A DNA stretch of 64,000 nt from Thermocrinis ruber. GTDB taxonomy: Bacteria > Aquificota > Aquificia > Aquificales > Aquificaceae. The position numbers were made by a program, and so were the translations under genes. The DNA lies in NCBI RefSeq assembly GCF_000512735.1, contig NZ_CP007028.1, positions 186,001-250,000 of the forward strand, written 5' to 3'. The notes beneath the pieces were generated by a model. The model did not search any database, was not told the origin of the DNA, and saw nothing but the letters and a program-made list of their open reading frames with translations. Below are positions 1-64,000 of this stretch, piece after piece (the first letter of the stretch is position 1; every line of letters begins with the position of its first letter).

Positions 1-392
1 CCCACCCTCTTTTCAAACTCCCCCATATCCTCCTGGGTGGGTAAAGGATGGCTTACTGGGTCCCTCAACCAGTTGGTAAAGGTTTCCCTATACTCCTCCA
101 CTAAACTCCAAAAGTGTTTGCCTTCAAAGTCTCCAAAGGACATCTCCCTGATCCTTTCATCTACCTTTAGGGGAACTTCCAAAACATCGCTTATGGTTTG
201 GGCGGTTTTGTATGCCCTCCTTTGGGGTGATGTGATCACAAGCTCTATGCCTTTGTCTTTGAGTGCTTCTGCACAAAGGCGCGCTTGGACAAAGCCTAAG
301 GGAGTTAGGTCGCTGTCAAGCCTTCCCTGAAATATTCCCTTTTCGTTAAATTCGCTCTGGGCGTGCCTTACGAGAAAGATGAGCTTTTTCAT
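1..392 (-). CDS. Histidine phosphatase (phosphoglycerate mutase-like), partial
   Basis: The gene is read on the minus strand and runs off the left edge, so only about 130 N-terminal residues are visible. It begins MKKLIFLVRHAQSEFN. The RHA tripeptide near residue 9 is the phosphohistidine motif of the dPGM/acid phosphatase superfamily (usually RHG), and a TSPQRRAYKTA segment near residue 60 is the second family landmark. In Hydrogenobacter, members of this family serve as metal-independent phosphoserine phosphatases in serine synthesis, so that role is possible, but a general sugar-phosphate or cobalamin-pathway phosphatase cannot be excluded. The ATG lies only a few bases past the 3' end of the SRP RNA on the same strand, and no Shine-Dalgarno sequence is visible. 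Confidence 0.85.
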   Translation of the reverse strand, partial: MKKLIFLVRHAQSEFNEKGIFQGRLDSDLTPLGFVQARLCAEALKDKGIELVITSPQRRAYKTAQTISDVLEVPLKVDERIREMSFGDFEGKHFWSLVEEYRETFTNWLRDPVSHPLPTQEDMGEFEKRV

Positions 393-396
393 TCTG

Positions 397-480
397 AAAA
401 GCCCCCGCACCCGGGACGGCGGGCTTACCGTTGCTCCCTTTCGGGCCTGGCGGGGTTCACCCTGTCCCGTTGCGAGGGTA
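397..480 (-). ncRNA. ffs: Bacterial small SRP RNA (4.5S RNA)
   Basis: The minus strand contains the conserved SRP apical domain: GGTGAACCCCGCCAGGCCC, a short GAAA turn, then GGGAGCAACGGTAAGC. The outer ends CCCTCGCA (478-471) and TGCGGGGG (409-402) pair over eight bases with one G-U, and GGGAC pairs with GTCCC further in, giving one long hairpin of about 80 nt. This is the short bacterial form without an Alu domain. It binds Ffh and works in co-translational targeting to the membrane. A CTTTTC stretch follows the last pair. A TTGTAA/TATAAT promoter with 18-nt spacing sits just upstream, inside the first codons of divergent metG. Confidence 0.88.
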
Positions 481-481
481 G

Positions 482-2988
<2,507 letters not shown>

Positions 2989-2997
2989 ATATTCTTA

Positions 2998-5196
2998 ATG
3001 CAAATCGTATACCTCCTGCCAGAGAGTCAGTTTAGCATAAACCCACCTTCTGGCAAGGCGGTTTTCCGAAGGGAAGGGGAAACCCAAAAGCGGAGCCTTG
3101 AGCTTATCCCATCGCAGGAGATAGACCCAAACATTCCCTATCCCCTTTTGAACCCCCTTCAGACCCTTTTTTATCACACCTACGAAAAGGGCAATGCGGT
3201 AGTCTCTGCACCCACCTCCGCAGGCAAGAGCTTGCTTTCTTATCTGTTCTTTAAAAAGTTCAAAGGAAGGAAAGCGTACACCGCGCCCACAAAGGCACTG
3301 GTCTATGAAAAGGCGGTGGAGTTAAGGAGGTTCTACAAGAAGGTGGATGTTAGGACAGGGGATCGGGTGGTGGAGAACTTCAAGGAAGTATCCGGTGAGC
3401 TGGTGGTATGCACCTACGAGAGCTTGGTTCAAGCCTTCAGGAACTCCGCCCGGTGGGTAAAGGAGCTCTCTGCGGTGGTTGTGGATGAGGTGCATCAAAT
3501 AAAAAAGCGTTGGGTGGTGGAGGAGCTTTTGGCATACTGCCTAAAGGAGGGTATTCCCATTCTTGGGCTTTCCGCCACCATACCGGGTGTGGAGGAGCTC
3601 GCCCTTTGGACCTCTTCACAGCTTTTAATAAAAAGCCAGTGGAGACCAGTGCCCCTTGAGAAATTCTACCACTCATTGCGAGAATTTATGGAGGTTTGCG
3701 AGGAGGACAAAGTAGCCTGCAAACTTTGGGATGCCCTTTGGAAGCTTAGCAAGCCCGACGAGAAGACCGTACTCTTTGTACCTCAAAAAAGGCTGGGGTG
3801 GAAGCTCTTAGAAATTGCCGCCAAGGAAAAGGTGGGCATCTTTAACCAAACACTGCCCTTTGAGGTGGATGAAGAAAGACCTCCAGAGATTGCCTTTCAT
3901 AACGCGGATGTACCAAAGGAGGAGAGGGAAGCCATTGAAAGGGAGTTCAAAGAAGGGAACCTCCGACTTCTCATAGCCACACAGACCTTAGCCTATGGGG
4001 TAAATTTGCCCGCAGACAGGGTGCTTATAATGGTAAGGGTCTTTAAAAACAGAAAGTGGATGTGCATACCCGATGAGCTGGACATTTTACAGATGGAAGG
4101 CAGGGCAGGAAGGTTAGGACTAAAGGAGAAGGGTTATTCCCATCTCATCATTCATGGTGGCAGTTCAAGCCTTGTGGAGGACCTCATAGAAAGGACCTTC
4201 TCTCAGGGTTTTAAGACAGCCATTCAGGAGGAAAAAAACATAGATGTGCTGAGCTTTTTTATCCTACTTGGCTATCTTTACGAAGGTTTTAACTACCAAA
4301 GGTTTTTGGAAAAGTTCTACTCCTTCAGTCAAGTGCCGAAGAGGACAATAGAGAATGTAGAAAGATTTCTCAGGCAAAGGGCATACCTTGAGAGAAATTC
4401 CCTAACACCCAAAGGGCTATTGTGTGTAAGAAGCGGGCTACCTCCCACCAAGCTGGAGGAGTTCTTGCGTAGGCAATATCTCAGCCTTCCCACTCTGGCG
4501 GTTATAAGACCTTTACTTTACACCAAACGCTTTGATACGCTTTACGACTTTGTGGAAAAGGGAGAGAGTTTTGAAGAGGATGATCACTACGTTAGGGGCA
4601 TGCTGGTAAGCTGTGGTCAAAACTGCTTTGAGGACAACACCCATCAGTTTCTCTTTTATACGGAGGGTCTTACCTTTAAGTATCCCAACCTGCGCCATCC
4701 ACCGGGGGAGTTTTCCTACCTTGGCACAGATGCATTGCACCTTTTAAAGCTTATGTGGGAGTTAAGAAAAAACGGCTTTTTGCATGGTGATGACCAAAAA
4801 CTTCTTTTGATTGCCCACTCGGTAAAGTTTGGACTGAACGAAAATTGGGCCAGTCTGGCGGGAGTGAAAGGCATAGGACATCTCAGGGCAAACCTACTAA
4901 AACGCACACTACAGCGGGAAGGCTTGAAACCTCCCGCCCTCTTTGAAGAAACCGCCCATCTTTTAGAAAAGCTAAAGCCCTTAAAAGAACTAATGGTGGA
5001 GATCCTTATAACAGAAAGAAAAGTAGAAAAACCAAAGGCACAGGAGGAGGTCAAAAAACTCTTTAAAATCCTTGAAAACAACGCAAAGGGCAGGCTTATA
5101 GACGATAGGATACTCTTAATGTACGGCTTTTTGCACTTTGGAGTGGATGTTCTGAGGATGAAGAAGGAGGAAATCATAAAGGAGCTTGGTTTATAA
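2998..5196 (+). CDS. Ski2/Hel308-like superfamily 2 helicase
   Basis: A 732-residue DExH helicase. Motif I is APTSAGKS (residues 71-78), motif II is DEVH (163-166), motif III is SAT near 192, motif V is TLAYGVNLPADRV near 340 and motif VI is QMEGRAGRLG from residue 365. The C-terminal region holds the GVKGIGHLRANLL helix-hairpin-helix-like segment, as in Hel308, which also uses a ratchet domain after the RecA pair. Hel308 enzymes unwind forked DNA 3' to 5' and are mostly archaeal; bacterial versions are less studied. Its last codon overlaps a TATAAT hexamer in front of the next gene. The substrate is not known for this protein. Confidence 0.85.
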   Translation: MQIVYLLPESQFSINPPSGKAVFRREGETQKRSLELIPSQEIDPNIPYPLLNPLQTLFYHTYEKGNAVVSAPTSAGKSLLSYLFFKKFKGRKAYTAPTKALVYEKAVELRRFYKKVDVRTGDRVVENFKEVSGELVVCTYESLVQAFRNSARWVKELSAVVVDEVHQIKKRWVVEELLAYCLKEGIPILGLSATIPGVEELALWTSSQLLIKSQWRPVPLEKFYHSLREFMEVCEEDKVACKLWDALWKLSKPDEKTVLFVPQKRLGWKLLEIAAKEKVGIFNQTLPFEVDEERPPEIAFHNADVPKEEREAIEREFKEGNLRLLIATQTLAYGVNLPADRVLIMVRVFKNRKWMCIPDELDILQMEGRAGRLGLKEKGYSHLIIHGGSSSLVEDLIERTFSQGFKTAIQEEKNIDVLSFFILLGYLYEGFNYQRFLEKFYSFSQVPKRTIENVERFLRQRAYLERNSLTPKGLLCVRSGLPPTKLEEFLRRQYLSLPTLAVIRPLLYTKRFDTLYDFVEKGESFEEDDHYVRGMLVSCGQNCFEDNTHQFLFYTEGLTFKYPNLRHPPGEFSYLGTDALHLLKLMWELRKNGFLHGDDQKLLLIAHSVKFGLNENWASLAGVKGIGHLRANLLKRTLQREGLKPPALFEETAHLLEKLKPLKELMVEILITERKVEKPKAQEEVKKLFKILENNAKGRLIDDRILLMYGFLHFGVDVLRMKKEEIIKELGL

Positions 5197-5204
5197 TCTT
5201 TTTC

Positions 5205-5522
5205 ATGAGTATCCTTGTCTTTGTAAGCATGACACCTTTGGGCAAAGGTGAAAGCGTAAGCCAGTATGTGGCAAGGGTGGTGGATGTGGTGGACAAATCT
5301 GGGCTACCCTACGTGCTAACACCCATGGGCACCATCATTGAGGGGGAAAGCTGGGATGAGGTAATGGATGTCCTCAAAAAGGGCTTTGAAGAGCTAAAAA
5401 AGGACTGCCCAAGGATCTCCATAACCATGAAGATAGATTACAGAGAGGGCAAATCTAACAGGCTCGTATCCAAGGTCAAATCGGTGGAGGAAAAGCTGGG
5501 AAGGGAAGTAAAGAAGTTGTGA
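5205..5522 (+). CDS. MTH1187-family thiamine-binding protein
   Basis: A small protein of 105 residues that matches the MTH1187/YkoF-like family (formerly DUF77): a ferredoxin-like fold with the pattern VSMTPLGKGESVSQYV at the N-terminus and a conserved TPMGTIIEG turn near residue 45. Family members bind thiamine or its hydroxymethylpyrimidine part and form tetramers. It sits between the helicase and the Lon-like protease; its end overlaps the protease start by 4 nt. A TATAAT hexamer (5192-5197) lies 7 nt before its ATG, so it may also have its own promoter. A role in thiamine salvage is an inference from the family. Confidence 0.85.
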   Translation: MSILVFVSMTPLGKGESVSQYVARVVDVVDKSGLPYVLTPMGTIIEGESWDEVMDVLKKGFEELKKDCPRISITMKIDYREGKSNRLVSKVKSVEEKLGREVKKL

Positions 5523-7858
5523 GCATAAAAAAGCTGAGCAAGGAAGATTTAGAGTATGGCTACAAATACGATTTTTCTACGGAGGATGTTCCTCCGGAGG
5601 AAGTCTTTCTAAAACAAGATAGGGTAGAAAAGGCTTTTGATTTAGCTTTAAACACCACAAAGGAAGGCTACAACATATTTGTGTCTGGTCCAGAGAGTAT
5701 AGGAAGGACCACTTATGCCCTACGCCGTCTGAAGGAAAAGGCCCAAAAGGAGCCAGTGCCCGAAGATATATGCTACTTCTATAACTTTGACGATCCACTG
5801 CGTCCAAAGTATCTTCTACTGCCCGCCGGCGTTGGCAAAGGTTTTGTGGAGGAGGTGGATAGGGCTATAGAGTCTTTAAAAATTGAACTGCCGAAGGCTT
5901 TTGAAGGCAAAGAGTACGAGGAGGAGGTTGCCAAGATAACCAAGGAGGCGGAAAAGAGAAAGGAGGAAATACTGGAGAACTTGGCCAAAGATGCGGAGGC
6001 GAAGAACTTAGGGGTTGTGGTTACCCCTATGGGTATAAAGCTGTTGCCCTTGGTGGGAAGGAGAATTGTAGAGGAGCCCGAGCTTTTTGCCAATCCAAGA
6101 CTTCAGGAGACTTACCAGAGGAATCTTTCTGAGTTTGAAGAACGCTTCAGGGATTATATAAGGGCCCTAAGGGAGGAGGACCATAAGCTGGCGGAAAAGT
6201 TAAACGAGCTGAAAGAGAAGGTGGCTACCTTCGTGGTGGAAAGGGTGTTTTCAAGGTGCGACGAGCGATACTGCCACGAGCCACAGGCGGTTGAGTTTTT
6301 AAACAGGTTGAAAAAAGAGATAGTAAAGAATGTAGACCTGTTTCTTATGTGGAAGAGCGCTGAAGGGAATACCCAGATGCTCGCCTATTTGGAAAAGCTC
6401 TTCAAAAGGTTCAAGCTTAACTTGATCGTGGATAATTCCTCCCTAAATGGTGCGCCGGTGATATACGAGGAAGTTCCTTCCTTTCAGAGCCTCTTTGGGA
6501 CCATATCTTACACCATGGAGATGGGGGTGCTCTATGCGGACCACACCAGCATAAAAGCGGGAAGTCTCCATAGGGCAAGGGGTGGATACCTTGTGATAAG
6601 GGCTTCTGACCTTTTGAAAAATTACATGCTTTGGGATGCCTTCAAAAAGGCGATAATGCACTCTAAAGTGCATATTCCCGGCTATACGGTGGAGGATTTT
6701 CTGCTACCCTATGTGGGCATAAGCCCTGAACCTGTGCCACTTAACGTAAAGGTTGTTTTGATAGGGGACTATCTGACGTACCAGCTTCTTTCCATTTATG
6801 ACCCTGAGTTTAACAGACTTTTTAAGGTCAAGGCGGAGTTTGACCCTGTTGTAGATTTGGATGAAGAAGTCTACGAAAAATTTCCCAGGCTTATAAAGAA
6901 GATCCTTCAGGAGGAGGGAATTAAAGACCTGGATGGTTCTGCCCTGTCTGAGCTCTTTAAGTACGCGGTCATGCTCTCGGGTAGTAAAAAGAAAATAAAC
7001 GTAGTTATGGGGGATATCGTGGATGTTATCAGGGAGGCCAACGTCTTTTCTGAAGGGGAAAGGATAATAAGGGGAGAGCATATTAAAAGGGCAATAGAAG
7101 AAAAGTTCTATCGTTCTAACCTTTTGGAGGAAAAAATAAGGAAAGCCATCGTGGAAGGAAAGATCCTGTGTGCTGTGGATGGCAAAAGGGTAGGACAGGT
7201 AAATGGTCTCAGCGTCTATGAGCTTGGAGATATAAGCTTTGGTAAGCCTACTAGAATCACTGCATCTGTTTATCTGGGGGACAAAGGTGTAGTAAGCATA
7301 GAAAGGGAGGTTGCCCTAAGCGGTCCTATCCACTCAAAGGCGGTTCTAACCCTGAGTGGATACTTGAACGGTAAATACGGAAAGGATATGCCACTGTACC
7401 TTTCTTGTACCATTACCTTTGAGCAATCCTACGAAGAGGTGGAAGGAGACAGTGCTTCCGTGGCTGAGCTTTTGGCGATCCTTTCTGCCCTCTCTGGGGT
7501 GGAGATAAGGCAAGATATTGCGGTTACAGGCTCCGTGGATCAGTTTGGAAACGTACAACCAGTTGGGGGCATAAAGGAGAAGGTGGAAGGATTTTACAGG
7601 GTATGTAAGGCGATGGGCTTTACTGGGACGCAGGGGGTCCTTTTGCCCTCGCGAAACTTTGAAAACCTGGTTCTTTCGGACGAGGTTATTGAAAGCGTAG
7701 AAAAAGGAGAGTTCCACCTTTATCTGATGGATACCATAGATGATGCTATTGAACTTATGACGGGTTTAAAGGCCGAAAAGTTTCACAAGCTGGTAAAGAA
7801 GAAGCTTATTGAGTTCTTCAAAAGGGCAAATGCTCGGGGAAAAGGGTTAAAATCTTAA
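5519..7858 (+). CDS. Lon-like ATP-dependent protease (COG1067 type)
   Basis: A 779-residue protein with a GTG start that overlaps the previous gene by 4 nt. The C-terminal third is an S16 Lon protease domain with the Ser-Lys dyad: Ser645 in EGDSAS and Lys686 in GGIKEK. The N-terminal half has an AAA-like module whose P-loop reads GPESIGRTT (about residues 56-64), with Arg in place of the usual Lys, as in many members of this family. A long charged helical insert (about residues 115-240) and a short CDERYC segment separate the modules. Such enzymes are thought to degrade damaged proteins in the cytosol. It is distinct from the classical LonA, which has a different N-domain. Confidence 0.88.
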   Translation: MSIKKLSKEDLEYGYKYDFSTEDVPPEEVFLKQDRVEKAFDLALNTTKEGYNIFVSGPESIGRTTYALRRLKEKAQKEPVPEDICYFYNFDDPLRPKYLLLPAGVGKGFVEEVDRAIESLKIELPKAFEGKEYEEEVAKITKEAEKRKEEILENLAKDAEAKNLGVVVTPMGIKLLPLVGRRIVEEPELFANPRLQETYQRNLSEFEERFRDYIRALREEDHKLAEKLNELKEKVATFVVERVFSRCDERYCHEPQAVEFLNRLKKEIVKNVDLFLMWKSAEGNTQMLAYLEKLFKRFKLNLIVDNSSLNGAPVIYEEVPSFQSLFGTISYTMEMGVLYADHTSIKAGSLHRARGGYLVIRASDLLKNYMLWDAFKKAIMHSKVHIPGYTVEDFLLPYVGISPEPVPLNVKVVLIGDYLTYQLLSIYDPEFNRLFKVKAEFDPVVDLDEEVYEKFPRLIKKILQEEGIKDLDGSALSELFKYAVMLSGSKKKINVVMGDIVDVIREANVFSEGERIIRGEHIKRAIEEKFYRSNLLEEKIRKAIVEGKILCAVDGKRVGQVNGLSVYELGDISFGKPTRITASVYLGDKGVVSIEREVALSGPIHSKAVLTLSGYLNGKYGKDMPLYLSCTITFEQSYEEVEGDSASVAELLAILSALSGVEIRQDIAVTGSVDQFGNVQPVGGIKEKVEGFYRVCKAMGFTGTQGVLLPSRNFENLVLSDEVIESVEKGEFHLYLMDTIDDAIELMTGLKAEKFHKLVKKKLIEFFKRANARGKGLKS

Positions 7859-7862
7859 AGCC

Positions 7863-8795
7863 ATGGGAAAACTTGCGTACATCTTTCCCGGACAGGGTTC
7901 TCAGTATGTGGGTATGGGCTACGATTTTTACAAGGAATTCCCCACAGCTACAGATGTCTTTCACTCTGCGGAGAAGGCACTGCGCTATGACCTCCCTACC
8001 CTTATCTTTAAGGGACCGGAGGAAGAGCTAAACAAAACCATAAACACACAGCCTGCTATTCTTACCACCTCCATTGCCATATACAGGGTTATGAGGGAGC
8101 TCGGTTTTCCTGAGCCCGATGTAGTAGCGGGGCACTCCTTGGGTGAGTATTCCGCCTTGGTGGTGGCGGGTGGTGTGGAGCTCTTTGAGGCGGTCCGTCT
8201 GGCATACATAAGGGGCAAGCTCATGCAGGAGGGTGTGCCTGAGGGAAAGGGTGCAATGGCGGCAATTCTTAAGCTACCACCGGATAAGGTAGAAAGTGCC
8301 TGCGAGCAGGCTCGTCAGTTCGGTGTAGTAGAACCTGCCAACTACAATTCTCCCGAGCAAACAGTTATCTCTGGTGAAAAAACAGCAGTTGAAAAGGCTA
8401 TGGAGATATGCAAGGAGATGGGAGGAAAGGCTATTCTCTTGAAGGTCTCTGTGCCATCGCATTGCTCCCTGATGAAGGGTCCTGCGGATGCCTTTAGACT
8501 AAAGCTTGCCCAAACGCCCATAAAAAATCTTTCAATTCCACTGGTGCAAAACTACACCGCAAGGGAACACACAATGGCACATGAGGTTAGGGAGAACCTA
8601 TACCGTCAGCTCTTTTCCCCCGTTAGATGGTTTCAAAGCGTCCAATACATGGTGGAAGTCTTGGGGGTGGATACCTTTGTGGAGATAGGTCCCAAAAACG
8701 TGCTTTCAAAGTTGGTTCAGCAGACCGTAAGCGGAGTGAGAGTTTTTAACGTGGAAAAGGTGGAGGATTTGGAGAAGGTGAAAAAAGCACTATAA
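7863..8795 (+). CDS. fabD: Malonyl-CoA:ACP transacylase
   Basis: FabD moves malonyl groups from CoA to acyl carrier protein and feeds fatty-acid chain elongation. The family start FPGQGSQYVGMG is present, the nucleophile is Ser92 in GHSLGE, the active-site His is in the VPSHCSLM segment near residue 201, and the C-terminal VEIGPKNVLSKLV block is conserved. The length of 310 residues is normal. It is the last gene of the plus-strand run that begins with metG, 4 nt after the protease gene, and it is followed by a GC-rich hairpin. No other fab genes lie next to it. Confidence 0.95.
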   Translation: MGKLAYIFPGQGSQYVGMGYDFYKEFPTATDVFHSAEKALRYDLPTLIFKGPEEELNKTINTQPAILTTSIAIYRVMRELGFPEPDVVAGHSLGEYSALVVAGGVELFEAVRLAYIRGKLMQEGVPEGKGAMAAILKLPPDKVESACEQARQFGVVEPANYNSPEQTVISGEKTAVEKAMEICKEMGGKAILLKVSVPSHCSLMKGPADAFRLKLAQTPIKNLSIPLVQNYTAREHTMAHEVRENLYRQLFSPVRWFQSVQYMVEVLGVDTFVEIGPKNVLSKLVQQTVSGVRVFNVEKVEDLEKVKKAL

Positions 8796-8803
8796 AAAGG
8801 TAA

Positions 8804-8821
8804 GCCGGGCAAAAGCCCGGC
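8804..8821. terminator. Hairpin between convergent fabD and oxidase genes
   Basis: GCCGGGC, loop AAAA, GCCCGGC forms a perfect 7-bp stem in the 31-nt gap between two convergent genes. The minus strand has a T-rich run (TTACCTTTTTA) soon after the stem, the plus strand does not. It probably ends the oxidase transcript and may slow readthrough from fabD. It is one of only two convincing terminator-like hairpins in the window. Confidence 0.6.
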
Positions 8822-8826
8822 AAGCT

Positions 8827-10122
8827 TTAAGTATAGTTTCTCACTACAATTATGAGCCCTACACCTATGAATACAACAGCCCACAGAACGACTATAAAAA
8901 CAGAGAGTTCTCCAAGATGGTGTTCTGTCTCGGAAGCTTCATAAACTTTACCTTTGGGTGTCTTCCCTGCTTGGTAAGCCATCCACCATGCGTAGGCATA
9001 CAGAACGAGCCCTGTTAGGAGGGTTCCCAAAAAGAGCAGTGGGCTCAAAAATTCCAAGTTCAGCTTGTAGTCGTATATGGAATATCCAAACCTCGCGGTT
9101 GAGGCAATCCTAAGGTACTCCCTAAATATTGCTATTAGCAATAGGGCTACAGACCCAGCTAAGAGAGAAGGTATTGCCATCTTGACTGGGTTCTTTTGGG
9201 AAGAGAACACCACGCCTGCAAGAAGAACAAGTCCCAAAACTGAAAGCCATGTAAAGATGCTTCCTTTTGCACCCCAGTCTGCGGGTATGGTAAGTATGTA
9301 AAGGATGTGAGATACAAGCCAGCCTATACCTGCGTACACAGCGGAGCGTGCTCCCACCTTTCCAGCCCAGTCAAGGTAATCTTTGTCCATATCCTCCCTG
9401 CTTCTGAAGTACCAGTTGTAAAGCATTAGAAATACACCCGTTACGGCGATTGAAGGGAATACTAAGAAGGATAAATACCTGAACACGTTAAAGGCGTATA
9501 TGTTCCATCCGCTTACGTTCATAGTCCTCCCACCATCCGTGTACCACTCTACCCATTTTTCTGGATAAAGGGCTTGGTAGTTCACCACGTGGATGATAAA
9601 CCCTACAAGGAGCAAGAACAGAACGCCGAGAATCGACATAAGCATGGACATTGAAGGTTTATTCTTTGTAAAGTAAGCACCCCATATAAGGTAATAACCT
9701 ACGAGGAGGAAGACGATAAAGAGTATATACCACCAGGCAGAAAGGTTGGCGGATGTGTACCAAAGTGGGTCATAGATCACCTGATAAAAGAGCAGTGGAG
9801 CTACCCCAAGGACTATAGCCAGAGAGACAGAAACCTTTGAGAGTTCAAGGGTTGCCTTAGCAAGCCTTTGCCACCTCTCTTCCTTTTTTGTAAAGCCGTA
9901 GATAGTAAAGAAAAGACCGCCAATAGATGTGTAGACAAAGAGAATATGAAGCATCCATGTGAGCACCTGAAGCACTTGCATAGTAATAGGGTAGAAGGGG
10001 GCCCCCGCAGGGTCAGTCATAGCCTTTAGCATAGCCCCCACATCAGCAGCAAACGCCCATTTTCCACCTATTAACATAAAGGAAAGGATGAACAGTAAAA
10101 ACCACCTTACCATGTCTCTCAT
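8827..10122 (-). CDS. Cytochrome bd-like oxidase, second membrane subunit
   Basis: A membrane protein of 431 residues with a signal-like first helix and about nine more hydrophobic helices. It sits where CydB would, directly after the cytochrome c-fused subunit, overlapping it by 4 nt (ATGA), with an AGGAGG 7 nt before its ATG. Its helix near residue 60 carries LHILFVYTSIG, which aligns with LHVLASHTSVG of the partner, so the two subunits look paralogous rather than like a standard CydA/CydB pair. A His in LHI may ligate heme, but this is inference. The protein is probably part of a terminal oxidase or other respiratory complex. It is not similar enough to CydB for me to assign that name. Confidence 0.65.
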   Translation of the reverse strand: MRDMVRWFLLFILSFMLIGGKWAFAADVGAMLKAMTDPAGAPFYPITMQVLQVLTWMLHILFVYTSIGGLFFTIYGFTKKEERWQRLAKATLELSKVSVSLAIVLGVAPLLFYQVIYDPLWYTSANLSAWWYILFIVFLLVGYYLIWGAYFTKNKPSMSMLMSILGVLFLLLVGFIIHVVNYQALYPEKWVEWYTDGGRTMNVSGWNIYAFNVFRYLSFLVFPSIAVTGVFLMLYNWYFRSREDMDKDYLDWAGKVGARSAVYAGIGWLVSHILYILTIPADWGAKGSIFTWLSVLGLVLLAGVVFSSQKNPVKMAIPSLLAGSVALLLIAIFREYLRIASTARFGYSIYDYKLNLEFLSPLLFLGTLLTGLVLYAYAWWMAYQAGKTPKGKVYEASETEHHLGELSVFIVVLWAVVFIGVGLIIVVRNYT

Positions 10123-11540
10123 GGCTGAACCTCCTTTTTGGCTTCTGCAGATGTATTGGGAACTTCTATCTTTGCAGAAACGGAACCACCGTTAGAGATC
10201 ATGTGGGCTATGTAAGCAGAGAGGGCTCTTAGCTCTTCATCGGTGCCTACAAATTTTGGCATATAAGGTGGAGGATTGTCTCTAAGGTAGCCTGCCAAAA
10301 AGCCATAGACAACGTTAGGGTCTGTCATTCCTGCAAACTTTTGTCCAAAGGGTCTTAGTCCAGTAGAACCCGTTACATTATGACAACCAGAACATTGGAG
10401 GATTGCGATTGCCTTTCCAGCCATTATCTCGTTTTGAGAATCTATTTTCTTGAGACCTTCTGGAACGAAAGCATTTACTGTCAATAGTCCTTTTTGGTCT
10501 ATAACGGGAACTTCAGACTCTATACCCTTGGCAGGCACATCCCTGGAGACTATCTGGTTAACCCACACAAACTCACCGGCTACGTAAGGCTTTCTTATGG
10601 TCTCTCTGATCTTCTCTTCAGGAAAGACACCCAGGAAGAATATGAGGATGAATATGGGAAGGGATATCCAGAACCTTGCAACCTGTGGTCTGATAGCGGT
10701 TAGGAAGAAGTAAGTAAGCACGATAAGAATGGTTAGCATTATGGATACCTTCAGGTAAAGGGGTACAACGCCTTCAAGCATTACAAGGCTTCTTTCGGGA
10801 AGGGTGGACACATACCATGCAAAGAACATAAGCCCAAAGACTATACCACCAATGCCCCAATAAGAGAGAGTTTTGACTATATCCTTGTAGATTTTCTCTG
10901 GCAGGTCCTTCTTCATAAGCGCTGCTATGCCAAGACCTATAACACCGGCTATAGCAAACATGTAAGCTGTTCTTGACAATAGGTGGGGGAAGTAGTTCTT
11001 GTTGTAAAAGGCGTCAAGTATGCTACCCGTGGTGAACCATTTTTCGTGCCCTGGAGAGAGCATAAAGGAAAGGATTCCCACTATTATGTACATGGTTGCC
11101 CAGGAACCTATAGCAAAAGTCCATGCAAGCCTAAGCCAGCTTTTCTGATCAATCCTTCCCAAGGTATAAAAGAGGATATACACAAGGGTCACCTCCGCCA
11201 CAAACCATACCCACTCCGCAGCCCACACCCACACAAAGTTGTGAATGAGTGCAGAAATGCCCCGTGGGTTAGCAACGGTTGCGGAAAACCATATGCCCGG
11301 ACCAGTTATAGAACCTGACACGTAAGAAAAGACAAGCAGTGTTAAAAGATACTTTTTGATGTAATCGTAGATCTGCGGCTGGTTTTCCCTGTAGGCTTTT
11401 GTAGCCAAGTACGCCAAAAGAATGGAGGCACCCACAGAGGTGTGGGATGCCAGCACGTGGAGGGAGGCTATTATGCCTATGATAGTAGCACTGCCCACTA
11501 CGGGCACATACCACATAGGGTAGAAGCCCAACACATCCAT
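10119..11540 (-). CDS. Cytochrome bd-superfamily oxidase subunit I with fused cytochrome c domain
   Basis: The first 320 or so residues form about nine membrane helices in the style of CydA, with the LHVLASHTSVG motif near residue 30 and the segment GPGIWFSATVANPRG near 85. No GRQPW-type quinol-loop motif is seen. The C-terminal 130 residues are a periplasmic cytochrome c domain: CSGCH near residue 382 binds heme covalently and the Met in PPYMPKFVG is the likely distal ligand. This points to cytochrome c, not quinol, as electron donor. The bd superfamily is known to contain such cytochrome c-bearing clades. The ATG at 11540 is chosen because AGGAGG (11554-11549) lies 8 nt upstream; a GTG three codons earlier overlaps that site. 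Confidence 0.75.
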   Translation of the reverse strand: MDVLGFYPMWYVPVVGSATIIGIIASLHVLASHTSVGASILLAYLATKAYRENQPQIYDYIKKYLLTLLVFSYVSGSITGPGIWFSATVANPRGISALIHNFVWVWAAEWVWFVAEVTLVYILFYTLGRIDQKSWLRLAWTFAIGSWATMYIIVGILSFMLSPGHEKWFTTGSILDAFYNKNYFPHLLSRTAYMFAIAGVIGLGIAALMKKDLPEKIYKDIVKTLSYWGIGGIVFGLMFFAWYVSTLPERSLVMLEGVVPLYLKVSIMLTILIVLTYFFLTAIRPQVARFWISLPIFILIFFLGVFPEEKIRETIRKPYVAGEFVWVNQIVSRDVPAKGIESEVPVIDQKGLLTVNAFVPEGLKKIDSQNEIMAGKAIAILQCSGCHNVTGSTGLRPFGQKFAGMTDPNVVYGFLAGYLRDNPPPYMPKFVGTDEELRALSAYIAHMISNGGSVSAKIEVPNTSAEAKKEVQP

Positions 11541-11548
11541 GCTACACA

Positions 11549-11554
11549 CCTCCT
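11549..11554 (-). promoter_or_regulatory. Strong Shine-Dalgarno for the oxidase operon
   Basis: AGGAGG on the minus strand, 8 nt before the ATG at 11540. It decides the start against the GTG at 11549 and contrasts with the many first genes here that have no such site. Confidence 0.7.
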
Positions 11555-11642
11555 GTTAAATTATCGTGAATATAGCAATAAATTTAACATGATTTTCATC
11601 ATTGTCAAGGGGTGAAGGCTTGCTGTGGTAAAATACATGTAA

Positions 11643-13082
11643 ATGCTTTGGCAAAAACCTGTCTTTGAACTGCTTGAACTTTTGAAAAGAAAGGAGGTCA
11701 AACCCTCCGAGGTAGTTCAAGCCTTTTACGAGAGGTTCTATCAGACAGAAGAAAAGGTCAGAGCGTACATCACACCCACCTACGAACAAGCCCTACAGCA
11801 AGCCAAGGAGTTGGAAGGAAAAAACCCAGAAGACTATCCCCTTTACGGCATCCCCATAGCCATAAAGGACAACATAAACGTGGAGGGCTATCCTACCACC
11901 TGTGCGTCAAAGATTTTGGAGAACTACATCTCTCCCTACGATGCCACTGTGATAGAAAGGCTAAAGAAAGCGGGTGTCCTCATTGTGGGAAAGACCAACA
12001 TGGATGAGTTTGCCATGGGCTCTTCTACTGAATACTCTGCCTTCTTCCCCACTAAAAACCCTTGGGATTTGGAAAGGGTTCCCGGAGGTTCCTCTGGTGG
12101 CTCTGCAGTAGCGGTGGCGGTTTTGTCTGCTCCCCTGTCCCTTGGCTCGGACACGGGAGGTTCCATCAGACAGCCTGCCAGTTTCTGCGGTGTAATAGGG
12201 CTAAAGCCCACCTACGGGAGGGTATCTCGGTATGGGCTTGTAGCCTTTGCCTCCTCCTTGGACCAGATAGGTCCCTTTGGAAGGAGAACAAAGGATGTAG
12301 CCCTTCTGATGGAGGTTATCAGCGGGTATGACCCAAAGGACTCTACCAGTGCTAAGGTGGATGTGCCCAAGTTCAGCGAGGAGTTGGAAAGGGAGGTCAA
12401 AGGTTTAAAGATCGGCATTCCTAAAGAGTTCTTTGAGTTTGAAATGGAGGAAGGTGTTAAAGAGTGCTTTGATAACTTTGTAAAATTCTTTGAAGGGCTT
12501 GGCTTTGAAGTAGAGGAGATCTCTTTGCCCCACAGCAAGTATGCCATACCTACCTACTACATAATAGCACCCTGTGAAGCAAGTTCCAACCTGGCTCGTT
12601 ACGATGGAGTGCGATATGGTTATAGGGCAAGGGCTAAGGATATAAACGAGATGTATGCAAAAACTCGGGACGAGGGCTTTGGTCCAGAGGTAAAAAGGAG
12701 AATTCTTTTGGGCACCTTTGCCCTCTCCACTGGATACTATGAAGCCTACTACCTGAAAGCCATGAAGGTTAGGGCACTTATAAAGAGGGATTTTGAGGAG
12801 GCTTTCAAAAAAGTAGATGTGATCGCATGCCCCACCTCTCCAAGCACCGCCTTTAAGTTTGGAGAGAGAACTCAGGACCCCATAAAGATGTATTTGGCGG
12901 ACATCTTTACAGTGAGCGTCAATTTGGCAGGACTGCCAGCCATCTCAGTGCCAATAGGAAGGGTAAATAACCTGCCGGTGGGCGGACAGCTCATAGGTAA
13001 ACCTTTTGACGAATCTACCCTCTTAAAGCTCTCTTACCTCTGGGAGCACCACTATAAACACTACCAAGAAATTCCTCTATGA
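11643..13082 (+). CDS. gatA: Asp-tRNA(Asn)/Glu-tRNA(Gln) amidotransferase subunit A
   Basis: GatA is the glutaminase half of GatCAB, which converts mischarged Glu-tRNA-Gln and Asp-tRNA-Asn to the correct aminoacyl-tRNAs. The amidase signature is complete: the catalytic Lys in AIKDNI (near residue 75), the Gly/Ser-rich [13 protein letters not shown] block near 147-160 and the [12 protein letters not shown] segment with the cis-Ser and nucleophilic Ser. The length of 479 residues is typical. gatB and gatC are not adjacent, as is common in Aquificales. A TAAAAT hexamer (11629-11634) is 8 nt before the ATG with no clear Shine-Dalgarno site. It overlaps tsaB by 4 nt. Confidence 0.97.
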
Positions 13083-13648
13083 GGCTTCTCTCCATAGACA
13101 CCTCCTTTTCCTTTTTTAATCTATCTGTGGTGGAAGATGGCAAAATATCAATGCTATACTACGAGGATAGCAAAAAGAAGAGCTTGGAGCTTTTGCCCAC
13201 CCTTTTAAACAAACTGGACATAAAACCCGAGGATTTTGACGCCTTTTCCCTCTCGGTGGGCGTTGGCTATACTACCCCCTTGAGGATAGGCATAACCTTT
13301 TTAAAGACCATAGCCTTTTTGACCCAAAAGCCTTTGTACACCTATGAAAATTTGGAGCTGATGCTCAGGTATGTGCCTGTGCCAGCACCAAAGATTGCCC
13401 TTTTGAGGGTGAGCAGTCATATCATCTACAGGGTTCAAAATCAAAAGGGCATAGGTCCCATAAAGCGCTGGAAAGGGGAACCTTTGGAGGGCACCACCAT
13501 TGCCCTCAGAAGCCACTCTATAGACTTTGCGGACCTACAGCTTGATTTTTTCCCTTTTTCCGCCTACGGTGGGCTACTTTCTTATGAAAGGTTAAAGGCT
13601 GGAGAGCCCGGGGTGGACCTTTTTAGCTTGGAGCCGTGTTATATTTAA
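13079..13648 (+). CDS. tsaB: tRNA threonylcarbamoyladenosine biosynthesis protein TsaB
   Basis: TsaB is an ASKHA-fold protein that lacks catalysis itself and dimerises with TsaD to make the t6A37 modification in ANN-decoding tRNAs. The N-terminal [16 protein letters not shown] strand, the [18 protein letters not shown] block (family: GPGSFTGLRIG) and the position right after gatA support the call. The GPG turn is degenerate here ([12 protein letters not shown]) and the protein is short at 189 residues, with most of the C-terminal subdomain reduced. The 4-nt overlap with gatA suggests coupled translation. A diverged TsaB is the best reading; no other family fits as well. Confidence 0.78.
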
Positions 13649-13652
13649 TGGG

Positions 13653-15302
13653 ATGAGGGTAGGGATAGTTCTCGGTACCACACCCATAACTCCCTTGGAG
13701 TTTTGGGTGGGGGTAGAAAAAGATAATTTGGTCCAGTTGGACGATGTGCTCTACGCGGAAACTCAGCTTGCCAACGGACAGAAGGTAAAATTCTACGGAG
13801 TGGTGCAGGAGGTTCAAAAGTTTTTAGAGGGTGCCCAGTGGGTCTATGACGCCCACTTGGCTATACAGGGAGTGATACCGGTAAACATAGCATACATAGC
13901 AAAGGTAGCTATCACAAGAGTTGAGCCGGAGTTCTTTGTGCCACCTTCTCCGGGAGATCCCGTTTATTTTGCGGAGGGTGAGGAGCTTGAAAAGGCTCTG
14001 TACTACGACCAGATGAAGGTAAAGATCCCCGCAGGACTCACCCGCTCCGGACAGGTGGTTTACATCAACTATCACTTTTTGGACGGTACAGAGGGTGCCC
14101 ATGTATCTATATCTGGTATGTCTGGCGTAGCAACAAAAACCTCCTATGCCCTCTTTTTACTCTACTCCATATTCAACAAGGTGCAAGACCAGAGGATAAA
14201 AGGGATTATCTTCAACGTGAAGGGCAAAGACCTTCTTTGGTTGGATAAGAAAAACAAAAACCTTTCCCCCGAGGACGAAAAAGCCCTAAAAAAGTTGGGT
14301 TTGAAGGCGGAGCCTTTCAAAGAAGTAAAGTTCTACGTGCCACCCTATGAAGGAAATCCAACGATCCCAGATGCAGAACGTCAGGATGAAAAGGTTGTTC
14401 CCTTCTTTTGGAGCATAAGGGAGTTTGCAGAGGAGGGGCTGATTAGGTTCATGTTTGTAGAAGAGGACGAATCAAAGTCTCAAGTGCCTTACCTTGTGGA
14501 GAGAGTAGCCAACAAGCTGTACTATCTGGCAAAGAACAGCCCGGAGGGGAGGCTTCTTGATGATCACGCGCAGGACATAGAATCCCTTGAGGACCTGGAG
14601 GAGAGGTTTAGCGAAGCTATAGAGCAGGCGGAAGGAAAGGAGAGAAGTCTGTTCAGGGAATGGTTCGGAGATGCATCCTTGCAAACTGCCAGAGCATTTC
14701 TACGCAGGTTCTCAAGGGCGAGCAGGCACATAAAAAGGTTCATCCAGCCAAACATGTCAAGCCCTATAAACTGGGAAGAAAACAGGCTCTCTGTGATAGA
14801 CATAAGCGGGCTTCATCACATAGCCCAGATGTTTGTGGTGGGCGCAGTGCTAAAAAGGCTCTTTGAAGAAAAAGAAAAGAGGTCCAACCCATACCCTAAA
14901 GTTTTTGTTCTTTTGGACGAACTTAATAAATACGCACCGAAGGAAGGCTGGAGCCCCATAAAGGATGTGATCTTGGACATTGCAGAAAGGGGGAGAAGTT
15001 TGGGAGTGATACTGATCGGTGCCCAACAGACCGCCAGCGAAATAGAGAAGAGAATACTGGCAAACTCCGCCATAAAGGTAGTAGGGCGGATGGACAGTAG
15101 CGAACTACTCAGCAAAGAGTATGAATTTTTGGTGGGAAACTTTCGCCAGAGGGCTCTTATGCTAAAAAAGGGCACCATGATCCTTTACCAGCCCGACATA
15201 CCCTCTCCGTTGATGTTAAAGTTTCCCAAGCCTCCCTGGGCAACCAGAAGGCAAGAGGTAGAGGAGGAGATTCATGTTCCTGAGGATTTTAATAACTTTT
15301 AG
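13653..15302 (+). CDS. HerA-like (DUF87) hexameric ATPase
   Basis: A 549-residue FtsK/HerA-superfamily ATPase. The P-loop is GMSGVATKTS near residue 155-164, an unusual spelling shared by a bacterial subgroup, and Walker B is VFVLLDELNKYAP near 415 followed by the ERGRSLGVILIGAQQ sensor block. HerA proteins are DNA translocases that usually work with a NurA nuclease or a Sir2/DUF4297 effector; neither is encoded next to this gene. It follows tsaB by 4 nt and its last 29 nt overlap the amidase gene. A role in DNA repair or chromosome processing is an inference from the family. Confidence 0.8.
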   Translation: MRVGIVLGTTPITPLEFWVGVEKDNLVQLDDVLYAETQLANGQKVKFYGVVQEVQKFLEGAQWVYDAHLAIQGVIPVNIAYIAKVAITRVEPEFFVPPSPGDPVYFAEGEELEKALYYDQMKVKIPAGLTRSGQVVYINYHFLDGTEGAHVSISGMSGVATKTSYALFLLYSIFNKVQDQRIKGIIFNVKGKDLLWLDKKNKNLSPEDEKALKKLGLKAEPFKEVKFYVPPYEGNPTIPDAERQDEKVVPFFWSIREFAEEGLIRFMFVEEDESKSQVPYLVERVANKLYYLAKNSPEGRLLDDHAQDIESLEDLEERFSEAIEQAEGKERSLFREWFGDASLQTARAFLRRFSRASRHIKRFIQPNMSSPINWEENRLSVIDISGLHHIAQMFVVGAVLKRLFEEKEKRSNPYPKVFVLLDELNKYAPKEGWSPIKDVILDIAERGRSLGVILIGAQQTASEIEKRILANSAIKVVGRMDSSELLSKEYEFLVGNFRQRALMLKKGTMILYQPDIPSPLMLKFPKPPWATRRQEVEEEIHVPEDFNNF

Positions 15303-16473
15303 CCTTTTGGTTTGGTTCTCCTTTGGCGTGCAAGTATCATACAGAGAAGGAAACTATCCGGACAAACAACGCATAGTTTTGCAGTTTGAAAGAGGTGTAG
15401 AATACAGAGTTCTGCTTTTGGACAATCCAAAGCGCATTGTGTTGGATGTCATGGAGAAGGTAGAGGTTCCCAAAAACATAAAGGCAAGGGTAGGACATCA
15501 TCCTTGGGGCACTCGTTTTGTTTTTGATATGGATTATTCCGAGGTAAAAGCCTTTTCTTTGGAAGCACCCTTTAGGATAGTGCTGGATATTTATAAGGCA
15601 ACCACGAGCCCACCACAGGAGGACACCCTCCTTGCTATACTTGACCCCACTGTCCTAAAGATTATAGCTTACCTAGAGGTTAAAGGGGAAAAGGAAAAGG
15701 TGATCTCTGAAAGAAGTAAAGATCAGGTGATCACTCAAAAGCGGGTGGTGGTTTTAGATGCGGGACACGGTGGACACGACCCCGGTGCGATAGGCTTTGA
15801 AGGGATAAAGGAAAAAGATATAAACCTTGCCATAGTGCTTAAACTGGCAAAGCTCCTTGAGGAGGATGGAAGGTTCAAGGTTGTGCTTACCAGAAGGGAT
15901 GACAGATTTGTGCCACTCCAGGAGAGGGCAAACATAGCCCTTCGCAACAGGGCAGACCTCTTTGTTAGCATTCACGCCAACGCCTCACCAAAGGGCATTT
16001 CAGAACACGCCAAGGGCACTTATCTGTTTGCCATATCCTCCGAGGCTGCCCAAAGGAAAAAGCACGCAATAGTTAATAACGATCAGTATGCCCAGTTAGC
16101 CCTTGGCACTGCGGATATACCTTACAACGTGAGAAGGGTGATGGCGGACTTGGCGATGGACGTAACGCTGTACGACAGCGTTCAGTTTGGCAATTTGGTT
16201 GCCAGAAATCTAAAAAAATACTTAGACAGGCATGTGGAGTTTAAAGGTATTCAGAGGGCTGGCTTTGCGGTTTTGAAAACTCCTGGCATACCCTCCCTTT
16301 TAGTGGAGGTGGGCTTTATAACAAACCCCCAAGAAGCCCTCTTGATGGCGCAGGAAGATTTCCAATATAACTTCGCAAAAGCCCTATACTCCGCCATAGT
16401 AGAATACTTCTTCCCCGGTAGCGTCAAGGAAGCCCGAGGAGCTTATGAAGCTGAGGCAAAACTCTCACACTAA
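15274..16473 (+). CDS. N-acetylmuramoyl-L-alanine amidase with AMIN domain
   Basis: A periplasmic cell-wall hydrolase of 399 residues that cuts the bond between muramic acid and the stem peptide, typically during cell separation. It has a signal peptide (residues 1-18), an AMIN domain (about 20-110) that binds the septum or outer-membrane secretin, and an Amidase_3 domain (about 150-385) with zinc site DAGHGGHDPG, the SIHAN motif and the C-terminal LLVEVGFITN block that carries the catalytic Glu. This is AmiC-like. It overlaps the HerA-like gene by 29 nt on the same strand and the convergent queE gene by 50 nt. Confidence 0.93.
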   Translation: MFLRILITFSLLVWFSFGVQVSYREGNYPDKQRIVLQFERGVEYRVLLLDNPKRIVLDVMEKVEVPKNIKARVGHHPWGTRFVFDMDYSEVKAFSLEAPFRIVLDIYKATTSPPQEDTLLAILDPTVLKIIAYLEVKGEKEKVISERSKDQVITQKRVVVLDAGHGGHDPGAIGFEGIKEKDINLAIVLKLAKLLEEDGRFKVVLTRRDDRFVPLQERANIALRNRADLFVSIHANASPKGISEHAKGTYLFAISSEAAQRKKHAIVNNDQYAQLALGTADIPYNVRRVMADLAMDVTLYDSVQFGNLVARNLKKYLDRHVEFKGIQRAGFAVLKTPGIPSLLVEVGFITNPQEALLMAQEDFQYNFAKALYSAIVEYFFPGSVKEARGAYEAEAKLSH

Positions 16474-17083
16474 AACCAAGCTCAGAGAGATCCCTCTGAA
16501 GTTCAAGGGCCTTCTTAAAAAAGACAGCCTTATTCCCTTCCGGCTGAAGGACAACCTTACCTTCCTCAAGGAAATTCCTAAACTGAGCCTTCAGCAGAAC
16601 TTCTATGCTTAATACATCATCCACCACAAACTTTAGCTCTTTGGCATTTTGCAAGATTTTGGGATGGACAAACCAGTGGGCAGACCACTTGGGAGAGCAT
16701 GTTATATGAAGGTTTTCCAACTTTTCCAAACCTTCCTGCCAAAGGGTGCCGTTGGTCTCAATCTGCACAGAGTAACCTCTTTGCACAAGCTCTTTAACCA
16801 GCGTAGCCAGCCCTTCCTGGGCAAAGGGCTCACCGCCCGTGATGACCACATGCCTTATCTTATACTCAGAGACCTTATCCAGAATTTGTTCCACCTCAAA
16901 GCTTGTACCACCCTCAGAGAAGGAGAGGGCCGAAGGTTGGTCGCACCAAGGACATCTAAGGTTGCAACCCTGAAGTCTGATAAAGACAGCGGGCAGTCCT
17001 ATCAGCAGACCCTCTCCCTGTATGGAGGGATATATTTCATTTACCTTCAGAGCGATGGTTTCTCTAACTTGACCTCGTAGCAT
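16424..17083 (-). CDS. queE: 7-carboxy-7-deazaguanine synthase (radical SAM)
   Basis: QueE rearranges carboxy-tetrahydropterin to 7-carboxy-7-deazaguanine in the queuosine pathway. The radical SAM cluster motif is C40-x3-C44-x2-C47 (CNLRCPWC) and the family opening [10 protein letters not shown] and the [11 protein letters not shown] motif are present. The length of 219 residues is normal. The ATG at 17083 overlaps the infB end by 37 nt; the conserved part begins only at KVNEIYPS, so a later non-ATG start is possible. queF, a later step of the same pathway, lies about 44 kb away in this window (60960). The 3' end overlaps the convergent amidase gene. Confidence 0.93.
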
Positions 17084-19302
17084 TCTATTATATCACCCAC
17101 CTTTACGTCGTTGTAATCTTTGAGCTTTACACCGCATTCAAAGCCCCTTGCAACCTCTTGCACATCCTCCTTGAACCTCTTTAGGCTCTCTATCTTACCC
17201 GTGTATATTACCACGCCGTCTCTTATTAGCCTGGCGTTGGCGTTGCGTACAATCTTACCATCCAACACATAGCATCCAGCCACTGTGCCCACACCTTTGA
17301 TCTTAAAGGTAGCCCTAACTTCCGCAGAGCCCAACACCACTTCCTTTTGGACTGGTTTTAGCAGACCCCTGAGAGCGTTCTTAACATCTTCTATGGCTTC
17401 GTATATGATGCTGTACAGTTTTATATCTACCTTTTCTCTCTCTGCGGCTTCTTTTGCCTTTAGGTCTGGGCGTGTGTTGAAGCCTATTATGATGGCTTGG
17501 CTTGCCTTTGCAAGCATTACATCGTTTTCTGTGATACCACCCACCGCACCGTGAAGGATCCTTACGGACACCTCCGGTGTAGAGAGCTCTGTCAGAGCTT
17601 TTTTTAGGGCTTCCAAAGAGCCTATCGTGTCGGTTTTCAAAATGAGCCTGAGTTCATTTAGCTCTCCCTCCTCTATTTTCTTAAACACATCCTCTAACAT
17701 GAGGCCCCTTGAAAGCTTCTCTTGCTGTTCTTTCTTCTGCTTCCTAATCTCTGCGATTTGCCTTGCCTTTTTCTCGTCTTCCACCACTATAAAGGTGTCT
17801 CCCGCCATGGGCAGTTCCTCAAAGCCAAGAACCTCCACTGGTGTAGAAGGTCCAGCGGAGTTTAACTTTCTGCCCTTGTCGTCAAACATAGCCCTTATTT
17901 TGCCGTAGGTGGTGCCAGCTACCACAGGGTCTCCAACCTTTAAGGTTCCCTCCTGCACGATAAGGGTAGCGACAGGGCCCCTTTGCTTGTCCAACTTTGA
18001 TTCTATAACTGTTCCCTTGGCGGGACCTTCTACCCTCGCCTTGAGTTCCAAAATCTCTGCCAAAAGGAGGATATACTCCAACAGGGTTTCCACATTCTGT
18101 CCTGTCTTGGCAGATACATCCACAAAGATTGTGTCTCCACCCCACTCCTCTGGGATAAGCCCCAGCTCTGATAGCTCCCTTCTGACCCTCTGCGGGTCAG
18201 CACCGGGCTTGTCTATCTTATTGACCGCCACTATGATGGGAACATTGAAAGCCCTTGCGTGGTTTATTGCCTCCACCGTTTGGGGCATAACTCCATCATC
18301 AGCAGCCACCACCAAAACCGCAATGTCCGTTATCTGTGCACCCCTTGCCCTAAGAGATGTAAAGGCTTCGTGTCCGGGAGTATCCAAAAAGGTGATCTTC
18401 CTACCATCTGGCAACTGGACCACAGAGGCACCTATATGCTGGGTTATTCCACCCTTTTCCCTCTCTGCTACGTTGGTCTTTCTTATAGTGTCCAGAAGGG
18501 TGGTTTTTCCATGGTCCACGTGCCCCATTACCACCACTATGGGAGGTCTTGGCAGTTTTTCCCAATGGTCTGGGATCTCTTCCTCTAAGGTTTCTTCTTC
18601 TTCTTTTTTGATCTCTGCCAAAAAGCCCAAAGCTTCTGCCACCTGGAGGGCAACCTCTGAGGGCACCGTTTGATTTATGGTAGCAAGAACACCCCTCTTC
18701 AAAAGCTCCGCCATAACCACATTAGGTGGGACTCTCAAAAGCTCTGCCAGTTCCCTAACTGTAACGATTTCGGGTATTTGGACGATCTTTATTTCCTCTT
18801 CCTGCTCCTCCTTCTTTTGCTTCTTTTCAATCTGCTTTTCTAACTTTTTCAAAATCTGCTCTTCTTCTTTTTGGGCTTTCTTTTCTTCCCTGACTTCCAC
18901 CTTTTGTGTTGGTGGTGGGCTTGGTGGCTTTGGTGCTGGCTGGGCTACCGCCTGAGGCACAGGCTTTGGTTTATGCACAGGTTTTTCTTCTTTTTTGGGC
19001 AAAGGTCTTTCTTCCCTTTTGAAGGTTTCCTTTCTTCTTTCCCCCTCCTTTACCTTCTGTGGAGGTTTCTCTTCTTTTATAGGTTCTTTCTCTTGAACAC
19101 TTTCAACCTTTTCTTCTTTCTTTTCTTCTTTTATTTCTTGCGTTGTTTCTTTGCCAAAGTGGTCCAGCACTATTTGGATCTCTTCTTCCTCAAGGTAGGC
19201 AAAGTTGCTCTTTTCTATGCCCCACTCCTTTAGTACTTCTTGCACATCCTTTACCCTTACACCAAGCTTTTTGGCTAAATCTTGCAGTCTAACTTTCCCC
19301 AT
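17047..19302 (-). CDS. infB: Translation initiation factor IF-2
   Basis: IF-2 is the GTPase that brings fMet-tRNA to the 30S subunit and promotes subunit joining. The N-terminus has an IF2_N helix set ([14 protein letters not shown]), then about 110 residues of Lys/Glu/Pro-rich linker, a second IF2_N repeat ([17 protein letters not shown]) and the G domain with [17 protein letters not shown] and NKID. C-terminal beta-barrels and the tRNA-binding domain follow. The ATG at 19302 (751 residues) is preferred over the TTG at 19347 because it begins the conserved [10 protein letters not shown] sequence. nusA is not adjacent. It overlaps queE. Confidence 0.97.
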
Positions 19303-19350
19303 AACCTTATATATTCTAAGCCAAAAAAGCCTGATGGGTATGCCCAATGT

Positions 19351-19513
19351 TTAATAATCGTCCCCAAAGGCACCACTGCGATGGCTAACCATAGTCCCCA
19401 AGCTTTGCAGGTATTTCACCTCTGAAAGCCCAAATACCTTCTTTTTCTTACCATCAGACCTCAGAAACTACTGCTATCAGGACTCCCTCACGGGCAAAAA
19501 GCTTTATCGCCAT
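19351..19513 (-). pseudogene. Possible small broken reading frame upstream of infB
   Basis: The 202-nt gap between infB and the hydrolase holds two short minus-strand frames that join well with a single +1 shift. Frame one starts with ATG at 19513 and gives MAIKLFAREGVLIAVVSEV before a stop near 19456. The other frame continues SDGKKKKVFGLSEVKY and ends GAFGDDY at a TAA (19353-19351). Joined, they would make about 54 residues. I do not recognise the protein. Codon choice looks like that of neighbouring genes, but chance cannot be ruled out, and a structured leader RNA for infB is an alternative. Confidence 0.3.
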
Positions 19514-19549
19514 AAAATTTTAAGCTTATGTGCGTTAAACTATTTCCTT

Positions 19550-20224
19550 ATGTTCATCTACGAAAGGACGCATCCTGATGTGCTCCTCATACATCTTCAT
19601 GGTTTTGCTAGCAATGTGAAAAGTTCAAAGGTCCTGGCCCTGAGGGATTTTGCCTTGAAAAGCGGTAGGTTTTCCCTCTTTGCCATGGATATGGACTACC
19701 AGCACACCACCACTACCAGGACCTTGGAGGTTTTGGATGCCCTAATAAGGGGCTTTTGCCAGAAGTTCAAAAGCTTGGTGCTCTCCGGAAGTTCTCACGG
19801 CGCCTACGTGATTTTGAACTATCTTAGGTTCTATCCTTCTCAGTGCATTAACAAAGCTCTTTTGTTTGCCCCCTCTTACTCTACTCTGAAACTAACCCTG
19901 GAAGAGGTAGGACACGAGTTAGCAAAGGCTTGGCTGGAGGGTAAAGAAGAGCTCTCCTTTACCGAGTGTGAGACAGGGCTTGAGCTGACTATCCACAGGG
20001 AGTTTGCCCGGGATATTTTAGAAAAGGGCTACGAGCTTTTGGAAGGGGATAGGGTTAATTTCCCTACAGAGCCACCGGTGGATTTGGTAATTGTTCATGG
20101 CACAAGGGATGAGGTGGTTCCCGTTGAACATTCAAGAATTTTTGTCAGTAAAGTGAAAGTAAAGGACTACAAAGAGGTGGATGAGATGATGATCATAGAC
20201 TTAGTGGAACCTTTAAAACATTGA
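19550..20224 (+). CDS. YqiA-like alpha/beta hydrolase
   Basis: A 224-residue alpha/beta hydrolase. The nucleophile elbow is GSSHG (Ser82 central) after strand SLVLSG, an HGFAS oxyanion-type turn lies near residue 17, and the acid is the Asp in VHGTRDEVVP near 188. The UPF0227/YqiA type of small esterase is the closest match I see. The catalytic His is not obvious in the C-terminal part, where the usual position is changed. The substrate is unknown. It is 16 nt upstream of hemL on the same strand, so it may be co-transcribed, but no functional link is evident. Confidence 0.75.
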   Translation: MFIYERTHPDVLLIHLHGFASNVKSSKVLALRDFALKSGRFSLFAMDMDYQHTTTTRTLEVLDALIRGFCQKFKSLVLSGSSHGAYVILNYLRFYPSQCINKALLFAPSYSTLKLTLEEVGHELAKAWLEGKEELSFTECETGLELTIHREFARDILEKGYELLEGDRVNFPTEPPVDLVIVHGTRDEVVPVEHSRIFVSKVKVKDYKEVDEMMIIDLVEPLKH

Positions 20225-20240
20225 TGGAGGAGCTTTTGCT

Positions 20241-21515
20241 ATGACCAATAGGGAGCTTTTTGAACGCGCAAAGAAGCTCATGCCCGGGGGTGTTAGCTCT
20301 CCCGTTAGGGCTTTTAAGGCGGTGGGCGGAGAGCCCATAATAGCTACCAAAGGAGAGGGCAGTAGAATATGGGATGTAGAGGGCAAGGAATACATAGACT
20401 TTTTAATGTCTTGGGGTCCCCTTATCTTGGGACACTCCCATCCGAGGGTAGTCCGAGCCCTTGAGGAGCAGGCAAAGAAAGGACTTTCTTACGGCATCAC
20501 AAACCCCCATGAGATCACCTTAGCGGAGCTTGTGATCTCTGCTATGCCTTCAGTGGAGATGGTCAGGTTTGTGTCCTCGGGCACCGAGGCTACCATGTCT
20601 GCCATAAGGTTGGCAAGGGGCTACACGGGCAGAAAGTACATAGTCAAGTTTGAGGGTTGCTATCATGGGCATTACGATGGGTTGTTGGTAAGCGCAGGTT
20701 CTGGAGTTGCCACCTTAGGAATTCCAGGTACACCTGGGGTACCAGAAGAGATCGCAAACCTCACCATAGTTTTACCTTACAACGATGTGGATGCCCTAAA
20801 AGAGGCCTTTGAAAGATACGGACAGGATATAGCTTGTGTGATCGTAGAACCAGTGGCGGGCAACATGGGAACTGTCCTTCCAAAGGATGGCTTTTTGCAA
20901 GCTTTGAGAGAAATTACAAGACAATACTCCTCCCTTCTTATCTTTGATGAGGTTATAACCAACTTTAGAGTCTCTAAGGGTGGAGCCCAAGAGCTCTATT
21001 CAGTGGAGCCAGACCTCACATGCATGGGAAAGGTCCTTGGTGGAGGTATGCCCTTGGGTGCTTACGGGGGCAAAAGGGAGATAATGGAAAAGGTTGCACC
21101 GGAGGGTCCTGTTTATCAGGCGGGGACCTTGTCGGGCAATCCTATGGCTATGGTGGCGGGCATAGCTACACTTTCTGAACTCTTTGAGAAGAACCCTTAT
21201 GAGTACTTAGATGAGATCACCCAAACCCTTTGCGAAGGTATTAGCAAAATCCTAAAGGATAAGGGAATACCCCACACCATAAACAGGGTAGCTTCTATGC
21301 TGACGGTCTTCTTCACAGACCAAGAGGTGTATGACTACAGGACCGCAAAAAGCTCAGACCTTGGACTATTTGCCAAGTTCTTTAGGGCATTGCTCAAAGA
21401 GGGCGTTCTCATTCCACCCTCTCAGTTTGAGGCATGGTTTTTGAGCACCGCCCACACAAAGGAAGACATAGAAGAAGCCCTAAACCGCATAGAGAGGGCG
21501 GTTAGCTTAATTTAG
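20241..21515 (+). CDS. hemL: Glutamate-1-semialdehyde 2,1-aminomutase
   Basis: HemL is a PLP enzyme that converts glutamate-1-semialdehyde to 5-aminolevulinate, the C5 entry to tetrapyrroles. The opening MPGGVSSPVRAFKAVGGEP, the FEGCYHGHYDG segment and the FDEVITNFRV motif are all family hallmarks, and the PLP lysine lies in MGKVLGGGMPLGAYGG near residue 265. The length of 424 residues is typical. No other hem genes are adjacent. Its last 9 nt overlap the convergent lytic transglycosylase gene. Confidence 0.97.
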   Translation: MTNRELFERAKKLMPGGVSSPVRAFKAVGGEPIIATKGEGSRIWDVEGKEYIDFLMSWGPLILGHSHPRVVRALEEQAKKGLSYGITNPHEITLAELVISAMPSVEMVRFVSSGTEATMSAIRLARGYTGRKYIVKFEGCYHGHYDGLLVSAGSGVATLGIPGTPGVPEEIANLTIVLPYNDVDALKEAFERYGQDIACVIVEPVAGNMGTVLPKDGFLQALREITRQYSSLLIFDEVITNFRVSKGGAQELYSVEPDLTCMGKVLGGGMPLGAYGGKREIMEKVAPEGPVYQAGTLSGNPMAMVAGIATLSELFEKNPYEYLDEITQTLCEGISKILKDKGIPHTINRVASMLTVFFTDQEVYDYRTAKSSDLGLFAKFFRALLKEGVLIPPSQFEAWFLSTAHTKEDIEEALNRIERAVSLI

Positions 21516-23156
21516 GGCTCTGTATATGTAATAGTTTTCTAGCACACGCTTTACATAGTTTCTTGTTTCGCTTATGGGAATGGTCTCTATGAACACATAA
21601 GGGTCCGCGTGCTGGATAAAGCCTCTAACTCGGTTTGGTCCTGCGTTGTAGCTGGCTATTGCCCTAACCCAATCCCCATTCCAAAGCTCTATAATTTCCT
21701 TTAGGTATGCGGTGCCCAAGAGTATGTTTTCCCTTGGAGAAAAGACATTGTTGGGAATTCTGTACCTTTGGGAAACTTCCCTTGCGGTAAAGTCCATTAG
21801 TTGCATAAGTCCCTTTGCACCGCTGGGAGATATAGCCAATGGGTCAAATAAGCTCTCCTGCCTCATAACCGCCCATATAAGATTTTTATCCACACCAAAG
21901 GTTTTGTAAGCTTCCTCCACGAACTCCCTGTAGGGTGTAGGGTAGGCTACGTACTGGTATATATCAGACCTAATGCCAAACCTCCTAACCGCCAGCCTTA
22001 TGGCTAAGAAAGGGTCAAACTTTTGAATGGCAATGATGTCCGATGTGGTAAATTTGTCTATGTTTCTGAAAGCCTCCAAACGGGCATAATGCAAAAAGCC
22101 CGCTTCTGTTATGCTTCTTATGATGCTTGCCATGGAGGTTTCCTCTGCACTGGCAAAAAATGCCTTTAACCCTCTGGTAGCTACCGGTTCTCCCAGTTGC
22201 ACCTTTGCCATCGTTGAATAAAATCCTGTACCCTTTGATGCCTTCAAAAGATGCTCTCCCGCTTTTTGAAAATTTCCCAACTTTTCGTAGCTTTTGTAAA
22301 GCCAAAAGTGTGCCTGTGCCTTTTCTTCCTCCGAAGAAGATAGGTTCAAAGCCTTCTGAAAGGCATCAACTGCCCTCTGGTAGTCCTCCAGTATGAAAAG
22401 AACCAGCCCTGATTGAAAGTGCTTTTGATAGCCCTCTTCCATCATAGAAAACCACTCCAAAGCCTTTTGATAATTTTCCCTGTACAAAGAGAGCCGACCT
22501 GCGTAAAATAGGGCTTGATTGTATTCTTCATAGCCTTTAAGCCTAAGAAGGGCTCTTTTGAACTCCTCCTCGGATACATTAAAAACTACCTTTACATACC
22601 TTAAGGTTCCTTCCCTACCGTCGCAGTTTTTGAGCACTTCCATGGCCTCTTTGTACAGTCTCAATCTTTCATAAGCCTCTCCCAAAAGGGAGCAAGCTTT
22701 GGGTATGTCCTGCAATAGGTTTATAGCTTCTCTGTATTGTCTTCTTTTTATAAGCTCTTGTCCAACCTTTAACTTTTCCTCCTCAGTTAGAAAAACCTCC
22801 GGTATGTAATCCTTGAAGAGGTGTGGAAGGTTCAACAGGGCGGTTTTTTTATCTAGGTTCATAGCCCTCCAGAGGTGGGCGTATCTTTCCACATAGTCAA
22901 ACTTCAAAGCTCTGGGATTGATCTCCTTCAAAAGCTCCTCAGCCCTCCTTAATTCTCCCCTCCGGTAGTATTCCTCCGCCAGCAAAAGCCTCATATCATC
23001 CACAAAAACTGCGTTGGGATAGTCCCTCAAAAGCCTTTCACCCAGGGCTAAATCCCGTTTTTGTAAAAACTCAGACAAAAGGGCATACTCCTGAGGAAGT
23101 TGGGAAAAGGCAAAGGAAAACAGCACAAAAATCAGAAAAAGTGCTATACGATCCAC
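21507..23156 (-). CDS. Soluble lytic murein transglycosylase with TPR-like superhelix
   Basis: A periplasmic enzyme that cleaves the glycan strand of peptidoglycan, leaving 1,6-anhydromuramic ends. A signal peptide (residues 1-19) is followed by about 350 residues of alpha-helical TPR-like repeats and a C-terminal SLT domain. The catalytic Glu lies in AVMRQESLFDP, followed by SGAKGLMQLM and ASYNAGPNRV, the classic goose-lysozyme-like motifs. The domain order matches Slt70. It is the last of four overlapping genes gmk-rpoZ-CopD-like-slt, overlapping the previous one by 13 nt and the convergent hemL by 9 nt. Confidence 0.93.
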   Translation of the reverse strand: MDRIALFLIFVLFSFAFSQLPQEYALLSEFLQKRDLALGERLLRDYPNAVFVDDMRLLLAEEYYRRGELRRAEELLKEINPRALKFDYVERYAHLWRAMNLDKKTALLNLPHLFKDYIPEVFLTEEEKLKVGQELIKRRQYREAINLLQDIPKACSLLGEAYERLRLYKEAMEVLKNCDGREGTLRYVKVVFNVSEEEFKRALLRLKGYEEYNQALFYAGRLSLYRENYQKALEWFSMMEEGYQKHFQSGLVLFILEDYQRAVDAFQKALNLSSSEEEKAQAHFWLYKSYEKLGNFQKAGEHLLKASKGTGFYSTMAKVQLGEPVATRGLKAFFASAEETSMASIIRSITEAGFLHYARLEAFRNIDKFTTSDIIAIQKFDPFLAIRLAVRRFGIRSDIYQYVAYPTPYREFVEEAYKTFGVDKNLIWAVMRQESLFDPLAISPSGAKGLMQLMDFTAREVSQRYRIPNNVFSPRENILLGTAYLKEIIELWNGDWVRAIASYNAGPNRVRGFIQHADPYVFIETIPISETRNYVKRVLENYYIYRALN

Positions 23157-23548
23157 GAGATAATTAGGTATATAAGTATAGCAAAGACAAAGTTTATGGC
23201 AATGAGGCTTGGGATTGCCCTGAACTTACCTTTTCTGTATTGGAAAAAGTAGATGTATGCAAAGTTCAGTACCATAAGAGCAAAGAGAAAAAGCTTTAGG
23301 TGAAAGAGGAAGTTGGAGGAAAAGTCCTTCCTGTAGCCATGCCAGAGCCCAACGCCTGTGATGAAAAGAACGAGTATAGACAGCCACACACCCAAAAAGA
23401 ACCTTCCGTATAGATTTTGGACAAGGTTCTGCTTTGGACCCTCTGGCAAGCTTTTAAGGGATGGTCTAAGAAAGAGCAATGTGTACGCCATCCCACCCAC
23501 CCAAAGGGTGGCAAAAAACAGATGCAAAAAGAGAAGGCTTTTTATCAT
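23144..23548 (-). CDS. CopD-like four-helix membrane protein
   Basis: A 134-residue protein with four predicted membrane helices. The first helix has LHLFFATLWVGGMAYTLLF, the pattern of the CopD/DUF2269-like family, with a His in helix 1 and another in helix 3 region (FLFHLKLFLF) that may bind heme or copper. The family is linked to copper uptake in some bacteria, but these short stand-alone versions are of unknown function. It overlaps rpoZ by 4 nt and slt by 13 nt, so it is part of the same transcript. Confidence 0.7.
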   Translation of the reverse strand: MIKSLLFLHLFFATLWVGGMAYTLLFLRPSLKSLPEGPKQNLVQNLYGRFFLGVWLSILVLFITGVGLWHGYRKDFSSNFLFHLKLFLFALMVLNFAYIYFFQYRKGKFRAIPSLIAINFVFAILIYLIISWIV

Positions 23549-23766
23549 GGTTCTAAATTAACCTTTTTTACCTGAACCTTACCTTCTGCCAGTTCCTCTA
23601 TAGCGTAAAAGGTTTTCTTTATGAGTTCCTTCTTTACCTTGTCCCTGACAAATATATCATCTCCCTCCTTAAGTAACTGTTCAACCCTTTTTGCTGCAGC
23701 ATGCACCAGCTCATACCTACTGCTTACATGCTTTAGGGCACCCTCTATGTTAGGTCTTCTGCTCAT
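23545..23766 (-). CDS. rpoZ: RNA polymerase omega subunit
   Basis: Omega helps assemble RNA polymerase by chaperoning beta prime. The 73-residue protein has the family pattern: an N-terminal RPNIEGALKHVSSRYELVHAAAKRV helix pair and a following KKTFYAIEELAEGKV helix. It overlaps the end of gmk by 17 nt, and gmk-rpoZ is a conserved bacterial gene pair, which supports the call for such a small protein. Confidence 0.92.
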   Translation of the reverse strand: MSRRPNIEGALKHVSSRYELVHAAAKRVEQLLKEGDDIFVRDKVKKELIKKTFYAIEELAEGKVQVKKVNLEP

Positions 23767-24400
23767 GGCTTACCTCCGTGCATTCTTTTTCCAAGAGCTT
23801 TATTATTTTATCATCTTTGACGAACTTTGAAACATTCGCCAAGAAGTTCTTGGAAGTATATCTTGAAGACAGAATGATATTTTTGAGAGTTTCTACCGTT
23901 TCATCCAAAAATTCATTTACCACTATGTAGTCAAAGTGTTTTGCACAGGAGATTTCCCACTCCGCAGTGCGTAAGCGCTCTTGAAGATTTTCGTGTCCGT
24001 ATCCCCTGGTTAAAAGCCTCCTTCTAAGCTCCTCAATGGATGGAGGAAGCAAGAACACGAGCACGCTGTCTGGGAAGTTTCTCTTTATGGTCATAGCACC
24101 CTGCACGTCAATAACCAAAAGAGAGTCATAACCTTCCTCTTCGTTTTTTAAAACCTGATCCTTTGGCGTTCCGTAATAGTTGCCATACACCTTTGCGTAT
24201 TCCAAAAACATACCCTCCCTTATACCCTTCTCAAACTCTTCCACTGTAAGAAAGATGTAATCAACACCCTCCACTTCACCCTCTCTTTTCGGTCTGGTGG
24301 TTGCGGTAATCACACGCCTTATGTCCTCCACGTTCTTTATGATGAAGTTTGCCACCGTAGTTTTCCCTGTTCCCGAGGGTGCAGAAAGGACAAAGAGCAT
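23750..24400 (-). CDS. gmk: Guanylate kinase
   Basis: Gmk phosphorylates GMP to GDP with ATP. The P-loop is APSGTGKTTV at residues 7-16, TTRPKREGEVEGVDYIF forms the GMP-binding block and LVIDVQGA the core strand. The 216-residue length fits. A TATAAT hexamer on the minus strand (24413-24408) ends 7 nt before the ATG and there is no Shine-Dalgarno site, so the operon transcript may be leaderless. The gene heads gmk-rpoZ-CopD-like-slt. Confidence 0.96.
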   Translation of the reverse strand: MLFVLSAPSGTGKTTVANFIIKNVEDIRRVITATTRPKREGEVEGVDYIFLTVEEFEKGIREGMFLEYAKVYGNYYGTPKDQVLKNEEEGYDSLLVIDVQGAMTIKRNFPDSVLVFLLPPSIEELRRRLLTRGYGHENLQERLRTAEWEISCAKHFDYIVVNEFLDETVETLKNIILSSRYTSKNFLANVSKFVKDDKIIKLLEKECTEVSHEQKT

Positions 24401-24407
24401 GGAAAAA

Positions 24408-24413
24408 ATTATA
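24408..24413 (-). promoter_or_regulatory. -10 hexamer for the gmk operon
   Basis: Perfect TATAAT on the minus strand, 7 nt before the gmk ATG. No good -35 is visible. Transcription would begin at or very near the start codon. Confidence 0.5.
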
Positions 24414-24447
24414 AACTAGCTGAAGAAGCTATAAGTGGTATAACCCT

Positions 24448-24468
24448 GAAGGCTGTCCGCAAGCCTTC
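24448..24468. other. Perfect 7-bp stem-loop between gmk and pilT-like gene
   Basis: GAAGGCT, 7-nt loop, AGCCTTC. No T-run follows on either strand, so it is not a standard terminator. It could be an operator-like inverted repeat between divergent genes, or part of the small open frame that covers this gap on the plus strand. Confidence 0.35.
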
Positions 24469-24508
24469 CAATACACGAACTATTTATTATGCGATTATCT
24501 TACAGGCT

Positions 24509-24721
24509 TTGTCTGAAGGAGAGGATCTTTCAGCCTTTCTGAATTTCTCACCTAAGGTCCTTTTTACTTTAAAATACCTTATCAATGAATTACGCGCCTC
24601 AAATATTGAACTACTTGGGAAGCGTAAGCACTGTTTCAGAGGTTTTCTTGGCACCGAATGCTTCTCCCGTGGAAAGGAGGGAGGGCAAACTGATAAAATT
24701 TATGCCTGTAGTCCTTACTAG
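24509..24721 (+). CDS. Small open frame overlapping the pilT-like start
   Basis: A plus-strand frame is open across the gap and continues past the start of the PilT-like gene in another register. The only usual start is a TTG at 24509 (70 residues: LSEGEDLSAFLNFSPKVLF and onward), but the frame is open for a further 100 nt upstream with plausible helix-like sequence (LKAVRKPSNTRTIYYAIIL). I recognise no family. It may be a small protein coupled to the next gene or simply chance; more than half of it overlaps a better supported gene. Confidence 0.22.
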   Translation: MSEGEDLSAFLNFSPKVLFTLKYLINELRASNIELLGKRKHCFRGFLGTECFSRGKEGGQTDKIYACSPY

Positions 24722-25442
24722 CGAAGATATAAGAGACACCTTGGTGGCGCTGAAAAGCCACGCATCTGGCTCGCTGGGTCCCTTGGGAAAAGAAGGTTCT
24801 TTTTCTTTTGGTATACACAAGAGCGGACGTTTTAGGGTTACATACATGACCCAACGGGGCAGTTATGTAATATCCATAATCAAAACACCCTTTGAAGTAC
24901 CAACTATAGAAGAGCTTTGCCAAGATCCATCCTATGTAATAAAGGAGATAAACCAAATAGTAGGAGACCTATCTGGCAGATGTGTGGTTATAACGGGCAA
25001 AGATCATATAAAAGCTTCCATGTTTGCTTACTCTTTACTACAGCATGTTAGCATCAACTTTTCAAAGGTAATTTACATATTGGAAGAGCCTCTGAACTAC
25101 CTTTTAAAGCATGGGAACTCTTTAGTTATACAGAGGGAGATAGGCACAGATGTGGAAACTTTGCAAGAAGGACTTGGAGACGCCATGCTAATAAAACCTA
25201 ATATCCTCTATATAGGCTATACAGAGCGTTTTGATGAGAGGGAGATAGGAGAAATAGTTAGAATTCTGGAAAGTGGGACGCTGGTATTCGTAAACATACC
25301 ATACATAAACCAACAAAAGCTAATTTATGACCTTAAGGACTTGGTATCCTTCACAGAAAGAATAATAATGTTAGAAGAGGAAAAAGAGGTCATAAAGGTT
25401 TCCTTTAGGGAAATACAACTTCGGGAGTGGGAAAACCATTGA
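24585..25442 (+). CDS. Degenerate PilT-like retraction ATPase homolog
   Basis: A 285-residue protein laid out like PilT. Residues 75-105 (FGIHKSGRFRVTYMTQRGS) match the PilT N-domain, residues 131-146 stand where the Walker A loop should be but read GRCVVITGKDHIKAS without the GxxGxGKST pattern, and HGNSLVIQREIGTDVETLQEGLGDAMLIKPNILYIGYT follows the PilT His/Asp box and Walker B order with the acidic GExRD motif changed to GYTERFDE. It probably no longer hydrolyses ATP in the normal way, and may regulate an active PilT or PilB. No Shine-Dalgarno precedes the ATG. It overlaps the convergent decarboxylase gene by 38 nt. Confidence 0.65.
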   Translation: MNYAPQILNYLGSVSTVSEVFLAPNASPVERREGKLIKFMPVVLTSEDIRDTLVALKSHASGSLGPLGKEGSFSFGIHKSGRFRVTYMTQRGSYVISIIKTPFEVPTIEELCQDPSYVIKEINQIVGDLSGRCVVITGKDHIKASMFAYSLLQHVSINFSKVIYILEEPLNYLLKHGNSLVIQREIGTDVETLQEGLGDAMLIKPNILYIGYTERFDEREIGEIVRILESGTLVFVNIPYINQQKLIYDLKDLVSFTERIIMLEEEKEVIKVSFREIQLREWENH

Positions 25443-26577
25443 AGGGTGCTGCGTATACGGTTGTGTATGCCCCAGCGGAGAGGATGTATAAGAAATCTCC
25501 CACCTCTGGCTCCGGAAGTGCTACATTCCTTGCCACCACATCCATACTATCGCAGGATACACCGCCTATGGTCCATTCTTTTAGCTCACCTTCTCTGTCC
25601 AGGTAAAAGGCATACCTTATACCTCCCAAAGCTTCTGCAAGACCGTTGAACACGCCCGTGTCTATGTAAAGCCATAGATCCTCTCCTCTCTTTGCCTTCC
25701 CTATGACCCTGCATACCATGATACCCTGGTCTCCTACTATGCCCCTGCCCGGTTCCATTTGGAGCTCGTAGGGCAATATAGGGAAGAACTTCTGAAGTAG
25801 CCCCTTTACATAGTATGCTATATCCTCTATGCTTAGGGCTTCGTAGCTGTACCTGACTGGTATCCCCCCGCCAATGTTCAACATCTGGAGCCTTAGACCT
25901 CTCTGCTTTGCCTTTTCCCAAAGCTCTGCTGCGGTTTTTATGCCTATAAACCAGTTTCTAAAGTTGTTGCACTGAGAACCCACATGGAAGGTTATGCCGT
26001 AAGGTATTAGCCTTTTTTCTCTTGCGTATTCCAAGATGTCCAAAGCGGTATCTAAGTCCACACCAAACTTTTTGGAAAGAGGCCAGTCGCTTCCTTCGTT
26101 GGGCACAACAATTCTAACATACACCTTTGCCCTGCTTGCTGAGGCTGATACTTTATCCACCTCTGTAAAGGAATCTACTGCAAACCGGTCTACTCCCTTT
26201 TTGTAAGCGTACTCTATGAACTCGGGAGGCTTAACCGGATTGCTTGATATAATCCTGTTTGGGCTTACACCCACACTAAGCACCTTGTTTAGCTCTTCCG
26301 TGGAAGCCACTTCAAAGCCTGCCCCAAGCTCAGCAAGAGCCCTTATGATCCTTTCATGGTCGTTTGCCTTTACCGCATAATACACATTGAAGTTGGGAAA
26401 GTGATACTTAAGTTCTATGTATCTACCCTTTATTCCCTCCAGGTCCATAAGCAGAAGAGGAGTTTTTTCAGGCTTCAGGTAAGGTAGGAGGTAGTCCTTG
26501 CCTTCAATGAAAGAAAGAAAGCTCTTCTTTGCAAATTCAAACTGCACGCTCTTGTGGTCTAAAAGGGTCTCCGCCAT
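25405..26577 (-). CDS. Type III PLP-dependent ornithine/lysine decarboxylase-like enzyme
   Basis: An alanine racemase-fold decarboxylase of 390 residues. The PLP lysine is in YYAVKAN near residue 70, the glycine-rich phosphate loop in LNIGGGIP near 240, EPGR near 275 and the cysteine-containing GVSCDSMD motif near 345, the active-site Cys loop of ornithine decarboxylases that comes from the other subunit. This suggests a polyamine role, ornithine or lysine to putrescine or cadaverine; carboxynorspermidine or diaminopimelate decarboxylases are less likely. The ATG at 26577 is preferred to a TTG three codons upstream. It follows mrdA by 19 nt and overlaps the convergent PilT-like gene. Confidence 0.82.
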   Translation of the reverse strand: MAETLLDHKSVQFEFAKKSFLSFIEGKDYLLPYLKPEKTPLLLMDLEGIKGRYIELKYHFPNFNVYYAVKANDHERIIRALAELGAGFEVASTEELNKVLSVGVSPNRIISSNPVKPPEFIEYAYKKGVDRFAVDSFTEVDKVSASASRAKVYVRIVVPNEGSDWPLSKKFGVDLDTALDILEYAREKRLIPYGITFHVGSQCNNFRNWFIGIKTAAELWEKAKQRGLRLQMLNIGGGIPVRYSYEALSIEDIAYYVKGLLQKFFPILPYELQMEPGRGIVGDQGIMVCRVIGKAKRGEDLWLYIDTGVFNGLAEALGGIRYAFYLDREGELKEWTIGGVSCDSMDVVARNVALPEPEVGDFLYILSAGAYTTVYAAPFNGFPTPEVVFP

Positions 26578-26596
26578 AATGGACAAAAATATAACC

Positions 26597-28369
26597 TCAC
26601 ATCAGTTCCTTGTGTATGCCTTCTATGTATATTCTCTCTATCACCTTTCTTGCTATGGGTGCAGCTACAGACCCTCCAGATCCTCCATGCTCCACCAAAA
26701 CGCCTACCACAAAGAGGGGATTTCTGTATGGGGCAAAGCAAACGAACCATGCGTGGTCCCTGAGTTTGTAAGGAAGGTTCTTCCTTCTTGCGCTTATAGA
26801 AGCTACCTGGGCGGTGCCTGTCTTTCCGGCGATCTCTGCAATAGGAGAGTTGGCCATAGTACCTGTTCCAGACCTAACCACATCCCTCATAGCTTCCTTG
26901 ACAAGGGCAAAGTGTTCAAGGGGTGCTTTTATGACCTTATAGACGCTTTTTTTATTCTTCCAAACTACTCGCCCTTCTGGGTCCCTAACCTCTTTAACCA
27001 AGAAGGGCTTATAAATAACTCCATCGTTTGCTATACCCATCACCATCAGGCACTGTTGAAGGAGGGTTGCCTTTAGGTACCCTTGACCTATGGACATATT
27101 GATTGTATCTCCCCCATACCATGGTTCCTTTTTGACCTTTCTTTTCCACTCGGGATTGGGCATTATACCCCGTGCGTTTGGCAGTTCAAAGGGCACGCTT
27201 TCTCCAAAGGAAAAGTTCCTAAGTATAGCTTCCATCTTTCTTGGTCCAAGCCTGTTGTAGCAAAAGCTATAAAAATAAACGTCGCAAGAGTCTCGTATGG
27301 CAGTGCGCATGTTCTCCCAGCCGTGTCCGCTTCTTAGCCAGCAGTAAAAATCCCTGTTGCCAAGGGAAAACTTTCCTCTGCAGAAGACCCCCTCCTTTGG
27401 GCTCACTCCATCCTGCAAAAGTCCAATTGCCAAACCAACCTTTATGACAGAACCTGGTGGATAGAAGGCGTTCAATGCCCTGTTAAAAAGAGGGTTCATA
27501 GGGTCCTTTTGATAATCTTCCCACTTATCGTATATTAGGTTTGGGTCGTAGGAAGGATAGCTCATCAAGGCTAAGACCTCTCCCGTGTCCGCCCTTAAAA
27601 CTATTATGGCGCCCGCCTTATGCCCAGAGGCTTTAAAAACATCAAAAACGATCTTCTGAATTCGGCTATCTATTGTAAGAACCAAACTGTTGCCTTTCTT
27701 GGGTGCAGTTTCCTTGTAGGTTCCTATAATCTTTCCCACCGCGTTGACGATTAGCTCCTCCGTGCCAACCCAACCAAGAAGCTGTTCATCAAAAACCCTC
27801 TCCAAACCCTGCCTTCCCACCAAACTCTGAAAGGATATTCTTTCCTTGTATTTCTCCATGTGTTCCTGTGTTGGATAACCCACATAACCCAAAAAGTGGG
27901 CACACTCTTCTCCAAAGGGATAAAACCTTTTTGGAAGCATGTTTATGAAAACACCCGGCAGGCGGTAGCTGTTGTTATAAAACTTGTCCAACTCTTCCTG
28001 ACGTTCCAACTTTTTTAAGAGTATAGGTTCAACGCTTCTTTTTTTGCTTTGCAAAAACTCATAAGACAGTTTTATGCCAAAAAGCTCATCAAGGTTTTTA
28101 AGGGTTTTTTCTAAAGTGCTTTTCTCCTCTATTAACTGAGGGTCCAAAAATAGGGCGTATTCGGGTATGTCGTAGGCTAACTTTACACCGTTTCTGTCAA
28201 GGATGTCTCCCCTTTGGGCGTAGACCACCCTTCGCCTTATGTAGTTTCTCTTTGCCAAGTTTTTGTAATACTCTCCTTTAAAGATCTGTAAGTAAAAAAG
28301 CCTAAAGACTAAAGCCAAGTAAAGGAAAACAGAGAGTAATAGCACCAGCAGGAAGTTCCTACGTCTCAT
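26597..28369 (-). CDS. mrdA: Penicillin-binding protein 2 (elongation transpeptidase)
   Basis: PBP2 crosslinks peptidoglycan in the rod-shape elongasome together with MreBCD and RodA. A single N-terminal membrane helix (about residues 6-26) is followed by the dimerisation domain and a transpeptidase domain with SxxK at Ser307 (GSVIK), the SxD-type motif in RDSCDVYFY and KTG in AGKTGTAQV. The 590-residue length is typical. It overlaps mreD by 11 nt, completing a mreB-mreC-mreD-mrdA operon. rodA is not in the window. Confidence 0.96.
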   Translation of the reverse strand: MRRRNFLLVLLLSVFLYLALVFRLFYLQIFKGEYYKNLAKRNYIRRRVVYAQRGDILDRNGVKLAYDIPEYALFLDPQLIEEKSTLEKTLKNLDELFGIKLSYEFLQSKKRSVEPILLKKLERQEELDKFYNNSYRLPGVFINMLPKRFYPFGEECAHFLGYVGYPTQEHMEKYKERISFQSLVGRQGLERVFDEQLLGWVGTEELIVNAVGKIIGTYKETAPKKGNSLVLTIDSRIQKIVFDVFKASGHKAGAIIVLRADTGEVLALMSYPSYDPNLIYDKWEDYQKDPMNPLFNRALNAFYPPGSVIKVGLAIGLLQDGVSPKEGVFCRGKFSLGNRDFYCWLRSGHGWENMRTAIRDSCDVYFYSFCYNRLGPRKMEAILRNFSFGESVPFELPNARGIMPNPEWKRKVKKEPWYGGDTINMSIGQGYLKATLLQQCLMVMGIANDGVIYKPFLVKEVRDPEGRVVWKNKKSVYKVIKAPLEHFALVKEAMRDVVRSGTGTMANSPIAEIAGKTGTAQVASISARRKNLPYKLRDHAWFVCFAPYRNPLFVVGVLVEHGGSGGSVAAPIARKVIERIYIEGIHKELM

Positions 28370-28805
28370 TTTTCAGCAATTTCTTCCCAAAATAATAACC
28401 CACCGCCAACTCCACAAGGAACCCAATTAAAAGAGGGGTGGGCTCCAAAGGATAGTAGAATTTGGACCTAAAGAGCAAAAGTCTGTAGGCGTGTTCCAAA
28501 AGGGCTACTATCAAGTAGGCAACCATGAGGGAGGGAAGAGTTTCTATAAAGAACTTTCTCTTTATAAAGCTAAGCACAAACAGGGCTAAGAGCTTACCCG
28601 AGGCGTGCCACCCCAGAGTGTCCAATAGCACATCCAGGAGAAATCCCCCTATGAAGCCCTTTGTGTAATTTGTGGGACCTCTGACGCTTGAAAGGAAGAG
28701 AAGAGATAGAAGGAGGTCTGGCACAAACAGGTAGCTTCCAAAAATTCCAACCAATACCGAGCTTTGAAGAAAAAGAACCAAAGCCAAAAGCAAATAAAAC
28801 ATCAA
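28359..28805 (-). CDS. mreD: Rod-shape determining protein MreD
   Basis: A 148-residue membrane protein with about five hydrophobic helices and little conserved sequence, as usual for MreD. The call rests on its position between mreC and mrdA, overlapping each (4 and 11 nt), on its size, and on the PDLLLSLLFLSSVRGP segment near residue 30 that resembles the family. It links MreC and the cell-wall synthases in the inner membrane. Confidence 0.85.
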   Translation of the reverse strand: MMFYLLLALVLFLQSSVLVGIFGSYLFVPDLLLSLLFLSSVRGPTNYTKGFIGGFLLDVLLDTLGWHASGKLLALFVLSFIKRKFFIETLPSLMVAYLIVALLEHAYRLLLFRSKFYYPLEPTPLLIGFLVELAVGYYFGKKLLKNET

Positions 28806-29575
28806 AGCCTTCTCCTCAACACCAGCACAAAATCAACCCTTCTAACATCTCCATAAGGTTTTACCTCAACCCTTTTGAAAAACTGTTCTCCTGAAGGATA
28901 GACTTCATAAACCTCCCCTATTTCAAGGGGAGGGAGTCTAAGGCTTCTCAGAAAAACTTTTTCCCCTTTTTTTAGTTCATCCTCTTGGGCTACATGCAAC
29001 AGGCTACCCTTTGGGAACCCACCTCTGTATATGTAGTTTTTTCCACCCGCGGTGGCGCTCACGTGGAGGTTATCAGACCAAACAGTCCTGACCCTTGAAG
29101 TGCCCGCATAAACCTGATCCACAATGCCCAAGAACACGTTTCTATGGGCTACCACAAAACCCTCTTCAAGCCCATCCCTCTTTCCCTTATCAAGTAACAT
29201 AAACTCATCCCTTCCTGAAGGATCGTAGGCGACCACTCCCGCAAGGGTGTATTCAACAGTGGGAGGCTCTTCCATTAATCCTTTCAACTGCAAAAGCTCA
29301 CGCTTACAACCTTCAAGCTCGCTGACCTTTAGACTAAGTGCGTTGACCTCCTCCACCAACTTCCTGTTTCTTTTTTGAGTATCCACTAAAAACACGTAAG
29401 TATTAACAAGATCTTGAACTCTTCTTGTGGTCTGAGCCTTGAACTCCATCACAGGCATTAAAAGTCTGTTTATAAGACTTACGAAGGGAGAAAGCAAAGG
29501 ATAAGAAGACAGATTAAACAAATAGGCAAACACGCTGAGCAGAAAGAGAAAAAAATAAAACAACCGCTCTTTCAT
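28802..29575 (-). CDS. mreC: Rod-shape determining protein MreC
   Basis: MreC has one N-terminal membrane anchor (about residues 5-25), a periplasmic coiled coil (about 60-95, rich in Leu/Glu/Lys) and a beta-barrel domain with the VVAYDPSGRDEFMLLDKGKRDGLEEGFVV pattern, broken here into strand-turn segments near residues 115-145. It polymerises in the periplasm and activates PBP2. The 257-residue length fits. It overlaps mreB and mreD by 4 nt each. Confidence 0.95.
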   Translation of the reverse strand: MKERLFYFFLFLLSVFAYLFNLSSYPLLSPFVSLINRLLMPVMEFKAQTTRRVQDLVNTYVFLVDTQKRNRKLVEEVNALSLKVSELEGCKRELLQLKGLMEEPPTVEYTLAGVVAYDPSGRDEFMLLDKGKRDGLEEGFVVAHRNVFLGIVDQVYAGTSRVRTVWSDNLHVSATAGGKNYIYRGGFPKGSLLHVAQEDELKKGEKVFLRSLRLPPLEIGEVYEVYPSGEQFFKRVEVKPYGDVRRVDFVLVLRRRL

Positions 29576-30603
29576 TCCATGGATACTCGCCTTATTAGAT
29601 GGATCTTATCAAGTATGGAGCCCACACCCCTGGCCACTGCGGTTATAGGGTCCTCGCAGTATCTGGTTATTATTCCAGTTTCTCTGTGTATCCTTACGTC
29701 CAAATTCCTGAGGAGGGAGCCACCTCCTGCCAAGGTAATGCCTCTTTCTGCAATATCTGAGGCAAGCTCTGGTGGTGTTCTTTCAAGGGTAGCCTTTATG
29801 GCGTTTATTATAGCACTGATCACATCTTCCAAAGCCTGCGTAATCTCCCTGTTTGTTATGGTTATGGTCTTTGGAAGCCCGGTTATATCTCTACCTTTTA
29901 TTTCCATAACCCTCTCTTCCTCTTCCTCCACTGCACTTCCAAGTTCTATTTTTATCCTCTCTGCGGTTTGTTCCCCAATCAATATGTGGTGCTTTTTCTT
30001 AATGTAGTTGGCGACTGCCTCCGTCATCTCGTCCCCCGCCACCCGGATGGAGGTGGACACCACTATGCCCGCCAGGGATATTACCGCTATCTCTGTGGTA
30101 CCCCCTCCAATATCCACGATCATATTTCCAACAGGCTCGTCTATTGGAAGACCGGCACCTATGGCCGCTGCCATGGGTTCCGCTATCAAATATACCTCCC
30201 TTGCTCCCGCGCTCTTTGCAGCATCTATAACTGCCCTCTTTTCCACCTGTGTGACGCCCGAGGGTACACCTATCACCACCCTTGGCTTTGGTTTGAGTAT
30301 GCCACCGCCTACTACTTTGTTAATAAAGTAAGAGAGCATTATTCTTGTTGCCTCAAAATCCGTTATCACTCCATCTCTGAGTGGTCTTATGGTTTGTATT
30401 GTCTCAGGAGTTTTTCCAAGCATTTCTTTAGCTTCCTTTCCAACTGCTATGACTTTTCCAGTTTTCACGTCCACTGCCACTATGGAGGGTTCAGAAAGAA
30501 CAACCCCTTTGCCCTCCACGTAGATAACCGTGTTGGCGGTGCCAAGGTCTACGCCTATGTTGTTGGAAAAAAGACCAAAAAGTTTTAGTATTCTGCTTAG
30601 CAT
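29572..30603 (-). CDS. mreB: Rod-shape determining actin homolog MreB
   Basis: MreB forms membrane-bound filaments that organise side-wall synthesis. The actin-fold motifs are clear: phosphate 1 in GVDLGTANT, phosphate 2 in VDIGGGTTEIAV, the adenosine motif in GGGSLLRNLD, and the EPMAAAIGAGLP connect region. The N-terminal LFGLFSNNIGVDLG contains a short hydrophobic stretch for membrane contact. Its 343 residues are typical. It is the first gene of the mre operon. A TAAAAT hexamer inside a palindrome shared with proS lies 9 nt before the ATG. Confidence 0.98.
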   Translation of the reverse strand: MLSRILKLFGLFSNNIGVDLGTANTVIYVEGKGVVLSEPSIVAVDVKTGKVIAVGKEAKEMLGKTPETIQTIRPLRDGVITDFEATRIMLSYFINKVVGGGILKPKPRVVIGVPSGVTQVEKRAVIDAAKSAGAREVYLIAEPMAAAIGAGLPIDEPVGNMIVDIGGGTTEIAVISLAGIVVSTSIRVAGDEMTEAVANYIKKKHHILIGEQTAERIKIELGSAVEEEEERVMEIKGRDITGLPKTITITNREITQALEDVISAIINAIKATLERTPPELASDIAERGITLAGGGSLLRNLDVRIHRETGIITRYCEDPITAVARGVGSILDKIHLIRRVSME

Positions 30604-30612
30604 GGGATGGAT

Positions 30613-30622
30613 ATTTTAAAAT
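30613..30622. promoter_or_regulatory. Shared palindromic -10 between mreB and proS
   Basis: The palindrome ATTTTAAAAT gives a TAAAAT hexamer on each strand (plus 30617-30622, minus 30618-30613). Each is exactly 9 nt from its own start codon, mreB at 30603 and proS at 30632, in a 28-nt gap. No clear -35 and no Shine-Dalgarno site is seen for either gene. Confidence 0.5.
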
Positions 30623-30631
30623 AACTTCCCT

Positions 30632-32344
30632 ATGCGATGGAGTAAATACTTTTGGTATACGCTAAAGGAAGAGCCGGCAGATGCGGAGGCAATCTCCCAC
30701 AAACTACTGCTAAAGGGTGGATTTTTGTCTCAGGTTGCCTCCGGCATTTACGAATACACGCCACCTGCCCTCAAGGTTCTAAGAAAGATAGAAAACATAG
30801 TCCGAAAGGAGATGGACAGGAGCGGAGCCCAAGAGGTGCTTTTGAGCGTTCTGAATCCCTTTGAGCTTTGGAAGGAAACTGGAAGGTGGGATTTGTATGG
30901 CAGGGAGCTTTTTAAACTGCAGGACAGACACGGAAGGGAATACTGCCTTGGACCTACCCACGAGGAGGAGATCACAGACCTCTTTAGGAGGTTCATAAAC
31001 TCCTACAAAGCATTGCCTCTGATCTTGTATCAAATACAGGTAAAGTTCAGGGACGAGAAAAGACCACGCTTTGGCTTGATCAGGTCAAGGGAATTTTTGA
31101 TGAAGGACGCTTATTCTTTTGACGAAGATGAGTTCTCCGCTATGATCTCCTATGAATCTATGAAGTTTGCCTACGAGAGGATCTTTAAAAAACTCAAACT
31201 GAACACCCTCTTGGTGGAGGCAAGCGTGGGTGCTATTGGGGGGAAGATGTCCCATGAGTTTGTAATCCTTACCGATTACGGAGAGGCAAAGGTAGCCTTT
31301 TGTGAAAACTGTGGATACTCCGCCAACGCAGAGATTGTGCCCCTCCCAAAGCACAGAGAAGAGACAGAGGAAGAAAAGCCCATGGAAAAGGTCTATACGC
31401 CCAACACCACCACCATTGCCATGCTTTCCGATTACCTAAAGGTGCCCGCTTACAAGATTCTGAAGGCACTCCTTTACGTAAAAGGGAACGGAGAAAGGGT
31501 AATGGTTCTCATAAGGGGAGACAGGGAGGTGGATGAGAAAAAGCTTGAAGCTCTTTTTGGCACGGAGGATTTTCGCTTGGCTTCCGAGGAAGAAATAAAG
31601 CAATGGCTTGGCACCACAAAGGGCTTTGTGGGTCCCTTCAACCTGCCGGAGGATATAAAGGTCCTTTGGGACAACTCCACCTATGGCGTAAAGAACATGG
31701 TGGTAGCTCTAAACGAGCCCGATTACCATTACATAAACGTAAATCCCGGAAGAGACATCCAATACGGAGAGTTTGTGGATGTTTGCGAGGTGGAAGAAGG
31801 AGACCCATGTCCCAAGTGTGGTGGGTCTCTTAGAGTAGGGAAGGCCCTTGAGCTTGGACACATATTCCTTTTGGGAACAAGATACTCAGAACCTATGAAA
31901 GCCCTGATAAAGGACCGCTTTGGTCAGGAAAAGCCGGTGGTTATGGGATGTTATGGCATTGGTATATCCCGATGCCTTTCTGCCATAGTGGAGCAGTATC
32001 ACGACGAGAAGGGGATAAAGTTTCCTACGGTGGTGGCACCCTTTGAACTAAACATCATCTGCGTCAATACCTCCGACGAGACCCAAAGGTCTGTGGCGGA
32101 AGGACTTTATATCAAGGCTATGGAGATGGGCTTGGATGTTATCTATGACGATAGGGACGAGAGCCCAGGCTTTAAGTTTGCGGACGCAGAACTCTGCGGA
32201 TTTCCTTACATTTTGGTAGTAGGGAAAAAGGCAAAGGATGGAAAGGTGGAGCTATGGAAAAGACACACCGGAGAGAGAATAGACCTTGCGGTGGAGGATG
32301 CCCTACCTTATGTTAAAGAGCTCATAGAAAAGGATAAACAGTGA
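30632..32344 (+). CDS. proS: Prolyl-tRNA synthetase, bacterial type
   Basis: A class II synthetase of 570 residues. The order is bacterial ProRS: class II motif 2 in FRDEKRPRFGLIRSREFLMKDAYSF (split here by several conserved turns), then the editing insertion domain (about residues 220-380, including LRVGKALELGH at its end), motif 3 in GCYGIGISR and a C-terminal anticodon-binding domain. A CENCGYSAN and CPKCGG pair of Cys motifs flank the insert. The insertion domain clears Ala-tRNA-Pro. It overlaps dprA by 4 nt. Confidence 0.97.
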   Translation: MRWSKYFWYTLKEEPADAEAISHKLLLKGGFLSQVASGIYEYTPPALKVLRKIENIVRKEMDRSGAQEVLLSVLNPFELWKETGRWDLYGRELFKLQDRHGREYCLGPTHEEEITDLFRRFINSYKALPLILYQIQVKFRDEKRPRFGLIRSREFLMKDAYSFDEDEFSAMISYESMKFAYERIFKKLKLNTLLVEASVGAIGGKMSHEFVILTDYGEAKVAFCENCGYSANAEIVPLPKHREETEEEKPMEKVYTPNTTTIAMLSDYLKVPAYKILKALLYVKGNGERVMVLIRGDREVDEKKLEALFGTEDFRLASEEEIKQWLGTTKGFVGPFNLPEDIKVLWDNSTYGVKNMVVALNEPDYHYINVNPGRDIQYGEFVDVCEVEEGDPCPKCGGSLRVGKALELGHIFLLGTRYSEPMKALIKDRFGQEKPVVMGCYGIGISRCLSAIVEQYHDEKGIKFPTVVAPFELNIICVNTSDETQRSVAEGLYIKAMEMGLDVIYDDRDESPGFKFADAELCGFPYILVVGKKAKDGKVELWKRHTGERIDLAVEDALPYVKELIEKDKQ

Positions 32345-33411
32345 AGGAAAGCCTCTACTGGTGGCTTGCACTAAAATCTGTTGTAGGACTTGGAGAAAGG
32401 AGTATAAAAAAGCTCTATCAAACTTTCAAAGACCCAAGGTTTGTTTTTGAGGCGGACCGGTTGGAACTTAAAGCCCTTGTGGGTGATGCAAAGACGCAGG
32501 CAATAAAGGAAAAGAAGTTCAGCTTTGAACCGGAAGAAGTTATAAAAGTTGTGGAGAGGGAGGGAATAAACTGTGTATGCCTTTCGGACCCTCAATATCC
32601 CCTGAGGCTAAAGGAAATTGAGGACCCACCGCCCGTGTTATTTTACAGGGGAGAGCTAAAAACGGTGAGCAGCTTTGGTGTGGTTGGCACACGCAACCCA
32701 GACAGCTACAGCGTAAGATACACAAAGGAATTGGTGGAATTTTTGGTAGGCAAGGGCTACGCCATAGTTTCAGGGGGAGCCAAGGGTATAGACGCCTACT
32801 CCCACAAGTTTTGCATAGAAGCAGGTGGCTATACCCTCTGCCTTTTAGGAATGGGCATCCTTGAGGTGCCCCAAAGGATGCAGGACTTTATCCTCAGAAG
32901 CGGTGTTCTCCTGTCGGAGCTCTTACCTTGGGAAAAGGCAGACAAGCATACCTTTCCAAGGAGGAACAGGCTCATAAGTGGCATCTCTGAGGGTGTTTTT
33001 GTGGTAGAAGCGGGGGAGAACTCGGGCGCCCTCATAACAGCTTACTACGCCAAAGAGCAAAACAGACCCGTTTATGTGCATGTGGGCTATGGCATAAGCG
33101 AAAGGTGGGAGGGTTGCATAAAATTGGTCAATGAGGGCGTCGCTAAGCTGGTGGGAAGGGTTGAAAAGTTTGGCTTAAAGGAGGAGGTCCAAGAGGAGGA
33201 CCCACTGCTTATAGCTTTAAACACTCCAAAGACCCTCAGCGAACTTTCCCAACTTTTAGGTATGGATGAAAGGGAACTCCACCAAAAGCTGGGCTTTTAT
33301 GAACTGGAGGGTCTCATCACCCGAAGCGGAAGCTACTACATCAAGCTAAAACAGGAATGGGACGAATACCAAACCCACCAACAACTTTTCCCATCCTTTG
33401 AGGAAATATGA
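32341..33411 (+). CDS. dprA: DNA processing protein DprA
   Basis: DprA loads RecA on incoming single-stranded DNA during natural transformation. The N-terminal SAM-like helical part (residues 1-70) is followed by the Rossmann-like core with GVVGTRNPDSYS near 116-127, SGGAKGIDAYSH near 141-152 and FPRRNRLISGIS near 203, all family hallmarks, and a C-terminal winged-helix (about 290-340). The GTG start overlaps the proS stop by 4 nt. Its last 66 nt overlap the convergent comEC gene, another competence gene. Confidence 0.95.
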   Translation: MKESLYWWLALKSVVGLGERSIKKLYQTFKDPRFVFEADRLELKALVGDAKTQAIKEKKFSFEPEEVIKVVEREGINCVCLSDPQYPLRLKEIEDPPPVLFYRGELKTVSSFGVVGTRNPDSYSVRYTKELVEFLVGKGYAIVSGGAKGIDAYSHKFCIEAGGYTLCLLGMGILEVPQRMQDFILRSGVLLSELLPWEKADKHTFPRRNRLISGISEGVFVVEAGENSGALITAYYAKEQNRPVYVHVGYGISERWEGCIKLVNEGVAKLVGRVEKFGLKEEVQEEDPLLIALNTPKTLSELSQLLGMDERELHQKLGFYELEGLITRSGSYYIKLKQEWDEYQTHQQLFPSFEEI

Positions 33412-34560
33412 CAAGACCGCCCCCAAACTTAGGCTGAGGACAGCCTCCCAAAGGCTAAAGTTGAAAAATAGCATGGGTGCAAAGTTTGAGAAAAACATCA
33501 CGGAGGCGTTTATAAACCTTCCCATCACCTCCAAAGGAAAAGCTGGTAGAGAAAAGAAGGTCAGCATATCCAGAAAGCCATAAAAGGTAAAGGCTAAGAA
33601 GGGAACAGAAAGTAGTGGAGTTAGCAGAATGCTAAAAGGTGCGGAAAAGGAAAAGAGGGAAAGGATGGGCATGGTTCCCAAAAAGGCAAAGAAGGACACC
33701 CAAAAGGAAAGAAAAACCACATCCCTTCTGGGAGGTTCCCGGAGTGAAAGCAAAATATAAAGGGTTGCACAGAAGGAGAGCCAAAAGGAGTATGAACTTA
33801 CATACTCAGGAAAGAAAAGAAGTATTACGCCACCGGATACAAACAGAATACCCAAAAGGTTTGGTCTTTCTCCATACAAAAGCAGGAGGATGGACGCAAG
33901 GATCATAAGGTAAGCCCTGAGAACGGGAGGCTCGGAGGGAACCAAAAGGAGGGCATAAAAGCTAACACCCAAAAGGGCAAACCAAAGCCCAAGCCGGTAG
34001 GGAGCCAAAAATCTGAGCATAAGTGCCAAAAGGCTAAGATGCCCACCGGAGACCACCAAAAGATGCACAAGTCCTGTAGTCAAAAAGGCAGATTGAACCC
34101 TCATGGGAACAACGCCCTGATCTTCTCCCAAAAAGTATGCCAAGGCTAAAGCCCTGACCTCTTGGTCCTTTATCTTATCTTCCAGACGCTTGGCAAGGCG
34201 ATCCCTCAGGGAGGGCAGAACATTTGCAAAGGATACATCTTTGTATGTAGCACTAATAAAAACCCTTCCTTCCCTCACTCTGACCTTTCCGTAAACCTCC
34301 AAGTATTTAGATGGCACATCCTCCGCCCCATAGACCTTCAAAAATGCAGTCTTCTCGTAAATTTCTGGAAAGTCCCCACCCAAAACCTTTACCCGGGCAG
34401 AAAAGCCATTATCTGAAGTTTCTCCCACACCCTCCACCCTAAGGAGTAGCCTACCCTCTCCCAGATCTTCCTCATAAAGGTATGGGTCATGAGAGCGCGG
34501 AACAGCAAGGATCAAAGACAGCAAGAAGAAAAGTATAGGAAATAAAAGTTCAAACCTCAC
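33346..34560 (-). CDS. comEC: ComEC/Rec2-type DNA uptake channel, without nuclease domain
   Basis: A 404-residue membrane protein. The N-terminal region (about 30-130) is an OB-fold-like soluble domain after a first helix, and the competence domain with its diagnostic [18 protein letters not shown] segment (near residue 165-182) follows with about eight more helices. The metallo-beta-lactamase domain that degrades the second strand in Bacillus-type ComEC is absent. It forms the inner-membrane channel for single-stranded DNA. It shares 66 nt at its 3' end with convergent dprA and its start overlaps the end of trpB by 11 nt. Confidence 0.88.
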
Positions 34561-35740
34561 CGCCTAAATGCTTCATAACCGTTTCCATATCCTTGTCTCC
34601 CCTGCCGGAGAGGTTAAAGATCACTATGTCATCCTTGCTTAACTTGCTGGCTATCTCTACCACCTTCAGGACCGCATGGGCTGGCTCCAAGGCAGGGATG
34701 ATCCCCTCGAGCCTTGAGAGGAGCTTAAAGCCCTCCAGAGCCTCTTGGTCTGTGGCATAAACATACTCTGCCCTTCCGATCTCAAATAGGTACGCATGCT
34801 CTGGACCTACCCCTGGGTAGTCAAGACCTGCAGAGATAGAGTGGGTGGTTAAAATCTGCCCCTCTTCATCTTGCAAAAAGAAGGACTTCATTCCGTGCAA
34901 AATTCCCACCCGCCCTGCGTTGATGGATGCAGAATGCTTGCCCGTCTCAAGCCCAAGACCACCCGCCTCCACACCCACAAGCCTAACCCCCTCATCCTCC
35001 ACGAAGGGATAAAAAATTCCCATCGCATTGGAGCCACCGCCTACACATGCAACCACCGCCTTGGGCAGTTTACCCTCCTTTTCCAAAATCTGCTCCCTTG
35101 CCTCTTTACCTATTACACTCTGAAAGTCTCTGACCATCATGGGAAAGGGATGGGGTCCCACCACGGAGCCTATTATGTAATGGGTGGTCTCCACATTGGC
35201 AACCCAATCCCTAAGGGCTTCGTTTATGGCATCTTTTAGTGTCCTGCTTCCACTCTTTACTATCCTCACCTCCGCACCCAAGAGCTTCATTCTAAACACA
35301 TTCAACCTCTGCCTTTGGGCATCCTCCTCTCCCATATACACCACGCATTCAAGACCAAGCAGAGCACAGGCAGTGGCAGTAGCCACCCCATGCTGACCCG
35401 CACCAGTTTCTGCGATTATTCTGTTCTTTCCCATCCTCTTGGCAAGCAGAGCCTGTCCAAGGGTGTTGTTGATCTTGTGGGCACCCGTATGCAAGAGGTC
35501 TTCCCTCTTTATGTATATCTTTGCCCCTCCCGCATACTCGGTCAGGTTCTTGGCAAAGTAAAGGGGTGTAGGTCTGCCCGCAAACTCCCTGAGGTAATAC
35601 TCAAACTCCTGCCAAAAGCTCGGGTCCTCTTTAGCCTTTTGGTATTCTTCCTCAAGTTCCTCTAAAGCGTACATCAAAGTCTCCGGCACAAATCTTCCAC
35701 CAAAGCTTCCAAAGTATCCCCTTTCGTTTGGCACCTTCAT
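34550..35740 (-). CDS. trpB: Tryptophan synthase beta chain
   Basis: TrpB joins indole and serine to make tryptophan. The conserved opening [15 protein letters not shown], the PLP lysine in [13 protein letters not shown], the GxGQHG tunnel motif ([10 protein letters not shown]) and the phosphate loop [10 protein letters not shown] are intact, so this is the TrpB1 type that pairs with TrpA. The ATG at 35740 (396 residues) is chosen because family similarity starts there; the frame is open 44 codons further upstream but that part is not conserved. A TATAAT on the minus strand lies 10 nt upstream. trpA is not adjacent; trpE is 20 kb away. Confidence 0.97.
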
Positions 35741-35750
35741 AGCAAGGCTA

Positions 35751-35756
35751 ATTATA
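35751..35756 (-). promoter_or_regulatory. -10 hexamer for trpB
   Basis: TATAAT on the minus strand, 10 nt before the trpB ATG, 11 nt from the opposing TATAAT of the restriction-modification operon. Confidence 0.5.
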
Positions 35757-35767
35757 AGGTATGTGGG

Positions 35768-35773
35768 TATAAT
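35768..35773 (+). promoter_or_regulatory. -10 hexamer for the restriction-modification operon
   Basis: TATAAT on the plus strand, 7 nt before the ATG of the methyltransferase gene. No Shine-Dalgarno site lies in the gap, so the transcript is likely leaderless. Confidence 0.5.
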
Positions 35774-35780
35774 ATAGCCT

Positions 35781-38700
35781 ATGAATGCCCTAAAGAAATT
35801 CCAAGAGTTATTGAGGGATATATTCCAGTTTGAAAGTTCAGACCTTGATTTTGGCATATACAGAATTCTCAACTACAAACGGGGCGAAGTAGAAAAGTTT
35901 ATAGACCAAAAACTGCCACAGATAATAGAGGATGCCTTTCAAAAGCACAAGAAAAACTTATCTGAGGACATACGCGAAGAGTATGAGAGGGTAAGGAGGA
36001 AGGTAATAGAAGACCTTGGAGAAGATGCCATCACACCGACAGGGGAGCTAAACCCTGATTACGCAAAATTTCCCATAGGGAAGAGATACTTGGAAATAAA
36101 AGAACAAAAAGAGCTTTTGGAAAAGCTGGAGGAGATAAAAGAACAAGTTTATAACGACCTTTACTCTTTCTTCTCAAGGTTTTACGAAGATGGAGATTTT
36201 ATTCCACAATACAGGTATTCAAAGGAGCCAAAATACAGCATACCCTACAACGGAGAGGAGGTAAAGCTTTACTGGGCAAACGCAGACCAATATTACATAA
36301 AAACGGGCATACTCTTTAGAGACTACACCTTTAAGGCAGGGGACAAGAAGGTAATCTTTAGGACCGTATCCGCACGGGAGGAAATAAACAGCAACAAGGC
36401 AACGAAGCAAAGGTATTTTGTCTTGGATGAGGAGCCAGTCCAAACAGACCAAGAAGGCATAATAATCAGATTTCAATACAGGGAACTAAGCGAAGAGGAG
36501 ATGAAGCTCTACAAGGATAATGGAAATGATCGAGAGATAGAACAGGAGGAAGAAAACGGAGGAAGGGGAAGAGGCGTAAAACAGGAGAAGATAAACGAAA
36601 AGATTTTTGAGGGATTAAAAAAAGAGTTAATGGAAATATCCTCCAAGATAAAGGAACTTCAATATGCAATTGAAAGCTTACTGAAAGAACAAAAAAATCA
36701 ACAACCCTTACTCCTTTATCACATAAACCGATTTACCGCAAAGAACACAGGGGACTACTTTATCCACAAAAACCTAAAGAAGTTTTTAATGGGACAGCTT
36801 GATTATTTCATAAAGTCTGAGGTATTGAACTACGAAACCATTTCGGAAGAAAAGTATTTAGACAAGCACATAACAAGAGCAAAGGTTGTTAAGGAAGTGG
36901 GAGAAAAGATCATAGACTTTTTGGCACAGATTGAGGACTTCCAGAAAAAGCTTTGGGAAAAGAAAAAGTTTGTTATACAAACCCATTATGTGATTACCTT
37001 AGACAGGATTAAGGAATGGGCGGGCGAGGAGTTTTACAGAGAAGTTTTAAAAAAGGTTTTGCAAAACAAAGCACAGCTTGAGGAGTGGGAAAGGCTTGGG
37101 TTTGGTAAGTTTGAAAGGGAAGAGGATTTAGAGGGCAAAAAGCTTCCCATTGACACAAGATACTTTGACGAGAGGTTTAAGTGGGAGCTTTTGGAGAGGA
37201 TAAGCGAAGGGGTTAATCTGGATGACGCACTGGATGGGCTTTTGATAAAGAGCGAAAACTGGCAGGCTTTGAATACGATTTTGAACAGATATAAAGAAAA
37301 AGTCCAAACCATATACATTGACCCACCCTTTAACAAGGAGCAAGACGCAGACTATTTATACAATGTGAAGTATAAGGACTCCACTTGGATCGCAATGCTT
37401 GAGAATAGGCTAAGGCTTGCAAAGGAGCTTTTAAACGAAAGGGGGAGCATTTTTGTTAGGTGTGATTACAACGGGAATATGTATGTTAGGCTTTTGATGA
37501 ATGAGATTTTTGGGGAGGAGAATTTTAGGAATGAGATAATTGTTCAAAGAGGTCTTCAAACACGCAAGGCTGAGAAAAGATTTCTAAATAAAACGGATTC
37601 TTTGTTTTTCTATCTAAAAAATTCAGAAAAAGGTTTGTTATCAATCTTGGAAGTAGAAAAAGAACATGTAAAATCATATAGAGAGACTTTGGATACACTA
37701 AAAAAGCTATTAAGTCAAGAAGAATATCAAAAGATAGAGAAGCTATTAAATGAAAGTTTGTGGATGCCATTTTTAAGTATGCCCGGAGAACAAAGAACAA
37801 CACAATATAGAGAGATTTTTGGAATAAAACTCTTTCCTCCTAAAGGAAGACATTGGGCTTTTTCACAAGAAAATCTTGATATAGCTGTTAAAGAAGGTAA
37901 AGCAAGACTAAAATGTGCTAATTGTGGCTTTATAATTACAAACAATAACAAGTCAAACTTTAATGGCAAATGCCCAAAATGTGGAAGAGAGGAATTTATA
38001 GGAGAAATCTTAAGTCTTTATAACCAGATAAACAACAATTGGACAGATATCCCAGGGTATGAACAAGACCCAGACTTTCCTACTAAGAACTCCGAAATCC
38101 TTCTCAAGCGTGTTATAGAATCCACATCCGAAGAAGGCGATTTGGTTATGGACTTCTTTTTGGGAAGTGGCACAACAACGGCAGTAGCCCATAAGCTTAA
38201 AAGAAAGTGGATTGGTGTAGAGATGGGGGAGCATTTTTGGACTGTGGTTATGCCAAGGATGAAAAAGGTTTTAGCCTACGATAAAACTGGCATTTCCAAA
38301 GAAAAGGATGTAAAAGAAAAATACAACGAGCGGACTGCGGGGGGATTTTTTAAATACATTATCCTTGAGCAATACGAGGACACCCTTGATAACCTTGAGC
38401 TAAAGGAAAGCAAAGCACACAAGGACTTTTTCAAAGATGACTACCTTATTAAATACTTCCTTGAGATTGAAACAAAGGATGACCCACACCTTTTGAACAT
38501 CTCAATGTTAAAAGACCCATACAACTACAAGCTAAAGGTTAATCTTTCTGAAGTGGGAGAGCCAAAAGAAATGGCGGTAGATGTAATAGAGACCTTTAAC
38601 TACTTGCTTGGGCTAAAGGTAAACAAGTTAATGCGTAAGGAAAGGGAAGGGAACATATACACGTTTGTATTGGGAGAAAGGGAGGGCAAAAGTGTGGCGG

Positions 38701-38903
38701 TGGTTTGGAGGGTTTATTCGGAAGGATGGACAGAGGAGGATTACAAAAAGGACAGGGACTTTATAGAGGAGGTTTTGAAGGAGTTTAAACCGGAGATTAT
38801 ATACATAAACGGACAGCATGCCTTAGCCTTTGAAAGCTTTAAACCTGATGTCCGAAACATAGAACCTGAATTCAAAAGGCGCATGTTTAGCCATGAACAT
38901 TGA
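35781..38903 (+). CDS. Type III-like DNA methyltransferase (Mod), long form
   Basis: A 1040-residue beta-class N6-adenine/N4-cytosine methyltransferase: catalytic DPPF at residues 514-517 precedes the SAM motif FFLGSGTTT near 792. Type III Mod proteins are usually about 650 residues; here an extra 500-residue N-terminal region, with a charged coiled-coil insert near 245-280, precedes the catalytic core. Between the motifs, residues about 587-750 look like the target recognition domain. It holds a zinc ribbon (C712, C715, C731, C734) and its DNA is much more AT-rich than the flanks, which suggests domain exchange. It overlaps the helicase-nuclease gene by 11 nt. Confidence 0.85.
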
Positions 38904-41900
38904 AAAGTATTTGGTCTTAAACAAGTATTTTTTAGAGCTTTTTGGTGAAAAGGATAACAGAGGGCTTTTGAGGTATCTAAAAAGCGTGGAAGAGGGCGAA
39001 AGGGATGGTCTAACGAACTTTGCCATAAATCTTATGTCAAAGGAGGGAGTAAAGCTTCCAAAGGATGAGCTAAAAAGATACGACCAAAACATACAGGAAT
39101 ACCTACGGAGAATAAACCAAAGCAGACCGGAAAGGATAAGGCTTAAATACTTTCAATACTTGGCGGTTTTGTTCACGGAGATATTCATAGATAGGTTGAA
39201 AAACCGAAAGTGGGAGTTTTTGGCGGAGTTAAACGATTTTGTTAATAGTAATAGTTTGGAGAAAAAGGTAAGAGAAACCGTCGGCGAATTTTCGGAAGAG
39301 GACCTTAAAAAGCTTGCCTTTTGGATGGCAACGGGGTCTGGTAAAACCCTCATAATGCACATAAACTATTTGCAATTTTTGAGGTATAAACCCTTTGAAC
39401 CGGATAACATTTTGTTAATCACTCCCAACGAGGGGCTTTCCAAACAGCATTACGAGGAGATGCAAAAAAGCGGTATTCCATGCAGACTTTACAGCGAAAG
39501 CGGGAGTTCAAGCGGACAAAGGGAACACGAAGTTTTGATAATAGAGATCACAAAGTTAGCAGAAAACACAAGAGGAAGGGGAAGGTCTATACACATTTCA
39601 GCCTTTGAGGGGAAAAATCTCATCTTTGTGGATGAGGGGCATAAGGGCAAAAGGTCTGAAGAAAAGAAGTGGGCAAAGCTTAGGGACAAGCTTATTGAAA
39701 AGGGTTTTGCCTTTGAATACAGTGCCACCTTTGGGCAAATATTAGACAAGGAGGATATCCTAAAGGAATACGCAAAGGCAATAATCTTTGACTATTCTTA
39801 CAAACACTTTTACCTTGATGGCTATGGAAAGGACTTTTGGGTGCTAAACATCAAAAACTCAAAGATTGATGACTTTACAGAAATGGCTTTTTGTGCTAAC
39901 CTTTTGGACTTTTACCAACAACTTTTGGTTTATGAAGAAAAAAGAGGGATTGCCAAAGAGCATAACATAGAAAAACCACTTTGGATATTCGTAGGTTCCA
40001 CCGTGTCGGGTAAAAACATAGACTCAGACATAGTAAAGGTTTTAGACCTTATAAGAAATAGCTTAAACAAGGATTGGCTAAAGGAGAGGATTGATAAAAT
40101 CCTAAACGGAGAGTTTAAAAATGAACAGGGAGAGGATATTTTTAGGCATAAGTTTGAAAGGTTAAGAAGTGGCTTTGATTTGGAGGACCTTTATAAAAAA
40201 GTTTTCAACGGTAGGGGGAAGCTGAGGATTCTTGAGATAAAGAGGGCGGAGGGAGAGTTTGGGCTAAGGCTTGGAGAAAACGCATACTTTGGCGTGGTAA
40301 ATATTGGTGATGTGTCTGCCTTTAGAAAACTACTAAAAGAGAAGGGCTTTGAAATAGAGCAGGATGCAATAAGTGATTCCCTTTTTGATAGCATAAAAAG
40401 AGAAAACTCCACCATTAACATACTCATCGGTTCCAAAAAGTTCATAGAGGGCTGGGACACTTGGAGGGTTTCCTGTATGGGACTTTTGAACATAGGGAAG
40501 GGTGAAGGTCCGCAGATCATCCAGCTTTTTGGAAGGGGCGTAAGGCTAAAGGGCAAAAACCTTTCCCTCAAAAGGTCTGGCAATCCTGAAATCTCAACCC
40601 TTGAGACTTTAAACATATACGGCATATCCGCAGACTATATAGGTAAGTTTTTGGAAACCATAAAGAAAGAAGGAATGGAGCCTGAAAAAATAGAAATAAA
40701 GGTGCCTGTGTGTGTGTTAAACAGAGAGATTTGGAAGGACTTTCCTTATCCTACCAAAGATGAAAGCAAAAGGTTTGAAAGGGAGAGGGTTTTACACTTG
40801 AGGGTGGATACAACAATCTCTGCTTCTATGAACTTGGTGCCAAGCATGGCGGTTTACATGGCACAGGAGCAAAGGGAAGATGTCCAGTCTTCTGAAGTTG
40901 AAACTCAGATTGCGTCAAAGAGCATCGCGGAGCTTGTGGATATAGAGCTGTTTGATTGGACGAGGATCTATACGGAGCTTTTGGAGTTCAAAAAAGAGAG
41001 GAACTACTTAAACCTTAGCTTTGATTTGGAGACTTTAAAGGAAATCCTTAAAGAAAGGTGCAAAGTTATTGTGCCAAACGATTTTGAAGTAAAGGACTTG
41101 AAGGGTCTGAAGAATTTAGAAAACATAGCCATTTCCCTCCTAAAAAGCTACATAGACAAGTTTTACAAGAGGGAAAAGGGTAGGTTTGAAAAGGACATCA
41201 TAACTTACAAGCCTGCGGGAGAACAATTAAGCCTGTTTAGATTGGCTTCCGATATAGTTGAATACTATAAACTGACCGTGCCTGCAAAAGAACAAAGATT
41301 GATTGAAAAGATAAAAGAGCTTGTTGAAAATATAGATGCACTTTTGGATGAGCAGAGGGAAAGGGGTGTATTGCCAAGGGTTGTTATAAATAATTCTGTC
41401 TTTGTTCCACTGCTTTTGGAAAAGGAAGGTATAAAGATTTCTCCACCGGGATTGAACGAGGGGGAGAAAAGATTTTTGGAGGGTCTGAGGGATTATCTAG
41501 ATAAAAACCCAGAAATTTTGGATAAATACCACATAGTTTTACTCAGGAACGAGGCAAGGGAAGGGGTGGGCTTTATGCTTGACTGGGGAGAGTTTTATCC
41601 CGACTTTATCCTTTGGATAAGAGAAAAGAATGGAAACAGAATTTACATAATTTTCGTGGAGCCAAAGGGACTGAAGATGTTGGGAGAGGTGTTTAACTAT
41701 GAAAAGGTCAGGTTCCTTTCAGAGGGATTGAAGGAAACCTTCAAAAAACAATACGAAAACTGGCAAGTGGAGGTAAAGGGTTTTATTCTCTCTACCACTC
41801 CTTATGAAGAATTGCGGAGAGGTCAGGTAGTCAAAGACTCTGAATCCAAAGAGGAATACGAGGAGAAAAAAAGGGAATACGAGGGGAAAAACATACTGTT

Positions 41901-41964
41901 TTTAGAGGATAGGGATTGGGCTGAGAAGTTTTTTGAAAGGGTTTTGCCTGCACAACATAAATAG
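38893..41964 (+). CDS. Type III-like restriction helicase-nuclease (Res)
   Basis: A 1023-residue SF2 helicase fused to a nuclease. Walker A is ATGSGKT (residues 146-152), motif II is DEGH (from 247), motif III is SAT, and motif VI is QLFGRGVRLKGK. The C-terminal end has a PD-(D/E)xK nuclease: Asp904 in YPDFILW and Glu923-x-Lys925 in VEPKG. It overlaps the methyltransferase gene by 11 nt, so the two subunits are probably made together. Together they would recognise an asymmetric site and cut after ATP-driven travel along DNA. No other defence gene is adjacent. Confidence 0.88.
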   Translation: MNIEKYLVLNKYFLELFGEKDNRGLLRYLKSVEEGERDGLTNFAINLMSKEGVKLPKDELKRYDQNIQEYLRRINQSRPERIRLKYFQYLAVLFTEIFIDRLKNRKWEFLAELNDFVNSNSLEKKVRETVGEFSEEDLKKLAFWMATGSGKTLIMHINYLQFLRYKPFEPDNILLITPNEGLSKQHYEEMQKSGIPCRLYSESGSSSGQREHEVLIIEITKLAENTRGRGRSIHISAFEGKNLIFVDEGHKGKRSEEKKWAKLRDKLIEKGFAFEYSATFGQILDKEDILKEYAKAIIFDYSYKHFYLDGYGKDFWVLNIKNSKIDDFTEMAFCANLLDFYQQLLVYEEKRGIAKEHNIEKPLWIFVGSTVSGKNIDSDIVKVLDLIRNSLNKDWLKERIDKILNGEFKNEQGEDIFRHKFERLRSGFDLEDLYKKVFNGRGKLRILEIKRAEGEFGLRLGENAYFGVVNIGDVSAFRKLLKEKGFEIEQDAISDSLFDSIKRENSTINILIGSKKFIEGWDTWRVSCMGLLNIGKGEGPQIIQLFGRGVRLKGKNLSLKRSGNPEISTLETLNIYGISADYIGKFLETIKKEGMEPEKIEIKVPVCVLNREIWKDFPYPTKDESKRFERERVLHLRVDTTISASMNLVPSMAVYMAQEQREDVQSSEVETQIASKSIAELVDIELFDWTRIYTELLEFKKERNYLNLSFDLETLKEILKERCKVIVPNDFEVKDLKGLKNLENIAISLLKSYIDKFYKREKGRFEKDIITYKPAGEQLSLFRLASDIVEYYKLTVPAKEQRLIEKIKELVENIDALLDEQRERGVLPRVVINNSVFVPLLLEKEGIKISPPGLNEGEKRFLEGLRDYLDKNPEILDKYHIVLLRNEAREGVGFMLDWGEFYPDFILWIREKNGNRIYIIFVEPKGLKMLGEVFNYEKVRFLSEGLKETFKKQYENWQVEVKGFILSTTPYEELRRGQVVKDSESKEEYEEKKREYEGKNILFLEDRDWAEKFFERVLPAQHK

Positions 41965-41997
41965 AAAATCCAAGCGTCTTGGCTTATTATATTTTCC

Positions 41998-43323
41998 ATG
42001 CAAGACTTGAAAAGCTACGCAGAGGAGAAGGTAGAAAGGGCAAGGAAGGTTCTTAGGATTTTGAGTTCCATTCCCACCGAGGTGAAAAACCGCACCCTTT
42101 TGAGGGCGGCGGAGCTTTTGGACAAGAGGCGAGAATACATAAAGGAAGAGAACAAAAAGGATATAGCCTTTGGAGAATCTCAGGGGCTTTCTTCTGCTTT
42201 GCTGGACCGACTGCTTCTGAACGACAAGAGGATTGACGGTATGATAAAGGTTCTAAGGGATGTGGCAAGCCTTCCAGACCCAGTGGGAGAGATCACACGC
42301 ATGTGGCAACTTCCCAACGGGTTAAAGGTAGGAAGGATGAGAGTGCCCTTGGGAGTGATATTCATCGTCTATGAAGCAAGACCAAACGTAACCATAGAGG
42401 CGGGTTCTCTGTGCATAAAATCTTCCAATGCGGTGATCCTAAGGGGCGGAAAAGAAGCCATGAACTCCAACAGGGCTCTGGTGGAAATCCTCAGAGAGGC
42501 GTCTGCCATGGAGGGTTTTCCAGAAGAAGCCATCCAGTTTATAGACAGACCAGAAAGGGAAATCGTCTGGGAAATTTTGCAGATGGAGGGCAAAGTGGAT
42601 GTTGCCATTCCGAGGGGTGGGGAAAGCTTGATAAGGGCTGTGGCAGAAAAGGCAAGGGTGCCCGTCATAAAGCATTACAAGGGGGTTTGCAACATATACG
42701 TGGATGAGGAGGCAGACTTAGAAAAGGCTTACCACATAGTCTACAACGCAAAGGTTCAAAGACCTTCCGTTTGCAACGCAGTGGAAAATCTGATAATACA
42801 CCGAAAGATCCTAAACACCTTCTTCCCAAAGATGGCATACATCTTAGGAAAGGCTGGTGTGGAGCTCAGATGCGACGAGGATAGTTTAAAGGTTATAAAG
42901 TCTGACCCAAGGCTTTCCTTTGTAAAGGCAGTGCCCGCCACAGAGGAGGACTACTACGAGGAATTTTTGGACCTAATACTTGCGGTAAAGGTGGTGGATA
43001 GCTTGGAGGAAGCCATAGACTTTATAGAAACCTACGGTTCCAAACACTCGGATGCCATAATTACTGAAAACTATACCAAGGCGATGAAGTTCCTTACAGA
43101 GGTGGATTCCGCGGCGGTTTATGTGAACGCATCCACGAGGTTTACCGACGGCAACGAGTTTGGGCTGGGGGCGGAGATGGGCATATCTACCGATAAAATC
43201 CACGCAAGGGGTCCCATGGCACTGGAGGAACTAACCATCCAGAAGTTTATCATCTTTGGCAACGGACAGGTTAGGGATAACTTTAAGGTCCCAGAGGAAC
43301 TTTTGAAGGAGTGGAAGGACTGA
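41998..43323 (+). CDS. proA: Gamma-glutamyl phosphate reductase
   Basis: ProA reduces glutamyl-5-phosphate to glutamate semialdehyde in proline synthesis, in the aldehyde dehydrogenase superfamily. GVIFIVYEARPNVTIEAG near residue 120, the catalytic Cys in RPSVCNAVE near 260 and the AVYVNASTRFTDGNEFGLGAEMGIST block near 375-400 (broken in the family by short turns) are diagnostic. The 441-residue length is slightly long because of the N-terminus. proB is not adjacent. rseP starts 1 nt after its stop. Confidence 0.96.
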   Translation: MQDLKSYAEEKVERARKVLRILSSIPTEVKNRTLLRAAELLDKRREYIKEENKKDIAFGESQGLSSALLDRLLLNDKRIDGMIKVLRDVASLPDPVGEITRMWQLPNGLKVGRMRVPLGVIFIVYEARPNVTIEAGSLCIKSSNAVILRGGKEAMNSNRALVEILREASAMEGFPEEAIQFIDRPEREIVWEILQMEGKVDVAIPRGGESLIRAVAEKARVPVIKHYKGVCNIYVDEEADLEKAYHIVYNAKVQRPSVCNAVENLIIHRKILNTFFPKMAYILGKAGVELRCDEDSLKVIKSDPRLSFVKAVPATEEDYYEEFLDLILAVKVVDSLEEAIDFIETYGSKHSDAIITENYTKAMKFLTEVDSAAVYVNASTRFTDGNEFGLGAEMGISTDKIHARGPMALEELTIQKFIIFGNGQVRDNFKVPEELLKEWKD

Positions 43324-43324
43324 G

Positions 43325-44614
43325 ATGGAAACAGTTTTATCCTTTTTGGTTTTGGTAGGTATTCTTATTTGGTTTCATGAGTTGGGGCACTTTTTGTTTG
43401 CTAAGCTCTTTGGAGTTAAGGTGGAGGTCTTCTCCGTTGGCTTTGGTCCTGCTTTATTTAAAAAGCAGTGGGGAGAAACTGAATACAGGCTCTCGGTGAT
43501 TCCTCTCGGTGGCTTTGTAAAACTCTACGGAGAGGAGGATGGCGTCTCGGACCCGAGGGCTTTTTCCTCCAAACCAAACTGGCAAAAAATTCTCATAGCC
43601 TTTGCTGGCTCTTTTTTTAACTTCATCTTGGCGGTTCTTATCTTTTGGCTAATTGGAATGCTCGGCAGAGAGGTTCCCAAGTATGCCTTCGAAAAGCCAG
43701 TGGTGGGCTATGTGCAGGAAGATAGCCTAGCCCAGAAGATGGGTCTTCAAAGGGGAGACCTGATCCTTTCGGTAAACGGCAAAAAGGTGGATAACTGGAA
43801 GGATTTGGAGGAGAAGCTACTAAAGGACATCTTTGAACAAGAGTTGAAGCTGGAAGTTCTGAGGGATGGTAAGGTTTTAACCCTTGAGGGGAAGATGGAC
43901 TTAAAGAACCCAAGGGGCTTTGGTGCAGAGCCAATTATTGAGCCTGTGGTGGGCACTGTTTTGGAAAAGAGCCCAGCCAAGCAGGTGGGATTGCAAGAGG
44001 GAGACAGGATCCTGAGCATAAACGGAGTGGAAATAAAAAGTTGGCAAGAAGCTGTTAAGCTCATAAGGTCTGCAGAAAAGATAGACTTAAAGATAGAAAG
44101 ACAAGGACAGATAAGGGAGATCACCCTAATTCCCATGAAGGATCCACGGACGGGCATTTCTATAATAGGGGTTGCACCCAAGGTGGAAACGGTCAAGGTA
44201 AAGCAGGGTCCCTTTGAAGCCTTTAAGGGAAGCTTTGAGAGGATCGCCATCCTTACCTCACTTACTCTAAAAGCCCTTTGGGGTATGATCACGGGCTCCC
44301 TCTCTCCCACAAACTTGGGAGGTCCCATTGCAATAGCCCAAATGGCAGGACAGTCCGCCCAGCAGGGACTGATTCCCTACCTCGGTCTTATGGCTTTCAT
44401 ATCCGTTCAGTTGGCCATCTTTAACCTACTGCCTCTCCCTATGTTAGACGGAGGGTTAATACTCCTTTTCCTGATTGAAAGCATCAGAAGAAAACCTCTT
44501 CCCTTGAGGTTCAAAGAGGCATGGCAGAGGCTTGGCTTTGCATTAATAGTAGCCTTGTCCCTGTTTGTAATTCTCAACGACCTGCTCAGGCTCATCTCCG
44601 GCAGAAAGTTTTGA
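43325..44614 (+). CDS. rseP: Site-2 zinc metalloprotease RseP
   Basis: RseP cuts membrane helices, releasing anti-sigma factors or clearing signal peptide remnants. The zinc motif HELGH is at residues 18-22 in the first helix and LPLPMLDGG near residue 370 supplies the third ligand (LDG). Two tandem PDZ domains lie between about residues 120 and 290 (VGYVQEDSLAQKMGLQ and VGTVLEKSPAKQVGLQ). The 429-residue length fits. It is co-transcribed with proA. Its last 72 nt overlap convergent miaA. Confidence 0.95.
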   Translation: METVLSFLVLVGILIWFHELGHFLFAKLFGVKVEVFSVGFGPALFKKQWGETEYRLSVIPLGGFVKLYGEEDGVSDPRAFSSKPNWQKILIAFAGSFFNFILAVLIFWLIGMLGREVPKYAFEKPVVGYVQEDSLAQKMGLQRGDLILSVNGKKVDNWKDLEEKLLKDIFEQELKLEVLRDGKVLTLEGKMDLKNPRGFGAEPIIEPVVGTVLEKSPAKQVGLQEGDRILSINGVEIKSWQEAVKLIRSAEKIDLKIERQGQIREITLIPMKDPRTGISIIGVAPKVETVKVKQGPFEAFKGSFERIAILTSLTLKALWGMITGSLSPTNLGGPIAIAQMAGQSAQQGLIPYLGLMAFISVQLAIFNLLPLPMLDGGLILLFLIESIRRKPLPLRFKEAWQRLGFALIVALSLFVILNDLLRLISGRKF

Positions 44615-45502
44615 AAGGATCAGCTCCACCGCAGACTCAAGGCTAAGACGGTCTAAATCTATCTCCACCCAACCTTGCCTTCTGAACCACCTTATCTGCC
44701 TTTTGGCATACTCCTTGGTGTTTTTTATGATCTGAGCCTTTGCCTCCTCCAAGCTAACCTCACCCTTAATGTATGGCACAAGTTCCTTGTATCCTATGGC
44801 TTGGGAAGAGGTTAAAAATCTTTCAAAGCCCATCTTCATCAACTTTTCCACCTCTTGCACAAGTCCCTCTTGGAACATCTTTTCTACTCTCTCTTCTATC
44901 CTTTTGGAGAGACTCTCCCAAGGGCGTGTAATGTAAAAACCAAGAAATTTATACCTAGCGTCCTGCCACTTATGAAAGGAAGAAAAGGTTTTGCCCGTTT
45001 GCAAAAAAACCTCCAAAGCCCTCACAATCCTCCTTGCATCCCTTGGATGCACCTTTTGGGCATAGATGGGGTCTATAGCCCTGAGCTTTCTGTGTAAAAA
45101 CTCACTACCCTTTTTCCTTACTATATCGTAAAGCTTTTCTCTCAGAGACCAGTCAGGCTCTGGAGTTGGTGCAAGTCCGTAGAGCAGAACTTGAAAGTAA
45201 AGGTAAGTGCCACCGCAGAGGATGGGTAGCTTTCCCTTGGACTTTATTTCCTGTATTGCCTTCTGGGCTAACTCTTCAAAGAGTTTGGCATCAAAGTAAT
45301 CACCCGGCTCAACCACATCCACAAGGTGATGTTTTATTGGGCAGTCTTTGGGCTTGGCGGTCCCAATGTCCATATGCCTGTAGACCGCCATAGAATCTAC
45401 GCTGATGATCTCCCCGCCTATTCTCTCTGCCAAGAGGCAGGCAAGTTGAGATTTTCCGCTGGCGGTGGGACCGCCGAGGGCTAAAAGCTCATAGGATCTC
45501 AA
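44543..45502 (-). CDS. miaA: tRNA dimethylallyltransferase
   Basis: MiaA puts a dimethylallyl group on A37 of tRNAs that read codons starting with U. The P-loop [13 protein letters not shown], the [19 protein letters not shown] segment and the [12 protein letters not shown] block are diagnostic. The protein is 319 residues with a C-terminal tail that lies wholly within the overlap with rseP (72 nt) and is not conserved as far as I can tell. It overlaps rpoD by 14 nt, so the two are likely co-transcribed. Confidence 0.96.
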
Positions 45503-47201
45503 AGTCCTTTAGGTACTTAGCCCGGGCAGGATGTCTTAGCTTTCTTATGGCTTTTGTTTCTATCTGTCTTATCCTCTCCCGCGTTACATTGAACATCTTG
45601 CCAATTTGCTCTAAGGTGTACTCGGTGCCATCCACCAGTCCGTATCTGTACATAAGTATTTCCCTCTCCTTTTCGCCAAGGGTTTGGAGGACCTTTATTA
45701 GCTTTTCCCTGAGAATCTTCCTTGTAACCTCCTCCTCAGGAGATGGAACGCTCTTATCCTCTATGAAGTCCTTTAGGTGTGCATCTTCATCGTCTCCTAT
45801 GGGTGTTTCCAAAGAGATGGGCTCCTGAGCTATTCTTAGCACCTTTCTTGCCTTTTCTACAGGAATGCCCAGATACTTTGCCACCTCCTCCGCCAAGGGT
45901 TCTCTACCGAGCTCCTGAAAGAGCTTTTTGTGTGCCTTGGTAATATCGTTTATGGTCTCTATCATATGGACAGGTATTCTTATGGTTCTTGCCTGGTCCG
46001 CTATTGCCCTGGTTATCGCCTGCCTAATCCACCAGGTAGCATAGGTGGAGAACTTATAGCCCTTTCTATAGTCGTACTTATCCACCGCCTTCATAAGTCC
46101 AATGTTGCCCTCTTGAATTAGGTCCAGGAAGGGTAGTCCTCTATTTACGTACTTTTTGGCTATAGAAACCACAAGCCTTAGGTTGCACTTCACCATCACC
46201 TGCTTTGCCTGAATTACCTTTGTTCTTCCTTCTCTTATAATGTTCATTACTCTTTTGATCTCCTCTGGGAGTATGCCAAGCTCCCTTTCAAGCTCCTTTA
46301 GCTCCTTTTGAATTGCCAAAAACTCGCTCTTTAGAACTTGCAACTTGGCAAAGTTATACCCTGCTCTTTCTGCCTTTGCCTGTAACTCTGTGTTGTAGTC
46401 GCATTCCCTTATAAGCTCCTCCACATCAGGATGTATCTGTTCTAGCTTTAACTTTCTTTGCTCATACTCCTTGAGTTTCTTCGTGTACTTTTGATAGAGG
46501 TTCAAGAGCTCATCCGCTATCCTTTCAAACTTGGAGTGTTTTAACTTTAGCCCCTTGAGTATACGGTTCATCTTAGCATGTCTTTTGAGATACTCCTTTT
46601 TATACTCTGGCAGTTTGTAGGAAAGGTACAGGTCCCGCCAATAAATGGCATCCTTGTATGCCTTGGCAAGCTCCAAACCCTTTTCTATAAACTGCCTTTC
46701 CAAATGCTCATGGGACTCCTCATACTCCTCCATTGTTTTACTCTCATCAAAGGTATCCACAATATCCTGGACCCTTATCTTTCCGTTGCATACATTCCCC
46801 CATTCCCTCAACACCCTTTCCACCAAAAAGGAGGTTCTCAATAGACCCCTTCTCATGATCTTTCTGCCCATCTCTATCTGCTTGGCGTACTTTATCTCCT
46901 CTTCCCGAGTTAAAAGAGGGATCTTGCCCATCTCCCTAAGGTAGAGCCTTACCGGATCTCCATCCTTGGTGCTCTGCAGAAGGTGGTCGGTGGATACCAA
47001 AAATTCCTCCTCTCTTTCTTCCTCCTGGATTTCCTCCGTATCTACCAGCTTTATCCCCCTTTCTTGGAGGAAGTCTATAATTTCCTCGTAAAGCTCGGTG
47101 TCTATAAGGCTGTCTTCCAAGGCCTCGTTTAGCTCGTCGTAGGTTATGTACCCCTTTTCTCCTAAGCTTAGGAGCTTTTTAACAAGCTTTCTGTCAATCA
47201 T
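45489..47201 (-). CDS. rpoD: Primary sigma factor RpoD
   Basis: This is the housekeeping sigma-70 factor. Region 1.1 occupies the first 70 residues or so, region 1.2 begins at [21 protein letters not shown], region 2 ([26 protein letters not shown], then [15 protein letters not shown]) melts the -10 and region 4.2 ([19 protein letters not shown]) reads the -35. The non-conserved region between 1.2 and 2.1 is long and helical. The 570 residues match the family. An AGGAGG lies 8 nt before the ATG. It overlaps miaA by 14 nt. Confidence 0.97.
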
Positions 47202-47247
47202 ACTCTACCTCCTATTCAAAGGTTTATAATATAGGTTCTGCGTGGAT

Positions 47248-47877
47248 TTATTGCAACAGATTTTGGACCTCTTCATCCTCTACCTGTCTAAAGTCCCTGT
47301 AAAACATACCCACTGCAAAGGGAGAGGTGGTAGTGGAGTAATAGCAATAGACCTCATTTGCGTATCTTTTTAACTTCTCTTCCGTCTCTTTGGGGCATAC
47401 GGGCACTGCCACTATCACCCTTTTTGCTCCTTTTCTTTTTAGATACTCTACGCCTGCCTCTATGGTCATGCCAGTAGCCACCCCATCATCAACCACTATA
47501 ACGTCTTTATCTTTAAAATCCTTTATAAGCCCCCTTTCAAACTTTTTCTCCCTTTCCCTTATCTTTTTTAGCTCCTCCTGGGCTATTTTCTGAATAACTT
47601 GAGGAGTAAGCCCAAAGTATTCAACAGTGCTTTTATCCAAATATATATTGCCATCTGGGTCTATGGCACCAAAGGCAAGCTCTGGATTTTCTGGAACGCC
47701 CAACTTTCTCACGATCAACACTCCCAAAGGCACTCCAAGAATTTCTGCAGTTTCCTTTGCTACCACAACCCCTCCCCTTGGAATACCCAGAACTATGTAA
47801 TTCCCTTCCTTTCCGAGCTTTTCCTTTAACCATTCACCCAGCAAGCGCCCGGCGGTCTCCCTGTTGTCAAAAATCAT
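47248..47877 (-). CDS. Phosphoribosyltransferase-fold protein
   Basis: A type I PRTase fold of 209 residues. The PRPP loop is VIVVDDGVATGMT near residue 125-137, preceded by the GIPRGGVVVAKE opening near 32-43. This sub-family (COG1926) is annotated as a predicted phosphoribosyltransferase; substrates are unknown and some members are fused to hydrolases. It lies 46 nt upstream of rpoD on the same strand and may share its transcript. A role in base salvage is possible, but nothing nearby supports a particular one. Confidence 0.8.
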   Translation of the reverse strand: MIFDNRETAGRLLGEWLKEKLGKEGNYIVLGIPRGGVVVAKETAEILGVPLGVLIVRKLGVPENPELAFGAIDPDGNIYLDKSTVEYFGLTPQVIQKIAQEELKKIREREKKFERGLIKDFKDKDVIVVDDGVATGMTIEAGVEYLKRKGAKRVIVAVPVCPKETEEKLKRYANEVYCYYSTTTSPFAVGMFYRDFRQVEDEEVQNLLQ

Positions 47878-48004
47878 ATTCTTTCCAAAATTTATGCCCT
47901 TAAAATACGTTGGGCGAGAAATTAGTTTAAAGCTAAGGTTTGGTATTAAAAAACCTGCTATAGCTACCCTCTTTATAATTTCTCCGCTTGAATTTTCTCT
48001 CAGA

Positions 48005-48023
48005 GTGTATATATTATATACAC
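48005..48023. promoter_or_regulatory. Perfect 19-nt palindrome at the propeller lipoprotein promoter
   Basis: GTGTATATATTATATACAC is a perfect inverted repeat with one central base, 27 nt before the ATG at 48051. It contains a -10-like TATATT (48010-48015), with TTGAAT (47988-47993) 16 nt upstream as a possible -35. A regulator bound here would block the promoter, so an operator is possible; an AT-rich promoter core is the simpler alternative. Confidence 0.45.
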
Positions 48024-48050
48024 CATTTCAAAAGCTAGGGAGGTAGAGCC

Positions 48051-49544
48051 ATGAGAAAAGTTTTCATTCTTGCCTTGCTGATGCTGACCCTAAGTGCTTT
48101 CCTAACCGCATGCGGCGGCGGAGGAACTGCTTCCAGCTTGTCGGGTGGTGGAAGTGGCGGCGGGGGAGGTGGTGGCGCGGGCCAAGGAGAGGCTTTCGCC
48201 CTTCTCTACGAGGGCAATGGAACCAAGGCCCTGGCAGTGGTGAGCGATGGCACGAGCCTCTACGTGGCCGGTTTTCGTCAGGGCACCTACGATGATGGCC
48301 TACAAGATGCCATGGTTTGGAAGCTGGACGACCAGGGGGGGGTGGTGGCCCAAAGGCGTATCGGCTCTGAGCTTATGCCGGACTACGGGGGTGTGCGCGT
48401 CAACGACCGGGCCTACGCCTTGGCCCTGCACGGGGGCTACCTCTACGTGGCCGGGTACCTCGCGGGGTGCGATGACACCAACCAGGATACCTGCGGAGGC
48501 TACCCCTTCGTAGCCAAGCTGAACCCCAGCGACCTCAGCTACGTAAATGGCTTCGGCGGCAACAGCTATCCGGGTTTTAGCCAACCAGGGGTGGCGGTTC
48601 TCTACCAGACCTCGCTGTACGAACCAACTTATGCCTACGCCCTCGCCGTAGACGATTCCGGGGTTTACGTGGGCGGGTTTGGGGGGACCAAGGGCTTCGT
48701 GGCCGTTCTAGACCCAAACTACGGACAGGAGCTAAGGCGTCTCGTTTTGGGAAGCAATGACGCCCAGGCCAAAACCCACGTGGAGGCAGTGTTGGTGCGG
48801 GACGGGAGCCTCTATGTGGCGGGTCATACCAATGTGCCCTTTGACTGCCAAGGTACACCCACGGGCTCCGTAGGCCAGCAGACCATGGGTTTCATCATGA
48901 AGCTTTCGACAAGCAACCTGGACTGTGATGAGGGGTTTGGCCAAGGAGGCATTCTTTACATCCAGACCGCCGGGGACACGGAGATTCTCTCCATAGCCCT
49001 GAGTCAAGACGGCACACGTCTTCTGGCTGCGGGGTTTGGCGGGGAAGTGGTCGCTGAGGGGGACGTAAGCCTGGCGGTCATGGGCCTTGCCCGGGCCTGG
49101 GTCCTGGACTCCGCTACTGGGCAGGAGATAGATTCCTTTCCCTCCCTCCCCGATGACTACTTTTACACTCAGGGCGGGAACTGCCAGCTGGTTCATGGGA
49201 ACTTACTCTGCGCCGATAGGGTCCGCGGCCTCCGCCTGGCCTCGGACGGCAACCTCCTCCTCGTAGGGCACGTGAAAGGGCTGGTGCAGGCACAGGACCG
49301 CTTCCCCGGCACCGAGGACGGCCTCACCGGATCCAATCTCTTCTTCGCCCGTTACAGGATGGACGGGACCCGGCTTGCTTACGAGGAGGTGGACTTCGGC
49401 GGGGGAACCGAGCTGGGCTTTGGCGTGGTGCAAGGGCCGGGAGGCTACTACTACGCGGTGGGTTCCACCACGGGCCCCGTGGGAGGTGTCACCAACACGA
49501 ACCCCAAGGCCATCGTACTGCGGTTTGGCCCTACCTCTCACTAA
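48051..49544 (+). CDS. GC-rich beta-propeller-like lipoprotein, probably acquired
   Basis: A 497-residue exported lipoprotein: basic start, hydrophobic core and lipobox LTAC with Cys21, then a Gly/Ser-rich linker up to about residue 46. The rest has at least six repeats of the pattern LYVAGF or VYVGGF, each followed by a loop and FVAKL/MVWKL strand, as in SBBP or delta-60 beta-propellers. GGGAGG precedes the ATG. Sampled coding sequence is about two-thirds GC with GCC/CTG/GTG codons, quite unlike the neighbours near 45%, while the signal peptide codons look local. Transfer from a GC-rich thermophile such as Thermus is plausible. The role is unknown; surface binding or scaffolding is a guess. 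Confidence 0.75.
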   Translation: MRKVFILALLMLTLSAFLTACGGGGTASSLSGGGSGGGGGGGAGQGEAFALLYEGNGTKALAVVSDGTSLYVAGFRQGTYDDGLQDAMVWKLDDQGGVVAQRRIGSELMPDYGGVRVNDRAYALALHGGYLYVAGYLAGCDDTNQDTCGGYPFVAKLNPSDLSYVNGFGGNSYPGFSQPGVAVLYQTSLYEPTYAYALAVDDSGVYVGGFGGTKGFVAVLDPNYGQELRRLVLGSNDAQAKTHVEAVLVRDGSLYVAGHTNVPFDCQGTPTGSVGQQTMGFIMKLSTSNLDCDEGFGQGGILYIQTAGDTEILSIALSQDGTRLLAAGFGGEVVAEGDVSLAVMGLARAWVLDSATGQEIDSFPSLPDDYFYTQGGNCQLVHGNLLCADRVRGLRLASDGNLLLVGHVKGLVQAQDRFPGTEDGLTGSNLFFARYRMDGTRLAYEEVDFGGGTELGFGVVQGPGGYYYAVGSTTGPVGGVTNTNPKAIVLRFGPTSH

Positions 49545-49566
49545 ACCAGAGACACCCATATTCCTA

Positions 49567-49590
49567 CCCGCCCCCCAGCTATGGGGCGGG
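49567..49590 (+). terminator. Strong intrinsic terminator after the propeller lipoprotein gene
   Basis: CCCGCCCC, 8-nt loop, GGGGCGGG, with a CTTTTG stretch a few bases after the stem. It is 22 nt downstream of the stop codon and shares the GC-rich character of that gene, so it may have arrived with it. Confidence 0.7.
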
Positions 49591-49790
49591 GGCACTTTTG
49601 CCGAATGCCTGAATTACACTAAAGGAGGCTTACAGTAGATCTGTTCCAATTAAAAGCTCTGTTTAGTATTTCTTCTATCGCCAGTTTAGTCCGTGGATGT
49701 TAAAAGTTGATCTCTTTCAAAGTTTAGCTATGTGCTTGATTTTTCACTCAGCGTATGCGTATGGACATTATAAGGCAGTTTTTGATTAAG

Positions 49791-49796
49791 TATAAT
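49791..49796 (+). promoter_or_regulatory. -10 hexamer for the gsp operon
   Basis: TATAAT 7 nt before the GTG start of gspE. No Shine-Dalgarno site lies between them. The 200 nt between the terminator at 49590 and this site otherwise show no clear element. Confidence 0.5.
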
Positions 49797-49803
49797 TATT
49801 CCC

Positions 49804-51219
49804 GTGAAAGTGAATGTGCTGAAGGACTACAGGGTTATCCCCCTTGAGGAGGATGAAAAAAGGCTAAAGCTCTTGGCTCCTGAGGGATATGACTTTTTTC
49901 TCTTGGAGGAACTTAGGTTTTTGTTGGAAAAAGAAATAGATGTTGTTTTTGTAGATGAAAACACCTTTGCACAGGAGCTCCAAAGGAGGCTCGCCCAAGA
50001 GGAGGTGGTGGTGGAAGGAGAGGAAGGTGAAGAAGAAGCCCTAAAGGACCTCCTGCTTGAGGAAGACAAGAGCCCTGCGGTTAGCTTTGTGAACTCTATG
50101 CTCATAAAGGCAACCACCCTTTCTGCCTCGGACATCCACATAGAGCCTTATCAGGATGCATCCTACGTTAGGTTTCGCCTTGATGGAATTTTGCACGACT
50201 ACATGAGCATACCCCTCTCTTTGCACGAGTCGGTGGTCTCTCGTATAAAAATTCTTGCTAACATGAACGTGGCGGAAAAAAGGGTGCCCCAAGATGGAAA
50301 GATCAGGGTCAAGGTGGGTGGCAGGGAGATGGACATAAGGGTCTCATCGGTGCCCACCGTCTTTGGAGAGAGGGTTGTTCTTAGGCTCTTGGACCGTTCC
50401 AATCAGATGCTAACCTTGGAGGACTTGGGGCTTTCTCCGGAGGACTTGCAAAAGGTCCGAAGGCTCGCCAAAAAACCCTACGGCATAGTTTTGGCTACAG
50501 GTCCCACTGGTTCTGGAAAGAGCACCACCCTTTACGCCATGATCCTGTATATAAAAAGACCAGAGAAAAACATCATCACCATAGAGGACCCGCCCGAGTA
50601 TCAAGTGAAGGGTGTTAGCCAGATTCAGGTTAATCCTAAGGTGGGGCTCACCTTTGCCAGCGGACTCAGGGCTATCCTCAGGCAGGACCCGGATGTGATC
50701 ATGGTGGGCGAGATAAGGGATGCGGAGACTGCTGAAATTGCAGTCCATGCGGCGCTCACTGGACACCTGGTGCTCTCTACCCTTCATACCAACGACGCAG
50801 TCTCTGCGGTGGCAAGGCTTGCAGACCTTGGAATAGAGCCCTTTTTGATCGCTTCCTCCTTGGAGGGGGTCATAGCCCAAAGGCTGGTTAGGAAAATATG
50901 CCACCAGTGTAAGACCGTATACAAGCCATCCAAGGAGGAACTGGAAGAGCTTGGCTTGGAAGGAGATTACATCTTCTACAAGGGCTTGGGATGTGAGCAT
51001 TGCATGGGCACAGGCTACAAAGGAAGGACGGGTATCTTTGAGGTGCTTGAGTTGGACGAAGAGCTGAAGCAGTTTATACTAAAAACCCAAGACGCAACCG
51101 CCATAAAAAGGTTTGCCAAAGAAAAAGGTTTTAAAGACATGCTACAGGACGGTGTGGATAAGGTGCTACAGGGCATAACCACCTCGGAAGAACTAATAAG
51201 GGCTATAAAGGTAGAATGA
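49804..51219 (+). CDS. gspE: Type II secretion ATPase GspE
   Basis: GspE powers assembly of the pseudopilus that pushes folded proteins across the outer membrane. The 471-residue protein has an N-terminal domain (about 1-90), the ASDIHIEPY motif near 113, Walker A GPTGSGKST with Lys239, the Asp box and Walker B in VGEIRDAET, the His box HAALTGHLVLSTLHTND, and the four-Cys zinc site C366, C369, C397, C400 typical of GspE and PilB. The GTG start is 7 nt after a TATAAT. gspL, gspM and gspK follow directly, which favours GspE over PilB. Confidence 0.93.
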   Translation: MKVNVLKDYRVIPLEEDEKRLKLLAPEGYDFFLLEELRFLLEKEIDVVFVDENTFAQELQRRLAQEEVVVEGEEGEEEALKDLLLEEDKSPAVSFVNSMLIKATTLSASDIHIEPYQDASYVRFRLDGILHDYMSIPLSLHESVVSRIKILANMNVAEKRVPQDGKIRVKVGGREMDIRVSSVPTVFGERVVLRLLDRSNQMLTLEDLGLSPEDLQKVRRLAKKPYGIVLATGPTGSGKSTTLYAMILYIKRPEKNIITIEDPPEYQVKGVSQIQVNPKVGLTFASGLRAILRQDPDVIMVGEIRDAETAEIAVHAALTGHLVLSTLHTNDAVSAVARLADLGIEPFLIASSLEGVIAQRLVRKICHQCKTVYKPSKEELEELGLEGDYIFYKGLGCEHCMGTGYKGRTGIFEVLELDEELKQFILKTQDATAIKRFAKEKGFKDMLQDGVDKVLQGITTSEELIRAIKVE

Positions 51220-52355
51220 TATACACGGGAGTGGACGGTAAAAAATACTTTAGCGTGAATAAGTCCCTGCTGGGTAGGGGCTGGTCTCCCACTCAAAAGC
51301 TTGGCAAAAAAATATGTGTAGTACCATCAGACCGTTGCTTTGTAAAGGTTGAAAAAGCTTTATCCCAAAAGTTCTCGGACCTAAGGGATTATTACCAGTT
51401 GGAGGTTTCCGAAAAGTTTGGGCAGGTGGAGTGGGATGTTTCTTTGCATGGAGACCTTGCCATCTTGGGCGTTTATAAGAACTTTGAGGAGGAAGATTGT
51501 TGGGACATAGACCTTGAGATATTCTCCTTGGCGAGGGTTTTGCACCTGCTTGGGGTGGATGGATGCGTGCTGGACCTTGGCAGAAGAAAGAGCACACTGG
51601 TATGCGTAGAGGGTGGTATTCTCTCCCGCTACAGGGTGCTACTCAGGGGTGGAGATTATTTAAACTCTCTGATAGACCCGGAGGAACCACAGAGGGCAGA
51701 GAAGTTGAAGATAGAAAAGGGCTTGGAGTTAAAGGAGGTGGAGGATGGGCTCCGGGGCATTCTGTCTAACCTGAGGGTGGATGCTAACACTCCCATCCTT
51801 CTTAGCGGTGGTGGTGCCAAGCTGAAAGGGTTAAGAAGACTCTTTAGCAGGCTTATAGAAAATCCATACTGCCAGCCTGAATACACGAGCGCCTTTGGTG
51901 CCAGCTTAAAGTATGTGGTGAAAACTCCCTACCCAGACTTTGTGAAGAGGGAGCTTTCTCCTCAGGAGCTTAGGTGGGCGGGCTTTTCTTTGGTGGGTGG
52001 GTTGTTGCTCTTTGGCTTGGCATACTTTGGCACAGAAAGGCTCTGGTCGGTGGAGCCTTTGAGGGAAAAAGAAAAAACTGAGTTTAAAAAACTCTTTCCT
52101 AACGCACCACTGGTTGGTGTAAGGGAACAAGTCCTTTCTAAGGCAAGCAAGGAGGAGTCCTTCCAGCTTACCCAAAAGCTCTATGAACTATCTACCAAGC
52201 TTTCCCCGGACCTAAAGCTATACTCCTTAGAATTTTCAAAGGACAGTCTTTTGGTCAAGGGCGAAGGAAAAGAGGAGGTGGTCAGAGGGCTTTCGCCCAA
52301 GTCTGTTAAAAAAACACCCTCGGGCACTTTGGAGTTTGAGTTGGAACTGCGATGA
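51216..52355 (+). CDS. gspL: Type II secretion inner-membrane protein GspL-like
   Basis: GspL ties GspE to the inner-membrane platform. The first 230 or so residues look like an actin-type cytoplasmic domain, as in GspL/PilM (VLDLGRRKSTLVCVEGG near 110-125, LSGGGAKLKGLRRLF near 190), followed by one membrane helix (about 250-268) and a periplasmic domain that ends in a ferredoxin-like fold. It overlaps gspE by 4 nt and gspM by 4 nt. The sequence is divergent, so the assignment rests on layout, domain order and position. Confidence 0.75.
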   Translation: MIYTGVDGKKYFSVNKSLLGRGWSPTQKLGKKICVVPSDRCFVKVEKALSQKFSDLRDYYQLEVSEKFGQVEWDVSLHGDLAILGVYKNFEEEDCWDIDLEIFSLARVLHLLGVDGCVLDLGRRKSTLVCVEGGILSRYRVLLRGGDYLNSLIDPEEPQRAEKLKIEKGLELKEVEDGLRGILSNLRVDANTPILLSGGGAKLKGLRRLFSRLIENPYCQPEYTSAFGASLKYVVKTPYPDFVKRELSPQELRWAGFSLVGGLLLFGLAYFGTERLWSVEPLREKEKTEFKKLFPNAPLVGVREQVLSKASKEESFQLTQKLYELSTKLSPDLKLYSLEFSKDSLLVKGEGKEEVVRGLSPKSVKKTPSGTLEFELELR

Positions 52356-52750
52356 GGCTGAAAAGAAGGGATGCGATCATCTTCTTTGTTTTACTTTCTG
52401 CATTGCTTGGTTTTCTACTCTTAGACCGATATTACAAACTAAGGGATAGCTACTACAGAGATTACCTAAAGCACAAAGAGATTATGTTTTTGCTGGCAAA
52501 CTACCAAGGGAAGAAAAGGGAAGCACCCACTGAGCAGTTGATAAGAATGCTCTTTTCTCAGTATCAGGGAGAGTTCAAATCCTTTAGGCAAACGGATGCG
52601 GGCTACGAGGTGCAGGGTACAAACCTGCCCGGAGAAAAGCTTCCCTACCTGATCTATGCCTTGGAGGAGAGGGGTATAAGCGTGCAAAAGCTAAGGGCGG
52701 TGGATAACACCGGACAGGGGCTATTTGAAATATACTTGCTTTTGAAATGA
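52352..52750 (+). CDS. gspM: Type II secretion protein GspM-like
   Basis: A 132-residue protein with a short cytoplasmic start (MRLKRRDA), one membrane helix (about 9-24), a periplasmic coiled part and a small ferredoxin-like C-terminal domain (about 75-132). This is the GspM layout. GspM binds GspL and together they hold the ATPase. There is little conserved sequence; position between gspL and gspK, with 4-nt overlaps on both sides, makes the call. Confidence 0.7.
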   Translation: MRLKRRDAIIFFVLLSALLGFLLLDRYYKLRDSYYRDYLKHKEIMFLLANYQGKKREAPTEQLIRMLFSQYQGEFKSFRQTDAGYEVQGTNLPGEKLPYLIYALEERGISVQKLRAVDNTGQGLFEIYLLLK

Positions 52751-53601
52751 TCCCACTGCTTGCCCTGATGCTGTTTTTGATGTCCGCTTACTATGTGCTG
52801 GATGCATACTCTGCCACCAAGTCTGCCCAAAAGGTGGTGGAGGAGGTATCCTTTAAGGTGCAGGCAAGCTATGTCTTTTCTTACGCCCTGCCTTTAGTCC
52901 TTGACCTTTTAAAAAGGGATGACCCTTCCGTGGATAGCCTTCAAGATAGCTGGGCACGGGAGCTGACCTTTAGAACAGATAGGGGCGAGCTGAGGATTAC
53001 CATATACGACGAAGATAGGTTCTTAAACCTAAACTCAGTGGATGAGGGTCCATACGGGAAGTTCTTTGAAAGGCTTTTAAGGCTCCTTGCCATTGACCCT
53101 TCCTATAAAGAAAACCTTTTGGTTTGGACTGGCAAATCAAAGGGCACTATAAACACCGACTATCCCATCAAGAGGGCACCCTTGGATGCAAAGGAGGAGC
53201 TCTATTACATGGGCTTTGATAGACAAGACCTACTGGGAAAGGAGCTGGGCGGAAAGTTTTACCCGGGGCTTTTAGAGCTTACCACAGTGGATTCCAAAGG
53301 AAAGGTCAACATAAACACCGCAAGCCTTTATGTGCTGATGGCCCTTGACCAGAGAATAGACGAAACCTTGGCGAGCAAGATAATAGAAAGAAGAAACAGA
53401 GAACCCTTCAAAAAGCCCGAAGATTTGCTGATGGTGGATGGCATGACCCTTGATATCCTTTACAATATCAGGGATTTAATAGACGTGAAAAGTTCCACCT
53501 TTCACATAAAGATGGAGCTAAGGAGCGGAGAAAGGTCGGCAGTCTTTGAGGTGGTTTATGACAGGCAAGCGGATAAAATCCTTTATAAAAAGCTACTATG
53601 A
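52747..53601 (+). CDS. gspK: Type II secretion minor pseudopilin GspK-like
   Basis: GspK caps the pseudopilus tip with GspI and GspJ. The 284-residue protein starts with a pilin-like hydrophobic N-terminal helix and a glycine-less short leader (MIPLLALMLFLMSAYYVLDAYS), then an alpha/beta pilin part and the all-helical insert typical of GspK, with LNLNSVDEGP near 100 and the VNINTASLYVLMAL helix-hairpin-helix-like block near 195 (the family's NVNTAP motif). It overlaps gspM by 4 nt, and its end overlaps the CPBP protease gene by 56 nt. Confidence 0.82.
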   Translation: MIPLLALMLFLMSAYYVLDAYSATKSAQKVVEEVSFKVQASYVFSYALPLVLDLLKRDDPSVDSLQDSWARELTFRTDRGELRITIYDEDRFLNLNSVDEGPYGKFFERLLRLLAIDPSYKENLLVWTGKSKGTINTDYPIKRAPLDAKEELYYMGFDRQDLLGKELGGKFYPGLLELTTVDSKGKVNINTASLYVLMALDQRIDETLASKIIERRNREPFKKPEDLLMVDGMTLDILYNIRDLIDVKSSTFHIKMELRSGERSAVFEVVYDRQADKILYKKLL

Positions 53602-54055
53602 GCTCATCCTTTACCTGTTTGTGCTACTCTCCGTATTTTTGCATAAGTTTTTTGGCATTCCAAACCTTTCCATTTTCTTTTTGCTTTTTCCCCTTGTCTT
53701 TCTTGAGATAAGACTTTTGGACCGGTGGGTTCTTCTTTGGCTCCTTTATCCCACAACCTTTTTGTTTTTTGATGCCCTTTGGCTTTTGGGCATGACCATC
53801 TCTGCCTTTGCGGAGGAGCTCTTCTTTAGGGTATACCTTATGAAAAGGTTCAGCAACCTGAGTGTTTCTCTTATGTTTGTGATCCCTCACTTTATCTTAT
53901 ACCCCGGTATTCTTTCCCTGCTCACCTTTTTTCCTTCCCTCTTCTTTGGCTTTGCCTATCAAAAAACAAGGTCCTTAGCTTTTGTTAGTCTTTTACACCT
54001 TGTTTCCAATCTGGTTTATTTCAAGAGCATTTCAAATTGGTCTTTGTTTAACTGA
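53546..54055 (+). CDS. CPBP-family intramembrane protease, myxosortase-like candidate
   Basis: A 169-residue membrane protein with about five or six helices. All three CPBP (CAAX protease and bacteriocin-processing) motifs are intact: EE-x3-R at Glu90, Glu91, Arg95; F-x3-H at Phe111, His115; and H-x3-N at His151, Asn155. These make up the glutamic intramembrane protease site. It overlaps gspK by 56 nt (44 if the second ATG at 53558 is used), so it is tied to the secretion operon. Small CPBP enzymes of this kind include myxosortase and relatives that process C-terminal sorting signals. The subtilisin at 54888-56810 carries such a tail. The function is inferred from context. Confidence 0.72.
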   Translation: MRWFMTGKRIKSFIKSYYELILYLFVLLSVFLHKFFGIPNLSIFFLLFPLVFLEIRLLDRWVLLWLLYPTTFLFFDALWLLGMTISAFAEELFFRVYLMKRFSNLSVSLMFVIPHFILYPGILSLLTFFPSLFFGFAYQKTRSLAFVSLLHLVSNLVYFKSISNWSLFN

Positions 54056-54064
54056 ATGCCTATA

Positions 54065-54865
54065 TTAAGGCACGCAGGTGCCACTGAGAGGCACGATCTG
54101 AAAGCTCACGGGTACAGATACTGTTTTCACCTTTCCACTGTATTGCTCCATTACAGTCCAGTTATACACTGCGTTTACATTGCAAACACCAGAAAAACCA
54201 GGTGGTGGTATGAAGCTCGTCGTTGTGGTGGTTATACACACATTGGATATACCAATAGCTAATGCAAAGGGTCGGGTGTTGTACGTGAGGGAAACAGATG
54301 CTGTGCTCTCTCCATCGGATGGTGCTGGGACAACGGTGTAAACGGTTTTTGCATCTGATGTAGGAAGAAAAGGCGGACAACCGAAAGAATAGCTAAAAAT
54401 AGCGGTGTAGCCTTGGATTATGACTGGAGATGTCGGTCTTGGTAGAGGTTTCCCGCTGGCGTCAAAGAGTGGTATTGATCTAAAGTTGAAGGTTATAGTC
54501 CATTCCGTGGGTGTTCCAATGCAGGTATTTACTTGTGCACAGCAAACATCTCTAAAATTCCCACCGTCGCAAGGTGTTCCCGCGGGCACATCCGCACAAG
54601 TTTGGCAACCGGGTTCATCACACCTTCCGTTGTTGTTTGTATCTCCAACACAGGCTTTTAATGGATTGAAATCGTAAATCTGCTGTGTCTGTGCATTCAC
54701 GATCGGAACTATGCCCGGGCTAACATCTACACCAGCGGAAGAAAATACAACCGTGCTAAACTCTGCCAGGCTACCTCCCGCATCCGAAAGACCACTGCCT
54801 CCGCACCCAAAAAGCCCAAAGCCTGCCATTCCAAAAAGACTTGAATAGATAACCCATTTTTTCAT
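54065..54865 (-). CDS. Cys-rich lipoprotein with calcium-loop-like segment
   Basis: A 266-residue exported lipoprotein with lipobox LFGC (Cys21), then a Gly/Ser-rich linker. The mature part has at least twelve cysteines, for instance GRCDEPGCQTCADVP and FRDVCCAQVNTC, so several disulfides are likely, and GDTNNNGRCD resembles a dockerin or thrombospondin calcium loop. The second half is beta-strand-rich and reads like an Ig-fold. I recognise no family. It converges on the CPBP protease gene with a 9-nt gap and lies just downstream of the subtilisin gene on the same strand (22 nt), so the two minus-strand genes are probably co-transcribed. Confidence 0.7.
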   Translation of the reverse strand: MKKWVIYSSLFGMAGFGLFGCGGSGLSDAGGSLAEFSTVVFSSAGVDVSPGIVPIVNAQTQQIYDFNPLKACVGDTNNNGRCDEPGCQTCADVPAGTPCDGGNFRDVCCAQVNTCIGTPTEWTITFNFRSIPLFDASGKPLPRPTSPVIIQGYTAIFSYSFGCPPFLPTSDAKTVYTVVPAPSDGESTASVSLTYNTRPFALAIGISNVCITTTTTSFIPPPGFSGVCNVNAVYNWTVMEQYSGKVKTVSVPVSFQIVPLSGTCVP

Positions 54866-54887
54866 CGCCCTTTCCCCCTTTTCTAAA

Positions 54888-56810
54888 TTATAGCACTTTT
54901 CTTATTCTCTTCCTGAGAATTACAGTCAAGACAAGGGCTAACAGGGCAGTGTATAGGTCTGGGCTAGCACTGTTGCATCCACCACCTCCACCGCCTCCGC
55001 CACCACCAACACTCTCTCTCAACCCGCAAGTAAAGTTTTCAAGGGAGCCTACGTAAATACTTCCAACACTACCAACACTGCTAAAAGAACTCAAGAAAGC
55101 CTTTCCATATCCGTATGTGTTGTTGGGCAAGAAGCCCGTAAAACCGTCCGAGAGGGCTTGGGAGATCAAAATGCTTCTAACTCCATTTACATCCAAGTTA
55201 GGGTTTTCTTCCAAAATCAAAGCCACCAAACCAGCTACTACTGGTGAAGCCATGGAAGTCCCGGGCAGTGGTATGTAGCCACTGGTTCCAGCCTCTGGAC
55301 CAAGGACAAAGTATCCGGGTGCCACCACTTCTGGCTTTAGCCTCCCGTCCCTTGTGGGTCCCCGGGAGGAAAAGTAAGCAATTTTACCCAAATCAATAAA
55401 ACTTCTCGGATCGTAAGAGACAAACCTTGAAGTCAAAGCCCCAACCGCTATAACGTAGGGAGATGTTGCGGGCTGCACCACCGTTCCCAAAAAGCCACCA
55501 AACCCGTCATCTAAAAAGCAATCTATAAACTCGCCGTTTTCATTGGCTAAGTATAGGTCTGCGTTGGGTGTTCCACTACGTGGCGTAAGCCTTATGGTAA
55601 AGTTACCACTGCAGTTAAACCCTACCACAAACCTACCGTCTCCGTTCAGTGGGTGGCTTGTTTTTGTGTTGTCAATATTCACACGGCACCCTCCAGAAAG
55701 ATTGCCACTGACAGATGTTCCCGGCTCTGTAGAGAGGCACCTGTTGTAACTGTCGCAAAACTCAACCCTAAGGGTGCCGTTTTTATACCAGCCATCTATG
55801 ACATCACCCTCGGGATAGGGAGAGTTGAGCCTAACGGAGACGGTGGAGCTTATGCCACTTACTTTTGCATAGAGTTTTTTGTGGCCCTCATTGCCCGCCG
55901 ACGCAACAACCACAAAACCGCTTCCCGAAAGGTTGGCTATTGCCCTTTCCAACATGCTTGTTCCATCGTGAGGTCCAAAGTGTCCGCCAAGGGACATATT
56001 CACCACCATAGGTCTGCCAAGGGAGTTTTTCTTGTTCCTCAAATATTGCAAGCCTCGGATTACATCTGTGTCCTCTAGGTTTGTGCGCACCACAATAAGG
56101 TCTGCATCTGGAGCAATATAGCTGGCTATGCCCGCCACATGGGTGCCATGTATATCGTAATCTCCATCGCACCTTCCGTCTCTTATAAACTGTTCTATCT
56201 GTGTTCTTGTATACTCTGTGTTAGTTGCTGGCACATAGTAATAAAGAATCTTGGAAGAGCCATCACGCCTTCTAAAGGCAGGATGGCACCAGTCTATGCC
56301 AGAGTCTATGATTCCTATTATCACATTCCTTCCAGTCTTTCCCGTGTTTGCCGCACCCGTGCCTATGTAGTAGGCGGTGGTAGAAAGGTCCGAAAGCTGA
56401 AGGTTTCTACCAAAAGATTGGACTATAAGTCTCCAATCGGAGGAGGAATAAACGCTAAGGTTTAGGGTCCCACTGTTGCAAATTAGATTATCTATGCTTC
56501 CAGAACAGCTACCGGAGAAGGAAACGGATGCACCACCCGCCAAGATGGATAGCCTCTGCCCACTTTGGGTGTTTATGCTAAAGCTGTAGTTCCCACTGCC
56601 CCTTATGGCTACGGAGGAGGAGTAGGCTATGGTGTCAAGGAGTTTGAGCTTTATGGGTGGCTCCACATATATAACATCCGGACGTGTCCGAAGGACGCTT
56701 AGAGGTGTTTTCCTTGTATCCACCACCTCTACTTTGCCGTTTGAATAAAGCACTTTAACATGCTGGGAAAAGGAGAGGGTAAAAAGCAGTAAAAGGATCA
56801 ACAGTCTCAT
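54888..56810 (-). CDS. Subtilisin-like S8 protease with C-terminal sorting signal
   Basis: A secreted serine protease of 640 residues. A signal peptide (about 1-16) is followed by a propeptide-like and beta-rich region, then the S8 domain with Asp169 (IIDSGID), His221 (HGTHVAG), the oxyanion Asn in ASAGNEG and Ser519 (GTSMASP). A jelly-roll-like insert sits between the Asn and Ser parts. The tail is notable: a Gly run (602-611), Cys612, a hydrophobic helix (about 619-632) and RKRIRK at the end. This matches MYXO-CTERM-type sorting signals, in which a CPBP protease removes the helix and Cys is lipidated. A CPBP gene lies just past its 3' neighbour. Confidence 0.88.
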   Translation of the reverse strand: MRLLILLLLFTLSFSQHVKVLYSNGKVEVVDTRKTPLSVLRTRPDVIYVEPPIKLKLLDTIAYSSSVAIRGSGNYSFSINTQSGQRLSILAGGASVSFSGSCSGSIDNLICNSGTLNLSVYSSSDWRLIVQSFGRNLQLSDLSTTAYYIGTGAANTGKTGRNVIIGIIDSGIDWCHPAFRRRDGSSKILYYYVPATNTEYTRTQIEQFIRDGRCDGDYDIHGTHVAGIASYIAPDADLIVVRTNLEDTDVIRGLQYLRNKKNSLGRPMVVNMSLGGHFGPHDGTSMLERAIANLSGSGFVVVASAGNEGHKKLYAKVSGISSTVSVRLNSPYPEGDVIDGWYKNGTLRVEFCDSYNRCLSTEPGTSVSGNLSGGCRVNIDNTKTSHPLNGDGRFVVGFNCSGNFTIRLTPRSGTPNADLYLANENGEFIDCFLDDGFGGFLGTVVQPATSPYVIAVGALTSRFVSYDPRSFIDLGKIAYFSSRGPTRDGRLKPEVVAPGYFVLGPEAGTSGYIPLPGTSMASPVVAGLVALILEENPNLDVNGVRSILISQALSDGFTGFLPNNTYGYGKAFLSSFSSVGSVGSIYVGSLENFTCGLRESVGGGGGGGGGGCNSASPDLYTALLALVLTVILRKRIRKVL

Positions 56811-56909
56811 GGCAAAACACCCCTACCCTACCGTGTGGCAAGACAATTATATCAAGGGTCCGCTGGAGGGTGTTCTAAAGTTATGAATCAGTAGGAAATG
56901 AGGAAAAAT

Positions 56910-58340
56910 TCACGGTACAGCCATATCAACCGCCTTCATAAGGGCTTTAGCCTTGTTTACCGTCTCCCACCACTCTTTCTCTGGGTCTGAGTCTGCCACT
57001 ATGCCAGCCCCCGCCTGAACAAAGACTTCTCCTCCTCTGCACACCGCAGTTCTTATAGCAATTGCCATGTCCATATTCCCGTCAAAGGATACATAACCCA
57101 CACTGCCTGCGTAAATACCCCTTCTTTCTGGCTCCAACTCCTCTATGATCTGCATAGCCCTCACTTTGGGAGCACCGGAGACTGTCCCCGCCGGAAAGCA
57201 CGCCTTCAAAACATCAAAGGCAGACAGTCCTTCCATAACCTCTCCCTCCACATCGCTAACCAAGTGCATCACGTGAGAATACCTTTCAACCCTCATAAAG
57301 TCTGTTACCTTGACTGTGCCGGGCTTACAAACCCTTCCCAGGTCGTTCCTACCCAGATCTACAAGCATCAGGTGTTCCGCCCTCTCCTTTTCATCTGCCA
57401 AAAGCTCCTGTTCCAAGGCTCTGTCTTCCTCTTCTGTATTACCCCTCCTCCTCGTCCCTGCGATGGGTCTTGTTAAAACCTTTCCTTCCTCCAACCGCAC
57501 CAAAACCTCCGGAGAGGAACCCACCACTTGAAAATCTCCAAAATCTAGATAGAACATATAAGGAGAAGGGTTTAAAAACCTAAGCACCCTGTATATGTCC
57601 TCCGCATTCCCTTTAAAAGCCCTGCTGAACCTCTGAGAAAGCACCACCTGAATAACATCCCCTTGGGCTATGTACTCCTTAGCCTTCAAGACCGCCTCTT
57701 TAAAACCCTCTTTGGTGAAGTTAGATCTCCAAAGGGAAAGCTCTGGCTCTTTGTCCTGGTAATTTTTAGGGTACACGCAACCCTCATAGATTCTTTTTAA
57801 AGCCTCCTGCAAAGTTTCCTTTGCCCTTTGGTATTCCTTTTCAGCACCTTCTTTTGGAAAGATGGGAACCACCACTTTGACCTTTCCGCTTAGGTTGTCG
57901 TGGATGAGCACCAGCTCCGTTAGGAAAAAGAACATGTCCGGTAGGTTTATTACATCCTTTTTACCTATTGGCACGGGCTCAAAGAACCTGACCACATCGT
58001 AGGCAACATATCCTACCAAACCTCCCCAAAACCTTGGCAGTCTTGGGTCCCTGTATGCCCTCAGACCCTCTAAAAATTTCTTTGGTGCTTCAAAGGGATC
58101 GCCCTCTTGATCTTTGAAACTAAAGGACAGATCTGATCCCAGTGCCACAAAAGAGAACCTTCCCCACTTTATGCCACCCTCTGCGCTCTCAAGAAGTGCC
58201 CTGTATTTGCCCCAATCCCCTAACTTTAAAAACAAGCTCAGAGGTGTGTCCGTGTCCGCCAAAACCTCCACAAAAAGAGGGATCACATCAAACTCCTTTG
58301 AGAGACTTTTTACCTCTTCTAAACTAAGGCTCAGCTCCAC
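56910..58340 (-). CDS. trpE: Anthranilate synthase component I
   Basis: TrpE makes anthranilate from chorismate using ammonia supplied by TrpG. The 476-residue protein has the chorismate-binding domain with SPEVLVRLEEG, PIAGTRRRG, ELLADEKERAEHLMLVDLGRND (in separate blocks) and FPAGTVSGAPKVRAM near 390, all diagnostic for TrpE/PabB. The VPLFVEV-like N-terminus and the region before it favour TrpE. The Leu/Ser feedback-site motif is only partly recognisable. It overlaps pheS by 10 nt, an unusual pairing. trpG is not adjacent. Confidence 0.93.
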   Translation of the reverse strand: MELSLSLEEVKSLSKEFDVIPLFVEVLADTDTPLSLFLKLGDWGKYRALLESAEGGIKWGRFSFVALGSDLSFSFKDQEGDPFEAPKKFLEGLRAYRDPRLPRFWGGLVGYVAYDVVRFFEPVPIGKKDVINLPDMFFFLTELVLIHDNLSGKVKVVVPIFPKEGAEKEYQRAKETLQEALKRIYEGCVYPKNYQDKEPELSLWRSNFTKEGFKEAVLKAKEYIAQGDVIQVVLSQRFSRAFKGNAEDIYRVLRFLNPSPYMFYLDFGDFQVVGSSPEVLVRLEEGKVLTRPIAGTRRRGNTEEEDRALEQELLADEKERAEHLMLVDLGRNDLGRVCKPGTVKVTDFMRVERYSHVMHLVSDVEGEVMEGLSAFDVLKACFPAGTVSGAPKVRAMQIIEELEPERRGIYAGSVGYVSFDGNMDMAIAIRTAVCRGGEVFVQAGAGIVADSDPEKEWWETVNKAKALMKAVDMAVP

Positions 58341-59350
58341 CGAAACTGCCTCAAAAACCTAAGGTCGTTCTCATAAAATAGCTTTATGTTATCTATGCCA
58401 AAGTATAGCATGCATAGCCTTTCTACCCCCATCCCAAAGGCGAAACCCTGATATAGCTCGGTGTCTATATGGCAGTTTTCAAGGACCTTTTGATGAACCA
58501 TACCACAACCCATAACTTCCAGCCAACCGGTGCCCTTGCAGACCCTACAACCCTCACCCCCACAAACCAAACAGCCTATATCCACCTCCGCAGAAGGCTC
58601 CGTAAAGGGAAAGTAAGAAGCCCTGAACCTAACGGGCACGTCTTTTTCAAAGAATTCCTTCAAAAACACCTCTATTGTATACTTCATGTGTTTGAAGCTT
58701 ACCCCTTCATCCACCACCAAACCTTCCACTTGGTGGAAGACGGGCGAATGGGTTGGGTCGTCATCCCTCCTATAAACCCTGCCCGGTGCGATCATATAAA
58801 TGGGTGGCTTTTGGGAGAGCATAACCCTTATCTGAACGGGAGAGGTGTGCGTCCTCAAGAGATAACCCTCTTTATTTACATAAAAGGTATCTTGCATATC
58901 TCGGGCAGGATGGTCCTTTGGAATGTTCAAAAGGTCAAAGTTGTAGCTTTCAAGCTCCACCTCCGGTCCTTCTTCCACCGAAAAACCCATGCTCACAAAG
59001 ATGCTTTCTATCCTTTCCAAGGTTTGACTTATGGGATGCAGGGCGCCCACCCACTTAGGAAGACTAACTGTTAGCTCTTCCCATGCAGTCGCAAGTTCTC
59101 TCTCCAACTCAAGATTTTTTAACCTCTCTTGAGCTTCCTCCAACAGGTTTTCCACAAACTCCTTAATTTGGTTTAGCCTTGAGCCATACTCCCTCCTCTG
59201 CTCGGGTGGGATGGTAGCAATATCCTTTATGGCTAAGGTGATAAGACCTTTTTTGCCCAGATACTTGGCTTTTACCTGCTGAAGTTCCTCAATAGACTGA
59301 ACCTTGCTTATATCCTCTTGAGCTTGCCTTTGGAGGTCCTCTAAGTTCAT
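58331..59350 (-). CDS. pheS: Phenylalanyl-tRNA synthetase alpha subunit
   Basis: PheS is the catalytic class II subunit of the alpha2-beta2 enzyme. The N-terminal coiled coil (about 1-90) is followed by [10 protein letters not shown], motif 2 in [21 protein letters not shown] (short turn included), and motif 3 in [28 protein letters not shown] cysteine cluster near residue 260 is a common variant. The 339 residues are typical. It overlaps rplT by 4 nt upstream and trpE by 10 nt downstream. pheT is not adjacent, which is common in Aquificales. Confidence 0.97.
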
Positions 59351-59703
59351 CCTACAGCTAGGGCTTGCTTAGCCATCTCCACCACTTTGGCAAAACCTTC
59401 TGGGTCCCTAACCGCCATCTCTGCCAACATTTTCCTGTTTAGGTTTATACCAGCCTTTTTTAAGCCGTTCATGAACCTGCTGTAGGAGAGCCCATAGGGT
59501 CGGACCCCTGCGTTGATCCTTGCGATCCAGAGCCTTCTAAACTCTCTCTTTCTCTGCCTTCTATCTCTGTATTGATACTGCAAAGCCCTAAAGACGTACT
59601 CCTTTGCCCTTCTGTAGCTGGTGTGCTTTTTACCCCTAAAGCCCTTGGCAAGCTTTAAGATCTTCTTCTTAAACTTTCTGGAAGAAGGACCCTTTACTCT
59701 CAT
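59347..59703 (-). CDS. rplT: Ribosomal protein L20
   Basis: L20 binds 23S rRNA early in 50S assembly. The 118-residue protein begins [22 protein letters not shown] in pieces typical of the family, with [16 protein letters not shown] and [23 protein letters not shown] following. The ATG at 59703 is decided by an AGGAGG 6 nt upstream; the frame is open further but that part is not conserved. infC and rpmI, the usual neighbours, are not adjacent. It heads rplT-pheS-trpE. Confidence 0.97.
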
Positions 59704-59709
59704 TGCGTT

Positions 59710-59715
59710 CCTCCT
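59710..59715 (-). promoter_or_regulatory. Strong Shine-Dalgarno deciding the rplT start
   Basis: AGGAGG on the minus strand, 6 nt before the ATG at 59703. It rules out the longer frame that begins at 59910. Confidence 0.75.
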
Positions 59716-59814
59716 GAAACTTAAGGAGAATATTGTAGCATAAAAATTATAAACCAGCTTTTCAACTTTAAACGGATATTGTTTCATCAGCCTTTGGGTT
59801 TTATATTTATCCAC

Positions 59815-59820
59815 AGGAGG
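59815..59820 (+). promoter_or_regulatory. Shine-Dalgarno deciding the GYD protein start
   Basis: AGGAGG on the plus strand, 9 nt before the ATG at 59830. It favours this start over the ATG at 59779. Confidence 0.65.
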
Positions 59821-59829
59821 GGAATAGAT

Positions 59830-60141
59830 ATGGGTATGTATGTAATGCTGACAAAGATATCCCCGTATGCAGTTAAAAATTTGGAAAAACTGAAGGAAAT
59901 AGAACAGCATGCAAAAAGGCTAATTGAAGAGAACTGCCCCAGTGTTAGATGGATCATGAACCTTGTAGTTTTTGGTCCCTACGATTACCTTGACATATTT
60001 GAAGCTAAGGATGATGAAGAAGCGGCTAAGGTTGCAATGATAATAAGGTCGTTTGGTCATGCGACTACAGAAACATGGCCGGCTATATACTGGAAGGACT
60101 TCAAAGGCATAATAGAGAAAATCAAAATAGATTATTCCTGA
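59830..60141 (+). CDS. GYD domain protein
   Basis: A 103-residue protein of the GYD family (dimeric alpha-beta barrel-like). It begins [18 protein letters not shown] and has [21 protein letters not shown] near residues 45-65 (split around GPYDYL), where most members have the name-giving GxYD. These small proteins have no firm function; some resemble monooxygenase- or antibiotic biosynthesis-type barrels. An AGGAGG is 9 nt upstream. Its stop overlaps the convergent ligase gene by 10 nt. Confidence 0.82.
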
Positions 60142-60941
60142 TCTTTCAGAACTTTTAAGCTTTCCCTCTCCAAAAATACCCCTTCTCTTATCTTTAAAAG
60201 TTTGTGGTTTCTGCCCGTGTCTTCAAAGAGGGTCTCCTCGCAGGTTAGCTCCTCCTTTAACTTGTCTGCCAATTCAAGAATCTCCTGTGACACCTCTCCC
60301 TCCCCTTCCAAGGGCAAAACTTTCCTAAAGGACTTCTCCAAAAGCCCTGCCACATCCCAAAAGTCCAGTAGTTTGCCTGTTTCCCTTTCCACCCAGCTTA
60401 TGTTCTCATCCAAAAGGCTTTTTAAAAGCCCTTTGTCTGGAACCTTTAAAAGCTCCGCCATAAGCTGTGTGTCAAACCTTAAAAGAATGTTTCCCACAAA
60501 CACAAAAGCTTTGCCTATATCTCCCGCTCCCTGTCCGCTGATCTTTCTTTTGGTGCCTTTGGTGATTATATCGTTTATAGGTCTGTATTCCACCTCTATG
60601 CCTAGTTGTCTGTAAGTTTCCATCACCGGTTGGGAGAACTTTTTGTAAGCATCTTCCACCTTGAAGGGTGCAAGGCTTTTGGGAACCACCAACTGATAAA
60701 AAACCTGCCCTCTTGACAAAAGCACAGTCCCACCGCCCACCTCTCTTCTTATGATGGGAATGTTTAGGGCTTTAGCCCTCTCCAAATCTACCACCTGTTG
60801 CAAATTATCAAAGTAGCCCAAGCTTAGGTAAGTATCATCGGGCTCTACAAGTATTAAGCCGTAAAGTCCAGCACGGGCAAAGGCATGAAAGAGGGTGGTT
60901 GAACGTAAGTTTCCCACTCTGCCAAGCTTATAAACCTTCAC
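60132..60941 (-). CDS. Lipoate-protein ligase-like protein
   Basis: A 269-residue member of the biotin/lipoate ligase fold. The signature [20 protein letters not shown] starts at residue 65 and the conserved Lys133 is in [10 protein letters not shown]. Ligases activate lipoate with ATP and attach it to a lysine of a carrier such as GcvH, or, in sulfur oxidisers, to the lipoate-binding protein of the sHdr system. The C-terminal part (from about 190) is extended. The GTG start is 7 nt from a TAAAAT on the minus strand. Whether it acts as a ligase or an octanoyl transferase cannot be said from this alone. Confidence 0.85.
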
Positions 60942-60945
60942 GGGC

Positions 60946-60954
60946 TATATTTTA
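60946..60954. promoter_or_regulatory. Overlapping -10 elements between ligase gene and queF
   Basis: TATATTTTA carries a plus-strand TATATT (60946-60951), 8 nt before the queF ATG, and a minus-strand TAAAAT (60954-60949), 7 nt before the ligase GTG. The whole gap is 18 nt, so both transcripts must start nearly at the start codons. Confidence 0.45.
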
Positions 60955-60959
60955 TTAGT

Positions 60960-61337
60960 ATGGAAAAAAAATACGGTGAGTTAGCAATTGAACAGGCACA
61001 GTTGGAAGTTTGGGAGAATCCCTCCAAGGAGAGGGACTATCTTATAGAGATCACGTTTCCGGAGTTTTCTTGCCTTTGCCCCCGCTCTGGCTACCCAGAT
61101 TACGCCACCATAAAGATAAGGTATATTCCAGACCAGTATATAGTGGAGCTGAGGTCCCTAAAGCTCTGGCTAAACAAGTTCAGAAACAGGTATATATCCC
61201 ACGAGCAGGCTACCAACGAGATCTACCAAGCCCTCTATGAAACCCTAAAGCCCAAGTTTTTGGAGGTGATAGGAGATTTCAACCCAAGGGGAAATGTACA
61301 TACTGTGATCAAGGTGAGGAGCGACGGGAACTATTGA
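60960..61337 (+). CDS. queF: preQ0 reductase (NADPH-dependent)
   Basis: QueF reduces 7-cyano-7-deazaguanine to preQ1, using NADPH, in queuosine synthesis. The 125-residue length marks the single-domain (YkvM) type. [16 protein letters not shown] near residues 36-51 holds the catalytic Cys40 and the Asp47, and [16 protein letters not shown] carries the family's E(S/L)K(S/L)xK block. queE lies at 16424-17083. There is no space for a preQ1 riboswitch upstream. The last 29 nt overlap the convergent transglutaminase gene. Confidence 0.95.
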
Positions 61338-62148
61338 GTGTATCCTTTAGGATCTTTAAAACTCTGTAGCCTTCCATAACCTCATCGGGATAAACCCTGT
61401 AGTTGGAGTATTTGTACCTTTGGTATAGCCTTACTATGTATTCTACGTACCTGTACTGTTCTTTGCCTTTGAACTTCTCTAAGAGCCTTTCGGGGCTATC
61501 TTTGGAGTTTAATGTTTCTTGTAGTCTTCTGAAGAGGTTCTCTGGGTCCTTCTTTAACCTTCTGTAGAGGTAAAAGGGTAAATAAAGCAGGACTAAGGCT
61601 AAGGCGGTTAGGAGTATATACTTTAACACTACCGCAAGGTTTTCCTTCTTGACGCTCCACCTGAGGCCTTTGCCAAAGGCTTTAAAAAGGCTTATCTGCT
61701 TTTCGGCGGAAAAGCCCACCACATTGCTATACCAGAAGGAAACTATGCTGTCCATTATCAAAGAGAGGGTTGATATGCGTTTAAGGGCTGGGGACTGGTA
61801 GGGAGGGGTGGTATCCACCCTTACCCACTTTCCGTTAATGTACGCCTCCACCCACACGTGAGCCATAGAGTTGGTGATAATGTAGTAGTTTCCGTAGTTG
61901 TTCCAAATGGCTCCCTTAAAGCCTCCCACCACCCGCGCGGGCACACCCATAAGCCTAAGCAGTAGGGCAGTGGCACTGGCGTAGTATTCACAGTTTCCCT
62001 TCTTGGAAACCAGCAAAAAGTATTCAAGGGGGTCTCCTTCAAACTTTTCCAACTTAAGGGAGTAGGTGTATCCCTTGGAAAAGTGCTCAATTACCCTTTT
62101 TAGCTTTTCTTCGTCAGTTTTTGCGTTGCGGGATAGCTCCTGTGCCAA
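61309..62148 (-). CDS. Transglutaminase-like domain, 3' part of a frameshifted gene
   Basis: The frame carries the C-terminal half of a TgpA/DUF3488-type protein. The triad is intact: Cys in GNCEYYASA, His in AHVWVE and Asp in VDTTPP; then a membrane helix (about 180-200) and a DUF4129-like tail. The first codon available is a TTG at 62148, but similarity runs without a break from the end of the upstream frame (VPKDVPKG to RNLAQELS) if one base is added near 62160. So this is best read as the second half of one gene. It overlaps convergent queF by 29 nt. Confidence 0.8.
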
Positions 62149-62153
62149 GTTCC

Positions 62154-63236
62154 TTAGCCCTTTGGCACATCCTTTGGCACTTCAAGATAGGACCCAAGGT
62201 CCTCATCCCAGTTTGGGGGCTCAAAGACAGAACTGGCGGTGTATCGGATGGGTCTGTTTATTGAAGTGGAAGCCCTAAAAACGCCACCGGGCGCAACAAA
62301 AACCTGAGCTTTTATACCTTCCAAAGTGCTCAAGCTGTAGGGGTAATCCAAGGCGGGTAGGTAGTCATCGTAATGGGGCTCCAAAACTACTGTGTATTGC
62401 ACATCCCCTGTCCCTTTTGGCAGGGGTTGGCTTCCCTTCAAGTTAATAACCCAACGCCCCTTTTGATAGGTGTCAAAGACCTGAATCCTCCAGTAGGGAT
62501 CCTTGAGCCCCTGACTTAGTCCATAGACCCTAAAGGCTAAGGTATTGTCCTGTTGGATTTCTCCCACCTTTCCCAAAGAAACTTCCCTTGCTATGCCCGT
62601 CTTTAGACCTTCGCCCCTGCCAAAAAGGTCCAAAATGGGAAACTGGCTCCTGGGAAGTCCCACGAAAAAAGGAACGGCAAACAAAAAGACAGAGATAAAC
62701 AAAGCTAAAGAGACCTTGAAGTAGTGGAAGAATACCTCCGCCCTCTGGTAATCCCTCTGGCTTTGTCTGTAAGAGTTTATAAACACGAGGGAGGTAATGG
62801 AAAGAAAGCTAAAGACCAGCAAAAAAAGCAGAAAGCTCAGAGATAGGTTGTGGAGGGTAGCCAAAGATATGCAGAGCAAACTGAGAAGCAAAATCTGGTA
62901 CATATCCCTTGGCTTTTTCTCCTCAAGGAACTTTATGCCAAGTAGGATGAGAAGTAGGTTTGAAAGAGGTCCCACAAGATTTTCAAGGCTAAGCTGAGAG
63001 CCAAAGTAGAGGACCATCACCACGCCAAAGATGTTTAGAAACAGCCGTCTGATGGGATAGGTCTGTTTGTAATCCATGAAAAGACCCGCAAATAGGAAGG
63101 AGAGGCATACCAAAAGGTAAGGAACTTCTGCCATACCCACCAAAGACAATACGCCAACGATAGCCGATAGATAAACCCATATTAGGGTAGAGGCCCTTGA
63201 GCTTTCAATCAGTCTTTTTAAGGTACTGGAGCGCAT
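62154..63236 (-). CDS. TgpA-like membrane protein, 5' part of a frameshifted gene
   Basis: The 360-residue frame has about six membrane helices in the first 200 residues, then a soluble DUF3488-like domain (FDTYQKGRWVINLKG near 250) and ends VPKDVPKG at a TAA. TgpA family proteins have these helices, then an external transglutaminase domain and a last helix in a single chain of about 640 residues, which is the sum of this frame and the next. The function is not known; a cell-envelope peptidase or crosslinker is thought likely. It overlaps the HD hydrolase gene by 32 nt. Confidence 0.78.
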   Translation of the reverse strand: MRSSTLKRLIESSRASTLIWVYLSAIVGVLSLVGMAEVPYLLVCLSFLFAGLFMDYKQTYPIRRLFLNIFGVVMVLYFGSQLSLENLVGPLSNLLLILLGIKFLEEKKPRDMYQILLLSLLCISLATLHNLSLSFLLFLLVFSFLSITSLVFINSYRQSQRDYQRAEVFFHYFKVSLALFISVFLFAVPFFVGLPRSQFPILDLFGRGEGLKTGIAREVSLGKVGEIQQDNTLAFRVYGLSQGLKDPYWRIQVFDTYQKGRWVINLKGSQPLPKGTGDVQYTVVLEPHYDDYLPALDYPYSLSTLEGIKAQVFVAPGGVFRASTSINRPIRYTASSVFEPPNWDEDLGSYLEVPKDVPKG

Positions 63237-64000
63237 GCTCTTTTAACCTTGGCTCTATGTATATTCTGTATATCCGTATCTTGGGAAGGTTTCGCATAAT
63301 CTGAGATACTTCCCTGAGTTCCTTTAACTCTGCGTCGTAGCTTATATAGGACTCCTCCTCTATAAGGTTCTTCTCTGCTATGTCAAACCTCAGGTCCTTT
63401 TCATCAAACCTTTCCAAAAGATAACTTTTAACCTGTTCAAACTCTTTTGGGTCCTCGCCCTTATAAATTTCTCTGAAGTGTTCCCTCAAGAAGAGCCTTC
63501 TAACTAAAGGATTTTCCTTTTCTTTGAGGGCAAGGGCAATAAAGTGTGCATCTGTAAGCTTATGAAACTCTTCCTTGGAAAAGAGCCCCCTCTCTATGTA
63601 GCTGTTTATAAGCTCCAGAAGGTGGATGTTGAGTATGCGTACCACCTTGTGGAAATAAACCTGCACGTACATAAAGAACCTACCCAAGAAAAAGCTCTCC
63701 AAAGCCCTCAGGGCGCTTTTGTTGACGCATTTTTTGCCGTCTCGTCTTTCTAAGTGGTTCAAAATTCTGCGGTAATCAAAAAACCCATAAGAAGTTCCAC
63801 AAAAGTATGCATCCCTTCTTAGGTAATCCATCCTATCTGCCCCAAGCTCCCCCGTTATTATGTGGGAAAGGGACCTCTCCTCCTCGTCCTTTGGTTCTTT
63901 AAAGGCAAGGCGTGCTAAAAGTTCCACATCCTCCTGAGAAAAGCCAAGGCTTTTTAACTCCTCTCCTATCTCTCCGAGGACAAGCTCCTTTCCTATGTGT
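63205..64000 (-). CDS. HD-domain hydrolase (COG1078 type), partial
   Basis: The gene enters from the right edge; the frame is open to the last base of the window. The visible 265 residues contain GELGADRMDYLRRDAYFCGTSYG (read with one break), the hallmark of the SAMHD1/COG1078 group of HD-domain phosphohydrolases, which act on dNTPs or related nucleotides. The HD metal pair itself lies upstream of the window. The C-terminus is helical and ends at a TGA that overlaps the TgpA-like start by 32 nt. Confidence 0.85.
   Translation of the reverse strand, partial: HIGKELVLGEIGEELKSLGFSQEDVELLARLAFKEPKDEEERSLSHIITGELGADRMDYLRRDAYFCGTSYGFFDYRRILNHLERRDGKKCVNKSALRALESFFLGRFFMYVQVYFHKVVRILNIHLLELINSYIERGLFSKEEFHKLTDAHFIALALKEKENPLVRRLFLREHFREIYKGEDPKEFEQVKSYLLERFDEKDLRFDIAEKNLIEEESYISYDAELKELREVSQIMRNLPKIRIYRIYIEPRLKEHALQYLKKTD

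Follow-up and report, generated by a model that had tools for sequence, protein, structure and literature searches.

We propose that the Aquificota possess a C-terminal protein-sorting system, in which a CPBP glutamic intramembrane protease would cleave the cysteine-containing tails of proteins exported by the type II secretion system (T2SS), and the clients would stay held at the cell surface. The probability of this reading is estimated at about 0.8. The locus on which it is based lies in a 64,000-nucleotide stretch of Thermocrinis ruber contig NZ_CP007028.1, here called the window; the T. ruber genome is a single contig of 1,521,037 bases. The following features were recognised (positions of the window), the linker, helix and basic end of the tail being read directly from the sequence.

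49804..51219, + strand: gspE, type II secretion ATPase (TIGR02533 619.8 bits, cut-off 630.25; PF00437 459 bits)
51216..52355, + strand: gspL-like gene, FtsA-like fold (PF14450 23 bits, below cut-off; assigned by position and by orthologues in a conserved gspE-L-M-K operon)
52352..52750, + strand: gspM-like gene (assigned from its size and location and from orthologues that are conserved; the family model search gave no significant match for it)
52747..53601, + strand: gspK, minor pseudopilin (NF037980 84 bits, cut-off 130; PF03934 36.5 bits, above cut-off)
53546..54055, + strand: proposed sorting enzyme, a glutamic intramembrane protease of the CPBP (Rce1-like) type (PF02517, intact motifs, sole genomic CPBP)
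54065..54865, - strand: ORF266, Cys-rich lipoprotein with lipobox ..GLFGC-GG (a partner role with tailed proteins is proposed from its linkage to tailed genes)
54888..56810, - strand: proposed client, a secreted S8 subtilisin that has a signal peptide and, at its C-terminus, the sorting tail (PF00082 146 bits; triad motifs intact)
54978..55007, - strand: ten-glycine linker of the subtilisin tail, residues 602-611
54975..54977, - strand: signature cysteine C612 of the subtilisin tail (invariant in 21 aligned tails)
54915..54956, - strand: hydrophobic helix of the subtilisin tail, residues 619-632
54897..54914, - strand: basic, putatively cytoplasmic end RKRIRK, subtilisin residues 633-638

The four gsp genes overlap head to tail by 4 nt each. 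GspE, GspK and a secretin GspD are all present in the genome (459 bits for PF00437 and 36.5 bits for T2SSK), with GspE (619.8/630) and GspK (84/130) below the strict NCBIfam cut-offs. The secretin gene is located at G000:C1:1223997 and shows 93% identity to the gspD found near gspE in a sister genome. A preliminary description of the locus had reported gspE-L-M-K followed, with a 56-nt overlap, by a CPBP protease of 169 residues with three motifs, and all of this was confirmed. The 169-aa frame starts with TTG. An alternative start, ATG 53558, which has the ribosome-binding-like GAGGTGG just upstream and gives 165 aa and a 44-nt overlap with gspK, is at least equal to TTG and is probably the true one, judging by the sequence. 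The same description placed the protease gene next to a subtilisin gene on the opposite strand. The two are indeed nearby and on opposite strands, but they are not direct neighbours because the ORF266 lipoprotein gene intervenes, on the same strand as the subtilisin gene and 22 nt 3' of it.

The enzyme belongs to the CPBP/Rce1-like family PF02517 (42.6 bits against a gathering score of 22.4) and carries all three motifs (E90-E91-x3-R95, F111-x3-H115 and H151-x3-N155), whose residues are invariant in the alignment of 15 Aquificota homologues. It is encoded by the only CPBP gene in the T. ruber genome. Its structure model reached a pLDDT of 87.9, and the Foldseek search with this model gave no PDB match.

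Comparison with the NCBIfam models did not bear out formal membership of the myxosortases. The window CPBP missed every myxosortase cut-off (Mrt_core and MrtX/C/P/J/S), scoring 41.5 bits with Mrt_core NF040914 (cut-off 100), 36.2 with MrtJ (75) and 31.8 with MrtS (130). In favour of a relationship, Mrt_core was its top model, whereas ABC_perm_CPBP was that of three generic CPBPs; the Mrt_core match was nevertheless dropped as a proof of membership, since a generic Bacteroidota CPBP scored equally high (43.4 bits). Filing the system under myxosortase, JDVT-, Synerg- or MYXO-CTERM was likewise ruled out by the missed cut-offs. For the f2 Aquificota enzymes, the best NCBIfam match was MrtS, with 66 and 74 bits (cut-off 130).

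Two further observations concern the relationship to myxosortases. The pattern FFPSL, located between the catalytic histidines (128-132 in the window enzyme), was present in 13 of the 15 Aquificota sequences in the tree, the two without a pattern match being f2 members. It is a criterion of our own, present in two sequences above the Mrt_core and MrtJ cut-offs (L245 and L260) and absent from four generic CPBPs, and the sample is biased because the outgroup scan used a related pattern. The phylogenetic tree, based on 89 columns and with long branches, grouped the window CPBP with Mrt-like sequences and split it from the four generic CPBPs with 89/88 support; within it, the window CPBP branches apart from the clade holding an MrtJ-passing sequence. 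Taken together, the missed cut-offs, the FFPSL pattern and the tree grouping suggest an enzyme that probably works like a myxosortase but belongs to a separate lineage.

The triad motifs of the 640-aa subtilisin are intact (DSGID 169, HGTH 221 and GTSMASP 517), and the protein ends in G10 (602-611)-C612-NSASPD-LYTALLALVLTVIL-RKRIRKVL, so that the ten-glycine run, single cysteine, hydrophobic helix and RKRIRK described earlier are all there. The whole protein has 11 cysteines, one of them in the tail. Of the 122 long ORFs of the window, one ends in this architecture, and none of 200 codon shuffles of the window produced it; it is therefore not due to chance. The tail is conserved among the orthologues, and the Gly-rich linker is variable.

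A second tailed protein is encoded in T. ruber at C1:10958-12136 on the - strand; it has 392 aa, a signal peptide, DUF7948 and the end GGGGGGGGGCSMTGSASSVAGLWNILVWLSVPFFALARRIRRK. The GGGC DNA pattern had 110 matches in the genome, and nearly all of the 100 listed and those in the last 11 kb were checked, giving two real tails and otherwise matches that were out of frame or internal; the pattern may miss tails without three Gly right before the Cys. The profile searches of T. ruber likewise yielded only these two tails. One enzyme would thus have several candidate clients, at least two in T. ruber.

The tail profile, built from four tails and later from 21, was searched in 136 Aquificota genomes. 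In 76 of them it recovered long ORFs whose C-termini follow the pattern GGGGGGC[SN][MLT]-x5-8-hydrophobic-RR; genomes other than T. ruber gave up to eight matches each, on many domain types. About 45 distinct tails were read individually, the remaining profile matches being counted as retrieved. Weak matches of the four-tail profile in G033, G037, G047 and G051 were spurious on reading; the statistics still include G051 among the tail-positive genomes, as a match with the 21-tail profile, of unlisted location, passed E 0.01. The tailed proteins carry subtilase, VesB-like Ig, SBBP propeller, beta-helix, InlB-type repeat, PKD and DUF7948 domains and, in one genome, a multihaem cytochrome c7, and several exceed the cut-offs of the NCBIfam choice-of-anchor D and Q domains. 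Such domains are typical of secreted, surface-held proteins.

The window tail gave no match to MYXO-CTERM (TIGR03901), JDVT-CTERM, Synerg-CTERM or the other CTERM models, nor did the Synerg-CTERM search of the T. ruber genome. One tail from genus g4 (L143, G029) passes MYXO-CTERM with 21.5 bits (cut-off 20), and others stayed below the cut-offs of the JDVT-CTERM and Synerg-CTERM models (13.6/27, 11.6/22.5 and 17.6/22.5 bits). These results bear on the possibility that the rhomboid protease of the genome cleaves the tails as GlyGly-CTERM signals. The Gly-rich motif, helix and basic end are alike, T. ruber has one rhomboid, and one Aquificota tail has a sub-threshold GlyGly-CTERM match. However, the cysteine is invariant in the tails, the family matches are mostly to MYXO-, JDVT- and Synerg-CTERM, and the sole rhomboid scored 17.5 bits against a cut-off of 84 for rhombosortase (TIGR03902), which rules out a rhombosortase in T. 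ruber; GlyGly-CTERM processing is thus extremely improbable.

The analysis of 136 genomes by profile searches showed that 70 have both CPBP and tail, 6 tail only, 24 CPBP only and 36 neither. For the 88 high-quality genomes, the respective numbers were 54, 2, 13 and 19 (Fisher p 5.5e-9), and by genus 21, 0, 4 and 5 (p 8.8e-4); as the genomes are related, genome-level p-values overstate independence, and the genus-level value is the one we trust. The preliminary description had made its proposal depend on co-occurrence of tail and CPBP in related genomes, and this co-occurrence, which is also a mark of myxosortase-type enzymes, was found in 54 of the 56 tail-positive high-quality genomes and in 21/21 tail-positive genera. 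Among gspK-positive genomes, tails were present in 66/81 with CPBP and in 4/15 without it (p 6e-5), so gspK alone does not account for the association. Losses of CPBP, gspK and tail go together in three genomes: G052, of the same genus as the window, has only a CPBP fragment and neither gspK nor tail, and in G036 and G037 the CPBP is N-terminally truncated to about 124 aa, again with neither gspK nor tail. Neither CPBP nor tail was found in the five genomes of g5 or the single genome of g9.

The tails might also act as permanent stop-transfer anchors in the inner membrane, with the CPBP a passenger of the gsp operon in another role, housekeeping or bacteriocin-type. A tail of this kind would by itself serve as a tail-anchor, no tail was detected in 13 of the high-quality genomes with CPBP, and the high-quality genomes G046 and G073 are tail-positive with CPBP not found (G046 also lacks gspK). 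On the other hand, tails are absent from every CPBP-less genus and rare where gspK is kept without CPBP, CPBP adjoins tailed genes in g11 and g18, where it is not beside gspK, and a plain anchor has no need of an invariant Gly-Cys motif. We therefore consider this explanation unlikely. Counted against the sorting system are the tails without CPBP in G046 and G073, the 13 high-quality CPBP genomes with no tail above threshold, the Mrt_core score of the generic CPBP and the lack of a Foldseek match, as is the fact that no lipidating enzyme was identified.

Genomic linkage ties the enzyme and the tailed genes to the T2SS. The CPBP gene overlaps or abuts gspK in g1, g4, g6 and g7 and is the last gene of a gspK-L-M-N operon in g21, i.e., the last gene of a gsp operon in five genera. 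Tailed genes adjoin CPBP in g1, g11, g18 and g21; a tailed subtilase gene adjoins the gspE-L-M-K operon in g7 (G040, G043, G044 and G047), lies inside the gsp operon between gspN and gspC in g17, and adjoins gspM-L-E-D in g20. Seven genera (g1, g7, g11, g17, g18, g20 and g21) thus have tailed genes, mostly for subtilases, adjoining CPBP or T2SS genes; the probability of this by chance is roughly 1e-4 or less, assuming 3-8 tailed genes per genome and independent genera. As most linked clients are subtilases, the association of subtilisin and CPBP noted earlier is real and old. It is not exclusive: the proposal of a dedicated pair failed on the second tailed protein of T. ruber (392 aa, DUF7948), on the up to eight tails elsewhere and on the close relative G056, where the tailed subtilisin and CPBP are on different contigs, and an exclusive enzyme-substrate pair was ruled out by these other clients. 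What stood of the earlier suggestion that sorting is tied to the T2SS is that CPBP and tail co-occur, are recurrent neighbours and are T2SS-linked in several genera.

The same linkage could mean that the substrate of the CPBP is part of the T2SS itself, for instance GspK or a pseudopilin, rather than the client tails. Pseudopilins have a prepilin peptidase of their own for maturation, which argues against this, as do the location of CPBP away from gspK in most genera, its adjacency to tailed genes in g11 and g18 and the 15 gspK-positive genomes without CPBP. The overlap or abutment with gspK in four genera and the joint loss of gspK, CPBP and tails in G052 (also in G036 and G037, save for the truncated CPBP) agree with such a role, which we regard as very unlikely.

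The previously unnamed ORF266 family is present in 18 genomes, and a Pfam search of 13 homologues gave no match. In 15 of the 18, ORF266 directly adjoins a tailed gene, which encodes the subtilisin in g1 and a protein with Ig domains or InlB repeats in g4, g7 and g11; in G062 this adjacency spans two contig ends, and in G028 it was taken from coordinates only. The remaining three are G051, with no convincing tailed protein, a fragment in G039 and a marginal match in G133. The pair of ORF266 and tailed gene lies beside a second gspE in g4 and part of g7, in g4 also beside a second secretin gene. The structure model is a low-confidence beta-sandwich (pLDDT 66), and its structural matches were not specific. 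From this linkage, ORF266 may be a partner of the tailed proteins. A more specific version, that the Aquificota have their own, probably ancestral, sorting-protease lineage in the T2SS operon together with ORF266, and that clients would reach the surface as a pair, one lipidated N-terminally and the other C-terminally, is offered tentatively and is on balance doubtful.

For the sorting system itself, cleavage, lipidation, T2SS export and surface anchoring are proposed by analogy with Myxococcus and Vibrio. Sec would export the subtilisin, and the C-terminal helix and basic end would retain it in the inner membrane. The CPBP, encoded with inner-membrane components of the T2SS, would cut near the Gly-Cys motif and remove the helix, probably after lipidation of the cysteine. 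The folded client would then be carried by the T2SS to the outer surface and kept there by its lipidated cysteine. One CPBP may serve every tailed protein of the cell, the subtilisin being the client most often tied to T2SS genes.

The closest known counterpart is MrtX of Myxococcus xanthus, which cuts MYXO-CTERM, requires the Cys and is active in E. coli, and whose substrates depend on the T2SS, lipidation still being a hypothesis there (Guo, Haft and Wall 2025, PMC11980579). Both enzymes are CPBP glutamic intramembrane proteases, both tails consist of a Cys motif, helix and basic end, and one enzyme has many clients, as is proposed here; surface localisation through the T2SS is experimental in Myxococcus and inferred for the Aquificota. 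The Aquificota enzyme differs in being 70 aa shorter (169 vs 239 aa), in scoring below all Mrt cut-offs and in its place within the gsp operon in several genera, and the client tail differs in its poly-Gly run and single Cys. In MrtJ/JDVT-CTERM, the CPBP gene likewise adjoins a Cys-tailed client; as far as Haft 2024 is reported in PMC11980579, MrtJ and its one client form a two-gene unit in proteobacteria, whereas the window CPBP is below the MrtJ cut-off (36 vs 75 bits) and branches away from the MrtJ-passing clade. For MrtS/Synerg-CTERM, MrtS is the top NCBIfam match of the f2 Aquificota enzymes, and some tails match Synerg-CTERM weakly, but all are below the cut-offs (130 and 22.5 bits) and Synerg-CTERM was not found in T. 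ruber. Rhombosortase/GlyGly-CTERM, with VesB of Vibrio cholerae, shares serine proteases with a Gly-rich motif, helix and basic tail that pass through the T2SS and remain on the surface, and VesB-like Ig domains occur among the Aquificota clients; however, rhombosortase is a rhomboid serine protease, GlyGly-CTERM has no invariant Cys, and T. ruber has no rhombosortase.

A literature search among open-licence papers found no title or abstract describing such a system in Aquificota, a prior mention being possible. Sorting of the CPBP/Cys-tail type is known from a few other bacterial groups, and the Aquificota, judged by their predicted enzymes and tails, appear to be a new one as far as found. 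The results would extend CPBP-based, cysteine-dependent sorting to a deep-branching thermophilic phylum and add genomic support for the tie between sorting and the T2SS, which so far comes mainly from Myxococcus experiments and models. They also predict part of the poorly known surface proteome of the Aquificota, with a multihaem cytochrome as a surface candidate in one lineage. Moreover, the small and presumably heat-stable enzyme-client pairs may serve for asking whether lipidation of the cysteine precedes cleavage, a question that concerns the myxosortases as well.

In the sister genomes (L125 and L126), a gspC-like gene encoding a PDZ protein is divergent from gspE, and in L125 the gspD gene is divergent from it as well. 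In the genome of the window, gspD lies at G000:C1:1223997, approximately 1 Mb from gspE, and the following gene is found upstream of gspE:

48051-49804, SBBP-type Gly-rich lipoprotein, lipobox LTAC-GGGG

Compared with the sister-genome layout, the remote gspD and this lipoprotein gene indicate that the T2SS cluster was split in the genome of the window. The CPBP protease, whose gene ends the gspE-L-M-K operon in the window, is shortened to about 124 aa in two other Aquificota genomes, G036 (L193:8019-8393) and G037 (L024). Both lack the gspELMK genes, and the truncated CPBP looks like a relic of operon deletion.

A lipoprotein family without a Pfam match is represented in the window by ORF266:

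54065-54865, minus strand, ORF266-family lipoprotein

Further members occur in L181 and L294-L305, and a gene with the C-terminal Gly-run, Cys, helix and basic tail adjoins the family gene in 15 of the 18 genomes possessing it. In genera g4 (L294, L295, L303) and g7 (L296, L301), the lipoprotein-tailed gene pair is adjoined by a second, paralogous gspE gene, whose product shares about 53% identity with GspE; in g4 a second secretin gene is also present beside the pair.

A 705-aa tailed protein of G133 (L278:4575-6692) carries cytochrome c7-type haem repeats and is a candidate surface-anchored multihaem cytochrome. A protein of G046 (L190:3213-5888), in whose genome neither CPBP nor gspK was found, combines a lipobox-like N-terminus (LLAILSGCGGG) with a C-terminal GGGC tail.

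The database record RFFP01000034.1 (L205; 18,588 bases), titled Acidobacteria bacterium, has the same length as contig G040:C12, which comes from an Aquificota genome in the family to which the window belongs; the title of the record is probably wrong. Outside Aquificota, a CPBP gene was located directly 3' of a gene with a terminal Gly-Cys tail in a Nitrospira and a Campylobacteraceae contig (L260, L262). The Nitrospira CPBP exceeds the cut-off for MrtJ, the myxosortase-type CPBP of JDVT-CTERM pairs, and the two contigs represent MrtJ-type pairs beyond the beta- and gammaproteobacteria.
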